Source: a virus
DNA: 64,000 nucleotides
Virus record (IMG/VR): IMGVR_UViG_3300012147_001040
Location: 1-64,000 of that record
Reading direction: 5' to 3' (one strand)
Below are positions 1-64,000 of this stretch, piece after piece (the first letter of the stretch is position 1; the number at the start of each line of letters is the position of its first letter). A program made the translations under genes and the position numbers. The notes under the pieces were generated by a model. That model made no database searches. It saw nothing but the letters and a program-made list of their open reading frames with translations, and was not told where the DNA came from.

Positions 1-676
1 CTAATTCCAGTAGTACCACGCCCCATAGCGAAATCAAGAACAGTGTCCCCTTCATTAGAATAACATTTAATTAAGTAATCCATAAGCTTAATTGGTTTTT
101 CTGTTTTATGCCCATTTTTTACTCTTGGATTTGATATCTCTATAACACTAGTGGCGTGTCTATATCCGTTATTAATAGTTGTATTATTTCTTTGTTTACC
201 ATAAGTCCCACTAAAAGATAGCGCTTTTCTTGTTATTTTATAAGGAGTACCTTTGGTTTTTTGTTCGTTATAAGTTCCTGGTTTATCATAAAATATTAAA
301 ATATTTTCGTGCATCCTTAAAGGTTGCCGCTTTATATTAAGCTGTCCTGACCCTATGGCTTTCTTCCAAATAATGTCATATTTATACCAATCAGGGTTAC
401 TTAATATCAACTGGCTTGTAAACGGTTGGGCTGAGGTTAGCACCACTAAACCTCTAGGTTTTAAAACCCTTTTAATATTTTCCCATAAAGGTTTAAATGG
501 AATAACGACATCCCATTTATTATTTGTTGTACAACTCAACCGTAAGGCGGGTCTGACAGCACTAAATCTACAGAATTATCAGGAATATTACTCATAACAT
601 CCAAACAATCCCCATAGATAAGTAACCCAGGACCAATACGCCTTACAGCTTCGTCTTTTTTTATCGAGTCAGACAA
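1..676 (-). pseudogene. DNA adenine/cytosine-N4 methyltransferase, frameshifted and cut by the window edge
   Basis: A TTG start at 676 sits 6 bases after an AGGAG. The first frame reads to the methyltransferase motif IV DPPYG, then hits TGA at 536-538. The next frame, from about 530, continues without a break with TTNNKWDVV, SAQPFTS and near the edge VLDFAMGRGTTG (SAM-binding motif I). Motif IV before motif I is the beta-class order of N6-adenine and N4-cytosine DNA methyltransferases. Removing the 8 bases at 531-538 would restore DPPYG-TTNNKWD, the usual family sequence. The protein would methylate DNA, perhaps to protect the phage from restriction. Promoter 711-738 lies just upstream. Whether the break is natural, recoded or a sequence error cannot be told here. 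The 3' end is outside the window. Confidence 0.85.
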
Positions 677-710
677 AGTAATCTCCTATCCCTTTTTTAA
701 CTTCATTAAT

Positions 711-738
711 AATATAATACTTTTTCCTAAGTTGTCAA
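711..738 (-). promoter_or_regulatory. Vegetative-type promoter (TTGACA-16-TATATT)
   Basis: On the minus strand TTGACA occupies 738-733 and TATATT 716-711, with a 16-base spacer. It overlaps the end of the YqeY-like gene and points at the methyltransferase gene that starts at 676. Confidence 0.85.
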
Positions 739-1167
739 GTAATTATTTTTACTACTAACGCAACGTTCCATAAGCACCAATCTAACTAAGTTCCCATCAG
801 CACTTCCTTTTAGCTCTGACATAATAAAACCCATTGCTTTTATAGGAGTAGCATAAGAATCAAAGTCAACATTATTAAATATCCAACTCTCTATTTCTTT
901 TTCTGTCATCATAGCAGGTATAAAACTTTTCAATATATTTAGGTATTCAGATTTAGATTCATCAACCCCTGAATACTCTAAAACAATGAGCTCTGATTTA
1001 ATTAACTTAGTAATAATACCATTAATGTCGTCTTTAGTTACTTCTTCCCCTTTCTTCTTATTTAACCTAGGAATTTCCCCTAAGATCATCCTCAATGTGT
1101 ATTTCTTATTAATATCTTTAGCCTTAGTAGCTTTTTTTAGCATCACCTTTAAATCTTTTTCTTTCAT
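727..1167 (-). CDS. YqeY/GatB-tail-like protein
   Basis: This 146-residue protein resembles the YqeY family, a helical domain related to the C-terminal tail of GatB. Seen: the N-terminal pattern of a short basic helix followed by TLRMILGEIPRL, the central stretch ESKSEYLNILKSFIPAMMTEKEI (typical YqeY: a leucine-rich helix, then a PxxM-TEEE-like turn) and a C-terminal GFIMSELKGSADGNLVRLV that matches the family's MG-xVMxxLK-xxxG-ADG segment. Length is right for the family. In bacteria the family is tied to tRNA-dependent amidotransfer, but the phage role is unknown. The gene has its own promoter (1204-1231) and stands alone between promoters. Confidence 0.7.
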   Translation of the reverse strand: MKEKDLKVMLKKATKAKDINKKYTLRMILGEIPRLNKKKGEEVTKDDINGIITKLIKSELIVLEYSGVDESKSEYLNILKSFIPAMMTEKEIESWIFNNVDFDSYATPIKAMGFIMSELKGSADGNLVRLVLMERCVSSKNNYLTT

Positions 1168-1203
1168 AATTATTCCTTTAGTATATATTTAAACTTTACA
1201 CAT

Positions 1204-1231
1204 AATATAATACATTTATTCAACTTGTCAA
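1204..1231 (-). promoter_or_regulatory. Vegetative-type promoter (TTGACA-16-TATATT)
   Basis: TTGACA at 1231-1226 and TATATT at 1209-1204 on the minus strand, 16-base spacer. It lies between the lipoprotein stop codon (1240) and the YqeY-like gene start (1167). Confidence 0.87.
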
Positions 1232-1239
1232 GTAATTAT

Positions 1240-1776
1240 TTAAGAATCTGGGGTTTCAGAAACTACTGAGTTATCATCCGTATTTACTGAGTTATCATCT
1301 ACTGCACTCGAATGATCGTCTATAATAGTTGAATTATCATCGGTGTATTCTGACTTATCAGTTGTACTATGGTCTGAATGATTAGAACTATCTGGATTAT
1401 AACTATCTTTATAAGTTGTGTCCCCACTACTAGCATTAATCACACGTTCTAAAGCCTTACCTCCCTCTCTAATACCAAACACAGTACCTACGGATGTAAT
1501 AGCTGTATTAACTGATTTCCAAGCTGGGTGTGGTGGAGGATTATAAGGAGCCAATCTAATAACCTTACGTTCAGGATACATTTTTATCCCTTCTATTCTC
1601 CCATCTTCCCCTATTTGAAGGTCAATTAACGGTTTTGGTTCTTGATTTATTTGAGTAAGCATGGCTTGTTGATACGCGGCATAATTCGGGTCTATTAATG
1701 CGGTATTTCTCGAAGTACATGATGGAAGTATAAATACAGATAATAAACAACCAATTAAAAAATAGTACCTTATCAT
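1240..1776 (-). CDS. Lipoprotein with acidic low-complexity tail
   Basis: This 178-residue protein starts with a basic MIRYY, a hydrophobic segment and the lipobox LPSC at about residues 17-20. It should therefore be exported and acylated at the cysteine, which suggests a cell envelope with lipoprotein processing. Residues 21-115 look globular with no family I recognise. From about residue 116 the chain is rich in Asp, Ser and Asn, with a repeated DDNSV-like heptad and no hydrophobic core. A role in lysis (outer-membrane spanin) or superinfection exclusion is possible, but no partner gene was recognised nearby. The start follows an AAAGGGGG ribosome site. Confidence 0.7.
   Translation of the reverse strand: MIRYYFLIGCLLSVFILPSCTSRNTALIDPNYAAYQQAMLTQINQEPKPLIDLQIGEDGRIEGIKMYPERKVIRLAPYNPPPHPAWKSVNTAITSVGTVFGIREGGKALERVINASSGDTTYKDSYNPDSSNHSDHSTTDKSEYTDDNSTIIDDHSSAVDDNSVNTDDNSVVSETPDS
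1265..1341 (-). repeat. Degenerate tandem repeat inside the lipoprotein gene
   Basis: The 14-base unit ACTGAGTTATCATC (plus-strand reading) occurs at 1265-1278 and 1286-1299, a 21-base period, with a degenerate third copy near 1328-1341. It encodes the DDNS heptads of the tail. Confidence 0.6.
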
Positions 1777-1812
1777 TTTATCACCCCCTTTCTTTTTGTA
1801 AGCTTTTAAATA

Positions 1813-2217
1813 CTAACTTATTTCTCCTTCATATTGTCCCTCCCCAAAATGGTTTTTGTTTTTAGATCTTCTATGTTTACCGTCCGGAACAGTAGTCCCA
1901 TCAGTATCTTCAGACGGTCTATTTCCTGAATCAGCCTCATGAAAATGTTCTTTATTTAAATCAGCGTGATTATTAGTCTCCGCTTGTCTAGAAAATTCCC
2001 TCTTACGTATAGAAGGGTCTGTCATTTCATCTATATCACGCGTAGTTTTATCTACTGGATTCACTTTAGTATTACAATTTCCTCCTACTACTTTTGTATA
2101 ATCATGTTGTTTTCGTTGAATACCTGTAGTGTGTTTTCTATTGCCACCAAAATCTCCATCACTAGAATCACTAGATGAATTATTAACTGGATTATCATTA
2201 GGACTTAAAAAATTCAT
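1813..2217 (-). CDS. Hydrophilic hypothetical protein
   Basis: A 134-residue protein starting MNFLSPNDNP, about 8 bases after an AAGGAG. It is almost entirely polar (Ser, Asp, Asn, Gly, Lys, His), has no hydrophobic segment and few aliphatic residues, so it is probably largely unstructured. I recognise no family. It sits between the uracil-DNA glycosylase gene upstream and the lipoprotein downstream with short spacers, so it is probably cotranscribed with both. A virion-packaged or scaffold-like role would fit the composition but nothing in the sequence shows it. Confidence 0.55.
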   Translation of the reverse strand: MNFLSPNDNPVNNSSSDSSDGDFGGNRKHTTGIQRKQHDYTKVVGGNCNTKVNPVDKTTRDIDEMTDPSIRKREFSRQAETNNHADLNKEHFHEADSGNRPSEDTDGTTVPDGKHRRSKNKNHFGEGQYEGEIS

Positions 2218-2229
2218 AGTATTACTCCT

Positions 2230-2811
2230 TTATTTTCGTTCTATTATTTCTTTACACCACGATAAATCATCAATAAATTTTTTATAAACTTTGTGCTTAA
2301 TTCCTCCCAATCTTACTAGATAAGATGGGTGATAAGTAACTACTATACTTATTTTCTCTGTGAATTTATATCGTTTGCCCCGCATAGAACTAAGAGAAGT
2401 AGAAGGTGTTTTATTTAATAGGGCTCTGCTTACGTCACCTCCAAGCGCTAGTATAATCATAGGCTCTATAGCATTTATTTGTTCTACTAAATAAGGAAAA
2501 CAATTATTTATCCATTCTTCTTCTAATTTAAAACCGGGTTGAATAAAGCATTTAATTAAGTTTGTTATATAAACATCCCGTAAGGATAATTCAGAATCAA
2601 TTAATGCTTTATCCAACAACTTACCCGATCTTCCTATAAAAGGTAATCCAGCTTTATTTGTTATTGTATTTTCATCAGCTCCAGGACACATACCACATAT
2701 CATTATCTTAGAATATGGATTTCCTTTAGCAAACACTAAGGATGCACGTGTTTTATATAAATCACATTTTTTACAAAATTTAATTTTTTCTTGTAGCTTG
2801 TTTAATTTCAT
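2230..2811 (-). CDS. Uracil-DNA glycosylase, family 4-like (Fe-S)
   Basis: This enzyme removes uracil from DNA. Seen in the 193 residues: an N-terminal CKKCDLYKTR, the catalytic block GMCPGADENTI followed by GLPFIGRSGKLLDKAL, the cysteines of NLIKCFI and NNCFPYL, and a C-terminal TYHPSYLVR. These match family 4 glycosylases, whose four cysteines hold a 4Fe-4S cluster; all four candidates are present. Length is typical. Within this phage it pairs with the dUTPase and dCMP deaminase, which keep uracil out of DNA. Neighbouring genes upstream and downstream are on the same strand with short gaps. Confidence 0.87.
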   Translation of the reverse strand: MKLNKLQEKIKFCKKCDLYKTRASLVFAKGNPYSKIMICGMCPGADENTITNKAGLPFIGRSGKLLDKALIDSELSLRDVYITNLIKCFIQPGFKLEEEWINNCFPYLVEQINAIEPMIILALGGDVSRALLNKTPSTSLSSMRGKRYKFTEKISIVVTYHPSYLVRLGGIKHKVYKKFIDDLSWCKEIIERK

Positions 2812-2834
2812 CTTACCCTACTTATAACAAATAA

Positions 2835-3383
2835 TTAAGAAAAGAATAACCCATAAAAAGGATTAACTAATTTTTCAGGTGTGCTCATATCCATCCAGCC
2901 TATTAAAACGCCTTTGTTTGAAACACATCGTTTGGCCGCGGCTACTAAATCCGCAATCATAGGCAATGTTTCATTAGTAATACGAGAATAACAATCAAGA
3001 AAAATAAAATCAAATTTTTGTTTAGTAGTGTATAGATAAGTAATATAGTTTTCCCTTACAGCGGTTAGCCTTTCATCATAAATTATACCATAATCTACTT
3101 GACTGTTTATAATATCTAAAGACTCTTCAACTACCGTTAATTTTTTCACCTTATTTAAAGATAGAATATATTTAGTAGCAACCCCGAGACCTAAACCTAG
3201 TACTAAACAATTACCAAAAGGCTTACTACTAATTTGCCATATATAGTCACTTAATTCTCGGTCGGAATAAATAAGTTGTTTATCTTGTTCCATGAATAAC
3301 TCGTTATTCATACTATAAACTTTAATATTACCGTGTTGTGACACTAAATCACCTTCTATGTAATGAAAACTACCTTGGTCCAT
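2835..3383 (-). CDS. Spermidine-synthase-like SAM-fold protein
   Basis: A 182-residue protein with a class I methyltransferase fold. Seen: the glycine-rich loop LVLGLGLGVATKYIL at about residues 60-75, an acidic residue ending the second strand (TVVEES), and FDFIFLDCYS where motif IV lies. The N-terminal EGDLVSQHGNIKVY and the overall order resemble the small spermidine-synthase-like proteins. The aminopropyl acceptor residues of true synthases are not evident, so the reaction is unknown. Its neighbours are the glycosylase and small hypothetical genes, which give no clue to substrate. Confidence 0.6.
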   Translation of the reverse strand: MDQGSFHYIEGDLVSQHGNIKVYSMNNELFMEQDKQLIYSDRELSDYIWQISSKPFGNCLVLGLGLGVATKYILSLNKVKKLTVVEESLDIINSQVDYGIIYDERLTAVRENYITYLYTTKQKFDFIFLDCYSRITNETLPMIADLVAAAKRCVSNKGVLIGWMDMSTPEKLVNPFYGLFFS

Positions 3384-3414
3384 AACGGTCTCCTACAAGT
3401 ATTAAATTATATTA

Positions 3415-3774
3415 TTAAGTGAATTTCATTTCTTTTAGTTTTAAATTATCTGCAAATGTAAAAACTATACGTAACTCAGCACCGTTAGTTAAATCCTCAT
3501 TATAAACTGTGTATGACTCATATACTTCTTTAATTGGATTAAAATATCTGGTGCCCATATTACATTCTTTTGCTACACTCAATAAGTTATCAAGGTACTC
3601 ATTAACTCGTTCCTTTACAGAGAGTTCCCATTGTTCCTCAGAAGTAAGTAAAGCCTCAGTTTCCACAATTTTTTCCTTTTTTTTAGGTGGTATTGTTTTA
3701 GCATAGGACTCTTTAATTACTTTTTTCTTAGTAATATTCTCAGTATTTGATTCTTTAGATGTAAGTTTTGTCAT
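3415..3774 (-). CDS. Hypothetical protein with basic N-terminus
   Basis: A 119-residue protein. The first 45 residues are Lys-, Thr- and Glu-rich with repeated KK pairs; the rest (EEQWELSVKERVNEYLDNLLSVAKEC onward) has a helix followed by probable strands ending RIVFTFADNLKLKEMKF. No family recognised. It follows the putative metallopeptidase gene by two bases, so the two are probably translated from one message. A DNA- or ribosome-contacting role is conceivable from the charge, but is inference. Confidence 0.55.
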   Translation of the reverse strand: MTKLTSKESNTENITKKKVIKESYAKTIPPKKKEKIVETEALLTSEEQWELSVKERVNEYLDNLLSVAKECNMGTRYFNPIKEVYESYTVYNEDLTNGAELRIVFTFADNLKLKEMKFT

Positions 3775-3776
3775 AA

Positions 3777-4271
3777 TTAATTTCCTTTATTGGTTTTATC
3801 CAGTAACTTTTTAGCTTTTTCTGTTTCTTGTTCTTGATCATACACATCTGTAGTCAAACGAACAAGTTTTCTAGCCCATTCCGGATCATCCTCATTTCTT
3901 TTTATTTCTTGATAAAAATCCTCAATTTCGTGCCCTACAATTTTAGCTTTGTCTTTTTCATCAATATAAATATGCTGCAATTCGTGAGAAATAATTCTTT
4001 GTTTGTCTTTTAAACTGGCTAAATCCCATGCCCTTTTATCTACAAATAAAATATAATCATATCCCTCTTCAGCAGTATTATCAGTAGTAAAAAATTTAAT
4101 TTTAGCAGAGGCTAGCTCAATACAAGCTAGTACCATAGCGCCACCGCTCACTTTTTTCTTTAAGTCATAAACTAGTTTAAATTTTAAATAATTATACTGA
4201 GGGAATCTTTCAGCTAGTATATAATAAAATACTTTCTCTAGATCTTCATCCGATGTTTGATATCTTAACAT
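3777..4271 (-). CDS. Putative phage metallopeptidase
   Basis: This 164-residue protein carries the zinc-peptidase motif HELQH (in RIISHELQHIYIDE, about residues 90-103) followed by HEIEDF about 13 residues later, which could supply the third zinc ligand. A preceding strand ending YDYILFVDKRAWD and the small size match the family of putative phage metallopeptidases of unknown substrate. The C-terminal third is charged and probably helical. Start ATG at 4271 follows AAAGG by 9 bases. Cytoplasmic, no signal peptide. Function may be cleavage of a host or phage protein; no target is evident. Confidence 0.65.
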   Translation of the reverse strand: MLRYQTSDEDLEKVFYYILAERFPQYNYLKFKLVYDLKKKVSGGAMVLACIELASAKIKFFTTDNTAEEGYDYILFVDKRAWDLASLKDKQRIISHELQHIYIDEKDKAKIVGHEIEDFYQEIKRNEDDPEWARKLVRLTTDVYDQEQETEKAKKLLDKTNKGN

Positions 4272-4284
4272 AATTTAATACCTT

Positions 4285-4509
4285 TTAATTATTACTTCGT
4301 TGATTAAAATGCTCCGCCAAATTTATCAAACTGTCTGGGGAAGCAGGACCAAATTGTTTATTATTATTTCTATTATTTTTTTTATTACTATTTTTATAAT
4401 GAGGATTTCCATTACTATCGTAACAAATTTTTACTGTTTTGCCATTTTTTAACTTTTTTATTACTATCTTTCCACCGTCTTTTGCACACTCACTAAAATT
4501 TTTAACCAT
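4285..4509 (-). CDS. Small basic Asn-rich protein
   Basis: A 74-residue protein starting MVKNFSECAKDGGKI after an AAGGAG. The N-terminal half looks like a short beta unit (GGKIVIKKLKNGKTVKICYD); the middle is an Asn/Lys-rich linker and the end is a short helix (PDSLINLAEHF). No family recognised with confidence. It lies between the PAS protein and metallopeptidase genes on the same strand, with 63 bases upstream that hold no recognised promoter. Confidence 0.5.
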   Translation of the reverse strand: MVKNFSECAKDGGKIVIKKLKNGKTVKICYDSNGNPHYKNSNKKNNRNNNKQFGPASPDSLINLAEHFNQRSNN

Positions 4510-4572
4510 TTAGTTCTCCTTAATTAATAATAAAATCTTTTCTTACTGTATAAATATGTTTACTAACAAACC

Positions 4573-6366
4573 TCAAGGAAAATCTATATGGGTTAACTTA
4601 TTTGCAACCTCAGGTTCTAACACCCAATAAATTTTAGCTGTATCCGAACTTCCTTTTAGTAATTGAACATTGCCAGTAACTAGTCCACGTTTAATGAGAT
4701 TAAGTATAGAATCAGCACTTTCTGTACAATTATTTGCAAATCCTAATACATTAGTACACTCACCAAATTCATTAAATATAGGTGTTTTTCTTACTCTTAA
4801 AATAAACCACTTTGAATTACCCTTTTTATGCTCAATGTATCCAGCTTCTATATAATCACAAGGACAGCCTTGATCAATGCAATGCTGATCAGTAATAATA
4901 CTTATGTCTTTAAATCCGTGTTCCCTGCCGTTCTTTTTAAACGATTGTAATAACTCTGAGGTAGTTTTACCAACCACTTCTTTACAAGTAGGACCACTTG
5001 TTGTTTTAATACCATAAAAATCTGTACAAAAACTAGAATCTATAAAGGCATATTCAAATTCCTCATTAGCACCGCGCTCTTTATCCCATATATATCCATC
5101 CACCGCCTCTGTTAAAAAATTAATTCTATTATAGGCACTAACCATTTTATTATAATACACTTCTCTATTTAATTTTTCATTCTTTAAATCAGTAATATCT
5201 CTTAAATGCTCAATTACTTTAACTACTTGACCTTCTTCGTTTAAAATAGGATAAGATCTACAGTCGTACCAACCTTCGAGCCTTTCAATATATCTTTCAA
5301 GTTTTTCTGGTTTCTTACTTATTTTACACTTAGCTGTTTGGCAGTCATCACAAGGAGCAGTACGACCTATTAACTCATAACACCTACGCTTAACTACAGT
5401 AGATTGGTCCTCACCAAACATAGCTAAACCGGCTTTATTATAGGCTAATATATTACTATGAGCATCTTGTACACCTATTACATCAGGTATAGCGTCTAAT
5501 ATTCCTTTTATTAGGGCACTTGTTTCATCGATTTCTTGTTGTATTAAAACACTCTTCGTAATATCTTGAACTGTACCTACGGATTTTATAGGGCAACCTT
5601 CTACAGTATATTCTGTTTCACACCATCCTACAACATACTTCAAGCGTCCATCAGGCATTGCCAATCTGTATGTAGTAATATAAGGGGTTTTATTGTCTAA
5701 AGAATTAATATAGGCATCAGATATTTTGTCCCGATCCTCATGATAAACTGATGTTACAAACATACTCCATAAATTTATAGAAGTGTCTTCTTCTACTTCA
5801 AATATTTTATACATTTCATCTGACCATATTAATTTACCGGGACATGCACCTTCTTTCCAAACATTATTTGGTGCAAGCAAAGACCAGCTACCTATCAAAG
5901 CCATTCTTTGTGATTCAGCTAGTAGATACGACATATCTTGAATTTTTGTATCCGCCTGTCTAATTTTAGTTATATCCTCAATAATAAACATATAACCAAT
6001 TGTTACATCTCTGTCATCCTTTATAGTAGACTTAGTCATATTAAACCATTTATTTATAGCTTGAATATAAAAGGAATCAAATGTATGTGGCTTGTTAATA
6101 GCAGGCTCAATTATTTCACACTCTTCAGTTATAATTTGATTATTATATAAACCACTTAATTTTTTATTTATGAGTTCTTTTTGGGGGATATCTAAAAAAG
6201 CTAAGAAGGGTTTATTAACAAATTTAATTTTACAAGAAGGATTAACAATGCAAATAAATTCCTTTACTGAATCGAATGCATATTTCCAGGAATCAGTCTG
6301 GTCTTTTAGATAACCATTAGTAGTTAGAGTTCTAGTTAGATCTCTAAGTTTATTTAATTCATCCAT
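4573..6366 (-). CDS. Multi-PAS-domain sensor-like protein without output domain
   Basis: A 597-residue cytoplasmic protein with four consecutive PAS/PAC units, at about residues 26-140, 155-275, 285-400 and 415-555. Each ends in the PAC-like pattern seen as IIEDITK, TVQDITK, LRDITDL and FANNCTE. The third PAS carries an insert with APCDDC-x-x-AKC, a cysteine arrangement I associate with PAS proteins of Desulfobacterota and relatives; the fourth has HCIDQGCPCDY. There is no histidine kinase, GGDEF, EAL or DNA-binding domain, only about 40 further residues. PAS domains bind ligands or cofactors and mediate dimerisation. The phage protein may sense host state or compete with a host PAS kinase; this is inference. 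A coiled-coil membrane protein gene lies 6 bases upstream. Confidence 0.8.
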   Translation of the reverse strand: MDELNKLRDLTRTLTTNGYLKDQTDSWKYAFDSVKEFICIVNPSCKIKFVNKPFLAFLDIPQKELINKKLSGLYNNQIITEECEIIEPAINKPHTFDSFYIQAINKWFNMTKSTIKDDRDVTIGYMFIIEDITKIRQADTKIQDMSYLLAESQRMALIGSWSLLAPNNVWKEGACPGKLIWSDEMYKIFEVEEDTSINLWSMFVTSVYHEDRDKISDAYINSLDNKTPYITTYRLAMPDGRLKYVVGWCETEYTVEGCPIKSVGTVQDITKSVLIQQEIDETSALIKGILDAIPDVIGVQDAHSNILAYNKAGLAMFGEDQSTVVKRRCYELIGRTAPCDDCQTAKCKISKKPEKLERYIERLEGWYDCRSYPILNEEGQVVKVIEHLRDITDLKNEKLNREVYYNKMVSAYNRINFLTEAVDGYIWDKERGANEEFEYAFIDSSFCTDFYGIKTTSGPTCKEVVGKTTSELLQSFKKNGREHGFKDISIITDQHCIDQGCPCDYIEAGYIEHKKGNSKWFILRVRKTPIFNEFGECTNVLGFANNCTESADSILNLIKRGLVTGNVQLLKGSSDTAKIYWVLEPEVANKLTHIDFP

Positions 6367-6372
6367 TTTTAT

Positions 6373-6864
6373 CTAAGCTCCTATCCAAGCTTTAATTGCA
6401 TCTTTAAAGACCATTAACACCCCCGTAGCCATTACTCCTAACAAAGAAGTTACACCTATAGTAATCATAGCTATATAAGCGGTCAATTTAGTGCCTATTG
6501 CCGTTTGATTAATCGATAATACATCCACTTTATTATCCAAACATTTAAAATCCTCTTTACAAAAAACATTTAATTGCCTTTCTACAGCCCTTATTATACA
6601 TTGTAACCTAGTTTCTAATTTTTCTAACTCTTTAGAACTAATAGCCGCATTAGCTTTCAAATCCAGTAAAAGATCTTCTTTAAGTTTTATAAGTTCTTGA
6701 TGGATTTTATCTCTGTCTTTTTGTGATTGTCTAGAAGTTTCAGCTATCTGCTCATGAAGCCTATTAAGGGTTTCAAATACATAAGAAAACCATTGTTTTT
6801 TCATAATCTCGGCTTCTTCTAAATGCATGTGCACAATTGGATCAGAGAAATGATCTTCCCTCAT
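6373..6864 (-). CDS. Coiled-coil protein with C-terminal membrane segment
   Basis: A 163-residue protein. Residues about 15-95 are strongly helical and charged (FETLNRLHEQIAETSRQ, KDRDKIHQELIKLKEDLLL, KELEKLETRLQ) and should form a coiled coil. Residues about 128-155 (YIAMITIGVTSLLGVMATGVL) are hydrophobic enough for one membrane span, followed by a short basic tail. This is the shape of XhlA-type holin-associated proteins, but also of many unrelated small membrane proteins. It directly precedes the PAS gene (6-base gap) and may anchor or signal with it, or take part in lysis. Confidence 0.55.
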   Translation of the reverse strand: MREDHFSDPIVHMHLEEAEIMKKQWFSYVFETLNRLHEQIAETSRQSQKDRDKIHQELIKLKEDLLLDLKANAAISSKELEKLETRLQCIIRAVERQLNVFCKEDFKCLDNKVDVLSINQTAIGTKLTAYIAMITIGVTSLLGVMATGVLMVFKDAIKAWIGA

Positions 6865-6880
6865 TACAGGTTATTTCCCC

Positions 6881-7081
6881 TTATGATTTGATTAACTTCT
6901 TACCACAACAGGGACAAAACGACATGGGTATACAGTATCTACTCACGTGAGTTATCCCGTCCTGGTCTTCTAGGTGTGTCCATTGAATATACCATTTATT
7001 AACGTCTGGATACCAATAAAAAACCTCACTATAGTTTCTAACATAAGACTCAAAAATCTCACAACAAAAAGCATGTTTCAT
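6881..7081 (-). CDS. Small zinc-ribbon-like protein
   Basis: A 66-residue protein with a typical C-terminal knuckle FCPCCGKKLIKS and two N-terminal cysteines (AFCCEIFE) that could complete a zinc site. The centre is aromatic-rich (FYWYPDVNKWYIQW). No wider family recognised. It lies between the structural-looking gene upstream and the coiled-coil gene downstream. Confidence 0.55.
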   Translation of the reverse strand: MKHAFCCEIFESYVRNYSEVFYWYPDVNKWYIQWTHLEDQDGITHVSRYCIPMSFCPCCGKKLIKS

Positions 7082-7103
7082 TTTTTTTTAATCCTTAATT
7101 ATA

Positions 7104-7643
7104 TTAATGTACACTTCCTCCACCAACATAAGGAGTAAAATCGTATTTGCCACCTAGAGAACGCCAACCTTCAGTAGGCCAATTCTTACCGGCAACCATA
7201 CCACTTATAGTAACATTAGTATCCATAACATCAAAGCCAGGAAGTTCCATAGTAGCTCCAGTAGTACCAGACCCGCTAACAGTAGTAGCTGACAAACCTA
7301 GTCTAAAAAACTGGTCATCTCTAACTCTATTTATTGTAGAGCCAACTATATAAGGATTATGATCAACATTGATCGCCCTACCACCAATATTTTGACCCAT
7401 CCCAGTATCCTCCGTAATAACATTGTGATCTAACAAGTTATCTTTTGATTCAAAATCAAGAACTGTTCTGGTATAATCCGCACCCATCCTATCTCCAACA
7501 TTTAATGCGCCAAAATTAGCAATCTTTGAATCGAAAGTACGCCTGATAGAAGTACTTGTATCGGTTCTAGCAACACCAGACGCCGTAAGTTCAACCTCAC
7601 TAACTCCTGTAGCATCTATTTGATAAAAATCATACTCACTCAT
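7104..7643 (-). CDS. Hypothetical protein, possibly virion-associated
   Basis: A 179-residue protein rich in Gly, Thr, Ser and Asp, poor in Lys, with predicted beta character throughout (VSEVELTASGVARTDTSTS; TVSGSGTTGATMELPG; YDFTPYVGGGSVH). Its composition is unlike the helical Lys/Glu-rich neighbours and more like a structural or decoration protein. No family recognised. The leader holds a 5-bp hairpin (7670-7684) and a good AAGGAG site. Start at 7643 is well supported by spacing. Confidence 0.55.
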   Translation of the reverse strand: MSEYDFYQIDATGVSEVELTASGVARTDTSTSIRRTFDSKIANFGALNVGDRMGADYTRTVLDFESKDNLLDHNVITEDTGMGQNIGGRAINVDHNPYIVGSTINRVRDDQFFRLGLSATTVSGSGTTGATMELPGFDVMDTNVTISGMVAGKNWPTEGWRSLGGKYDFTPYVGGGSVH

Positions 7644-7669
7644 AATATTTCTCCTTTATATTTTTTAAT

Positions 7670-7684
7670 GAGGGCTACTCCCTC
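7670..7684 (-). promoter_or_regulatory. Leader hairpin upstream of the 7643 gene
   Basis: GAGGG-AGTAG-CCCTC on the minus strand forms a perfect 5-bp stem with a 5-base loop about 26 bases before the start codon. No run of T follows on the minus strand, so it is not an intrinsic terminator for this direction. It may protect the 5' end of a transcript. Confidence 0.35.
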
Positions 7685-7723
7685 TATATATAGTATAGTA
7701 CATAAAACAATAAATCTCAGATT

Positions 7724-8695
7724 TTATTTAAAATTATACAGTCTTACTTTAACTTTACTATTATTTAATAAAAATTCTGAGTTATCATCATAAAAGGTTA
7801 CACCGGTTACTACCACTTCTGAAATGCCGGCGTTAATTATCTTAATAATGCATCTAAAACACGGTATTCCGCAACTTAAATAAAGAGTAGCTCCTTTAGT
7901 AGCTATACCATGCCAAGCAGCATTCAAGATTGCATTTTCTTCTGCATGACCTGCTATACATATGTCCAACATCTCACCGGATTTAGCGCCCATAGAGTGT
8001 CTAGGGCATATTGGATTACATGGATCAATAGGTTTAATTACCTTATCTTTGTACTTATTTATAAAATTAGAATCTAACTCCCATCTACGCTCACAGCTTG
8101 GTATCCCTCTAGGAGGTCCATTATATCCAGTACTTACTATACTTTTATCTTTAACTAGGACAGCCCCTATTCGTCTAGATAAACACTTAGAATGTCTTGC
8201 TGCTTGTCTACACACATTAAAAAAATACTCATCCCAGTTTTTAACTGGAGGGTCGGTAATAGAATAAACATCTACTGGGTTATTTAATAATTTATCCTTA
8301 TCTTCATCAGTAACCAACTCAACCGGTAAATGTAGCTTCTGAGCAGTAACTTCTGCTACAAAATCCCTACGTTTTTGTATAAAAGCACTAATACCTGTTA
8401 CTTTAGTCATTATTAAATATTTCAAAGTTAATGATAGTATAAATTTATCCAAAATTTCTTTGTCATCATGTAATCTTTCAATTAAAGTATCTTTAATTTC
8501 ATTATAAGCTTCAGTAAAAGAATACCCTACTTCTTTTGATACTTTTAATATATTAGCTACGTCAATTATAACAGTAGAATCAAAAGTTAATATAAAACTA
8601 TCGATTTTTTTTAAAGTTCTTTCTGTTACTGGACCTTTAAAATACTTATGAAATAAGGTCTTAAAAAAATCATCTAAAATTAATTGGTTTATCAT
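7724..8695 (-). CDS. dCMP deaminase with N-terminal extension
   Basis: This zinc enzyme turns dCMP into dUMP, the substrate of thymidylate synthesis. Seen: the deaminase domain from about residue 155 (NWDEYFFNVCRQAARHSKC), the substrate loop TGYNGPPRGIPSC, zinc motif HAEENAI (about residue 250) and the partner cysteines in CGIPCFRC. The HAE glutamate and both cysteines are intact. At 323 residues it is about twice the usual length: the first 150 residues form a helical extension with no recognised family. It fits the dUTPase, ribonucleotide reductase and ThyX-like genes elsewhere in the window. Confidence 0.9.
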   Translation of the reverse strand: MINQLILDDFFKTLFHKYFKGPVTERTLKKIDSFILTFDSTVIIDVANILKVSKEVGYSFTEAYNEIKDTLIERLHDDKEILDKFILSLTLKYLIMTKVTGISAFIQKRRDFVAEVTAQKLHLPVELVTDEDKDKLLNNPVDVYSITDPPVKNWDEYFFNVCRQAARHSKCLSRRIGAVLVKDKSIVSTGYNGPPRGIPSCERRWELDSNFINKYKDKVIKPIDPCNPICPRHSMGAKSGEMLDICIAGHAEENAILNAAWHGIATKGATLYLSCGIPCFRCIIKIINAGISEVVVTGVTFYDDNSEFLLNNSKVKVRLYNFK

Positions 8696-8708
8696 CTACT
8701 ACTTATCC

Positions 8709-8963
8709 TTAAGTTATATTATTATCAATAATTATTGGCCAATAATAATCTACATCATTATTATCTTTACCTAGTCTTATTCTTTCTTCTTCCGTATCAT
8801 ACTGCATAATCTTGAGTCTTTTTTTATCGTTACATATTGGGCAAGTAATATCTAACACCATAATCAAACTACCTGACCTTGGTCTGAAGATACACTCCCC
8901 CTGTACTCCACAATCACATGAGTATTTAATCGTGTCGCCGTCTGTTTTAATTATTTTTAGCAT
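8709..8963 (-). CDS. Small zinc-finger-like protein
   Basis: An 84-residue protein with CDCGVQGEC near residues 16-24 and CPIC at about residue 41, a spacing compatible with a zinc ribbon. The C-terminal part is acidic. It overlaps no neighbour and starts one base after the DNA ligase stop codon, so it is probably translationally coupled to ligase. No family recognised beyond the ribbon. Confidence 0.5.
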   Translation of the reverse strand: MLKIIKTDGDTIKYSCDCGVQGECIFRPRSGSLIMVLDITCPICNDKKRLKIMQYDTEEERIRLGKDNNDVDYYWPIIIDNNIT

Positions 8964-10235
8964 TTAAAATCCTTTTTCATCTATTACAATATCTTTAGGT
9001 AACTTATCTTCATGTTTTTTACTATAAGATGGAAACTGGTAAGCCCCTGTAGGAAATCTTTGTGAATAGGAAATCTCTATAACACACGGTAGTTCCCAAT
9101 AATCTATTTCGCATTCACCTTGTTTAATTTTTAGCCCTGAACCTACTCTACCTAGAGGAATTATCTTACCTACCTGATTATATTTACCTATTAAAAGACT
9201 ACCGACTTTACCTTGTTTAGCACCAGTACCTTCCTTCCAATCATAAGCTACAACATCATCTTCTTTAACAGCTTTTACCTTCCAACATGCCCTTCTTGTG
9301 GGTTTTCCTGTGTAGGTAATTTCTGCATTCTCATGAGCGTGCCAAAGAACTAATCCTTCATATTGCATTTTATTTTTATCTACCCACCCATATGCCTCAT
9401 TATACGAATCAAATAGTTTCTCTTTGGGTAGTATTACAGAACTATTAGCTATTAAACTTTTTGTAAGAAATCCTAACGAATCCTCATAATTTTCTTCTGT
9501 AAAGTCCTCTCTATCTGAAAACAACACATTAAAAACTACAGCTATAACTTTATGTTTTTCCTGCAAAGCTAGTGATGTTTTAATATCTTCCTTCAATTCA
9601 CCATTTAAAGTGTCAGATTTAGAGATACTTTGCATCAACTTAAACCCTTCCATATGGGATATTTTTAACTCAGGATCGATTACAAATTCAGCAATCAATA
9701 AGGTATTATACGGCAATTTCATATCTTCTATGGTTTTTACAATGTTTAAGTACTTTTTAGTATGGTCATTAATACGTCTAGTATATATTTTAACTTCTCC
9801 TATAGAAGTTACTAAAATATAATGACACAAACCATTATATTTTAAAAAAAACCTTGCTAACTTATCCTTAATCAATTTATTACATTTTGTTTTAGAAATA
9901 CTTGTATTAGGTTTAGAACAACAAAACTGGACAGGTAAATTATTAAAATCCATTTGATTATTATTTAAGTCTGGTAAATCATCTAAAGATTTAGCTATTT
10001 GTAACCCTTCCTTTAATCTAGTTTCAATTAATCTAGTATAGTCAGCTTTAGCAGCCTCATCTGGGTTAAGTTCATTAGCTTTACCTCTATTAATGTAGCC
10101 ATAGGTATGAAAGGTGGTTTGAATTTTTCCACCAACTAGTCCCCACTTACGGGTAATTGTATCACCAACCAATGTTAAAATGACAAATTTTACTCTCCCA
10201 GTAGAGTGATTTTGTACTAAAATTATTTCTTCCAT
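8964..10235 (-). CDS. ATP-dependent DNA ligase with N-terminal WGR-like domain
   Basis: Seals nicks in DNA using ATP. The nucleotidyltransferase core shows motif I as KYNG (in FFLKYNGLCHYI, about residue 131, lysine adenylated), motif III LLIAEFVI, motif IV YEGLVLW and motif V ACWKVKAV, followed by an OB-fold region (GKVGSLLIGKYN). The first about 75 residues (KWGLVGGKIQTTFHTYG, then AAKADYTRLIETRLKEG) match the WGR domain, a nucleic-acid-contacting module known from PARP and some ligases. Length 423. It is driven by promoter 10272-10299 directly after an HNH nuclease gene, and is one of the replication-repair set. Confidence 0.85.
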   Translation of the reverse strand: MEEIILVQNHSTGRVKFVILTLVGDTITRKWGLVGGKIQTTFHTYGYINRGKANELNPDEAAKADYTRLIETRLKEGLQIAKSLDDLPDLNNNQMDFNNLPVQFCCSKPNTSISKTKCNKLIKDKLARFFLKYNGLCHYILVTSIGEVKIYTRRINDHTKKYLNIVKTIEDMKLPYNTLLIAEFVIDPELKISHMEGFKLMQSISKSDTLNGELKEDIKTSLALQEKHKVIAVVFNVLFSDREDFTEENYEDSLGFLTKSLIANSSVILPKEKLFDSYNEAYGWVDKNKMQYEGLVLWHAHENAEITYTGKPTRRACWKVKAVKEDDVVAYDWKEGTGAKQGKVGSLLIGKYNQVGKIIPLGRVGSGLKIKQGECEIDYWELPCVIEISYSQRFPTGAYQFPSYSKKHEDKLPKDIVIDEKGF

Positions 10236-10271
10236 TTTATAGCTCCTTTAATTTTCCTCAATCTTACACAT

Positions 10272-10299
10272 AATATAGTACATTTTATGGATTTGTCAA
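10272..10299 (-). promoter_or_regulatory. Vegetative-type promoter (TTGACA-16-TATATT)
   Basis: TTGACA at 10299-10294 and TATATT at 10277-10272, 16-base spacer, just overlapping the HNH stop codon at 10296 and directed at the ligase gene. Nearly identical, with flanks, to the promoter at 48668-48695, which also follows an HNH nuclease gene. Confidence 0.87.
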
Positions 10300-11159
10300 G
10301 TAAATATTTGATCCTTAACACATCTAAGTTCATAATACCCACAACCAGGGAGCTTGTGTACGTCCTTATGACATGTTTTGCATAAAGTAATGGTGTTAGC
10401 CACATCATTTCCTAAACGTGGATTCTGGGTGTATCCTTCGATGTGATGGCAATGAAGCGGAGCTTCCTTTTGGATGGCTCCGCAAATTTGGCACTTCCAG
10501 TTGTCACGCTCAAAACACATTTGTCTAACTAGAGGATTAACTTCGCGGGATGATGCAGGTTTGAATTCTTTAGGCCATAATTTTTGATTATACACAGGAC
10601 AAGCTTCTTTACAATTATCTGAACAGTATAATGAACATTCACCTTCCATCTGTCCTTTAATTGTTTTAATTCTTGAACTTACTTCTATATTTGTAGGTAT
10701 AAAGTATTTACCACAGTACCTACATTTAACTTCTAAAGAGATACCATCTTTAGAAAGTCTGGGTGACTCATCAACAGTGAGTTTATCTTTATAAGTTTTA
10801 TAAATAGCAAAATTATTATTGTATTCAATACTTCGTGCTTTTATTACTTCTTTATTCATTTCTTTATATATTTTATTTTGTTTGTTTATTTTTATTTTAT
10901 TATGTGTTCTATATTTATATTTTCTACTGCTTATTTCTTTTTTATTGTTATTATAATATTCTTTGTGTTGTTTATTTATTTTTTCTTTGTTATTTTGATA
11001 ATATAATTTCATAAATAAAGAGTGTTCTTTTTTATTATTATAATAATAACCTTTCTTACAGTCTTTACATATTGTATAAATACCATCTTTGGAATTCTTA
11101 TCCTTACTGAACTCACTAGAATCTTTAACTTCTTTACATTTTGTACACATTTTTTCCAT
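10296..11159 (-). CDS. HNH homing endonuclease (type A, zinc-module family)
   Basis: A 287-residue nuclease. Seen: an N-terminal zinc knuckle (CTKCKEVK then CKDCKK), a long basic Asn/Lys helix rich in NNKK, a zinc module starting LTVDESPRLSKDG and holding CRYCGKYFIP and YCSDNCKEACP, and a C-terminal HNH domain (CQICG, HCHHIEGY, CKTCHKDVH). The catalytic HH pair is intact. It is a freestanding homing-type nuclease inserted between the nucleotidyltransferase operon and the ligase gene. It is paralogous to the genes at 48704 and 15986. Its ribosome site overlaps a leader hairpin (11170-11204). Confidence 0.87.
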   Translation of the reverse strand: MEKMCTKCKEVKDSSEFSKDKNSKDGIYTICKDCKKGYYYNNKKEHSLFMKLYYQNNKEKINKQHKEYYNNNKKEISSRKYKYRTHNKIKINKQNKIYKEMNKEVIKARSIEYNNNFAIYKTYKDKLTVDESPRLSKDGISLEVKCRYCGKYFIPTNIEVSSRIKTIKGQMEGECSLYCSDNCKEACPVYNQKLWPKEFKPASSREVNPLVRQMCFERDNWKCQICGAIQKEAPLHCHHIEGYTQNPRLGNDVANTITLCKTCHKDVHKLPGCGYYELRCVKDQIFT

Positions 11160-11166
11160 GTAATTT

Positions 11167-11204
11167 CTCCTTATAAGATATCTAGTTACTCCACTATCTA
11201 TAAG
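11167..11204 (-). promoter_or_regulatory. Hairpin touching the ribosome binding site of the HNH gene
   Basis: On the minus strand CTTATAGATA (11204-11195) can pair with TATCTTATAAG (11180-11170) with one bulge. The AAGGAG ribosome site (11172-11167) begins inside the 3' arm. The upstream part of this leader (11193-11216) resembles the GIY-YIG leader at 18032-18055, 20 of 24 bases identical. Confidence 0.6.
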
Positions 11205-11212
11205 AAAGTTAG

Positions 11213-11374
11213 TTAACTATCACTAAAAATAGGGTAAAGTTCTTGCATAATAACTATTAAATCATCTTGCATTTTTAGTTCCTCTATATTAGACCAACCC
11301 ATACCATCACTTATAATTACCACAGTGTAATCGTCGTAAGGTTCAAGACTTTTTATTAATTCTTTTTTTGTCAT
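11213..11374 (-). CDS. Small acidic hypothetical protein (53 aa)
   Basis: A 53-residue open frame, MTKKELIKSLEPYDD to ELYPIFSDS, with AAGGA 6 bases before its ATG. It starts 3 bases after the stop of the nucleotidyltransferase gene and ends just before the HNH leader. Predicted alpha/beta, acidic, no hydrophobic segment. Similar short proteins with a YDDYTVVI-type strand occur in phages, but I cannot name a function. Confidence 0.6.
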   Translation of the reverse strand: MTKKELIKSLEPYDDYTVVIISDGMGWSNIEELKMQDDLIVIMQELYPIFSDS

Positions 11375-11376
11375 AC

Positions 11377-12132
11377 TTATTCCTTATAATTAGATGTAAT
11401 ATAATCATACATAATTTCTTCTACTAGTTTTTCAACTTTTTCTGTCTCTGGTTTTTCTGGTAAATCACACTTTTGATAAATTTCTTTGGTTTTTTCAAAT
11501 AACATATCTGATTCACTTTTAACTTCGTCTAGAGTCCATTTACCATTCTTAATATCAATAAGTTCCTGAGAATCTTTAGTTCTATAAACAGTTAACTCGC
11601 CTGTGTCTAAGAACTCATAACCCATACGAAGTAACCTAATACTATGACTTGCCATTTTTGAATCGTAACCTACTTTATCGACCAACCTCTTTCTTTTAGC
11701 CCCCATATAACCTTCAAATTTTAACTTATTAACCCTTGCTAGTTGCCCATGAGCATAACCTACATAAGCATTGTACGCTCTCTTAGACGAGAATAAATCC
11801 CTATTATTTAGCAAAGCCTTACCATAAATATTTGTTTTTAAATAGTGGTCTTTGTGCAACCACAAAATAGGCATTACATTAGGGTTAGATTTTAATAACA
11901 TACTTATCATTTTTTTAAATTCATAATGAACTACGTCATATTGTCCTATAAAACTTTCTTGTACCTCTTTAATTTTTCCTAAACCAAGATACTCTAATAC
12001 GGGAGCAAAGTATACACCCATAAGGTCAACATCATCAGAGCTGTTTGGTTGGTCAGGAGGTATAAACGTATTGTGGGAAACACTTCCTCTATATGTTGCC
12101 AATAAAGTTCTATCATTGAACATCTCCAACAT
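11377..12132 (-). CDS. RlaP-type predicted nucleotidyltransferase
   Basis: A DNA-polymerase-beta-fold nucleotidyltransferase of the RlaP/COG3541 family, proposed to act in RNA repair. Seen: the opening TYRGSVSHNT followed by the metal-binding SDDVDLMGVY (Asp-x-Asp), an internal acidic strand DVVHYEFKKMI and the conserved helices GYAHGQLARV and DSKMASHSIRLLRMG. The chosen start (MLEMFNDR) lies 9 bases after GGGAGAG; in-frame ATGs at 12153 and 12150 are alternatives. Either start overlaps the upstream 117-residue gene. With ligase and RNase HII nearby, a nucleic-acid repair role is plausible; substrate unknown. Confidence 0.8.
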   Translation of the reverse strand: MLEMFNDRTLLATYRGSVSHNTFIPPDQPNSSDDVDLMGVYFAPVLEYLGLGKIKEVQESFIGQYDVVHYEFKKMISMLLKSNPNVMPILWLHKDHYLKTNIYGKALLNNRDLFSSKRAYNAYVGYAHGQLARVNKLKFEGYMGAKRKRLVDKVGYDSKMASHSIRLLRMGYEFLDTGELTVYRTKDSQELIDIKNGKWTLDEVKSESDMLFEKTKEIYQKCDLPEKPETEKVEKLVEEIMYDYITSNYKE

Positions 12133-12466
12133 CTTTTCTTTCTCTCCCATCATTAATCACCTGTAATCCTTTACTATCTATTTTAAACCCATTATCCCTA
12201 GCCGCAAAAAACCGTGAGGTATGTTTAGATTTTTTTAAATTAGTAACATAATCAATTTTATCTTGAGACATTGCACTAGAACCAAAGAACAGTCCTTCGG
12301 GGTCATTTCTATAATCCCACACGCCTCCTAAACTTTCTGAACCATCTTCTTCAATAATTACTTCCAAAGCAAGACCCACGGGGTGAAAAAACTGTCTGTT
12401 AGCTTCTTGTAAAAACCCTAATTCTCTAAACTCCTTTATATTCATTCTTTTAATATCTTCGGGCAT
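12113..12466 (-). CDS. Conserved phage protein of unknown function
   Basis: A 117-residue protein with a strikingly conserved-looking core: FRELGFLQEANRQFFHPVGL, then ALEV, GGVWDYRNDPEGLFF and RFFAARDNGFK. I recognise this pattern from uncharacterised proteins of large phages but know no function. It overlaps the start of the nucleotidyltransferase gene by 20 bases or more in another frame, implying translational coupling. Confidence 0.65.
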   Translation of the reverse strand: MPEDIKRMNIKEFRELGFLQEANRQFFHPVGLALEVIIEEDGSESLGGVWDYRNDPEGLFFGSSAMSQDKIDYVTNLKKSKHTSRFFAARDNGFKIDSKGLQVINDGRERKDVGDVQ

Positions 12467-12468
12467 CC

Positions 12469-12615
12469 CTAATTCTCCTCATTTAAAATATCTATTGCGT
12501 AATCATATCCTTCCCAGTTATCTACCCCCGCTTGTTCTAAAGCCCTCATAAAACTTGAATCCTCTAAAAGACTTTCATACTCTTTAACTGTAATTGTTAT
12601 AGTTTTTTCCGTCAT
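12469..12615 (-). CDS. Small acidic hypothetical protein (48 aa)
   Basis: An open frame of 48 residues, MTEKTITITVKEYES to YAIDILNEEN, with an upstream GGGAGACGGGTGA. The stop codon lies 2 bases before the next gene's ATG, with that gene's GAGGAG ribosome site inside this one. A short strand followed by two helices is predicted. Tight spacing supports it as a gene; no function recognised. Confidence 0.6.
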   Translation of the reverse strand: MTEKTITITVKEYESLLEDSSFMRALEQAGVDNWEGYDYAIDILNEEN

Positions 12616-12653
12616 TCACCCGTCTCCCTACATTTAAAATTTCCATTTTAACC

Positions 12654-13292
12654 CTATACATAATCTTTACAAATACCAAAAGTTTTTCTATGTAGTTTAT
12701 TTAAACCATAAGTCTTAATTGCGTCTCTATGTTTTTGGGTACCATATCCTTTATTGTTAGCTATGTCCCAAATATTGTAGTAATCGATATCAGGTAAATT
12801 TAAAATAGCATTATCTCTATAAGTTTTAGCTATTATAGAGGCCGCGGCTATTGATAACACTAAAGCATCTCCACCTACAATCGGCTGTTGATACTCATTT
12901 ACCATCTTAAGATTAATAGGACCGTCTATAAGCACACAGTCATAATTAATATCGTTATCCATATATAATTTAGAAAGAGCCAAAGCCATAGCCTGTTCTG
13001 TTGCTCTAAGAATATTTATATCATCTATAACATCAGGACCAATTTCACCTATACCATAAAAACAATTATCTTTAATTAAATCAGCAAGTTCATTTCTTTT
13101 TTTAGCGGTAAGTTGTTTAGAATCATGCACTTTATTTAATAACTTGGGAATGTTTTGTTGAGGTATGTATACAGATGCGGCTACAACACTACCCCATAAA
13201 GTCCCTCTAGCACACTCATCTATTCCTACCACACAGGAGAAACCCTTACCATACATCTCATTTTCTAAATCATATGTAGGATAAGCCTTCAA
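12654..13292 (-). CDS. rnhB: Ribonuclease HII
   Basis: Cleaves RNA in RNA-DNA hybrids and at single ribonucleotides in DNA. The 212 residues show the family hallmarks: GIDECARGTLWG (catalytic Asp-Glu, about residues 23-34), the second Asp in VLIDGPIN, and SIAAASIIAKTYRDN with the third and fourth acidic positions. Length is typical. In T4-like phages primer removal is done by an unrelated RNase H, so a bacterial-type HII is notable. It may remove primers or, with a ribonucleotide reductase present, stray ribonucleotides. Confidence 0.92.
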   Translation of the reverse strand: MKAYPTYDLENEMYGKGFSCVVGIDECARGTLWGSVVAASVYIPQQNIPKLLNKVHDSKQLTAKKRNELADLIKDNCFYGIGEIGPDVIDDINILRATEQAMALALSKLYMDNDINYDCVLIDGPINLKMVNEYQQPIVGGDALVLSIAAASIIAKTYRDNAILNLPDIDYYNIWDIANNKGYGTQKHRDAIKTYGLNKLHRKTFGICKDYV

Positions 13293-13297
13293 TATAA

Positions 13298-13534
13298 TTA
13301 TCCAGCCACATTGGATCTAAATCTGCTCAAAACATCTGGTTTGCTATAAGCATTAGAAACTGCTTCATCTCTGCGGTCAGCTGTATGTACAACTCTATCT
13401 GTTTTATTTATTTCTCTCTGAACATCAAACACATAGTCATCGCACTTTCTACTCTTATTAAGTTTAATTGTTGTTTTTTTAATAAGGCATTTTCTATTAG
13501 ATTCGTTCTTACAAAAAGCACATTTAATTTTCAT
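13298..13534 (-). CDS. Small zinc-finger protein
   Basis: A 78-residue protein beginning MKIKCAFCKNESNRKC with a further RKCDDY; the four cysteines fit a short zinc ribbon of a kind found in many phage genomes. The C-terminal half is charged and helical. It is the first gene after promoter 13579-13606 and lies 5 bases upstream of the RNase HII gene. Function unknown; nucleic-acid binding is plausible. Confidence 0.6.
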   Translation of the reverse strand: MKIKCAFCKNESNRKCLIKKTTIKLNKSRKCDDYVFDVQREINKTDRVVHTADRRDEAVSNAYSKPDVLSRFRSNVAG

Positions 13535-13578
13535 TATCTATCTCCAATATTTAAAAATGTCATTTAATCTTATGTTAT

Positions 13579-13606
13579 AATATAATACTTAAGTTTAATT
13601 TGTCAA
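13579..13606 (-). promoter_or_regulatory. Vegetative-type promoter (TTGACA-16-TATATT)
   Basis: TTGACA at 13606-13601 and TATATT at 13584-13579 with a 16-base spacer. It lies between the 41-residue membrane protein gene and the zinc-finger gene at 13534, and starts the RNase HII to HNH transcription unit. Confidence 0.87.
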
Positions 13607-13619
13607 GTATTTATTTTTT

Positions 13620-13745
13620 TTAATACCTCATAATATACACAGGTGAGTCATTCATAATACTAAAGTATAAAACAGGTAATTCTATAAACGCTATAAGAAA
13701 CGTTAATACTAGTATAGCAATCAACACACTACATGCTTTAGTCAT
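13620..13745 (-). CDS. Small membrane protein (41 aa)
   Basis: An open frame MTKACSVLIAILVLTF to SPVYIMRY with one long hydrophobic segment (about residues 6-30), so a single-span membrane peptide or uncleaved signal anchor. A GGAGG lies 12 bases before the ATG, a little far. It occupies the space between the nucleotidase gene and promoter 13579-13606. Function unknown. Confidence 0.5.
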   Translation of the reverse strand: MTKACSVLIAILVLTFLIAFIELPVLYFSIMNDSPVYIMRY

Positions 13746-13762
13746 TAGAAATTTAACCCTCC

Positions 13763-14365
13763 TTACTTCAATCTATTACCAATCTCAATATTTCGTATAA
13801 TATCTTGCCAAGTATTTACCCTAGTAATAATATCCGGGTTAAAATTAAGCCAACTATTCCAAGGACGAGTAAGCACCATTAACCCTTTACGCCATCTAAG
13901 CTGTGCTTGTGCCATTTCTTCTAAATTAGGAAGACAATCATCGACATAACAATCAAGTTTATATTTCTTAATATGTTGTCCTTTCTCATTACCGTCAGTC
14001 ATAACCAACTTAGTAAACGGTATATTATTATGACATAACCAAGTAGCAGTAGAGTCTTTAAAATCATGCTCACGTTTAGTTATAATATAAATTTTATGAC
14101 CTGATTTATTTAATATATTTAAACACTTAACTGCATTTTTATAGGGCTTTACTGTAGCCAACATATCCTCTGAGTGAACAGCCCATGTCATAGCACTACA
14201 CATAGCTTTCTGTTTTTCCTCATTCGCTGTAAATATGTTTTTTTGAAACCAAAAATGATTCAAATCTTCTACCTTAGCATTTGTACCAAGCTCATAATTA
14301 CAATAATCTATAGCCATGTGAGCTGTCTTACTTATTACTTCATCCAAATCAAAACCTAGATTCAT
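13763..14365 (-). CDS. HAD-family 5'(3')-nucleotidase-like protein
   Basis: A 200-residue HAD-superfamily protein. Seen: the nucleophile motif GFDLDEVI at residues 4-11 (DxD), IYIITKRE as motif II, a lysine in the KGQHIKKYKLD region, and YVDDCLPNLE as motif IV. This matches the 5'-nucleotidase NT5C/YqfW-type branch, which dephosphorylates nucleoside monophosphates. Helical cap residues lie between motifs I and II. In this phage it would adjust deoxynucleotide pools with dCMP deaminase and dUTPase. The start at 14365 follows AAGGAG. Confidence 0.8.
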   Translation of the reverse strand: MNLGFDLDEVISKTAHMAIDYCNYELGTNAKVEDLNHFWFQKNIFTANEEKQKAMCSAMTWAVHSEDMLATVKPYKNAVKCLNILNKSGHKIYIITKREHDFKDSTATWLCHNNIPFTKLVMTDGNEKGQHIKKYKLDCYVDDCLPNLEEMAQAQLRWRKGLMVLTRPWNSWLNFNPDIITRVNTWQDIIRNIEIGNRLK

Positions 14366-14374
14366 TTAATCTCC

Positions 14375-14695
14375 TTAAACATCAGCGTTATAAATATTAG
14401 AACCATCTTCGTCTGCTACAACCAATCTACCGTTATATTCAATATTTCTTTTATAAGGTCTTGGGTTAAATGAATCTGTTTTAACAGCATAATGTATCTG
14501 ACATCCTGCCACTAGCATGTTACCAATCTCAAGATACCAATTAGTTGACCCTTTATTAGTTTTAATTCCTAAAGTTTCTTCATCGTTTCTAATACCTTTA
14601 ACCGTACCGAATACAGCTCTGTACATTTGACCATCTGGAGCAAAAAACCAACCATCAGTAGTCACTACTGCTTTTTGTCCTTCTTCTATTTTCAT
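14375..14695 (-). CDS. Conserved phage protein of unknown function
   Basis: A 106-residue, beta-rich protein: KAVVTTDGWFFAPDGQMY, RAVFGTVKGIRNDEETLGI and NWYLEIGNMLVAGCQIHYAV. Proteins with this TTDGWFFAPDG opening recur in large phages, without known role. It overlaps the Hef-like gene's stop codon by 4 bases, so is translated with it. Confidence 0.65.
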   Translation of the reverse strand: MKIEEGQKAVVTTDGWFFAPDGQMYRAVFGTVKGIRNDEETLGIKTNKGSTNWYLEIGNMLVAGCQIHYAVKTDSFNPRPYKRNIEYNGRLVVADEDGSNIYNADV

Positions 14696-15624
14696 TTTAA
14701 TCCCTCTTCCCTATATTTCTTTACGTCTAGTAAAAATGTTTTTACACCGGCATTTGGAATAGAAAAACATTTCCCTAAGCGAATCTGCTCCATTACCCAC
14801 TTATGGCGCATAGGCTCTCTGCCTTTTACTTGCCCAGTTTCTATCCAATAATTCATAAAACCACCTTTAGAATAATTAACAAACTCAAAACCTAAAACAT
14901 CCATACTATTACCAATATTATGATCATAATCTGAATAAAATTTTAATGTCTCTACATTTACTGTATGTTTTCCTATTTCTATAGTTTTATAATTTTTTAT
15001 AAAATGTTTTAGTAATTTAGAAGCACCACCCATAACGTAATAAAATTTTAAAGTACCAACTCTAAGTACTTCTATCATAACATTTGTTTTCCCAAAGAAA
15101 TTTCTTCCAAAGGTATATAACATTAATAGGGTACCTTTTTTTACTCCATTTTTATCTTTTTTAGCATACAAACCTAAACTTAAGCTAGCTCCTCTTTTAC
15201 CATAAAAACAATTTTCTGCTTCAAAAGCCCTACCCTCTTTTGTACCTACCTCTTTAATTATACAGTCCCTAGCATAAAATTTATTGGGGGTTACTCCGTA
15301 AACATGAAGTATTTGCGACTGTAAAACTGATTTTTTTCTTGGGTCATTCCATTCGAAGTCTTTAATCCACAATTTAAATGAATTATTATCTTCGGCTTCC
15401 TTGGATTTATTATAAAAGTAATCCTTATTTACACCTTCAATTCCATACTTAGGATACTCTATGGCAAAATCCAACGAGGGTACATACTCAATTTCGTATC
15501 TTCTTTTTTCAGGACCCGCATCATAAAATAAACAAAAATTCCCATACTCAGTACTATACTCCACCCCATTGTCTTCTAAAAATGTCTTTATTTCTTCCAA
15601 ATTTTTAATATCGTTTTCTGTCAT
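14692..15624 (-). CDS. Hef-like (Vsr-fold) homing endonuclease family protein with GNAT-like domain
   Basis: A 310-residue protein. The N-terminal half follows the Hef/EDxHD nuclease order: strand YEIEYVPSLDFAIEY, a helix DYFYNKSKEAED, IKDFEWND, the linker ILHVYGVTPNKFYARDCIIKEV. The usual ELxxxIEFDGxxWH signature is eroded (EYPKYG, no clear His), so nuclease activity may be lost. The C-terminal half carries the GNAT-like module that often follows such nucleases and is related to Mom: YTFGRNFF, MGGASKLLKHFI, FYSDYDHNIGNS, LGFEF, GGFMNYWI. It is transcribed from promoter 15697-15724. Assignment rests on remembered family patterns. Confidence 0.6.
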   Translation of the reverse strand: MTENDIKNLEEIKTFLEDNGVEYSTEYGNFCLFYDAGPEKRRYEIEYVPSLDFAIEYPKYGIEGVNKDYFYNKSKEAEDNNSFKLWIKDFEWNDPRKKSVLQSQILHVYGVTPNKFYARDCIIKEVGTKEGRAFEAENCFYGKRGASLSLGLYAKKDKNGVKKGTLLMLYTFGRNFFGKTNVMIEVLRVGTLKFYYVMGGASKLLKHFIKNYKTIEIGKHTVNVETLKFYSDYDHNIGNSMDVLGFEFVNYSKGGFMNYWIETGQVKGREPMRHKWVMEQIRLGKCFSIPNAGVKTFLLDVKKYREEGLK

Positions 15625-15696
15625 AAGCCCCTCTAGTAATTAAAAGTTATAATAGATAATTATATTATAGTGTTATTTTACTTAACGTACTCACAC

Positions 15697-15724
15697 ATTA
15701 TAAGCATCTTTTTAGTTTTGTCAA
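15697..15724 (-). promoter_or_regulatory. Vegetative-type promoter (TTGACA-16-TATAAT)
   Basis: TTGACA at 15724-15719 and a perfect TATAAT at 15702-15697, spacer 16 bases. Directed at the Hef-like gene (start 15624). The only one of twelve with the full consensus -10. Confidence 0.87.
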
Positions 15725-15729
15725 GGTTT

Positions 15730-15971
15730 GTTTATTCTTATATTTAAACCCCTCTACAAACCTTATAAATATTTTATGGAGTAACCCCGATAACTCTGCG
15801 GATTCAGTTACTAAGAAGAATTCCTTAATAAAATAAATTCAGCACAGTAATATTAAAGGGGGAGTGAGGGGTTCGATACCCACATACGGTAACTGTACGA
15901 CCTCTACATTCTGCCCGTCTCATTTAAGTAACCTCTTGTTAAACTCCCCATTTATATTTTCACATGACTTT
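15730..15971 (-). other. Promoter-driven 240-base stretch without a clear gene (possible small RNA)
   Basis: Between promoters 15972-15999 and 15697-15724 I see no convincing gene. A 31-codon frame begins MRRAECRGRTV at 15927 with only a weak AGAGG. Two small nested stems are visible on the minus strand: AGTAAC...GTTACT around CCG...CGG (about 15780-15813), and GGGT...ACCC at about 15871-15882. The stretch may encode a small RNA, a peptide, or be a relic. Confidence 0.35.
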
Positions 15972-15999
15972 AATATAAACATCCTTTATGTTTTGTCAA
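15972..15999 (-). promoter_or_regulatory. Vegetative-type promoter (TTGACA-16-TATATT)
   Basis: TTGACA at 15999-15994 and TATATT at 15977-15972, spacer 16. It overlaps the end of the HNH gene (stop at 15986) and points into the gene-poor stretch 15971-15725. Confidence 0.85.
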
Positions 16000-17011
16000 G
16001 TATTTTATTTTCTGTTCTACAGTTATTAACACTTTTCTTCTTTAGTTCCGGCAGCGTACACCCGTATAGTTGATGTGCCACATTATAATGACAGTCTTCA
16101 CACAAGCCCCATAAATTATCTTTATCAAGCTGTAAATGGGGATGAGTAGATACTGCTTTTTCATGGTGTAGATCTGTTATTTTATTTTCACCACACATTT
16201 CACATATACCATTAGCTCTTTTTATTATTTCTTCACGCAGTTCTTGTGGTATAAATTCTCTAAGAGATTTAGTAGGTATAGCCCCATGACTGGCATATAT
16301 CGGACAAGCTAACTTACACTCTTCAGAACAATAAAGACTATGTTCACCTTGACCTATATTTTCTAAAGCATACACTCTATGATATACCTGTTGTTTAGTT
16401 GGAATAAAATAATTTCTACAGAACCTACATTTTACCTTTAACGAATTACCGTCTTTAGCTAGTTTAGGGGATTCTTCTTTAGTTAATTTATAATGAGTAT
16501 TAGTATATATAGCAGAAGAATTTTTATATAATTTTTTGTATTCTGTTAGATCTTTTGCAATACTTATTTTTTTATTACCAGATAAACATTTTTTAGAACA
16601 ATTTTTAGAGCAAAATAACCATCGTTCTGATCTACCTATTGAATTTAATGCATTTAGTCTATTTGATACCCTTACTGTAGTTGGAATAAAGTAGTTTCTA
16701 CAATATTTACATTTTACTTCTAGAGATACTTCATCTTTAGCACATCTTGGTTGTTCATCTATTGTTAATTTTAACCCATATAAATTATATTCAGCAGGTT
16801 TTGTTTGAAAAGATTTTTGACTTTGTCTTCTAAACAATTTTTGTTTTTTTGTTAAAATCCTAGGATTATTCTGCCGATTTTCTTTTTGTTTTTTGGCTTC
16901 ACATACTTTACACCAACTTCCTACACTGAAAGATCTCTTCGCATATGAACCTACTTTCCAAAATTCCCACAGTGCTTTATGTTTTTTACATTTTGTACAA
17001 ATTTTCCACAT
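15986..17011 (-). CDS. HNH homing endonuclease (type A, two zinc modules)
   Basis: A 341-residue nuclease. Order: N-terminal knuckle CTKCKKHK and CKVCEAKK; a first zinc module (about 70-150: LTIDEQPRCAKDE, CKYCRNYFIP, FCSKNCSKKC); a second copy (about 175-245: LTKEESPKLAKDG, CRFCRNYFIP, YCSEECKLACP); then the HNH domain CEMCG, DLHHEKAV, CEDCHYNV. The catalytic HH is present. It shares the zinc module with the genes at 10296 and 48704 but has it twice. Its ATG overlaps the GIY-YIG stop (TAATG), so the two nucleases are coupled. Confidence 0.85.
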   Translation of the reverse strand: MWKICTKCKKHKALWEFWKVGSYAKRSFSVGSWCKVCEAKKQKENRQNNPRILTKKQKLFRRQSQKSFQTKPAEYNLYGLKLTIDEQPRCAKDEVSLEVKCKYCRNYFIPTTVRVSNRLNALNSIGRSERWLFCSKNCSKKCLSGNKKISIAKDLTEYKKLYKNSSAIYTNTHYKLTKEESPKLAKDGNSLKVKCRFCRNYFIPTKQQVYHRVYALENIGQGEHSLYCSEECKLACPIYASHGAIPTKSLREFIPQELREEIIKRANGICEMCGENKITDLHHEKAVSTHPHLQLDKDNLWGLCEDCHYNVAHQLYGCTLPELKKKSVNNCRTENKILDKT

Positions 17012-17988
17012 TATTTATATCCCCATTTAAATCCACCTGCGGTTTTTTGTTTCCCTCTACACACCTTATAAATACCTTCATAATGAATACCAATTATTTT
17101 AGCAGCTTTCATTGCAGATGGGTATTCTTTAATGAAATTTCCTTCCAGGTCGTACTGTATTGTAGGTTTACTCACAGCTTTTTTTAATTTATTAATATTA
17201 TCTTTACTTGGTGTTCTTTTAATATATTCTGGAACGTTTTGTTTTTCTAATGGGTCATCTATATACCGCCATAAAAATTCTTTAGGTAATCTGGTCTTCC
17301 CTTCACAGTTATTTAATATTAAAGTAGCACTTAAACCAGTGTCTTGTGAAGCTTTTGTAATAGATGAGTACCCTTTAATTAAATCCCCATCTAAATCATA
17401 TTGTAAAACAGCCTTTGGTTTTAGTAAAGTATTCCTAATTAAATTAATATCTAATTTTTTCTTAAAGCCATCAGATTTTAATCGCCACACAAACCCACCA
17501 ACCTGTTTAACTTTTTTACCGTTACAACAATTAGATATATTTGGTCTATCAAGTCCTAATTTTTCAGCCGCACATCTAATAGACTTCCAAGCCTTAATAA
17601 AATTACCATTTAAATCATATTGTAGTACCGCTTTATTATTCTTTCTAACTCTACTGTTTATAGTATTTTCAGATTGTTTATGTCCTGAACAACCTCCGCC
17701 CCCTGACGTAGAGTTATACCCGAAATGTTTATTAAAAGTATTATATTTATTTATATAGTAACACTCAAAAGTATTTAATTCAGCAATATTGTTACATCTA
17801 ATTATAATATCAATCTTAAAAGCGTCCAGTCCGTACTTCTTCATTGCCCTATACAAATAGTAATCTTCTCCATTTATTGCGGATCTACGATGTTCATTCA
17901 TACGTTTTGTAAAATTAATAGTTTGCCCTATGTATGACTTACTATTTATTGTATTAGTTAATTTGTAAATAACTCCAAATATTTTCAT
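17011..17988 (-). CDS. GIY-YIG homing endonuclease with NUMOD-type repeats
   Basis: A 325-residue nuclease. The first about 90 residues are the GIY-YIG domain: GVIYKLTNTINSKSYIGQT, then the conserved Arg in FTKRMNEHRR and a Glu in TFECYYINKY. The rest holds repeated DNA-contact units of the NUMOD1/helix-turn-helix kind: VLQYDLNGNFIKAWKSI, VLQYDLDGDLIKGYSSI and IQYDLEGNFIKEYPSA, each followed by a helix and a GGF.W-like end. The start MKIFGVIY (17988) has AAGGAG 9 bases upstream inside a strong hairpin; an upstream ATG at 18027 is less likely. Freestanding homing nuclease next to the ribonucleotide reductase gene. Confidence 0.88.
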   Translation of the reverse strand: MKIFGVIYKLTNTINSKSYIGQTINFTKRMNEHRRSAINGEDYYLYRAMKKYGLDAFKIDIIIRCNNIAELNTFECYYINKYNTFNKHFGYNSTSGGGGCSGHKQSENTINSRVRKNNKAVLQYDLNGNFIKAWKSIRCAAEKLGLDRPNISNCCNGKKVKQVGGFVWRLKSDGFKKKLDINLIRNTLLKPKAVLQYDLDGDLIKGYSSITKASQDTGLSATLILNNCEGKTRLPKEFLWRYIDDPLEKQNVPEYIKRTPSKDNINKLKKAVSKPTIQYDLEGNFIKEYPSAMKAAKIIGIHYEGIYKVCRGKQKTAGGFKWGYK

Positions 17989-17998
17989 AATATTTAAC

Positions 17999-18045
17999 TC
18001 CTTATTAGTAATATTTATATAACACATACCTACTACTAATAAGGA
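17999..18045 (-). promoter_or_regulatory. Hairpin masking the ribosome binding site of the GIY-YIG gene, with an embedded TATAAATA
   Basis: A perfect 12-bp inverted repeat (17999-18010 with 18034-18045, 22- to 23-base loop). On the minus-strand RNA, five of six bases of the AAGGAG (18003-17998) are in the 3' arm. The loop holds TATAAATA (18019-18012), the T4 late-promoter core; a start about 6 bases further would give an RNA lacking the 5' arm. The arrangement is the one known for T4 I-TevI. Promoter function is inference. Confidence 0.6.
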
Positions 18046-18072
18046 AGTTAGTTAAATATATATATATATATA

Positions 18073-21000
18073 CTAACTACACCCAGCATATCCACAAGAG
18101 GGACAAGTAAAGCATCCACTCTGAAATATAATGTCTTTAGATCCGCAATCTGGGCAGGACATACCCAGTTCTCCATTTAAATCTGTTACATAGCCCATAA
18201 GGTGTTTTTTTAATCTAAAAACAAGAGTGCCTGGTCCAGCATTGTCTACTCCACCTAACGCCTTAACAATGTCAATCATAGGAGTATTATGACGAAAAAG
18301 AAACCCAAGCATACGTCCTATTTTTACATGATTAGATTGTCTAGCAAACTTCTTTTCTACCTCTTCTAATTTCTCATCATCTAATTTATATTTTTTAGCT
18401 ACTTTTTTTAACTCATCAATTGCATCCATAGTTATTTCTGTCTTAGAAACAGTGTTTGTTGAAATAAAACACGCAAATGGTTTTCTCATCTCAATATCCA
18501 TAAATGAAAAATGTACGTACCATTTAGAACCATTACCACGTAAAATGACCCCTTTGGATGGGTACTCTTCAGGAAGTTTAACAACATCATGTATAATATT
18601 ACCATTTTCATGTCCCTTAAAAGCATCCAAAAACTCTTCTTGCCTTTCTTTAATCTCTTTAACCTTATCTTTCTTTTTAGACTCAAGAACAGCTATAGAA
18701 GTACCTTCACGATAAGTAGTACACCCTTTAATTCCTTGCTTATGGACCTTACTATACAACGCTTTAAAATCATCAAAAGATATGTCATTGGGTAAGTTGA
18801 TCGTTTTACTACTTGACTGATCAATATACTTACTTACAGTATTCAAAATAGTAAAATGTTCTTGTACAGACAGCTTTGTAGCGGTAGTAAATTCAGTTTT
18901 GCCGTGCTTCAAAGCCTGATAATATCCATAATCTCTAATAGTTTCAGCTTTACATAATCCTTGATTCTTATCTATTCTATATTCACCATCTGTAGATATA
19001 AGAACAATTTCATCAGCAATACTTTCTTCTTTTAAATAATCTGTTTCAAACCATTCTCCTTTATGTATAGATGGGTATTTAAAATCCATAGGCTTTCCTT
19101 CTATCCTATTCCATCTAGTATACTCTGTAGAAAATACTGGTTCTAACCCACCAGATACATTGCCAGCAAGAATTGCTAGAGTACCAGTAGGAGCTATAGC
19201 AGCAACGGCACTATTACGTAAACCGTATTTTCTAATAAGGTCGAGTGTCTCCTCGTCTAAAACTTCCCCATGTTTCACATAACCAGTCTCTAATAATTTT
19301 TCATCATAAAGGGCAAAAGGACCCCTTTCTTTAGCAAGCATGGCGGACTTTTTATATGCGGTATTCATAAACAAATGGAGCATCCATTCTGTAAACTCAA
19401 CACTTTCTTTTCCACCATAACGAATGCCCATCATCATAAACAAAGAAGCTAGTCCACAAAAACCAAGACCAATCTTTCGTTTCATCTTAGAAGCATCTTC
19501 ATACATAGGCAATGGGTAATCTGATATGTCGATTATATTATCTAAAGCTTCAACCATAATATTTATATCTAACATAAGAAGTTGGTCATTAAATATACCT
19601 GTTTCAATGTCGTAGTAACGCACCAAATTTAAGGACCCTAAATTACATACATCACCAAGGTCGTACAAAGCCCCTTTGTGTTCTACAATACCGGTGTTTC
19701 CGGGTACTTCTCCACATTGTCTGGTACTAAACCCATTACAAATAACAGAGTGATAATCTTCTTGGGTTAAACAATACACATCTTCTTTTCCTATAAACTC
19801 TATTGCCTTAATTTTTTCATAGAATTTTTGTTTGTGTATAATTTTGTCTTCTTTCCAAGAAAAAAACTTATCATTTTTATACGGAAGCATGAATCCTATT
19901 TGGCTCATAAAACTATCTCTACTACCGCTAAAAAGTATCAACTCATAATTATCTTTACACCAATATTTCTTTAGCCCTCCCAGTCCATCAGGAAGTTTTC
20001 TATAGTCAGCTTTTCTACGTAAGTTAATATTAGATCTAATACCAAAATTAGATAGTAAAATTTGTACATCTTTAATTAGGCTTGGCATAGAACTATTTAA
20101 TCTAATAGAACAACCTGACCTAATAGAACTAATGTTCACAGTACCGTCCGCCTGAAATAACCCCTGAAGATACCCTTTTACAAAATCCTTAGTTCCCTTA
20201 AATATAAATTCTGGGACTTCTTCTTTAATAGACAATAAACCAAACTCTTCAAAAATTCTGTAAAGAACCGCTGATTTAATCTCATACATATCTTTACTCT
20301 TAATATAACGAGCTTTTACTGTAGTATCTGAATAGTGTCCTCCGTATTCTCTTATCAAAGTATTAGTGGTCTCTACAAGTTCATCTATTAATACATTATC
20401 TTTCCCCCACAATCTAATGTAAACTTTATTATTCTTACAATTGTATTTTTTATCCCAACCTTCGTATATAGTACCATCACCTGCTATTATTCCTATAAGT
20501 CTCCCAAAAGATAAATTACCGTTCTTCCCAAAACCACATAACCCAGAACAAATATCTACGCTATCCCCAACCTTAAGGTCCTTTAATTCTTTTGGACCTT
20601 CGGGGGTATTAAACTCGTGGTAATCTGTAGTTTTAATTTCATATCCCGCAGAAGTAGTCAATTTAAATACATCTCTATCTTCACCAGTCTTATATACATG
20701 AGTAGTCTTTAGCAGTGTGGTGCCTATAGAACCATCTATTTGTCTATTATCAGCATAAACCTCATTAGACCCACCTTCTTTATACAAGTCATATATACGC
20801 TCCATACCTTTAGATGTATGTAATAACATGTCTCCTGTAAAACAAGGATTAGTTGCGCTAATACTACTACTCAAGTAATTAACATTATCCATTTTTCTAA
20901 TTGTGTCAATAAACAATAACCCTGGTTCATTTCTATTATAACTACTCTTCAAAAGAAGTTCCCACAAATAATTAGCTTTTACTGTACGATATACTACAGT

Positions 21001-21741
21001 AGGATAACCTTTATCTGCCCACTTCTCGAAGTTACCATCCCACTCTTTCTCATACTTTTCAAAATTAATATCTGGAAACCAAAGATCCCAATCAAGATCA
21101 TTTTCCACACAGTACATAAATGCGTCTGATATTAAAACCGACATATTCATTTTAGTCAGTCTATTAGGAGTGGATTTAGTTGTAATAAACTCCTCAATGT
21201 CTGGGTGATTTACATTCATCGTTACCATAGTAGCACCTTTTCTAATACTATTTTTAGACGGCACCCCTTGATACGAATCATTTTTATCAACACTACCTGA
21301 TGTAATAACTTCAGAAACTTTATCAAAAATCTCTAGGAACTTTATTGCTCCTGGTGAAGCTACACCTATCTTCCTAATCAACGTCTTAGCTGGCCTAAAA
21401 AAATTGGCACAGAACCCAACTCCTCCTTCTGTTTTCAGCGTGCACGCATACTTAGTAACCATATCCATAATCCCTTCTAATGAGTCTGGATCTTTTGTCA
21501 CAGACTCAATGAAGCAATTAAAAAGTGTCAACCCTTTTTCATCTACACCTATATTAGAATTAATTCTTCCACCAAATAAAGTCCTAAAATCTAAAATTGA
21601 CCCTTTTAGTTGGTGCTTTTTATCCCCGTCATCTGGGAAAATAGAGGACGAAATCCGTTCACAAAAACCATCGTATGTCTCATCTTTATACTTATACTTA
21701 TTCTCCCAAATCTTTTCTTGAAAACTGTCTACAAATGTCAT
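18073..21741 (-). CDS. nrdJ: Class II (cobalamin-dependent) ribonucleotide reductase with intein
   Basis: Reduces ribonucleotides to deoxyribonucleotides. The precursor has 1222 residues; removal of the intein (residues 300-675) leaves about 846. Seen: redox Cys76 in LFNCFIESV, the SATNP/CGEVPG active-site loop split by the intein, so the +1 cysteine of splicing is also the thiyl-radical cysteine, the barrel strands ending AAIAPTGTLAILAG, and a C-terminal CPDC...CPSCGYAGC, usual in NrdJ. No small subunit or activase gene is in the window, consistent with class II. It is cotranscribed after polymerase and dUTPase. Confidence 0.93.
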   Translation of the reverse strand: MTFVDSFQEKIWENKYKYKDETYDGFCERISSSIFPDDGDKKHQLKGSILDFRTLFGGRINSNIGVDEKGLTLFNCFIESVTKDPDSLEGIMDMVTKYACTLKTEGGVGFCANFFRPAKTLIRKIGVASPGAIKFLEIFDKVSEVITSGSVDKNDSYQGVPSKNSIRKGATMVTMNVNHPDIEEFITTKSTPNRLTKMNMSVLISDAFMYCVENDLDWDLWFPDINFEKYEKEWDGNFEKWADKGYPTVVYRTVKANYLWELLLKSSYNRNEPGLLFIDTIRKMDNVNYLSSSISATNPCFTGDMLLHTSKGMERIYDLYKEGGSNEVYADNRQIDGSIGTTLLKTTHVYKTGEDRDVFKLTTSAGYEIKTTDYHEFNTPEGPKELKDLKVGDSVDICSGLCGFGKNGNLSFGRLIGIIAGDGTIYEGWDKKYNCKNNKVYIRLWGKDNVLIDELVETTNTLIREYGGHYSDTTVKARYIKSKDMYEIKSAVLYRIFEEFGLLSIKEEVPEFIFKGTKDFVKGYLQGLFQADGTVNISSIRSGCSIRLNSSMPSLIKDVQILLSNFGIRSNINLRRKADYRKLPDGLGGLKKYWCKDNYELILFSGSRDSFMSQIGFMLPYKNDKFFSWKEDKIIHKQKFYEKIKAIEFIGKEDVYCLTQEDYHSVICNGFSTRQCGEVPGNTGIVEHKGALYDLGDVCNLGSLNLVRYYDIETGIFNDQLLMLDINIMVEALDNIIDISDYPLPMYEDASKMKRKIGLGFCGLASLFMMMGIRYGGKESVEFTEWMLHLFMNTAYKKSAMLAKERGPFALYDEKLLETGYVKHGEVLDEETLDLIRKYGLRNSAVAAIAPTGTLAILAGNVSGGLEPVFSTEYTRWNRIEGKPMDFKYPSIHKGEWFETDYLKEESIADEIVLISTDGEYRIDKNQGLCKAETIRDYGYYQALKHGKTEFTTATKLSVQEHFTILNTVSKYIDQSSSKTINLPNDISFDDFKALYSKVHKQGIKGCTTYREGTSIAVLESKKKDKVKEIKERQEEFLDAFKGHENGNIIHDVVKLPEEYPSKGVILRGNGSKWYVHFSFMDIEMRKPFACFISTNTVSKTEITMDAIDELKKVAKKYKLDDEKLEEVEKKFARQSNHVKIGRMLGFLFRHNTPMIDIVKALGGVDNAGPGTLVFRLKKHLMGYVTDLNGELGMSCPDCGSKDIIFQSGCFTCPSCGYAGCS
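19717..20844 (-). mobile_element. Intein in the ribonucleotide reductase (LAGLIDADG)
   Basis: 376 residues from CFTGDMLLHT to CNGFSTRQ, inserted in SATNP/CGEVPG. Block B-like TTDYHEFNTP precedes two LAGLIDADG motifs, LIGIIAGDGTI and LQGLFQADGTV. The C-terminal residue is Gln rather than Asn, and Arg replaces the usual penultimate His. Such C-terminal Gln inteins are known and can be active. Confidence 0.92.
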
Positions 21742-21750
21742 ATTCTTCTC

Positions 21751-22962
21751 CTAATATCTTTTATTTACTATTGCTTGATACCACGCTTTATGCCAGCTCC
21801 TATCTTTGTTCGCTTTACTATTACAAGAACGACATATGGTTATTAAATTACTAGGTTTACAGTCTTTCTTGTCGTAATTAATGTGATGGATAGTTAAATC
21901 GTTTGGATTTTTAGAATTACAGTACGGATTTAAACATTTATTTCCATCACGATTTCTTATATCTTTTTTATAATCTAAGTCTTTCCAGACTTCACAATAA
22001 AGCTCGAAGGATTTACCTCCTCTCCATTGTTGATTACCAGCACCAAAACTATCCAAGTGTGAACAAACCGGACACCTATGACCATCCGCCCAATCATAAA
22101 ACCTAATTGTACCTTTATGTCCTAAAGGGCATATATAGTTTAGCTTTGTTTTATTGTTTTTATATTCACCACTTAAAAGGGTATAACCCTCCAATTCAAA
22201 AAAACTTCTTACCTCTTTAATAGTTTTCTTCATTTTACCAGAACATTCTGGGCATCTATTACCTTGTTTCCAATTACCCCAAACCATACTACAGTGATGC
22301 CCTTTATCACAAACATAATCAAGTTTAGAGTTATTGTTAATATATTCAGTGCTTAGTAATATGTAGCCTGCCTCCTTAAAAGAATTTTTTACAAGATCAT
22401 AGGATGGTTTAACATTATCACTACAATAAAAACATCTTTTACCTTGTTGCCAATCATTCCACATAATACTGTGATGATGCCCTTTTGGGCATTTAAAAAT
22501 CAATTTAGTATGTGCATTTTTATACTTTTCACTAAGTAAAATGTAACCTTCTTTTTTAAAAGAATTTTTAATAAAAGAAAGGCTATGTCTTCTGTTATTT
22601 ATTGAGCACTTATTACATCTACTACCAGACTTCCAATTTTTCCAACTTATCGAACCTACATGCCCATTAACACATCTATAATCTAACTTTGTGTGTGCAT
22701 TTTTATAACACTCACTCAATAAAAAGTAGCCTTCTTTATTAAAGGCGGTTTTTATATCACGTATATCAGGCTTAATAACTCCTGAACAGTACGGACATCT
22801 ATAACATGTTTGCCAATTTGCCCAAGTAATACTGTGTTTATGTCCATTAGGGCATATATAATTTAATTTAGTGTGAGCATTTACATACTCCTCACTAAGG
22901 AGGGTATAGCCCTCCTTCTCAAAAGATTTTTTAACAAAACTATATGTTAATTTTTTTGACAT
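21751..22962 (-). CDS. HNH homing endonuclease with five zinc-ribbon repeats (type B)
   Basis: A 403-residue nuclease with five tandem repeats of about 60 residues. Each has a helix F-KEGY-LLS-EY-N, then CPNGHKHS, ITW-NW and RCPYC, so each should hold one zinc through CxxGH...CxxC. The C-terminal domain (SFELYCEVWKDLDYKKDI, NRDGNKCLNPYC, LTIHHINYDKKDC, CRSCNSKANKD) is an HNH nuclease with intact HH. Its ATG overlaps the dUTPase stop by one base and it ends 10 bases before the reductase gene. Paralogues: 23527, 43995, 52784. Confidence 0.88.
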   Translation of the reverse strand: MSKKLTYSFVKKSFEKEGYTLLSEEYVNAHTKLNYICPNGHKHSITWANWQTCYRCPYCSGVIKPDIRDIKTAFNKEGYFLLSECYKNAHTKLDYRCVNGHVGSISWKNWKSGSRCNKCSINNRRHSLSFIKNSFKKEGYILLSEKYKNAHTKLIFKCPKGHHHSIMWNDWQQGKRCFYCSDNVKPSYDLVKNSFKEAGYILLSTEYINNNSKLDYVCDKGHHCSMVWGNWKQGNRCPECSGKMKKTIKEVRSFFELEGYTLLSGEYKNNKTKLNYICPLGHKGTIRFYDWADGHRCPVCSHLDSFGAGNQQWRGGKSFELYCEVWKDLDYKKDIRNRDGNKCLNPYCNSKNPNDLTIHHINYDKKDCKPSNLITICRSCNSKANKDRSWHKAWYQAIVNKRY

Positions 22963-23438
22963 TACTTATCAGTAGACCCAGAACCTCCAACCCTTGTAAC
23001 ATCGCTATTACAATTATCTGATTCAAGGAACTTTTTGAATATACCTTGCACTACCGCATCACCTTTATTAAATACCCTAGTTCTATCACCGAAGTTCCAA
23101 AGAAAAATACCTATATTACCATCATTTTTTACATTACTATAGTAATCACTATCAATAATTCCTACAATATTTTTAATCCTTATCTCATTTTTATTTGCAA
23201 GAGATGACCTAGGGTAAACCTCAAGTACTTCATCATCTAGCATATATGCTTTTACATCTGTCCAAATAAACGCACCTTCTCCAGGTAGAATTTCTACATC
23301 AGTGGGCAGAAAAAAATCGTACCCTGCTGATTTAGCAGTACCTCTCAACGGAAGTGTAACTTCTTCACATACTGAATAAGCCTTCAGGTAATCTTTTGCT
23401 ACTACTTCAAATCCTCTAGTTCTTTTTACTTCTTTCAT
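22962..23438 (-). CDS. dut: dUTPase
   Basis: Hydrolyses dUTP to dUMP, keeping uracil out of DNA and feeding thymidylate synthesis. Motifs in order: SAGYDFFLP (1), YPRSSLANKN (2), GIIDSDYYSN (3, catalytic Asp and Tyr), GDAVVQGIF (4) and RVGGSGSTDK (5). The 158-residue product from ATG 23438 (AAAGGA 9 bases upstream) starts MKEVKRTRGFEVV as usual for the family. The frame stays open upstream to 23543, but that stretch has no ribosome site. It lies between two type B HNH nuclease genes. Confidence 0.92.
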   Translation of the reverse strand: MKEVKRTRGFEVVAKDYLKAYSVCEEVTLPLRGTAKSAGYDFFLPTDVEILPGEGAFIWTDVKAYMLDDEVLEVYPRSSLANKNEIRIKNIVGIIDSDYYSNVKNDGNIGIFLWNFGDRTRVFNKGDAVVQGIFKKFLESDNCNSDVTRVGGSGSTDK

Positions 23439-23526
23439 AATTAATTTTCCTTTTACGTCCAAGTTAATTGTATTTGTACCCTGGTAATCTGTATATACTT
23501 CTATAGTCTTTTTTTCTACTGAATTT

Positions 23527-24585
23527 TTAATACCTATAATCATATCGTCTATACAATAGCGCTTGATACCAAGACTTATGCCAGTTCCTGTCTGTATTTG
23601 CTTTAGAGTTACAAGAACGGCACACCGTAATTAAATTACTAGGCTTGCAGTTCTTTTTATTATAATCAATGTGGTGAATTGTTAGGTCGTTTTTATTCGA
23701 TGAATTACAATATGGATTCAAACATTTATTATCATCCCTATTTCTTATATCCTGTTTGTATTCTTTGTCTTTCCAGGCTTCACAATAAGGTTCGAAGGAT
23801 TTTCCACCTTGCCAATTAGGGTGCCCTGAACCACATCTAGTTATTGATAGGTTTATACCTTTACAGGTAGGGCACCTATAACCAGTTCTCCAATTACCCC
23901 AAGTAATACTATGTCCGTGCCCTTCAGAACAAACATACTCAAGTTTAATATGTGCATTTTCATACTTTTTACTTAATAAGATATAACCTTCTTTTTTAAA
24001 CTCCTCTTTTATATATTCAATTGTTTTTTTATTATTACCAACACAATAAGGACATCTACAACCTGATACCCAATCCCTATAAGTGATACTATGAGAGTGC
24101 TTATTAGGACATATGTAATCAAGTTTAGTACTGCTATTTTTATACTCCTCACTCAGAAGAATGTACCCCTCTTTTTCTAAAGAATTCCTAACTGTATCAA
24201 AACTCGGCTTCAAGTTACCATGACAGTAGTAACAACGGTTTCCCGAAGCCCAATCATCCCATCTTATTGAGTGTTTATGCCCTTTAGGACAAATATATTC
24301 TAGTTTTTGTTTATTATTTTTATAAACAGTAGTTAATAAAGTGTACCCTTCATTATAGAAAGCCTCTCTTATCTTATCTAATGACAGTTTTCTCTTATCG
24401 AAGTTACAAAACCTACACCTATGTCCTAATAACCAATTACCCCAAGTAATACTATGATAATGACCTCTGGGACACCTATAATCAAGTTTGTTGGTATACC
24501 CCTCGTATTCAGTACTAAGTAAGGTGTATCCTTCTTTTTTAAAATACTCTTTAATGAGTGTAATATTGTACTTCTTATTAGCCAT
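23527..24585 (-). CDS. HNH homing endonuclease with four zinc-ribbon repeats (type B)
   Basis: A 352-residue paralogue of the genes at 21751, 43995 and 52784. Four repeats (starting YNITLIKEYF, LSLDKIREAF, SFDTVRNSLE, TIEYIKEEFK) each carry CPxGHxHSITW-NW and a CxxC. The HNH end reads NRDDNKCLNPYC, DLTIHHIDYNKKNC, CRSCNSKANTDRNW. The start MANKKYN at 24585 lies one base after the polymerase stop, with AGGA inside the polymerase end. The frame is open upstream to 24615. It separates polymerase from dUTPase. Confidence 0.88.
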   Translation of the reverse strand: MANKKYNITLIKEYFKKEGYTLLSTEYEGYTNKLDYRCPRGHYHSITWGNWLLGHRCRFCNFDKRKLSLDKIREAFYNEGYTLLTTVYKNNKQKLEYICPKGHKHSIRWDDWASGNRCYYCHGNLKPSFDTVRNSLEKEGYILLSEEYKNSSTKLDYICPNKHSHSITYRDWVSGCRCPYCVGNNKKTIEYIKEEFKKEGYILLSKKYENAHIKLEYVCSEGHGHSITWGNWRTGYRCPTCKGINLSITRCGSGHPNWQGGKSFEPYCEAWKDKEYKQDIRNRDDNKCLNPYCNSSNKNDLTIHHIDYNKKNCKPSNLITVCRSCNSKANTDRNWHKSWYQALLYRRYDYRY

Positions 24586-24586
24586 A

Positions 24587-34003: not shown

Positions 34004-34807
34004 TTAGTTATTTGGATTTTTTAAACACTCATCCACTACACTCAAAACATTCTCTTTTGTTATTGGTATATAATGTTTATGAGCAAGCATTCCAGATAGT
34101 TTAAAATCTTCCGTCTCTTCGGCAAATAATAAAGACCCTGTTGCAGGTATTTCAAAATATTTTGCTAGTACATACTTAAATATAGAGGCTGTGGCTATAC
34201 CACAGTAGTAAGAATGTAATAAATTAGAATAAGAATCACCCTGGTATTGTGGCGGTCTGTAATCAATAGTACTATGTTTCTTATTAACTATAAACTGTCG
34301 AAAAGTATATACTTCTTTATTGAGGGACCCAGACAACAAACACTTCATTATAGGCTTTTCATTTAACTTAAAATTAATATATCTTTCATGTGGAGAAAAA
34401 AAATGCAACATAGTTTCATTTTTTGCTAGAAATTGAGGGTACATCTGCTTAAAATACTCAGCTGTCTGCGATAGTATAATATCACACCTATTAAATACTT
34501 TTATTTTATTTACTAGACAGTCTTTATTACCATAACATTGTAAATCTCCTGACCACATTATTAATTTTATACGCTTATTAAGTTCTAAAAGTCCAGGTAT
34601 CAACCCTGGTCTATTATGATAAGGAACTGCCCACATCAAGACCACATCAGTATCATCATCTACGTAAACCTTATTAGCAAATCTTATTTCAAAATTAAAT
34701 CGTTTTTGTATTTCATACCATAAAGGAGCCATAACACTTAGCGTACTTTTATAGTCAGGTGTCCACAAATTCTCATAGAATTTAGGAATTATTATTACAC
34801 CTTTCAT
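34004..34807 (-). CDS. CgeB/group 1-like glycosyltransferase, 3' end frameshifted
   Basis: A 267-residue GT-B-like protein. Seen: VVLMWAVPYHNRPG, LIMWSGDLQCYG, DIILSQTAEYFKQ, CLLSGSLNKEVYTFRQ and the donor-side YFEIPATGSLLFAEETEDF, the pattern of CgeB-type glycosyltransferases. It stops at KNPNN just where the terminal helix should begin; that helix is found in another frame (33901-34002). The product would lack about 33 residues, with unknown effect. It lies between the kinase-like gene and the family 2 glycosyltransferase. Confidence 0.75.
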   Translation of the reverse strand: MKGVIIIPKFYENLWTPDYKSTLSVMAPLWYEIQKRFNFEIRFANKVYVDDDTDVVLMWAVPYHNRPGLIPGLLELNKRIKLIMWSGDLQCYGNKDCLVNKIKVFNRCDIILSQTAEYFKQMYPQFLAKNETMLHFFSPHERYINFKLNEKPIMKCLLSGSLNKEVYTFRQFIVNKKHSTIDYRPPQYQGDSYSNLLHSYYCGIATASIFKYVLAKYFEIPATGSLLFAEETEDFKLSGMLAHKHYIPITKENVLSVVDECLKNPNN

Positions 34808-34808
34808 A

Positions 34809-35300
34809 TTATAACTCTCCTATTATTGTATAAAGAGAAGTTCGGTCATCTTTTACATACGGCTCTACGGTAACTTTTCCCTGACTACGTAATTCTCTAA
34901 ACTCCTCTCTACTACTAGTGGTGTGTTGAAAATCTATAATATTTATTTTTCCATTACCAACTAAAATTTCTTCTATTTTAATATCATTATGACTAACCTC
35001 TATTCTATTTAAAGCATCAAGTATGTATTCAACCTGATCCTGCCAATCAATAGGTCTTGAATGTTTATTTATCTCCATCCCCATGTAATCCATTACTATT
35101 GAATTAGTGTTAAAACTAATTACTTTAGGCACCCTATCAAAATCTTTCATCTTGTTCAACCAAAAAACTTCTTTATTAACAAAGTCATAATGGCTATACT
35201 TATCATGTATAACTTTTTTAACAAAGACAGCTTTAACTTGAGAAGTAACTTGTAAAGATGCATCAAGGTAATATATTATAGACGTATTATTAGATCGCAT
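34809..35300 (-). CDS. Small protein-kinase-fold protein
   Basis: About 163 residues with the C-lobe signature of kinase-like proteins: VSHNDIKIEEILVGNG (HxD...N-like catalytic loop, with E replacing the usual Asn) and INIIDFQHT (DFG-like). FVKKVIHDKY and NKEVFWLNKM fit the ATP-lysine and helix-C glutamate. Glycan phosphotransferases and aminoglycoside kinases share this layout. It may phosphorylate a sugar or protein. The start at 35300 overlaps the upstream methyltransferase stop; an in-frame ATG exists at 35354. Confidence 0.6.
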   Translation of the reverse strand: MRSNNTSIIYYLDASLQVTSQVKAVFVKKVIHDKYSHYDFVNKEVFWLNKMKDFDRVPKVISFNTNSIVMDYMGMEINKHSRPIDWQDQVEYILDALNRIEVSHNDIKIEEILVGNGKINIIDFQHTTSSREEFRELRSQGKVTVEPYVKDDRTSLYTIIGEL

Positions 35301-35934
35301 TACAGATGTATAACCTCCTATCATGCTGTCCGGGATCATCCAAAGATTTAGCATAAATTAAATCAACATTAGTATAAATAGTTTTTATAACTTCTAACTG
35401 AGCGTCTTGATTTTCACCATTAAGTTCTATTAGTAGATGATTAGAAATTGATTTTATATAATTTAATACTTCTCTCCAATTTTTAATCCACATTATCATA
35501 GATAGAAAAAAACATATATCAATTTTTTCTGAAAGTACAAAATCACTTACGTTTGAAATGGGCCTATTGTCTAAGTCAAAGTTATAAAAATTAATATTAT
35601 GTGTATCATTATAATCTCGTATAAGATTAGCAGTATTAATACAATTAAAATCTCGATCAATTCCTACACCGTAGCGTATAACTGGTGCCAGCTCATGTAA
35701 CATTCCTCCAACATTGCAGCCTATATCTAACACGGTTTTATCTTTAAAATCAAATTTTACATCTACTAATCTCATTTGATTATCTCTTTGTCCCTTATAC
35801 ACTTCTCCCTTCAATTTCAAAGTATGGTAGCCAGCATCATATTTGGTACCACCATAAGGTTGTTTTGGGTTTTTAGCATGCATAGCCATCCTTAATACTT
35901 TTTCTTTTGTCATATCTCCTATTCTATAAGTCAT
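35290..35934 (-). CDS. Class I SAM methyltransferase
   Basis: A 214-residue protein with TVLDIGCNVGGMLHELA (motif I), GVGIDRDFNCINTA (acidic strand 2), INFYNFDLDN and IDICFFLSMIMWIKNW (motif IV region). It has an N-terminal 60-residue lead with YGGTKYDAGYHTLKL, suggesting substrate contact. It probably modifies a glycan intermediate or small molecule; not a DNA methyltransferase (no DPPY/NPPY). Overlaps both neighbours by a few bases. Confidence 0.75.
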   Translation of the reverse strand: MTYRIGDMTKEKVLRMAMHAKNPKQPYGGTKYDAGYHTLKLKGEVYKGQRDNQMRLVDVKFDFKDKTVLDIGCNVGGMLHELAPVIRYGVGIDRDFNCINTANLIRDYNDTHNINFYNFDLDNRPISNVSDFVLSEKIDICFFLSMIMWIKNWREVLNYIKSISNHLLIELNGENQDAQLEVIKTIYTNVDLIYAKSLDDPGQHDRRLYICNAI

Positions 35935-36767
35935 TATATATACCCCTCCTGTTTTAATAGAGTAGTCATGCTACAATTTCTTTTAAATCCATTAGTATTA
36001 ACATATTGCTTACTCTCTTTTCTTCCATTATACCAATGAACACACATAACATTATTATTTATACAACTTAAATCTACACCCCTGTAAAGCTTCTGTATCG
36101 TAACATTTGGTGGATGAATGTTATATGGGTAATAAGTCTCAAACCTAGTACCTATAACATTACCAAACTTATATAAAGAATCTAACGTAGGGTAATGAGT
36201 ATTAAGCAGACTAGCCCCAAAAACTTCATGAGTATGCGGAGGTTTAACATTTTTAACAGCTTTAATCACAGACTGCAAATATACCGTATTCTTGGCGTGT
36301 ATCATGATTCCTATACTATGCCCTCCACCTGTACCGTATATGAACGAAACAATATCAGTAACCTCTTCTATCGGGACATTACCATGGTATTCTATGTTAC
36401 GAAAATGTTCCATAGGCTTTAACCAAAGAACATCAAAGTCAGACCACACACCCCCTATGGTATAAAGTATGTAATACCTAAATATATCAGACCTTAGTAT
36501 ACCATGAAGTGCTGATGATATACCATAATCATCTAAATCTATAGTTACTATATTCACATAGCCTAGTTTTTTTACTTCCTGAAAATAATCTTGGCCTGTA
36601 TAATCGGGAATGTACCTAGCTTTCCCTTTGTAACCTTGTTTCGCAATGTAAACATTTATTTTCCATTCAGGATTATATTTATGAAATGAAACTACAGTAA
36701 GCATCTGTAGTTTTGACATTGGACTTCCGTCCCAATATAAGTGTAATTCGTGAGGTATAAGATCCAT
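35934..36767 (-). CDS. GT32-like glycosyltransferase
   Basis: A 277-residue GT-A enzyme. Seen: IPHELHLYWDGSPMS, then HGILRSDIFRYYILYTIG and GGVWSDFDVLWLKP with the DXD motif (DFD), and a late MCVHWYNGR. This order defines the Och1/capsular-type GT32 family that transfers hexoses from nucleotide sugars. Its ATG overlaps the upstream stop codon (TAATG). Confidence 0.8.
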   Translation of the reverse strand: MDLIPHELHLYWDGSPMSKLQMLTVVSFHKYNPEWKINVYIAKQGYKGKARYIPDYTGQDYFQEVKKLGYVNIVTIDLDDYGISSALHGILRSDIFRYYILYTIGGVWSDFDVLWLKPMEHFRNIEYHGNVPIEEVTDIVSFIYGTGGGHSIGIMIHAKNTVYLQSVIKAVKNVKPPHTHEVFGASLLNTHYPTLDSLYKFGNVIGTRFETYYPYNIHPPNVTIQKLYRGVDLSCINNNVMCVHWYNGRKESKQYVNTNGFKRNCSMTTLLKQEGYI

Positions 36768-37336
36768 TATATCACTAGCTCCTCTAAAATCCCCTCTAAA
36801 TCATACGTACGTTGTTCATGCACACACTCATAAAACCCTTTTCTATCTACCTCTTCTAATTTTTGGATAAGATATGTTTCTACTCTACCACTTAATTTTT
36901 TAGAAGACTCAATCATATGTGCAGGACGTTTATTAGTATTAAAGTCTTCCCGTTTAATAGTTTCAATAGATAATCTATCCATCATCTCACCAACACTGTA
37001 TACTATATCATCACTCATCCAGTTCTCAAGAGAAGGAATTTCTTTAGATGTTCTCACATTATGAATAAATCTATTAATATTAGCCTTAGATGCTACACGA
37101 TATTCACCCACACTGCGAGCCACCCACTCCATTGCCGCGATTGATTCATAACCCTTTGTACCAGATTTTCTAATATCAATCACAACAGCATTGGCAACAT
37201 AACAACGGAAATTAGCATCGGCCAGTATATAAACGAACTCCATTATATTTTTTGTTTCTTCTGCCGAAAAATGATTACAAAAAATACCTTCTATGTGTTT
37301 AAAAAAATCTGTAAAATCTAAATCTTCTAATATCAT
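36767..37336 (-). CDS. Hypothetical protein in sugar cluster (DUF4254-like pattern)
   Basis: A 189-residue helical protein. The segment GEMMDRLSIETIKREDF resembles the conserved G-MIDRLSI-xLK motif of DUF4254 proteins found in glycan clusters, but I cannot confirm the rest. The chosen ATG (37336) has GGGGG 10 bases upstream; a TTG at 37342 is in frame. Function unknown. Confidence 0.55.
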   Translation of the reverse strand: MILEDLDFTDFFKHIEGIFCNHFSAEETKNIMEFVYILADANFRCYVANAVVIDIRKSGTKGYESIAAMEWVARSVGEYRVASKANINRFIHNVRTSKEIPSLENWMSDDIVYSVGEMMDRLSIETIKREDFNTNKRPAHMIESSKKLSGRVETYLIQKLEEVDRKGFYECVHEQRTYDLEGILEELVI

Positions 37337-37351
37337 TATCAACTGCCCCCT

Positions 37352-38419
37352 TTATTTCCCTAAAAGTATGTTTATTACTGTGTCTGATACATCGTCTTTT
37401 GTATAGTCCTCGGGAGGAACCCAAAAATATGTCCTATCTTTAATAACATTAAACACATTTACTATTTGAGCAGTATCTGTGCCTACTAAAATATTAGAGC
37501 CGCACTCTATTGTTTCTTGTCTTTCTGTACTCTCTCTAATAGTAATAGAGGGTACATTAAAAAGGCAAGCTTCTTCTTGGCAGGTGCCAGAGTCAGAAAT
37601 AATAACTTTTGCACTTTGTTCTAGTTTTATAAAATCAAAGAAGCCAAAAGGCTCGGACATTAATACACCATCAGCCACAGTAATCTTAAATTTATCAATT
37701 TTATCTTTAGTTCTAGGATGCACAGAAAAAATTACTTTCATCTGCTTACTGATAATATTCAAAGCACTCACTATACCTAGTAACGACTCTTTATTGTCTA
37801 CGTTCTCAGTTCTGTGTGCGGTCACAAGCACAAAATCCCTATACCCAAGACCTAGTTTATTAAGTATATCACTATTATCTATCTCATTAATATAACTCTG
37901 AATAACTTCATTAATAGGATTACCTATTTTAAACACAAAATTCTTATGGAAACCTTCAGCCAATAAGTTTTGTTTACTATTATCTGTGTATGGTAAATTG
38001 TACTTCGACACATGATCTATAATACGCCTATTAGTTTCTTCTGGAAGACGTTCATCATAGCATCTATTCCCCGCTTCCATATGATAGACAGGTATATTAT
38101 ATTTTTCTGCTATTATAGATAGTAAGCCAGAATTAGTGTCGCCTAACAATAATACCTTATCTGGTTTCTCTTTTAATAAAACTCGTTCAAATTGAATGAT
38201 GGCACTGGATAAGAAGGTTCCAATAGAGTGCCCTTCGTTAGTAAAATAATAATCAGGCTTACGTATTTTTAGCTCATCAAAAAATTTACCACTCAAATTA
38301 TAATCATAGTTCTGATTTGTGTAAATAAATATATGATCTACTACCCCATCCAACTTATTTATTAACACACTAAGGCGGATTAATTCTGGTCTTGTCCCCG
38401 CTACTGTTAAAATTTTCAT
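37352..38419 (-). CDS. UDP-GlcNAc 2-epimerase, non-hydrolysing (WecB/CapG-like)
   Basis: Epimerises C2 of a UDP-N-acetylhexosamine. In 355 residues: ILTVAGTRPELIRLS, VLLLGDTNSGLL, VYHMEAGNRCYDERLPEETNRR (catalytic Glu/Asp, His), VLVTAHRTENVD, SVHPRTKD and SDSGTCQEEA. Motifs and length match WecB/CapG. With the CapE-like and RmlD/CapF-like genes it completes a route to UDP-L-FucNAc, or a close isomer. Confidence 0.9.
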   Translation of the reverse strand: MKILTVAGTRPELIRLSVLINKLDGVVDHIFIYTNQNYDYNLSGKFFDELKIRKPDYYFTNEGHSIGTFLSSAIIQFERVLLKEKPDKVLLLGDTNSGLLSIIAEKYNIPVYHMEAGNRCYDERLPEETNRRIIDHVSKYNLPYTDNSKQNLLAEGFHKNFVFKIGNPINEVIQSYINEIDNSDILNKLGLGYRDFVLVTAHRTENVDNKESLLGIVSALNIISKQMKVIFSVHPRTKDKIDKFKITVADGVLMSEPFGFFDFIKLEQSAKVIISDSGTCQEEACLFNVPSITIRESTERQETIECGSNILVGTDTAQIVNVFNVIKDRTYFWVPPEDYTKDDVSDTVINILLGK

Positions 38420-38420
38420 A

Positions 38421-38624
38421 TTAACTCCACATATGTTCTTGGTATAAATATTCTTTTGGCATTGACAAATTCAAGCTAACATAGTTAATTTTTCCACATT
38501 TTCTACATTTTTCTATGACCCTACATCCAGGGCAATTACCAATACCAAAACCTATTCTTTTTGTCATTTGTATTTTAATTTCCTTGTAGTCATGCCAACA
38601 GAATTTAAAAAAATTATTAATCAT
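38421..38624 (-). CDS. Small zinc-ribbon protein
   Basis: A 67-residue protein with CPGCRVIEKCRKCGKINY, a compact zinc ribbon, and an N-terminal CWHDYKEI. The start (MINNFF) overlaps the upstream glycosyltransferase stop codon (TAATG). Similar Cys4 peptides beginning CxHxxK appear among phage proteins; function unknown. Confidence 0.55.
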   Translation of the reverse strand: MINNFFKFCWHDYKEIKIQMTKRIGFGIGNCPGCRVIEKCRKCGKINYVSLNLSMPKEYLYQEHMWS

Positions 38625-39376
38625 TACTTTATCCAATCCGCTGTCTCCCTTGACATACCTACCAAATTAAAATCTGTTATACGTTCAGTAGTATTCCATT
38701 TTAACGGAGTATAATGTGTGTCATGATGTAACACAGTACAACAAGTACCACCTAACCTACCATTATGCTGTGTTCTATTTATAAGGGGACGTAAAGCTTT
38801 ATAACCATACTCTTTAAAAAACGCTTGTACTGACCAATCCCAACCCCAAGCTTTATAATATTTTTTAACTAGTGTAGTATCATTCCATGCTTTCTGAAAA
38901 CAGCCCTCCCAACCTTCCTTAAATGTACACCAACCGAGCCCTTCAAAAAAAGGTACCTCTTCTAAAGCAGAGTAATCCTCACCTCTAGGGTTAAACCCAA
39001 ACAGCCCATAGGACATAAATGTAGTAGGCTTATCTCTAAAATTATTATAATACCAATTAGCTAAATCAATAGCATCAGGAGCTAATAAAAAATCATCCTC
39101 TAAATGAACATTAAATGTAGACCCTGCTGCAAAGGCAGAACTCAGCACATTAAACATATTATCAATAGCACCTTGATGATCGTTTCTACCAATGGAGTTT
39201 TTTTTATACAAAATATTTAAAGCTAATTTAGACTCTTTTAATATTTTAATACATTCCGGAGAATTTTCGGCGCTACAAAAAATTGTATAATCATCCAGCT
39301 TTTGTTTTTCTAAACATATTAAAAACTCTTTCAAGTAATTTGGTCTATATCCAACAGGAAAAGTTATAGTTTTCAT
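38624..39376 (-). CDS. GT-A-fold glycosyltransferase
   Basis: A 250-residue protein with FPVGYRPNYLKEFLICLEKQ, FNVHLEDDFLLAPDAID (the EDD metal-binding motif typical of GNT-I-like and some family 2 enzymes), ALEEVPFFEGLGWCTFKE and WDWSVQAFFKEYG. It should transfer a sugar from a nucleotide donor. Overlaps the neighbouring genes slightly on both sides. Confidence 0.7.
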   Translation of the reverse strand: MKTITFPVGYRPNYLKEFLICLEKQKLDDYTIFCSAENSPECIKILKESKLALNILYKKNSIGRNDHQGAIDNMFNVLSSAFAAGSTFNVHLEDDFLLAPDAIDLANWYYNNFRDKPTTFMSYGLFGFNPRGEDYSALEEVPFFEGLGWCTFKEGWEGCFQKAWNDTTLVKKYYKAWGWDWSVQAFFKEYGYKALRPLINRTQHNGRLGGTCCTVLHHDTHYTPLKWNTTERITDFNLVGMSRETADWIK

Positions 39377-40011
39377 ATTTTTATCCTTATTTTTTTATAT
39401 TTATCAATTATATCCGTAGCGTAAATACACTTTTTCAGCCCCACTAAATTAGCCTTTATAGGATCAGTTAATAAGGGTTGAACTGCCAGCCAAGGCATCA
39501 GTCCGAGAATAAATACCTCATTACATAATAAATCATGTACATAAATAAACGCTGTTAGTGCCTCTAGCTCCTTATTTTTAAACAATGAGTCTTCTCCATA
39601 CTTATTATGGAGATTGGATTTTTGATAAGTCCAAGAAGGGTTGTCATTACCTGTATAAATTAAAGTAGATTTACTGCATGTTTTTATATGTATGCCAGGA
39701 AAAGTACTTTTTGGGTATGGTAAGTCACAAGACCAACTTTTCTTACCAACAGGAAGCACTGTTAAATCAGGAGCCGCACTTGGATAGCCGAGCTTTTTTT
39801 CCAAATATTCGGCCACAATAAACTCTCCAACTTTACCAATTACAATATCGTGGTGTGCTTTTAACGCTCTTCTTTCATTTTTATAATAAGTTTTACTTTG
39901 TAAACTCGCACTGGCAAACCTACGTGATTTTTCTACATAGTCATTAAATTTTAATTTATCTACCGTATATGGGTCTAAAAATAATACAGTGTTATCGCTA
40001 TAACAATACAT
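39373..40011 (-). CDS. PD-(D/E)XK-like endonuclease, possible restriction partner
   Basis: A 212-residue protein with an arrangement expected of a PD-(D/E)XK nuclease: GKVGEFIVAEYLEKKLG (helix with Glu), SAAPDLTVL and SWSCDL (candidate Asp) and GIHIKTCSKS (strand with Lys). The rest has no recognised domain. It lies 7 bases downstream of a Dam-type adenine methyltransferase gene, the layout of a type II restriction-modification pair. Nuclease function and pairing are inference. Confidence 0.5.
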   Translation of the reverse strand: MYCYSDNTVLFLDPYTVDKLKFNDYVEKSRRFASASLQSKTYYKNERRALKAHHDIVIGKVGEFIVAEYLEKKLGYPSAAPDLTVLPVGKKSWSCDLPYPKSTFPGIHIKTCSKSTLIYTGNDNPSWTYQKSNLHNKYGEDSLFKNKELEALTAFIYVHDLLCNEVFILGLMPWLAVQPLLTDPIKANLVGLKKCIYATDIIDKYKKIRIKI

Positions 40012-40018
40012 AATTCCC

Positions 40019-40858
40019 TTAAAAATTACTTATAAGTAGTTCTGTTTTAAAATTACGGGCTGTGTTTATAGAGTAATTTATATTATTAATAATTTCTATA
40101 TTTGCCCAACCCATATACAACGAACTTATTTCTTCACAATTATCGTAAGACAAGGTCCAAAAATGCTTAGTGTTTTTTAAAGAGTCAGCCAATCTTATAT
40201 GATCTTGATAATTAAACCCACACTGATATAACTCTTGCCCCTTAACAAAATAAGGTGGGTCTAAGTACAACAAAGCAGTAACTTCGTCATCAGTAATCAA
40301 CTCAGAAAAATCCAAAGACGAACATTTTATATGTTTGTTTTTAAATAATGAATTTAATTTATTAATATTTTTAGATAAATGCCCTGGGGACCATCTACAA
40401 TCTATTTTATATTTAGATTTCTGTTCTTTTCCGCCTAAAGGACCTCCGGATTTAGTTCCTAGTCCTGAAAAAGAAAGTTGATGAATAGTTAATTTCTTAA
40501 ACCCATACAGTAACCTTTCTTCGTTGGTCAAGTCATTAAATTTTATATCTTCCAATAGTTGTTTCTTAGCAGTATAAAAATAATCCACAGAAGGGGTAAA
40601 CTTCTGTATCAATTCTATTAACCCGATAGGGTTATTTATAACAGTAAACCACAAACAAGCTATCCCAAAATCAAAATCATTTATCCAAAAACTATTTATA
40701 CCTGATATAGTGAGTAACTCAGTGGTAATTTTTCCACCACCTAAAAAAGGTTCCCTGTATTCAATTATTGTATCATCCTTGCTCAATCCTTCACATAACT
40801 TACTAAGTATCTGGTCCCTTAGTTTAGCTTTACCTCCTGGGTATCTAAAAAACGACAT
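40019..40858 (-). CDS. Dam-type (D12 class) DNA adenine N6-methyltransferase
   Basis: Methylates adenine in a short DNA site. Seen: FFRYPGGKAKL (motif X and SAM pocket), REPFLGGGKITTE (motif I), INDFDFGIACLW (motif II) and LLYLDPPYF (motif IV, catalytic). This order is alpha class, as in Dam and DpnIIA. About 279 residues, normal length. The central part, with GLGTKSGGPLGGKEQ, is the likely target recognition region. Upstream is a glycosyltransferase, downstream the nuclease-like gene. Confidence 0.9.
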   Translation of the reverse strand: MSFFRYPGGKAKLRDQILSKLCEGLSKDDTIIEYREPFLGGGKITTELLTISGINSFWINDFDFGIACLWFTVINNPIGLIELIQKFTPSVDYFYTAKKQLLEDIKFNDLTNEERLLYGFKKLTIHQLSFSGLGTKSGGPLGGKEQKSKYKIDCRWSPGHLSKNINKLNSLFKNKHIKCSSLDFSELITDDEVTALLYLDPPYFVKGQELYQCGFNYQDHIRLADSLKNTKHFWTLSYDNCEEISSLYMGWANIEIINNINYSINTARNFKTELLISNF

Positions 40859-40862
40859 AAAA

Positions 40863-41981
40863 TTAAATATCCTTTATTTCAGTAATAATTTTATCTGCTA
40901 TAACTTCCCAAGAAAAATTCTCTTTAATATAATTCTTTAGGGTCATTCCTTTCTCTTTTGCTTTATTTTGATTTTCATATACATACTTCATTTTGTTAGC
41001 CCCGTCTAATACATCAGGCTCAGCCCATAACTGTGTTCCATCATACCACGGACTCCAAGGCATGCTATGTACGGGCGTCAACATATGGTTTACTAGATAA
41101 CTATTGTCTTCTTTTGCATACTCTGTTGCGCCGCCAAATCCGGTAACTACGATTGGATTACCAGCAGCTCCAGCAGTAAAACTGGAGAGTCCAAAACCTT
41201 CACCCCTATCTAAAGACACATAACAATCACCCCTAGTATGTAAAGAGGTTATTTCATCCTCAGACAGCATATTACCAATAAGAACCATCTTAGGAAAATC
41301 AGACATAGGCATATTATACTTTAGAGATTTGATCATTCTAATCACACCTTCTTTTTGCTGATCCGAGTAGTCATTACCGTATGTTTTTAAAACCAGTACT
41401 ACATCTTTATTACCATTAAATGCGTGGTAATAAGCCCTTATGAGTGCTTGAGGGCACTTTCGTTCAGTCCACTGACAGATATTATAAAAAACAAAATCAG
41501 TGTCTTTTACACCAGCAATTTTAAAAGAATCAAAAGAATCAAAAGCTTTAGTACTAATTCCGTGAGGAACTACCCCTATCGGAATAGTCACACCACTATC
41601 TTTAAATATCTCCCTATTCCACTCACAGCCTACTAATACTTTATCAACAGAATTATTTATAAAAGGCGTCCAATCAGAATGTAACTTAGTAGTCTCCCAA
41701 ATTGTAAACCCACAATTTATTTTACCCACTTGTCTATACTTAGACCAAAATTCTGGAGTAGTGTGTATAAAATTAATATTATATAGAATTGAATTTTCAA
41801 CTAAACTTTTTAATAGTTTACCATCTTCTCCTAAGTCTGGCTTGCTGTTTTCAAAAGAAATAGGATTGATAGTAATAGGCACACCGGCTTGGTGTAACGC
41901 TAGTATATTACCCCTACACGCTTTACCATAACCGCTTGAATCAAAAACCGGTCCTGTATATCTAATTCCTGTTATATCCAT
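40863..41981 (-). CDS. Family 4-type glycosyltransferase (GT-B)
   Basis: A 372-residue retaining GT-B enzyme: SSGYGKACRGNILALHQAG, INCGFTIWETTKLHSDW, VLVGCEWNREIFKDSGV, VVPHGIST, NICQWTERKCPQALIRAYY and SLDRGEGFGLSSFTAGAAG (donor-binding EX7E-like segment). ATG 41981 has GGAG 9 bases upstream. Part of the glycan cluster. Confidence 0.85.
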   Translation of the reverse strand: MDITGIRYTGPVFDSSGYGKACRGNILALHQAGVPITINPISFENSKPDLGEDGKLLKSLVENSILYNINFIHTTPEFWSKYRQVGKINCGFTIWETTKLHSDWTPFINNSVDKVLVGCEWNREIFKDSGVTIPIGVVPHGISTKAFDSFDSFKIAGVKDTDFVFYNICQWTERKCPQALIRAYYHAFNGNKDVVLVLKTYGNDYSDQQKEGVIRMIKSLKYNMPMSDFPKMVLIGNMLSEDEITSLHTRGDCYVSLDRGEGFGLSSFTAGAAGNPIVVTGFGGATEYAKEDNSYLVNHMLTPVHSMPWSPWYDGTQLWAEPDVLDGANKMKYVYENQNKAKEKGMTLKNYIKENFSWEVIADKIITEIKDI

Positions 41982-42584
41982 TTATACCTTCTCCTTCGTT
42001 ATAAAATATGGATGGTCTACTTGAGCTAGTACTTGCTTACAAAATGAAGGCCATTCAGGCTCTTTATGTTTATATCGTTGGTGTACCATATGCTGTAAAT
42101 TCATATAATTTAAATGAATAGTTCTTATGTACATATAACCAGATGGTAGATTACGTTTTAATTTAATTAAGTCAGCTCCTTCTTCAAGCAGTTCTTTATA
42201 CCTATTTAAAATCACCTCATCTACTAAATGATCTATACCATTAGCTAGTTCTGATTTCTTTAACATATGCATAGTAGATGTTGATTGGACCGCTGCTATA
42301 GTAGTGTAAGTAGCTTGTTGCTGCCACCAATCGCAGGGGGCTTGGACAATAAGGTCTACATTCATAGCTCTAAGAAATTTATTATGTCCCATACCTTTAA
42401 AGGCCATTTTTTTAGCCCGCTCTAACATTTGATAATACAACTCATTATAATTACCAACACCGTCTAAAAAAATAGAGACGCCTTCATCCAAACCCTTTAC
42501 TGTCTTATCAAAAGCTAACCCCATTCCTACCAGAGCAGACAAGAAATTACCTGATGATTCATGTAATTTTTTAACTTTAATCAT
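41982..42584 (-). CDS. ThyX-like protein (distant), possible thymidylate synthase
   Basis: A 200-residue helical protein. The centre, VQAPCDWWQQQATYTTIAAVQSTSTMHML, belongs to a phage family that aligns loosely with the ThyX signature (RHRxxSxNExSxRY): a WWQQ turn then TY...S-x-STM. The Arg and His of true ThyX are not conserved, so flavin-dependent thymidylate synthesis is uncertain. If active it would supply the missing step after dCMP deaminase and dUTPase. The start MIKVKKL (42584) has a perfect GGAGG; an in-frame ATG at 42602 lies inside the leader hairpin. Confidence 0.5.
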   Translation of the reverse strand: MIKVKKLHESSGNFLSALVGMGLAFDKTVKGLDEGVSIFLDGVGNYNELYYQMLERAKKMAFKGMGHNKFLRAMNVDLIVQAPCDWWQQQATYTTIAAVQSTSTMHMLKKSELANGIDHLVDEVILNRYKELLEEGADLIKLKRNLPSGYMYIRTIHLNYMNLQHMVHQRYKHKEPEWPSFCKQVLAQVDHPYFITKEKV

Positions 42585-42597
42585 ATTGTCCTCCATA

Positions 42598-42637
42598 ACC
42601 ATCAGTTACACCGGACGGAACCTATGCAACTGATGGT
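42598..42637 (-). promoter_or_regulatory. Leader hairpin before the ThyX-like gene
   Basis: Perfect 10-bp inverted repeat: ACCATCAGTT (42598-42607) and AACTGATGGT (42628-42637), 20-base loop. It lies about 15 bases downstream of promoter 42654-42681's expected start and ends just before the GGAGG. It could regulate translation or stabilise the RNA. Confidence 0.6.
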
Positions 42638-42653
42638 GTTATTATTACTATAT

Positions 42654-42681
42654 AATATAATACATTTTTCTAGTTTGTCAA
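42654..42681 (-). promoter_or_regulatory. Vegetative-type promoter (TTGACA-16-TATATT)
   Basis: TTGACA at 42681-42676, TATATT at 42659-42654, spacer 16. It follows a glycosyltransferase stop codon (42683) and drives the ThyX-like gene and the sugar cluster beyond. Confidence 0.87.
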
Positions 42682-42682
42682 T

Positions 42683-43975
42683 CTAAAAAGTTTCAGCTGT
42701 TATAACCTTTCTGTCTATACCAATTTCATTGACCGCAGTAGGATTTTTAAGGTCTCTTACAGCCTTATCAAAAATACTAACCCAAGCTTTGGCTATCTTA
42801 CCCTGCCAATTCAATTCCGACTTCACCCACCCATAGGCTGTCTCCGCTTTCGCCTCAGCTTCTACGTAATTGTTGTAAATATACACCATCTTCTTCGCCA
42901 TATCTTCGACATCAACAAGCGGCCTAATAACTTCATTGTCATTTGGTAGAACAGTATGTAATCCAGGAGTAGTCCCACTATCAATTAGGTAGCCCTTATC
43001 TTCAGTAATGTATTCTCCCATAGCTGTATTATTAGGCATTAAAACAGGGGTCTTAGTAGCCATAGCCTCTACCCAAGAAAGACCAAAACCCTCCCCTAAA
43101 GTCGTACTAACAACAAGATCAGAGACATTGTATATTAAATTAACAATTTCTTTAGGATACCCTTGATTAGGCCCAAAATTCTCTGGAAAAACAACATCTT
43201 CTCCAACAACTAGACCATAGGACTTACAAACCTCATCCAGACTCCAACCCTGGTCTTTCATTGCCATATGTAGATATAAAATAGAAGTTGGCACTTCCTT
43301 TCTAAACTCCACAAATGCAGCTATAGTTCTAGGTATATCTTTTCTATGCTGATTTCGATTAACATTAGTAATAATAAATTTATCTGCGTGCTTACCAAAA
43401 TACTGTGCCTTAAACTTTTTAATAATATCCTTAGGTAGAGGTTTAAAATCATCAATATTAGCGCCATGAGGCACTACTTGCATGTCTTGTACAGCAGGGT
43501 ATACTTTCTTAGCCTCGTTAGCTCCAAACTTGGAATAAGCCACTAAGTAATCAACGGCATCCACATTTTTAATCCATTGCTCTTTAGGAACACCATCAAT
43601 AGGAAAATAACAAATTGATTTAAAGGCTTTCCCACTCGCTATTAGGGCTGGTATAAGTTTAGGTAAAAAATCTAAAATAAAAGTATCCTGCAAACAAAAC
43701 AAGATGTCATACTCCATTTGCTGGGCCATGCTTACAAATTTCTGTCTTCCGTATGGGTCCTTTTGTGTGTTAGTACCGGCTGGGAACTGGCGATAAGGGA
43801 AGGTATGCGGATCGCCCCAGTAGTTGATAGCAAATATATCGATATCATATCTTCCAGTTTTAAATAACGCTTCACAAATATTTCTAGACACAGATCCAAA
43901 ACCTGTTGCACATGAGACTGCATCAGCATATACAAGTACTTTAGTTTTCTTATTTACTTTTTTGTTTTTTGCCAT
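42683..43975 (-). CDS. Family 4-type glycosyltransferase (GT-B)
   Basis: A 430-residue GT-B enzyme. Seen: VLVYADAVSCATGFGSVSRN, YDILFCLQDTFILDF, VVPHGANIDDFKP, ITNVNRNQHRKDIPRTIAAF, and STTLGEGFGLSWVEAMATKTP (donor pocket). It is the first gene of the sugar cluster in transcription order and lies upstream of promoter 42654-42681, so it belongs to the unit from 48668. A type B HNH nuclease gene ends 19 bases upstream. Confidence 0.85.
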   Translation of the reverse strand: MAKNKKVNKKTKVLVYADAVSCATGFGSVSRNICEALFKTGRYDIDIFAINYWGDPHTFPYRQFPAGTNTQKDPYGRQKFVSMAQQMEYDILFCLQDTFILDFLPKLIPALIASGKAFKSICYFPIDGVPKEQWIKNVDAVDYLVAYSKFGANEAKKVYPAVQDMQVVPHGANIDDFKPLPKDIIKKFKAQYFGKHADKFIITNVNRNQHRKDIPRTIAAFVEFRKEVPTSILYLHMAMKDQGWSLDEVCKSYGLVVGEDVVFPENFGPNQGYPKEIVNLIYNVSDLVVSTTLGEGFGLSWVEAMATKTPVLMPNNTAMGEYITEDKGYLIDSGTTPGLHTVLPNDNEVIRPLVDVEDMAKKMVYIYNNYVEAEAKAETAYGWVKSELNWQGKIAKAWVSIFDKAVRDLKNPTAVNEIGIDRKVITAETF

Positions 43976-43994
43976 AATTTATTTTATTTCCTTT

Positions 43995-45035
43995 TTAATA
44001 ATTATAATTATATCGTTTATTTAATACCGCCCGATACCAAGCTTTGTGCCAGTTTCTATCTTTATTGGCCTTAGAATTACACGAACGGCATACTGTAATT
44101 AAATTTGACGGACTACAATTCTTTTTATTATAATCAACATGATGTATTGTTAAATCATTTGGATTTTTAGAATTACAGTATGGGTTTAAACATTTATTTC
44201 CATCTCTATCACGAATGTCTTGTTTGTATTCTTGGTCTTTCCAAGCTTCACAGTAAGGTTCAAAGGATATTCCACCTTTCCAAGAGTTATTACCAGAACC
44301 AGATATCCTAATAGACCAACAAGTAGGACATCTATATCCAGTTTTCCAATCACTCCATGTAATATAATGCACATGACCAAAAGAACATCTATAACTCAAC
44401 TTGGTTTTATTATTTACATAATTTTTACTCAGGAGGACATATCCCTCCTTTTCAAATTCATTTTTAATATAATATATATCGTGTCTAACATTTCCTGCAC
44501 AATACTTGCACCTATATCCTTGCTTAAAATTACCAAACGTCATAGAAGTTTCATGACCATTAGGGCATACACACTCCAATTTAGTATTAATATTTACATA
44601 CACATTAGATTTTAATATATAACCTTCTAATTTAAAAGCAAGTTTAACATCTTCTATAGTAGATTTCCCTTGTCCAGTACAATAAGGGCATCTATGTCCT
44701 GTTGACCAATTAAACCAAGTAGTACCGTGTTCGTGCCCATTTGGGCAAGTATAATTAAGTTTTTGTCTATTATTTATATACTCTTCACTAAGTAAAGTGT
44801 ACCCCTCATCTTCAAAAGATTTTTTTATAAATTCTATATGTAATTTTATATTTCCAGCACACGAAGGGCATCTATGATTTGCTGACCAATTTTGCCATGT
44901 AATATTATGACGATGACCCTCAGGACAAATATATTTCAGCTTTGTTTTCGAATTAACATACTCACTACTTAATAATTCATAACCCTCCTTCTCAAAACTT
45001 CCCTTAACAAATTCATAGGTTAACTTTTTTGGCAT
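43995..45035 (-). CDS. HNH homing endonuclease with four zinc-ribbon repeats (type B)
   Basis: A 346-residue paralogue starting MPKKLTYEFVKGSFEKEGY. Four repeats (LTYEFVKGSF, HIEFIKKSFE, TIEDVKLAFK, DIYYIKNEFE) with CPEGH/CPNGH...CPxC zinc pairs, then an HNH domain (RDRDGNKCLNPYC, DLTIHHVDYNKKNC, CRSCNSKANKD). Placed between the RecB-like nuclease gene and the first glycosyltransferase. Confidence 0.88.
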   Translation of the reverse strand: MPKKLTYEFVKGSFEKEGYELLSSEYVNSKTKLKYICPEGHRHNITWQNWSANHRCPSCAGNIKLHIEFIKKSFEDEGYTLLSEEYINNRQKLNYTCPNGHEHGTTWFNWSTGHRCPYCTGQGKSTIEDVKLAFKLEGYILKSNVYVNINTKLECVCPNGHETSMTFGNFKQGYRCKYCAGNVRHDIYYIKNEFEKEGYVLLSKNYVNNKTKLSYRCSFGHVHYITWSDWKTGYRCPTCWSIRISGSGNNSWKGGISFEPYCEAWKDQEYKQDIRDRDGNKCLNPYCNSKNPNDLTIHHVDYNKKNCSPSNLITVCRSCNSKANKDRNWHKAWYRAVLNKRYNYNY

Positions 45036-45044
45036 ACCTTATAC

Positions 45045-46202
45045 CTACTTTTTAATTGCTTTAGTTGCCAAAAAAGGCATAGTGAAATTAGTTACAGCAC
45101 CTTCTTCTATCTTTTCTCTAGCTCTAGGATTTTTTGAACAATAATTATCTACATCTTTTTTCTTAAGATTAACCATTTCCACAAACTCCTCAGCTGATGT
45201 ATTCTCCTGCACCACCTTAGGGTCGTAATTAACTCTAGCGTTCTGTCTTATATAAACCTGCTTGTTCTCCCCATATAAATTAGTTCCAGCCTCCTTAATC
45301 TTTTCCATAATTACCATTGCAATTTCTCTTTTCCTTGTATCAAGAATCCTAGCTGTACTAGAAATCTGGTCGTACTCTTCAATTAATTGATCATTTGTAA
45401 GTTTAGCTGTAGGTAAAAATTCAAACTTTTTATTACTACAAGCCTTTTGATATTTATCGCAGTAATCCCGAAAATCACACCAAGGACAAAAAATATTCAA
45501 AGAAGCTACAGCATCCTTTTCTTTTATATTACACATCTCATCATACACAGTAACTAAATAATTATTAGTCTCATTACGTTGCTCATCTGTACGATAACTA
45601 AATACTGGAGAAGATCTCAACATATCTAGACAAAGTATTATCCTCTCATACTTAGGCCATAGTTTATGCGCTACTAAATCATATAAAGATAACTGCAAAT
45701 CATCCTGTAATTGATCTGGAGTAGGGGCAGTTTTAGATGTTTTATAATCCACAATCATAAGTGTTTCATCATCTAGCTTAACTACTTTATCCATAGCACC
45801 AATCAAAGGCACACCCATATCTGTCTCTAGATCTGGCCACCTACTATCTGCAAAACCAAAAGTCTCCTCTAAACTAATAATCTCTCTACCTAAAGCAAAA
45901 TCCTCTACTCTATTTTTTACGAGTGCTTTACCCTCAACATGTACTTGCATCGATTCAATGCCTTCCCTAACTGACACTTTATCGTACACATCATATATTT
46001 TTTTGTAATCACTTTCATCAAACTTCCCCTTCTCTGCCCAAATATGACCAGCAAATTCTAAAGCCTCATGACAAGTAGTACCCAACTTAAACGCTGGATT
46101 AGACAACTTTGGCATATGCTCAACATACTGAAACCAGTACTTCCTTTTACAGCGCATATATGAACTAACTCTTGTAGCACTTAATTTAATCGGTCTTGCC
46201 AT
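45045..46202 (-). CDS. RecB/Cas4-family nuclease (PD-(D/E)XK, Fe-S)
   Basis: A 385-residue exonuclease-like protein. Seen: LSATRVSSYMRCKRKYWF (first cysteine), KLGTTCHEALE, GAMDKVVKLDDETLMIVDYKTSKT (D...D-x-K catalytic core), QLSLYDLVAH (motif QxxxY) and FCPWCDFRDYCDKY (three remaining cysteines). The Cys pattern fits a 4Fe-4S cluster as in AddB/Cas4-type nucleases. It probably acts in recombination or DNA processing with the RecA and RuvC-like proteins. Confidence 0.87.
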   Translation of the reverse strand: MARPIKLSATRVSSYMRCKRKYWFQYVEHMPKLSNPAFKLGTTCHEALEFAGHIWAEKGKFDESDYKKIYDVYDKVSVREGIESMQVHVEGKALVKNRVEDFALGREIISLEETFGFADSRWPDLETDMGVPLIGAMDKVVKLDDETLMIVDYKTSKTAPTPDQLQDDLQLSLYDLVAHKLWPKYERIILCLDMLRSSPVFSYRTDEQRNETNNYLVTVYDEMCNIKEKDAVASLNIFCPWCDFRDYCDKYQKACSNKKFEFLPTAKLTNDQLIEEYDQISSTARILDTRKREIAMVIMEKIKEAGTNLYGENKQVYIRQNARVNYDPKVVQENTSAEEFVEMVNLKKKDVDNYCSKNPRAREKIEEGAVTNFTMPFLATKAIKK

Positions 46203-46205
46203 ATT

Positions 46206-46568
46206 TTATCCTTCCTTTTTTACTTCTTCAATGTGTGCGGCTAATTCGTAAGAAATAACTTGCAACATAAGCTTAGCGATGGCAGTTCTAAAAAGATCTG
46301 ACACCTCATCAAATTCGTCCATACTTACAAAAAATTCCTTTTCTCCTGTAGTATCAGAAACTACTTTATATTTAGTAATAGCAAGACTAGAATCCATTTT
46401 ATTCTCTCTCATTAACTGTTCTGTTGCTTGAATTACAAAATCTTTTGAGTCACCTGCCATTGTAATACCAGCCTCATTAAACATCCCTACAAAAACATCT
46501 AACATACTTGATTTCATATTTTCTACAGTAATATGCGCCTTAAAATCGTTTGTTAAAATCATACCCAT
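46206..46568 (-). CDS. Hypothetical protein in recombination cluster
   Basis: A 120-residue protein from ATG 46568 (GGAGG 9 bases upstream, inside the RuvC-like gene). Mixed alpha/beta: [38 protein letters not shown], then a helix ending EEVKKEG. Overlaps the end of the RuvC-like gene by 29 bases. No family recognised. Start could also be 46562, 46574 or 46613. Confidence 0.55.
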   Translation of the reverse strand: MGMILTNDFKAHITVENMKSSMLDVFVGMFNEAGITMAGDSKDFVIQATEQLMRENKMDSSLAITKYKVVSDTTGEKEFFVSMDEFDEVSDLFRTAIAKLMLQVISYELAAHIEEVKKEG

Positions 46569-47073
46569 AATCATACTCCTCCCTATATTTTTCAATTTGT
46601 AAAATCTCATCACAATAACAAAGTAATTGAGCTACGCTATCTGTTATATCATTCCAATCTTTAAACCTAATGTCTTGATTTCCAAAATTAATAAGGTCTT
46701 TTATTAAAACAAACAATAAATCCTTAGACTTAGCTTTAAAAAAAGCCTTTGGTTTAGTATTACTCATTATATAAGGGGCTTTATTACAATACTCAAACAC
46801 GGTTTGCTCTGCTATGCCCCCAAATTTAGCTAAAAGTTTTGTAACTTTAGGGTTTAATCCCACAAATGTATCTTCAAGTACTATATCAGTAGGTTTATAT
46901 TTTTTTAATACCTTTATTAGTTCTTTACGGAAATAAGTAAGTTTCTCTGTAAGTTCTGATTTCTTATTAGGAACAATTTTACCATACTTTAGAATATTAT
47001 CATCAGTAGAAATAAAAGACCATCCTGTAGAAGTAGAAGACACATCTAGGCTCATTACTCGGCGTATTTTCAT
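46540..47073 (-). CDS. RuvC-like Holliday junction resolvase
   Basis: A 177-residue RNase H-fold nuclease: [15 protein letters not shown] (first Asp), [10 protein letters not shown] (catalytic Glu), [15 protein letters not shown] and [15 protein letters not shown] (final Asp pair), the order of RuvC-type resolvases. Cuts branched DNA. Overlaps the DnaJ-like gene end by 4 bases. With RecA, RecB-like nuclease and SSB it forms the recombination set. Confidence 0.8.
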
Positions 47074-47831
47074 AGCTTCTTAAGCATCTCAAGCTCTTCC
47101 TCAGTTAGATTAGTCGTGTCTGGCCAAACAATTCTTACTTGTACCACAACATCCCCTCTTGGGCCACCAAAAATACCATTACCCCCAGCCCCAGATAGTA
47201 AAAGTTGCTTACCCTCTGGGGATCTAGCTGGAACTGTAATACTTAATTCCTTATCTCGTACATTAATACGCCCAGTACCACCACAGCTATCACAGGTATT
47301 TTTAGGAATTTGCCCTGTTCCCCTACACTTATTACACGGAACATGGGTAGACATAAACATACCATTAATTCGCTCTTGTTTTAAAAATATACCCTCTCCG
47401 TCACACTCTGAACACGTCTCAAACTCAGTAGCCCCCTTAGCGTTGCATTTAATACAAATATCTTGATAAGAAACCGTAAACGCCTCTTTGCCACCAAAAA
47501 TAGAAGTATAAATACTAATAGGAACTACAACCCTTAAAGAGGCACCTTTTTGAGGAGCATTAGCTCTTCGTTGAAATCCACCAAAAGGATTATGCATACC
47601 AAATCCTTCGAAAGGGTTAAATCCACGAGATTGTTGTTGTTGATGTTTTTCTGGATTATTTAATACCTCGTACGCTTCTGAAATCTCTTTGAACTTTTCT
47701 TCAGCTTTATTGTCATCAGGATTTTTATCTGGATGGTACTTTAAAGCTAGTTTTCTATAAGCTTTTTTAATATCATCTTTAGAAGCCTCTAGAGACACTC
47801 CTAAAATATCATAATATTTTTTAAGATTCAC
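47070..47831 (-). CDS. DnaJ-like co-chaperone
   Basis: A 253-residue protein with J domain ([29 protein letters not shown] with HPD intact), a Gly/Phe-rich linker ([16 protein letters not shown]) and four CxxCxGxG-type zinc repeats ([32 protein letters not shown]). The C-terminal substrate domain is shortened compared with bacterial DnaJ (about 375 residues). It should stimulate host DnaK. The start is GTG (47831), with GGAGG 10 bases upstream. Confidence 0.93.
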
Positions 47832-47967
47832 AATCTATAATCCTCCATATTAAACCACACTCTTCACTAGAGCATTTAAATTCATTAGGCGCTACCTCAT
47901 AAGCAGGGCTTCCACAAAATAAACATTTGTGTATCGTATCCACCATCTGCATTTCATTGCTTTCCAT
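47821..47967 (-). CDS. Small zinc-ribbon protein (48 aa)
   Basis: A 48-residue frame [20 protein letters not shown] to WRIIDCES with CLFC and CSSEEC forming a zinc ribbon. GGAG lies upstream of ATG 47967. It overlaps the DnaJ-like start by 11 bases, so coupled translation is likely. Function unknown. Confidence 0.6.
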
Positions 47968-47976
47968 AATTATCTC

Positions 47977-48306
47977 CTATGGTTTAGTATCAATGATCTC
48001 CAATATACTACCAGGAATTTTTACAACATCTTCCCCAAGTTCAAGACCTACTGGAGTAAATACTTGATTAGCTTCTAAATCTGGGTACTGTTTAGTTGCG
48101 AGTAATACCTTAGTAACTGCAGGAAAATAAATAAAATCTTGAGAAAAATCAAACTCACCAGACTCATCAGGAAAAACCCCTGGCGCAATTTCATTATAGT
48201 CTCCTCTTACTGGAATTTCCAATTCGATCTGCCGTACCACTTTAAATTTACATGGTTTCATTGGAAAAAGTGATAAGGTGGGTACTCCTGTGTATACTTC
48301 AGTCAT
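47977..48306 (-). CDS. Hypothetical protein
   Basis: A 109-residue protein, beta-rich: PCKFKVVRQIELEIPVRG, DFIYFPAVTKVLLATKQYP, VFTPVGLELGEDVVKIPGS. Start ATG overlaps the SSB-like stop codon (TAATG), with AGGAGAAG inside that gene. No family recognised. Possibly a partner of the SSB-like protein. Confidence 0.5.
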   Translation of the reverse strand: MTEVYTGVPTLSLFPMKPCKFKVVRQIELEIPVRGDYNEIAPGVFPDESGEFDFSQDFIYFPAVTKVLLATKQYPDLEANQVFTPVGLELGEDVVKIPGSILEIIDTKP

Positions 48307-48632
48307 TAGTCTTCTCCTTTTATTATAATAAATGTGTCCACAAAAACTTCAGTCCAGTACTTTTTATCGGGTCCATTACAGTGCCTACACTTCCCATTAA
48401 AAGAACTCTCTTCGATATGTCCGTGCAATTTTATGTACGAATTTTTAGGTACTTCATCCAACGCATCGGCTAAATCATTCCAAGCTGCTATTTTTATATA
48501 TTGATAAGTATTATCTGGCGTAGGTATAGCCAAACTTCCTTTAAATAAACTAGTATTGTATTGACCAACCTGCTGTAACTTAGGTCTTGTTATCTTACCT
48601 TGTAGAATTACAAAATTTTCACCTTGTGGCAT
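48306..48632 (-). CDS. SSB-like OB-fold protein
   Basis: A 108-residue protein with OB-fold pattern: FVILQGKITRPKLQQVG, LFKGSLAIPT, YQYIKIAAWNDLADALDEVP, NSYIKLHGHIEESSF, TEVFVDTFIII. The KIAAW-x-xLAD-L....Y-x-KLHG-I core matches single-stranded DNA binding proteins. A CRHCNGPDK insert and no acidic tail set it apart from bacterial SSB. First gene after promoter 48668-48695. Confidence 0.7.
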   Translation of the reverse strand: MPQGENFVILQGKITRPKLQQVGQYNTSLFKGSLAIPTPDNTYQYIKIAAWNDLADALDEVPKNSYIKLHGHIEESSFNGKCRHCNGPDKKYWTEVFVDTFIIIKGED

Positions 48633-48667
48633 TATTCGTCTCCTTTAATTAATCTTAATTATAGTAT

Positions 48668-48695
48668 AATATAGTACATTTTATGGATTTGTCAA
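48668..48695 (-). promoter_or_regulatory. Vegetative-type promoter (TTGACA-16-TATATT)
   Basis: TTGACA at 48695-48690, TATATT at 48673-48668, spacer 16. Its spacer and flanks are nearly identical to those of 10272-10299, both placed right after type A HNH genes. Confidence 0.88.
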
Positions 48696-48703
48696 GTAAA
48701 TCT

Positions 48704-49555
48704 TTAGGCTTTATTACACCTAAGTTCATAATACCCACAGCCAGGTAATTTATGCACCTTTTTATGGCACGTTTTACAAAGTGTGACGGTATTAGTTACA
48801 TCATTGCCCAAACGTAGATTTTGGGCATATCCTTCAATATGATGACAGTGTAGTGGTGCATTTTCTTGACTAGCTCCGCAGATCTGACATCTCCAATTGT
48901 CTCGTTCAAAACACATTTGTCTAACTAAAGGGTTGACTTCACGAGATGTTACTTTTTTAAAACCTTTAGGGTACTTCTTTTGATTGTATATTGGGCAAGA
49001 CGTTTTACAACTATCTGAACAATAAATAAACACATCACCAAGTTTAACACTATTCAATGCATTAATCCTGTGCCTTACTGCTATATTAGTAGGTATAAAA
49101 TACTTACCACAATACTTACATTTAACTTCTAAAGAGATACCATCTTTAGAAAGTCTGGGTGATTCAGCTACTGTTAGCTTTTTACCATAAGTCTCATACA
49201 CAGCCTTAGAAAGTCTATAGTCATCAGCCATTTTAATAATTTTTTCTTTATTAGCTTGATAATATTTCTTTTTATACTTGGTATAAACTTCTTTATTATT
49301 CTTATAATGTTGTTTAATACGAATAAGTATTTTTTCTTTGTTTTCTTGTCTATATATTTTTGACTGTAGAGCTATTGACCTCTTATTCCTTTCATAATAA
49401 CGTTTACTATATTCCCTCATTTCTTCTCTTTTTTCTTTCCTGTCTTCTTTTCTACACTCTTTACATCTATTAGCAATACCAGAACTACGTGACTTATTTT
49501 TATTAAATTCATTTTCATCCTTATGAATTTTACACTTCGAACATCTTTTTCTCAT
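48704..49555 (-). CDS. HNH homing endonuclease (type A)
   Basis: A 283-residue paralogue of the gene at 10296: N-terminal knuckles CSKCKIHK and CKECRKED, a basic helix, the zinc module LTVAESPRLSKDG, CKYCGKYFIP, YCSDSCKTSCP, and HNH core CQICG, HCHHIEGY, CKTCHKKVH. Its ATG directly follows the primase TGA, with AGGAGG in the primase end. It is inserted between primase and SSB-like genes. Confidence 0.88.
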   Translation of the reverse strand: MRKRCSKCKIHKDENEFNKNKSRSSGIANRCKECRKEDRKEKREEMREYSKRYYERNKRSIALQSKIYRQENKEKILIRIKQHYKNNKEVYTKYKKKYYQANKEKIIKMADDYRLSKAVYETYGKKLTVAESPRLSKDGISLEVKCKYCGKYFIPTNIAVRHRINALNSVKLGDVFIYCSDSCKTSCPIYNQKKYPKGFKKVTSREVNPLVRQMCFERDNWRCQICGASQENAPLHCHHIEGYAQNLRLGNDVTNTVTLCKTCHKKVHKLPGCGYYELRCNKA

Positions 49556-50605
49556 TCAAACGGTTTTCCTCCTCATATAACTCTCTAGGTAGTAAAATAT
49601 TTGTTCATCAGTTAAATCGGCTGGATCAAGCCCTTTGCCTTGTTTATCTACCTCTGTTATTATTTCTGCATATATAGGTAACTTACCTTCTAGTAGATCT
49701 ATAGACCGCCCAATAGCGGAAACCCCAGCCACATCACCATCATAAAATAAAGCTACCCCTTTATGCGCGTATGAACATAATAAATCAGCTTGTCCTGTGG
49801 TTATACCTGCGCCCATACAAGCCACTACATTCTTAATACCTAAACTATACAGTCTCCAAACACTCTTAAACCCCTCCACTATAATAATAGGCACCTCTGC
49901 CCCAAGCTCTTTAATATTATGTAAGTTATAAAGCACGGTATTTTTGTCGAATCCTGGAGTAAGTTTATATTTTTGGTCTGTATTGATAGGGTTAGCCCGT
50001 ATATCTCTTAAACTATACGCGACTAATAAACTCTTATCATCTCTAATAGGTATAATATCTCTTACAAGCCCATCACGATCAGTATACCCACCAGCTATTT
50101 CAAAAAAATCTAGAGTGTCTACACTAAATCCATCCTCTATAAAAAAAGAAGATCTGTATGGTTTATAATATTTTAATTTAATCTCATCTACTACAGAAGG
50201 GCGCTCAGTTGAATTACCGTAAGTATTAATAAAATCTTTTCTTTCTTTTTGTTCTTTAAATCGTATCAAATCAGTTTTATTAATGCTTTTACTACCAGTT
50301 AAATCCTCTAAATAATCTAATGCGTCCATAAACCCGCAGTCATTTACTGATCTTACTAAACCAAACATATCATTTCCATAAGCCTTCTGACACCCGTGAG
50401 TGAAACAAACCCAAGTTTTTAAATCCTTATTAAGTCTAAAACTAGTAGTATTATCACCACCATGTATTATACAAGCGGCTCTTAATTCCTTAGAAGTTTC
50501 TCTCGCAACTGTAAATCCAAGCTGACTAACTAGATAAGCTGGATCAATTAATTGTTTAACTGTGGCTACTCTGTCTTTAAAACTACTGTCTTTAGGAAAG
50601 CTCAT
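49556..50605 (-). CDS. DnaG-type DNA primase
   Basis: Makes RNA primers. The 349 residues show an N-terminal zinc site (CIIHGGDN...WVCFTHGCQ, CHC-type), then a Toprim-type core: IIIVEGFKSVWRLYSLG, VACMGAGIT (Glu, nearby) and VALFYDGDVAGVSA (DxD). The helicase-binding C-terminal domain of host DnaG is missing. Overlaps DnaB-like gene by 14 bases. Confidence 0.9.
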   Translation of the reverse strand: MSFPKDSSFKDRVATVKQLIDPAYLVSQLGFTVARETSKELRAACIIHGGDNTTSFRLNKDLKTWVCFTHGCQKAYGNDMFGLVRSVNDCGFMDALDYLEDLTGSKSINKTDLIRFKEQKERKDFINTYGNSTERPSVVDEIKLKYYKPYRSSFFIEDGFSVDTLDFFEIAGGYTDRDGLVRDIIPIRDDKSLLVAYSLRDIRANPINTDQKYKLTPGFDKNTVLYNLHNIKELGAEVPIIIVEGFKSVWRLYSLGIKNVVACMGAGITTGQADLLCSYAHKGVALFYDGDVAGVSAIGRSIDLLEGKLPIYAEIITEVDKQGKGLDPADLTDEQIFYYLESYMRRKTV

Positions 50606-52007
50606 CTAGTACCTCCGTATTATACCTAGCCTCATCAGCATCTTCATGGTTGGTTACCTCATCCCCTGAAGTTATAAAGTATTGATCTGGTGCTTTAACT
50701 TCTCTAATATCTAGATGCTGTTTAAAAAACCAGTAACCTATACCTTCTGGACCAGTACTTCCACCTCGTCTAGTATCTTTAATGGTAAGCTTATAGTTAC
50801 CACACTCAAGCCCACCCATCTTACGCTCTTCTTCTGTACGCGCGCCCCATAAAGCAATAACATCACCAAAACGCGCTATTCTATCACTATCGGCAATATC
50901 ATTTTGCCTATTGAGCTGTACCGCAGTCAGTGCAGGTATATCCAGAGAACCCGCTAAATCCTTAAGTTTTGTAGTAATATCACCAAGTAACTGATGTTCT
51001 TTCCTATTACCATCAGTCGTAGATAAATCAGGTTCTTTAATGTAGTCAAATACAATTAATCCAATGTTTTCTTTAATTTTCATTTTTTTACACATAGCCA
51101 CTACCTTATCTACACTATACCCTGGCATATACATATGAAATAATTTACCATTAGCAGTCAAATTTTGAGCATATTTCATCTTAGAATACTGCTCAGGGTT
51201 CCATCCTCCGTGCTTAACGTCTCTTTCTTTAACACCAGACAGTTTAGATAAAGCCCTAGTTCGCCATTCACTAAAAGTTAACTCAGTATCAATATATAAA
51301 ACAGGTACATGCTCATTGAACGCGGCGTGAATGGCTATATTAGTTAGATAAGCACTCTTACCCATCTTCTTTCTTGCTGCTATTACAGTTAAAGTTCCTG
51401 GTATTAATCCATCTATTTGTCTGTCTAAAATAGGAAATCCCGAAGATAAGCCGGTCATAGTTATTTTTGAATTAAGCCTATCCTCCATAAATTTATCTAA
51501 ACCATTACCTAAATCTACAGGGTCTCCATTATTTTTAAAGCCAGTGGTCATATCTAACATACTTGTTTCTACATGACCAATCAAATCATTTCCAGAGACG
51601 CCGTCTTTAGCATTACCCTCTACTAAAGTTATATGCTGTTTAAGAGCTACGTATAACTTAAATTTAGTACTTGCCTCGGTAATATTATCTAAATACACAT
51701 TAAAATTGGAATCCGAAGTAACAATATTTCCTATGGATTGCAGATATCCGACACCACCTAGCATGTCTAGAACTTCGTTATTCTGAGCTTGGGTAATGAC
51801 CATTGCCAAATCAATAGAAGTTATCCCCCTGTTAACTAAATCCTTCATCAAAGCAAATAATAACTGATGCGGTTCAGAAAGAAAATCAAACTCATTTATT
51901 TTAGACGAAAGATCATAAAAATAGTCTACACTTTTAAAACAGTATGATAGTACAATCCTTTCATCCGCCGGTCTACAAAATTTATTTTTTATTTCGTCTA
52001 TATTCAA
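50592..52007 (-). CDS. dnaB: DnaB-type replicative helicase
   Basis: A 471-residue hexameric helicase. Helical N-terminal domain (LSYCFKSVDYFYDL...VDLGNGLDKFMEDR linker), then RecA-like ATPase with Walker A AARKKMGKSAYLTN, DTELTFSEWRTRALSKLSG (H1a/R), LIVFDYIKEPD (Walker B), ALTAVQLNRQ (H3) and late KDTRRGGSTGPEG. The start is TTG (52007), with AGAGG 8 bases upstream. Works with primase encoded next. Confidence 0.93.
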   Translation of the reverse strand: MNIDEIKNKFCRPADERIVLSYCFKSVDYFYDLSSKINEFDFLSEPHQLLFALMKDLVNRGITSIDLAMVITQAQNNEVLDMLGGVGYLQSIGNIVTSDSNFNVYLDNITEASTKFKLYVALKQHITLVEGNAKDGVSGNDLIGHVETSMLDMTTGFKNNGDPVDLGNGLDKFMEDRLNSKITMTGLSSGFPILDRQIDGLIPGTLTVIAARKKMGKSAYLTNIAIHAAFNEHVPVLYIDTELTFSEWRTRALSKLSGVKERDVKHGGWNPEQYSKMKYAQNLTANGKLFHMYMPGYSVDKVVAMCKKMKIKENIGLIVFDYIKEPDLSTTDGNRKEHQLLGDITTKLKDLAGSLDIPALTAVQLNRQNDIADSDRIARFGDVIALWGARTEEERKMGGLECGNYKLTIKDTRRGGSTGPEGIGYWFFKQHLDIREVKAPDQYFITSGDEVTNHEDADEARYNTEVLDELS

Positions 52008-52009
52008 TA

Positions 52010-52468
52010 TTATTTCCTCTCTGCTCTTATAGCGTATAATTCGTTCTCTCTTCTTGTCAATTCTCTTTTAAATGTAGCAATATACTCACTTATCGTTTTA
52101 TCAATTCCATCTAATTTTATTAACTCTAACTTTAATTCGTCTATTTGATCATTTAGCCTAGATAAATCCACATTAGTACTAATAAGATAGTCTGTAGCGG
52201 CAGATTTAGTCTTATATTGTTTTAGTACTTCTTTGTCGAGAACTATAGCTATAGAGGACTCAAAGAGTTTATTTTTTTTAGCAATTTCAGCTTTAGTTTG
52301 ATTTTGTTCAGACTTAAAATAAATTAAAAACTGAGCTAGTGCAATTGAGTACATACTAATAGTTGCCCCATCTAGATTATTAAGACTTCTAGGGTTAAAA
52401 TTCCAAATCTCATCAACAAGGGTGTTATTTATTTTTATATTTTGAAAGGATGTTATTGCTTGGTCCAT
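52010..52468 (-). CDS. Coiled-coil hypothetical protein
   Basis: A 152-residue protein that is nearly all helix, with heptads in LNDQIDELKLELIKLDGIDK. It sits directly upstream of the helicase gene (2-base gap, preceded by GATAGGAGG) and may help helicase loading or assembly, but no loader motif is visible. Confidence 0.55.
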   Translation of the reverse strand: MDQAITSFQNIKINNTLVDEIWNFNPRSLNNLDGATISMYSIALAQFLIYFKSEQNQTKAEIAKKNKLFESSIAIVLDKEVLKQYKTKSAATDYLISTNVDLSRLNDQIDELKLELIKLDGIDKTISEYIATFKRELTRRENELYAIRAERK

Positions 52469-52476
52469 ACTACCTC

Positions 52477-52779
52477 CTATGATGCTTTATCATCACCATC
52501 TATTCTTTCTTCGTATGATCTGTGGTCATGTTTACCAGTGCAATAATAGTCCCATTCCACTACTTTATTAGTTTTAGGATCAATTACAGGGCAGTAATGA
52601 TTCTCCATTGGTACCGCTACCCCGTTCACATAATCAGCTTGTATACAAAACTTACTAAGGTCGCAATATTTACTATCCCCGAGGATTGTTCCATCCCTGA
52701 GACAACAGAAGTCTTTACAGTCTTTATTGTACTTAGTAGAATCAGACGTAATTAAAGTATTTACATCGTATTTATTCAT
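52477..52779 (-). CDS. Cysteine-rich hypothetical protein
   Basis: A 100-residue protein with cysteines in DCKDFCCLRDG, YCDLSKFC, HYCPVIDP and YYCTGK, compatible with one or two zinc or Fe-S sites. C-terminus acidic. Placed between a type B HNH gene upstream and the coiled-coil gene. Function unknown. Confidence 0.5.
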   Translation of the reverse strand: MNKYDVNTLITSDSTKYNKDCKDFCCLRDGTILGDSKYCDLSKFCIQADYVNGVAVPMENHYCPVIDPKTNKVVEWDYYCTGKHDHRSYEERIDGDDKAS

Positions 52780-52783
52780 AACA

Positions 52784-53827
52784 TTATCCTTTATCGTTAA
52801 AATATCTTCTATATATAACAGCCTGATACCAGGCTTTATGCCATGTTCTATCTTTATTGGCCTTAGAATTACACGAACGGCACACAGTTATTAAATTATT
52901 TGGTTTACAGTTCTTTTTATTATAATCAATGTGATGGATGGTTAGATCCCTTGAATCAGGTGAGTCACAGTAGGGGTTTAAACATTTATTCCCGTCTCTA
53001 TTTCTTATATCTTTTTTATATTCTAAATCTTTCCAAGCTTCGCAATACGGTTCAAAAGAAATACCTCCTTTCCAAGACGGATGATTTTCTCCCATATTAT
53101 TAATACAGTAACAAGTAGGACATCTAACCCCTCTAGCCCAATCAGTCCATATTATACTATGCTTGTGACCGTTATGACAAATATATTTTAACTTAGTGTG
53201 ATTATTAATATATTTAGTACTTAGTAATATGTAGCCCGCAGACTCGAACGAATTTCTCACATCTTTAATAGTTTTTTTTATTTTTTTAGAGCAATAAGGA
53301 CATCTCCTACCAATGCCCCATTTACCAAATGATATGGAATGTATGTGCCCTTTAGGACAAACATACTTTAACTTAGTTCTATTATTTATATACTCTTTAC
53401 TAAGTAATATATACCCTTCTTTCTCAAAAGAATATTTTACAAAATCATATGTGGGTTTTATATTTCCATTACAATACCAACATCTTTTACCATAATGCCA
53501 ATCAGTCCAAGTAATAGAATGCTTATGCCCCTTAGAACAAATATAATCTAACTTAGTGTAAGCGTTTTTATACTCATTGCTAAGAAGTACATAACCCTCT
53601 TTCTCAAAAGATTTTCTAACTTGTTCTATATCTAATTTAGTATTTCCGTAACAATAAGGACATCTATTACCTAAGGTATTCCAACAGTTCCAAGATACCC
53701 TATGTATATGTCCTTTAGGACAAAGATAATCTAGCTTAGTCTTATTATTTTTATACTCCTTACTAAGGAGGGTGTACCCCTCCTTTTCAAAAGATTTTTT
53801 AATAAAATCATAGGTTAATTTCTTCAT
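52784..53827 (-). CDS. HNH homing endonuclease with four zinc-ribbon repeats (type B)
   Basis: A 347-residue paralogue starting MKKLTYDFIKKSFEKEGY. Repeats begin LTYDFIKKSF, DIEQVRKSFE, TYDFVKYSFE, TIKDVRNSFE, each with CPKGHxHS...RCPYC-like zinc ligands. HNH: NRDGNKCLNPYC, DLTIHHIDYNKKNC, CRSCNSKANKD. Its ATG overlaps the Vsr-like gene stop (ATGA). Two nuclease genes therefore follow recA in tandem. Confidence 0.88.
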   Translation of the reverse strand: MKKLTYDFIKKSFEKEGYTLLSKEYKNNKTKLDYLCPKGHIHRVSWNCWNTLGNRCPYCYGNTKLDIEQVRKSFEKEGYVLLSNEYKNAYTKLDYICSKGHKHSITWTDWHYGKRCWYCNGNIKPTYDFVKYSFEKEGYILLSKEYINNRTKLKYVCPKGHIHSISFGKWGIGRRCPYCSKKIKKTIKDVRNSFESAGYILLSTKYINNHTKLKYICHNGHKHSIIWTDWARGVRCPTCYCINNMGENHPSWKGGISFEPYCEAWKDLEYKKDIRNRDGNKCLNPYCDSPDSRDLTIHHIDYNKKNCKPNNLITVCRSCNSKANKDRTWHKAWYQAVIYRRYFNDKG

Positions 53828-54204
53828 TTCTTTTTTCTACCTGAATAATTTGTTCCATTGTTCATAGCTTCAGTAATTCTGGTAAGCATAAGGTCTTCCG
53901 TAATTTCATCATCGTAGTTTATATAAACTAAATAAAAATCTTCTTCTTGTATATATTCTATCTTTAGATTATCCCTGTTTACTTGCCCTTGAAATTTTTC
54001 TTTGTCCCCATGAAAATGACTAACAAATTTAAAATGCTGTTGCCCCTGTACTTCCACGAATAAACGCAGTTCTCTCACATAAAAATCAAAAAACAGTTTA
54101 TGCTTTTTGTAATTAATAAAATGCTCTTCAAAAATACGTTTATTTGGTACTGCCGGAAAAAGCTTCACCAGTATAGATTGGACCAGTTTGGCAATGTAGC
54201 TCAT
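53824..54204 (-). CDS. Vsr-fold (EDxHD-like) endonuclease
   Basis: A 126-residue protein with the short Vsr-like core: IFEEHFINYKKHKLFFDFYV, then LRLFVEVQGQQHF (E-x-Q-G-x-QHF, usual: IExDGxQHY), then RDNLKIEY and YLVYINYD. Such modules serve in mismatch repair and as homing nucleases. The start overlaps recA's 3' end by 65 bases in another frame; a later GTG start inside (KLFPAVPNK) is possible. Confidence 0.65.
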   Translation of the reverse strand: MSYIAKLVQSILVKLFPAVPNKRIFEEHFINYKKHKLFFDFYVRELRLFVEVQGQQHFKFVSHFHGDKEKFQGQVNRDNLKIEYIQEEDFYLVYINYDDEITEDLMLTRITEAMNNGTNYSGRKKK

Positions 54205-55297
54205 AAGCCTCTTTTAAACCAGAAAGATTTTTAATTTCTTCAACCACTTTATTAAATAACTCTTCATTGGTTCTTAATGTTTCTAATACATTGATTTCAC
54301 CTTGGCCTATATTTTCATCATTGTACTTAAACCAAGAACCAGCTTTCTCAATTATATTAAGACTGGTTGCCATAGACAAAACTTCCCAATACATATCGTA
54401 CCCTTTACCATAAACCAACCGCAATGTGGCTTTTCTGAATGGCTCACCAAGTTTATTTTTTACTACTTCGTGTATAGCCTCATGCCCTATAATCTCCCCA
54501 GTTACTGGATCGGCGATTCTACGAGATCTTGCTTCTGGACCTTTCAAAGAAATCCTACCTGTAGCATAAAAGCCTAAACTTTCACCACCACTTGTAGTAT
54601 CCGGTGGAGCATACGGAGATAGATTTTTCCTAATCTGATTAACAAAAATTAATAACGTCTGTGTTTCAGCGGCTTGAGGAGATATCTTTCGTAATGCTTT
54701 ACTCATCAACCTAGCCTGTAAAGCCATAGTATCTTTCTCAATTTCTGCTTGAGCTTCGGCATTGGGGATCAGCGCAGAGACACTATCAACTACAATAACA
54801 TCGTATGCCCCTGTCTTAATCAACCTCTCAAGAATATCTAGGTTAGGTTCTCCGCCATATACCTGAACTAGCTCAAGTTTTTCAGAATCAACTCCGTACC
54901 TTTCAAAAAGTTTAGGATCAACAGCCTGTTCGGCATCCAAATAAGCACACTTCATACCCCTTTTCTGAGCCTGTATAACCACACTGACACCCAGTGTACT
55001 CTTTCCACTTGAATTGGGACCATACACCTCATAAACGCGCCCTAATGCCATACCCCCTCTACCTAATGCCAAGTCAAGACTTAATGAGCCAGTACTAATT
55101 GTCCTAATACTGTTTTGACTCTCAGAAAGCGGTTTTAATATGTCACCATACTTCTTTTTAATGGCAGCTAAAGCGAACTCTCTAGTTTTATCCATTATAA
55201 CAAGCTCTACTTTCTTTTTTGTATCTGTGTCTATTTTCTTTTTAACTTTAGCTTCTTCAGCTTTAGTAAGCTTCTCAACATTTTTTTTATCACTCAT
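54140..55297 (-). CDS. recA: RecA recombinase
   Basis: A 385-residue recombinase. Seen: Walker A VYGPNSSGKSTL (about 92-102), AYLDAEQAVDP, VIVVDSVSALIPNAE (Walker B), AETQTLLIFVNQIRKN (loop L1/Q motif) and the GGESLGFYATGRISL L2 region. About 30 basic N-terminal residues precede the core. Functions in homologous repair with RuvC-like and RecB-like proteins. Overlaps neighbours on both sides. Confidence 0.95.
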   Translation of the reverse strand: MSDKKNVEKLTKAEEAKVKKKIDTDTKKKVELVIMDKTREFALAAIKKKYGDILKPLSESQNSIRTISTGSLSLDLALGRGGMALGRVYEVYGPNSSGKSTLGVSVVIQAQKRGMKCAYLDAEQAVDPKLFERYGVDSEKLELVQVYGGEPNLDILERLIKTGAYDVIVVDSVSALIPNAEAQAEIEKDTMALQARLMSKALRKISPQAAETQTLLIFVNQIRKNLSPYAPPDTTSGGESLGFYATGRISLKGPEARSRRIADPVTGEIIGHEAIHEVVKNKLGEPFRKATLRLVYGKGYDMYWEVLSMATSLNIIEKAGSWFKYNDENIGQGEINVLETLRTNEELFNKVVEEIKNLSGLKEAYELHCQTGPIYTGEAFSGSTK

Positions 55298-55905
55298 CTA
55301 TGGCTATCTATCTCCTCTGATATTTGTTGTAAATTCGGTAAACCAAACTCCACCTCGTGGGTTCTTAAATATTCTTCTGCCTGTAAATCAGCCAACCATA
55401 CTAAACGGTCCTCGTTCTTATTAAAATTATTCATAATCTGTAAAGCTTTTTCAGTAATCCAACCTAACTTATCTTGACCGAACATTGCAAAAGATACAAA
55501 TATTTCATTATTAAATTTAAATTCCTCTTCATTATTAAACACTGTAGTAACAATCATAGCACACTTAATTAACGACTCTTTATACCCTAATCCAGTAGAA
55601 TCACTAATCTTTTTTACAAAGTGCTTTGCAATAGATCCATCCTTCTTGGTATCCCGATATGCAGTAAGTTCTGGATGTTTATGGTATAAGACACAATAAA
55701 AGTGCTCAATTAAATCAGATAATTTTTTTATATCTTTATAACCTTTAGGAGGGGAAATAATAGCCATCCCTTCATCTTTTAATATTTTCCTACAGGTACT
55801 AATCAACATATTAAGTTTATCTTCTTCTGGGATCATAACCAACTGAGTTAACTCCGCTAACATCGCATATAATTCTACTGAATACCTATCTAAATTAGTC
55901 GTCAC
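55294..55905 (-). CDS. Hypothetical protein in replication operon
   Basis: A 203-residue, mostly helical protein between clamp and recA genes, overlapping the recA start by 4 bases (ATGA) and one base after the clamp stop. Segments: MLAELTQLVMIPEEDKLNM, SIAKHFVKKISDSTGLGYKE, MFGQDKLGWITEKAL, then an acidic end. No motif recognised. Position suggests a replication or loader accessory. Confidence 0.5.
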   Translation of the reverse strand: MTTNLDRYSVELYAMLAELTQLVMIPEEDKLNMLISTCRKILKDEGMAIISPPKGYKDIKKLSDLIEHFYCVLYHKHPELTAYRDTKKDGSIAKHFVKKISDSTGLGYKESLIKCAMIVTTVFNNEEEFKFNNEIFVSFAMFGQDKLGWITEKALQIMNNFNKNEDRLVWLADLQAEEYLRTHEVEFGLPNLQQISEEIDSHR

Positions 55906-55906
55906 A

Positions 55907-57034
55907 TTATCTCCTGACTAAGTTTACTACATAAGCTTTTTGATCGTCATAGCCTTTAGAAACTACAATCAGCCCATTTTTTTCATCTAAACACTTTAAT
56001 TCCACATTATCATCTGTCATAGAATGCAGTGTATTCAATAAATCTTTACCGTCCACGTCTAAAATAAAATCAATATCCTTATTACCTACATTATCATACT
56101 CAAATAAAGAATTATCAGTACTCAACGATAGTTTATTATCGTTAACTTTTAAACTTACCCTATTATAATCCTCACCATTAAGTACGTCTACAAAAGAAGA
56201 TAAACCATTAACTAACATCTCTCTATTAATTTCCACAGTTTTATCAAAAACATCAAACATTTTTTGGTAATTAGGGTAGGTTTTTAGTACATTACTTTCT
56301 CCCCAAAATAAAACGTTATCAAACGATACTTTAATCGATCTATCACTAAATTCCATAAAAAGTTGTGCGTCATCTATAAGTACACGGCGGAGCCCCATAA
56401 TAAAACTGTGTTTTAATAAGTATTCTTGATCTTCAATAGTATTTTCATTTTTAACTATAAACTCAGAAATAAGTTTACCGTTAGTACTCACAAAATTTAT
56501 CTTATCCTTAGAAAAAGCCATACGAATCCCTTTAATATACGCCGTAGGGCCATTAGGATCTACAGCATATAAGACTTTATCAATCGCTGACTTAATTATG
56601 CTTGAATTTAAAATGAGATTGGGTTGATCTATCGTAGATATAGCAATAAATCTAGCAGCTTTAATAGTATCTAATTTAAGGTTAGACTTAGAAGTGCTGT
56701 CATCTAAATGACTGTTTATAACCTTAACATGTAGGCGTGGAGGTTTAGAAATAAAATGAAAATCTTTAACTCCAATCTCCCCATCCCAAGACGCAAATGT
56801 CATAATATAAGATTTAATTTTACTAAAAATTACAGTTTGTTCACCGGGCTTTACTACTTTGGCAGGAACTTTACAAGAAATGCCTGTTTTACCATTGTTT
56901 GAAAGAAAAAGGACAGAGTCTTCTTCAGCTTTTATAACAATCTGCCCCTCAAATGAAGTAGTGTTCATTTTAGCTGTAACACTTAACAGCTTAATAGCAC
57001 GCTGAGCTTCGTGCGTTTTAACAAAAAATTCCAT
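55907..57034 (-). CDS. dnaN: Sliding clamp, DnaN-like
   Basis: Processivity clamp for the phage polymerase. The 375 residues start MEFFVKTHEAQRAIKLLSVT as in bacterial beta clamps; later LFLSNNGKTGISCKVPAKV, IKGIRMAFSKDKINFVSTNG (family: V..T.DG), ADPNGP/AVDPNGP region, and LKVNDNKLSLSTDNSLFEYD. Length equals that of DnaN (about 370). ATG 57034 follows AGGGG by 5 bases; the frame is open back to 57130 through the promoter. First gene of the replication block. Confidence 0.85.
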   Translation of the reverse strand: MEFFVKTHEAQRAIKLLSVTAKMNTTSFEGQIVIKAEEDSVLFLSNNGKTGISCKVPAKVVKPGEQTVIFSKIKSYIMTFASWDGEIGVKDFHFISKPPRLHVKVINSHLDDSTSKSNLKLDTIKAARFIAISTIDQPNLILNSSIIKSAIDKVLYAVDPNGPTAYIKGIRMAFSKDKINFVSTNGKLISEFIVKNENTIEDQEYLLKHSFIMGLRRVLIDDAQLFMEFSDRSIKVSFDNVLFWGESNVLKTYPNYQKMFDVFDKTVEINREMLVNGLSSFVDVLNGEDYNRVSLKVNDNKLSLSTDNSLFEYDNVGNKDIDFILDVDGKDLLNTLHSMTDDNVELKCLDEKNGLIVVSKGYDDQKAYVVNLVRR

Positions 57035-57118
57035 TAATACCCCTTTTAAATTAATTATCTCTATTAGTATATCCATAGATAAACTAGTTAAATATGGATA
57101 CTCCAAAACCATACATAC

Positions 57119-57146
57119 AATATAACTCACTTTTTAGATTTGTCAA
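57119..57146 (-). promoter_or_regulatory. Vegetative-type promoter (TTGACA-16-TATATT), clamp-proximal
   Basis: TTGACA at 57146-57141, TATATT at 57124-57119, spacer 16. Nearest of three tandem promoters to the sliding clamp gene. Confidence 0.87.
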
Positions 57147-57209
57147 GTAGTTACTTTAATTTAATTAAATAGTATATATATAGATATATATATTGAAATA
57201 AACAGGTAT

Positions 57210-57237
57210 AATATAATCACCTTTTCTAGTTTGTCAA
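57210..57237 (-). promoter_or_regulatory. Vegetative-type promoter (TTGACA-16-TATATT), middle of tandem set
   Basis: TTGACA at 57237-57232, TATATT at 57215-57210, spacer 16, followed by a TATACCTGTT downstream sequence shared with the next promoter. Confidence 0.88.
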
Positions 57238-57287
57238 GAACTTATTTTAGACTTAGCTAAATAATGTATGTCGAGGTGAACAGGTAT

Positions 57288-57315
57288 AATATAACACAGA
57301 AATGCTACTTGTCAA
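57288..57315 (-). promoter_or_regulatory. Vegetative-type promoter (TTGACA-16-TATATT), distal of tandem set
   Basis: TTGACA at 57315-57310, TATATT at 57293-57288, spacer 16. The -35 lies 4 bases past the tail gene stop codon (57319). Confidence 0.88.
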
Positions 57316-57318
57316 GAG

Positions 57319-59187
57319 CTAACCAGAAATAGTTACCCAAGGTATTACCCCATCAAACCAAACCTCCTTATGGTCAAAATTATGAGATTTTAATATAACA
57401 TCCACGTATCTTGTACCAGATACTAAAGTGGTATCAAATTCATCATAAGTCCAATATACTTCTGTCGGTAATGTGTACCAAACTGTTCCAGAAACAGTAA
57501 GAGGGTTATTAACACTTCTTATACCTAGATAGGCAGACGCAGAGTAGGTTTTGTATTCAGCTTTAAAATGAAAAGTCGCTTTACCTTGATCAATATCCGA
57601 ACCACTTATACCCCCTAATAATAAATCCACCCTCTGTGATAAAATATAATCCGCATTAATATAATCTGAAAAAAACACAGAACCATGAGAGGCTGCTGAC
57701 GCTATTCCAAAATTTTGGTCTCCTTCATTAGTCCAGCCAGCAAGACTATTGTAATCAGCTGATGAGTTAATTAACTCTATATATTTTAATTTATCTAACT
57801 CTTCATAAGAGGTGCTCGGAATACGTATAAAAGTTTCAACATCATCAAAATAAGTAACACGTGACCAATCAGGGTGGTATGCTTTACATAACAAATCTAC
57901 ATACCGAGTGCCTGAAGTAAGGGTACGTCTATAGTAGGACTCTGTCCAAGAACTAGCAGACGCTGCTTGAACAACATAATTATCACTTCCAATCACAACT
58001 CTATTTTCATCTAAAAGTCTAGAGCCTATATACATACTACCACTTTGTTTCTGAAGAGTGGTAACAAATGAATATAATTCACTATCTATACCTGAAGCCG
58101 TAACACCTTGGGCAATCAAATCAATTTGTTGTGTCATAATATGAGTACCAGGAGCATTAACAGCCCTACCAAATTTATATGCGCTATTATACCCTTCACT
58201 ATAAGTAGATATACTTCCCTCCTCTTTCTCCCAACCTACCAAACTTCTTTGCTCCGCACCCGGGTTAGCTAATGAAAACTTTTTATTAATAAAAGCATGA
58301 GAAATAGCATCTCCCGACTCTACTGGATAACAATCAGACTTAAGAAGATCATTATAATAAGGAGAAATTGAATCATCTAAACAAATCATATAGTGTGGGC
58401 CTCCAAAAGATGTGCCTATTTCATAGGCGCCATCACTTGAAGTAACAGCACCTAGAAAAACATCATTGTCTTGCCTAAATATCCTAAGTTCCCTATTAAC
58501 TAAAAGGTCATCTTGCCTTATATTTCCAGTAAATTCATATAAAGGAGGATTAATAACAACTAAAGAAGTCCCATACTTAGCGCCATAGCCGTGGAACTTC
58601 TTAGAAGTACTTATGTAATCACTATCTCCCGATCCAAAAGCTGTAACACCCACAGCGACAGAAGAAGCGTCTACTCGGCACTTTATCATTTGTCTATTAT
58701 CAATAGAATAAAAGTAACTTGCTCCTAAATTGCCTTCAAATAAATAACAGTCACAGTTCTGTATAACTAATGATTCTATACTATGGACAGAATTACTAAA
58801 AAAAGAACCTCTACTAGAGGACGAAGAATCTAAAATACATTGACTAAAAATAGTGTCAAACGTAGGAGAACCATCCCCTGCCCTAAACCTAACCGCAGAA
58901 TACGCATCAGTACGAGTCGTTCTAATTTTAACTTTATCAATTAAAATAGGGTTACTTCCGTTATATACTATATCTAGTACACCAAAATAATTATTACTAG
59001 TAAGTTCTACCTTACCTTCAGCAGGGTAATCAGTGTTTCCTACTAAATTAACCACTTTATACTCCATAATTATATGCTCATCATAAACCCCTTCATCAAT
59101 CCATAGGGTGTCACCATCAGCCGCCTCATTATACGCTGAAATAATAGTAGTGTATAATTTATCTGGTCCTACGGGTAATATCGCCAT
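57319..59187 (-). CDS. Tail or fibre protein with beta-helix start
   Basis: A 622-residue protein. N-terminal 180 residues start like pectin-lyase-fold proteins: AYNEAADGDTLWIDEGVYDEH, NLVGNTDYPAEGKV, LIDKVKIRTT. The middle (about 200-300) carries YGAKYGTSLVV, REL-RIFRQDNDVFLG and HYMICLDDSISPYYNDL, a module also found in the next two genes. The C-terminal part has two copies of a galactose-binding-like unit (SFVTTLQKQSGSMYIGSRLL; FHFKAEYKTYSASAYLGIR), each ending RYVD. It probably sits at the host-contact end of the particle. Its ATG overlaps the upstream stop. Confidence 0.7.
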   Translation of the reverse strand: MAILPVGPDKLYTTIISAYNEAADGDTLWIDEGVYDEHIIMEYKVVNLVGNTDYPAEGKVELTSNNYFGVLDIVYNGSNPILIDKVKIRTTRTDAYSAVRFRAGDGSPTFDTIFSQCILDSSSSSRGSFFSNSVHSIESLVIQNCDCYLFEGNLGASYFYSIDNRQMIKCRVDASSVAVGVTAFGSGDSDYISTSKKFHGYGAKYGTSLVVINPPLYEFTGNIRQDDLLVNRELRIFRQDNDVFLGAVTSSDGAYEIGTSFGGPHYMICLDDSISPYYNDLLKSDCYPVESGDAISHAFINKKFSLANPGAEQRSLVGWEKEEGSISTYSEGYNSAYKFGRAVNAPGTHIMTQQIDLIAQGVTASGIDSELYSFVTTLQKQSGSMYIGSRLLDENRVVIGSDNYVVQAASASSWTESYYRRTLTSGTRYVDLLCKAYHPDWSRVTYFDDVETFIRIPSTSYEELDKLKYIELINSSADYNSLAGWTNEGDQNFGIASAASHGSVFFSDYINADYILSQRVDLLLGGISGSDIDQGKATFHFKAEYKTYSASAYLGIRSVNNPLTVSGTVWYTLPTEVYWTYDEFDTTLVSGTRYVDVILKSHNFDHKEVWFDGVIPWVTISG

Positions 59188-61115
59188 TAGTATAACTCCT
59201 TTGGTATTAATCTTCCTAGAATTAAATCATCATAGATAGGCTCACTTGCAACATCCTCACAAATAACAAAATGCTCCCCACTATACGTAGTTACCACCTG
59301 GTAATCAGTAGTTAGTGGTTCAGAAAGAGCTATACCTTCAACTTGATTTGTTACAGCATTAATGGCTTTAACATTCCAAAGTGAATTAGTACCATAAAAA
59401 CTAAACCCTTCAGGTATAGGGTGAGATAACTTAGTGTATGAAGTTAAAAAGTCTACTTTAGAAGCGTAACCGTCAGAAGAATATAAAGAAAACATAGGAA
59501 ATAATTCCGCATTATCAATCTCAAATATAGGATTGGTACCCATACTAGGATCTCCACCTAACATCCACTCACCATTCTTCGACCACCAAAGCCTACTATT
59601 AAAAGCATCATAAGCTATACCTATCACATCAGCAGGACTGCTGGATTCTCCTACTTTTACTCTTACATTATCCGTATAAAAACCACCATCTCTAGGACGA
59701 TACGCCCAACTTTTAGTATCTACACCTAAGGCACCATATAAACTAGAGCTATCAGTACCTAAACCACACCTACATTCACCATAAGTGTCATCAATAACTA
59801 CTTCCCAATACCACTTGCCCGTAGCTCTACCAACCGTAGCCCTGATACCGTGATGTTCATACCTATAAGTGGTAGGAAGTGTTGCCTGCTTAGCATCTAC
59901 TAAAGAAATTCGATTAGACTTATCATAAAAATTTAAAACTACACTATCAATTAAAGTGTTAGTACTAAATATATCAGATATATTTCCTGCAAAATAATAT
60001 TGCTTAGGTATATCAAATAAAGATTCACCATAATTAGGCCCATAACTATACTCTTCTCTTTGTATAACAAAATCATGTGTTGAAAGGTCTTTAGCGCTGT
60101 CCTCTTTGTTCATTAAGTAATAAATATAAAATCCCATAGGGTAACTTGAACCATCACCATAAAGGGTATCCAATACTTCAAACTTATAATATCTATAAGC
60201 AGTGTCATTAGCAAACCGAAACATAGCATTCTGTTCATTACAATCCACAGTTTCAAAAAGTATATTCCAACTAATAAAGTCATTAGATGCACTTAGACGA
60301 AACCTATCATAATAAGTTGTTCTATTCCTAAAAACCAATGTTGTTGCGATCTCCTCTAATCCCAGACCAAAATCAGTAATAATACTATATTCAGCAGCCG
60401 CAATAGGCATACTACTATAACTATTATAAACATTCTGATCAAACATATTACCAATCGAAGTAAAAGCGGCACTCGTAGTGTTAGATGTATTTAATAAATT
60501 ATATAAGAAACCAGTAGAGTAAGGAAGAGAGTAATAGTTAACAAACATAAGGTCTATAGGAGCTATTGATTTTTCTATTATAAAATCAGTAACTTGCATA
60601 CCAAGTGCAAAAAAGTCTGGATATAATGGGGAATAAGAATCAGAATCATTTCCAGTATAGCATATAAACCTACAATTTCGAAGCCTCACACCTCTAGCAT
60701 ATGTGTCATAACCGGAAAATAAATAAAAATTTTTGTTAGAAGCGCTTATTATACAACGATTAAAAATAAAATCAACAGTCTCACATGAATAAAAATAAAC
60801 TGCTTCATCATATCTGCCAGGATTACTTACAGGCGGAAATTGAATATTTATATTTTCTATATACACTGATTGTGTGGCTAACCAGACATTTTTAAAATAT
60901 AATACCGGTTTACTAACTATACTATTCGTTAGTATTACCTTGCCCTCACCAGGATACCTGGTGTTCCCAATCAAATGAACAACCTTACCGTCCATCCGTA
61001 TATCTTCATCATAGACACCTTCATCAATCCATAAGGCATCCCCATTAGCAGCTCTATTAAAAGCACTAATTATTGTTGTATAAGCCCGTGTAGGCCCCAC
61101 TCTAATCATCGTCAT
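59187..61115 (-). CDS. Tail or fibre protein with beta-helix start and SPRY domain
   Basis: A 642-residue protein. Opening matches the previous one: AFNRAANGDALWIDEGVYDED, HLIGNTRYPGEGKV. After about 340 residues comes YGPNYGESLFD, then a SPRY domain (about 415-575): GKWYWEVVIDD, CGLGTDSSS, DVIGIAYDAFNSRLWWSKNG, FPMFSLYSSD. SPRY modules bind ligands and occur in some phage tail proteins. The end repeats the shared module (HFVICEDVASEPIYDDLIL). Likely receptor contact. Confidence 0.72.
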   Translation of the reverse strand: MTMIRVGPTRAYTTIISAFNRAANGDALWIDEGVYDEDIRMDGKVVHLIGNTRYPGEGKVILTNSIVSKPVLYFKNVWLATQSVYIENINIQFPPVSNPGRYDEAVYFYSCETVDFIFNRCIISASNKNFYLFSGYDTYARGVRLRNCRFICYTGNDSDSYSPLYPDFFALGMQVTDFIIEKSIAPIDLMFVNYYSLPYSTGFLYNLLNTSNTTSAAFTSIGNMFDQNVYNSYSSMPIAAAEYSIITDFGLGLEEIATTLVFRNRTTYYDRFRLSASNDFISWNILFETVDCNEQNAMFRFANDTAYRYYKFEVLDTLYGDGSSYPMGFYIYYLMNKEDSAKDLSTHDFVIQREEYSYGPNYGESLFDIPKQYYFAGNISDIFSTNTLIDSVVLNFYDKSNRISLVDAKQATLPTTYRYEHHGIRATVGRATGKWYWEVVIDDTYGECRCGLGTDSSSLYGALGVDTKSWAYRPRDGGFYTDNVRVKVGESSSPADVIGIAYDAFNSRLWWSKNGEWMLGGDPSMGTNPIFEIDNAELFPMFSLYSSDGYASKVDFLTSYTKLSHPIPEGFSFYGTNSLWNVKAINAVTNQVEGIALSEPLTTDYQVVTTYSGEHFVICEDVASEPIYDDLILGRLIPKELY

Positions 61116-64000: not shown

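Follow-up and report, generated by a model that had tools for sequence, protein, structure and literature searches.

Hairpins that regulate a homing endonuclease at the level of translation are documented in bacteriophage T4. The genes for I-TevI, I-TevII and segB, as well as e and soc, are documented to be under hairpin control: the ribosome-binding site is hidden in RNA initiated upstream, and a late promoter is located at the hairpin itself (PMC2988022, PMC3014915). In Aeromonas phage Aeh1, mobE, an HNH enzyme encoded inside nrdA of this T4-like phage, is described together with a late promoter (PMC2988022). A comparable arrangement exists in the insertion sequence IS200, where an anti-read-through stem-loop occludes the ribosome-binding site of the transposase and a second stem terminates incoming transcripts (PMC3196728). 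Here, we describe a hairpin that precedes a GIY-YIG homing endonuclease gene in a large phage and compare it with these systems.

Results

The endonuclease gene and its surroundings

The window (the whole 64-kb stretch of DNA analysed) is 100% identical to a stretch of the 237,910-bp viral contig IMGVR_UViG_3300028364_000014 (G001), whose coordinates equal the window position + 173293. A DNA similarity search of the window against known phages gave no match, and Rfam and tRNA searches across it gave none either. Essentially all genes of the window lie on the minus strand and have good Shine-Dalgarno sequences. The neighbourhood is devoted to replication and nucleotide metabolism and contains a clamp loader, a DNA polymerase, a dUTPase, an intein-bearing ribonucleotide reductase, a 5′-nucleotidase and several homing endonucleases. 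The replication genes of the window are interspersed with an unusually large number of genes resembling homing endonucleases, of the HNH type and in some cases with CapR-homology repeats (10296-11159, 14692-15624, 15986-17011, 21751-22962, 23527-24585 and 43995-45035). Elsewhere in the contig, a Clp-type AAA ATPase gene (G001 167339-170491, minus strand; locus L026:7339-10491) is split by a Hint/LAGLIDADG intein, the second besides that of the reductase, and a Ro60/TROVE-domain RNA-binding protein is phage-encoded (G001 97716-99338, plus strand; locus L022:17716-19338).

The reductase gene with its intein (18073-21741, minus strand; Ribonuc_red_lgC 4.2e-97, Intein_splicing, LAGLIDADG_3) lies directly upstream of a gene for a 325-aa freestanding GIY-YIG homing endonuclease with three NUMOD1 repeats (17011-17988, minus strand; start codon ATG at 17988-17986). 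Both the GIY-YIG catalytic domain (Pfam 33.3 bits, cut-off 22.6) and the NUMOD DNA-binding repeats (NUMOD1, 83.1 bits) exceed the Pfam cut-off, and phrog_314 (homing endonuclease) matches the product at 1.7e-30. The gene is outside any group I intron, as there is no Rfam match in the window and both flanking reading frames are intact. The initial annotation regarded this enzyme as unrelated to I-TevI, which holds for all but the GIY-YIG domain, to which their relatedness is confined.

A predicted two-part hairpin pairs the whole Shine-Dalgarno sequence

The leader between the reductase and endonuclease genes is 84 nt long. The 12-bp perfect hairpin that had been reported to cover five of the six bases of AAGGAG is confirmed. 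Its 5′ arm, the anti-Shine-Dalgarno TCCTTATTAGTA, spans 18034-18045 and its 3′ arm, TACTAATAAGGA, which includes AAGGA of the Shine-Dalgarno sequence, spans 17999-18010 (these and all following leader features are on the minus strand). The 23-nt loop (18011-18033) holds an in-frame ATG at 18027 and, at 18019-18012, the T4-late-like octamer TATAAATA, just as previously annotated. RNAfold adds an 8-bp lower stem that the initial annotation had missed. Its 5′ half, UAUUUAAC (18051-18058), pairs with GUUAAAUA (17991-17998), which extends to just before the start codon. The lower stem is separated from the 12-bp stem by a 5-nt bulge and pairs the sixth base of AAGGAG (17998-18003), so that all six bases are paired in the full-length leader as predicted.

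The hairpin has a minimum free energy of −27.8 kcal/mol with a z-score of −3.06 (RNAfold). Opening the Shine-Dalgarno sequence, computed in an 80-nt leader as naked RNA at 37 °C, costs 11.1 kcal/mol compared to a phage median of 1.45 kcal/mol, and ranks second among 276 genes of the 237-kb phage, the starts of which were called by a simple script. The phage's only costlier Shine-Dalgarno sequence (11.3 kcal/mol) belongs to a 105-aa gene of unknown function (G001 149921-150238, plus strand; locus L025). The observed cost was reached by 4 of 1000 shuffles in which AAGGAG was fixed and the upstream part was shuffled. RNAs with a 5′ end past the 5′ arm are predicted to open the site at ~0 kcal/mol, while longer transcripts require 9-12.6 kcal/mol; the geometry proposed initially, in which a transcript begun at the loop would lose the 5′ arm, is therefore right. 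A search for the exact stem in 2.9 million viral contigs found it in this phage's own contig only. The hairpin that hides the Shine-Dalgarno sequence of the endonuclease gene is confirmed to be real and beyond chance.

Applied to T4, the same measure places e (13.9 kcal/mol), I-TevII (11.3), I-TevI (11.1) and segB (9.4) on top, with most other genes below 4 kcal/mol. The opening cost of the window endonuclease equals that of I-TevI. The measure misses I-TevIII, whose annotated T4 start is without that structure.

The hairpin is found where the endonuclease is found

Reductase homologues in viral contigs form two groups, with and without a GIY-YIG gene or its remnant at the 3′ junction. This junction is polymorphic: the endonuclease is present in the window and in locus L028, decayed in L029 and missing from other relatives, giving three orthologous junctions in all, one of them with the decayed gene. 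The L028 reductase is 67% identical to that of the window and is followed by an intact 269-aa GIY-YIG gene with NUMOD3 and NUMOD1, and the L029 reductase (64% identical) is followed by a 59-aa GIY-YIG remnant. Both leaders are predicted to fold into a hairpin that hides AAGGAGG; opening the site costs 13.3 kcal/mol in L028 and 14.4 kcal/mol in L029. Each of the three orthologous costs was reached by 3-5 of 1000 shuffles, and all three lie above the maximum of 8.6 kcal/mol found for the 197 other genes of the surveyed loci that were measured.

The stem pairs of the window and L028 were compared by anchoring on the Shine-Dalgarno sequence, as an automatic alignment of the three leaders misplaced L028. 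Four stem positions have changed on both sides with pairing kept (G-C/U-A, A-U/C-G, U-A/A-U and U-A/G-U), and other positions show one-sided changes to G-U. Part of the conservation of the 5′ arm follows merely from its complementarity to the Shine-Dalgarno sequence. The three orthologous junctions and the paired substitutions between the window and L028 point to conservation of the stem pairing by selection. The initial comparison with I-TevI, based on a freestanding GIY-YIG gene whose ribosome-binding site is buried in a hairpin, is thus strengthened by the conservation of the structure in two further phages, with compensatory changes, and by its similar energy.

The other relatives with a readable 3′ junction have neither the endonuclease nor a Shine-Dalgarno-hiding hairpin; there, the reductase gene is followed by a nucleotidase or another ordinary gene. 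A few of the endonuclease-less relatives have terminator-like stems at this junction. As the hairpin occurs only where the endonuclease is present, it travels with the endonuclease cassette and not with the reductase.

Promoters and the sigma factor of the phage

The promoters that stand out in this phage are of the TTGACA-N16-TATATT/TATAAT type (9 before genes vs 1.0 expected). The TTGACA-N16-TATATT(AT) sites on the minus strand of the window are very uniform and almost all on the coding strand (e.g. at 57315, 57237, 48695, 42681, 32902, 28941, 15999, 15724, 13606, 10299, 1231 and 738), and they probably mark operon starts. The nearest strong promoter-like site upstream of the endonuclease, TTGACA-N16-TATATT at 28914-28941 (minus strand), is a candidate start of an operon whose transcript would read through into the endonuclease gene. 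The next site of this type (15972-15999, minus strand) falls at the end of the HNH gene that follows the endonuclease gene. No strong promoter was found on the coding strand from 28941 to 15999, and none in the endonuclease leader, so the endonuclease would most simply be a passenger of a ~13-kb replication transcript. We infer that it is part of the reductase-containing operon and that the transcript reading through into it enters from the reductase gene.

Several candidates for a late-promoter signal were rejected. A bias of TATAAATA towards one strand in the structural module is not such a sign, since all copies are intragenic and other A+T-rich words are similarly biased. A variant, AATAAATA, is over-represented before structural genes ([ACT]ATAAATA, 13 vs 2.4), but it is an improbable late promoter: its positions scatter between −18 and −76 and many lie within AAAT runs, whereas the T4 motif is fixed at −32 to −36. 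Crude motif discovery before structural genes returned only A+T-rich words, e.g. TAACTAAT.

The phage encodes a 265-aa sigma-like protein (G001 133639-134436, plus strand; locus L024:13639-14436), the gene of which adjoins a RuvB-like gene. The protein matches phrog_351 (RNA polymerase sigma factor) at 1.8e-11 and the T4 late-sigma family weakly (E 0.015), and its orthologues in two relatives, the L028 phage included, contain Pfam Sigma70_r2 above the cut-off. The best matches of its predicted structure, which is of moderate confidence (pLDDT 72.7), are sigma factors such as sigma-B, sigma-28 and sigma-A over nearly the full chain, with TM-scores of 0.2-0.3 that are low and make the domain placement unreliable. 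As modelled, the phage sigma factor appears to resemble the complete sigma-70/sigma-28 types rather than gp55, which is devoid of region 4. The search for a gp55-like factor suggested by the initial annotation has thus yielded, in a possibly incomplete contig, a sigma-like gene, although one of a different apparent type. A 1155-aa protein encoded elsewhere (G001 113069-116536, plus strand; locus L023:13069-16536) has weak matches to both large subunits of RNA polymerase (Rpb2 domain 6 and Rpb1 domain 2) and may be a YonO-like, single-chain RNA polymerase of the multisubunit type.

A proposed model of endonuclease silencing and its alternatives

Considering the anatomy, energetics and compensatory conservation of the hairpin, its association with the endonuclease, and the lack of both from the other relatives, we propose that the hairpin most probably prevents read-through reductase mRNA from being translated into the endonuclease and travels with the endonuclease cassette, a reading to which we assign a probability of roughly 0.77. 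The endonuclease gene, having no strong promoter of its own, would be carried on the replication and nucleotide metabolism transcript. In any transcript derived from upstream, the leader would fold into the two-part hairpin, pair the whole Shine-Dalgarno sequence and stop ribosomes from starting on the endonuclease gene, which would amount to repression in vivo. If the leader did not fold in this way, the polymerase and the reductase would be accompanied by a DNA-cutting enzyme. Release may come about through a weak internal start in the loop or through RNA processing, or expression may simply stay at a permanently low level.

Two alternatives assign the repeat a function that is not translational. 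As the hairpin is located directly after the reductase stop codon, it could be a 3′-end element of the reductase mRNA (a terminator, a 3′ protection element or an RNase III site) that hides the ribosome-binding site incidentally. This is very improbable: the A+T-rich stem has no U tract, there are 0 terminator-like sites in 16900-18400, and the hairpin tracks the endonuclease, being missing in reductase relatives that are without it. The perfect 12-bp inverted repeat of the window could also act at the DNA level, as an operator for the endonuclease or for some other repressor, considering that I-TevI autorepresses via an operator overlapping its late promoter (PMC2988022). However, one arm is exactly the Shine-Dalgarno sequence in three of the three phages, and the pairing persists by way of G-U pairs and internal loops, all of which fits an RNA element rather than symmetric DNA and makes the operator the least probable of the explanations considered.

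The remaining alternatives retain the silencing of read-through RNA and concern its release. In the full T4-type switch put forward by the initial annotation, TATAAATA is a late promoter, and late RNAs begin within the hairpin and, being without the 5′ arm, are translated. The octamer is at −31 from the endonuclease ATG, near the place of the late motif in T4 (−34/−21 in e, −26 in I-TevII and −32 to −36 before most late genes), RNAs of this kind are predicted to free the site, the L029 loop has a 7/8 match, TATTAATA, at about the same position, and a sigma factor is encoded by the phage. Nevertheless, the L028 loop contains nothing resembling TATAAATA, the exact octamer is absent from the L029 loop, and the sigma factor matches complete sigma-70/28 structures, unlike gp55. 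The octamer is unremarkable in this phage (94 copies in the 237-kb contig): 5 copies vs 4.5 expected are found within 80 nt upstream of genes, and 0 vs 1 expected before structural genes, where enrichment had been anticipated, whereas the same count in the T4 late region, our positive control, gives 8 vs 0.5. All coding-strand copies in the structural module (12 of 12) are inside open reading frames. The lack of enrichment is one of the two outcomes that the initial annotation had named as speaking against its proposal. With TATAAATA neither conserved nor enriched, and the prominent phage promoters being of another type, a T4-type late promoter at the hairpin is unsupported and the full switch appears very improbable. 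A start by the host sigma factor at an extended −10 in the loop (TGTGnTATATnAATAT), yielding a short, freely translated transcript at a low level, is also unlikely, though less so. Its motif occurs in the loops of both the window and L029, promoters of the TTGACA-TATATT type are in use in this phage, and a metagenomic TnpB-like gene described below has the −10 of a promoter inside its hairpin; on the other hand, TGTGnTATATnAATAT is absent from L028 and lacks a matching −35, the phage has few extended −10 motifs, with hardly any enrichment before its genes, and a promoter scan shows nothing beginning in the loop. For release, we favour permanent low-level expression over a weak host-sigma start at the extended −10, and the latter over a T4-type promoter.

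Shine-Dalgarno-hiding hairpins in other phages

Among other homing endonucleases found by similarity, 1 of 26 has an opening cost of at least 6 kcal/mol, compared to 5.6% of background genes, and there is no clear excess outside the three orthologues. Viral contigs were also scanned blindly for 8-bp hairpins that precede an ATG and cover TAAGGAGG exactly. The 86 stretches obtained comprise 37 distinct genes with products of 110 aa or more, for which homing endonuclease families were the commonest PHROG matches. Six of these 37 genes are homing-type endonucleases (L139, L140, which equals L028, L149, L154, L174 and L180), with L149 and L154 assigned partly by eye. The 63 control genes (AGGAGG-type Shine-Dalgarno sequence, same loci) have no homing family among the matches listed, which comprise 25 families, and none by local search. 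Counted among the matches listed, the difference between 6/37 and 0/63 has a Fisher p of 0.002 (0.005 without L140). L174 and L180 look T4-related, and the L180 hairpin contains TATAAATA, as the known T4 device predicts. This survey suggests that Shine-Dalgarno-hiding hairpins may favour phage homing endonucleases generally, but the sample is small, the listed control matches cover 25 families and some members were assigned partly by eye, which makes the pattern only a lead. A general and repeatedly evolved self-silencing of freestanding phage homing endonucleases, extending beyond T4 relatives, not bound to late promoters and similar to the anti-read-through hairpins of insertion sequences, is a tentative extrapolation that we consider possible but doubtful.

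Two loci of the scan have unusual layouts. In a T4-like contig (L174:1550-1610), one palindrome between a divergent HNH/NUMOD3-like endonuclease and a gene 53 homologue hides both Shine-Dalgarno sequences. A seventh gene of the blind scan, L152, is an IS605 OrfB (TnpB)-like fragment, and its Shine-Dalgarno-hiding hairpin (L152:726-828) contains the −10 of a perfect (12/12) TTGACA-N17-TATAAT promoter. By analogy, L152 may embody the logic of I-TevI built with a sigma-70 promoter.

Discussion

The element described here shares with I-TevI, I-TevII and segB of T4 a stable hairpin that pairs the Shine-Dalgarno sequence of a GIY-YIG homing endonuclease, at an equal opening cost, and, in the window phage only, a similarly placed T4-late-like octamer. 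It differs in that the window phage is not T4-like, the octamer is neither conserved nor enriched and no gp55-like sigma factor was found in the possibly incomplete contig; furthermore, the window endonuclease is freestanding and carries NUMOD1 repeats. The hairpin has been kept by compensatory change and the supposed late promoter has not, so that the two halves of the I-TevI model come apart. Selection appears to act on the hiding of the ribosome-binding site even where no late promoter is evident, which suggests that the primary job of such a hairpin may be to silence a DNA-cutting mobile gene inside the operon of another.

Aeh1 mobE, as described, likewise encodes a freestanding homing endonuclease, is associated with a ribonucleotide reductase gene and has its ribosome-binding site covered by an RNA hairpin, but the window gene is of the GIY-YIG family and is placed after a different reductase (PMC2988022). 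The parallel with insertion sequences concerns the function of the structure. Anti-read-through hairpins are found in IS10 and IS50 as well as in IS200, and in these elements, as in the window, a stem-loop denies ribosomes access to the gene of a mobile DNA enzyme in RNAs entering from outside; those hairpins guard transposases, and IS200 adds its second, terminating stem. Judged by its predicted fold, the window hairpin is a member of the class of structures that sequester ribosome-binding sites, and it parts from the T4 switch at the late promoter. A control device documented in T4-like phages would hereby be extended to an unrelated large phage with another type of reductase and other promoters.
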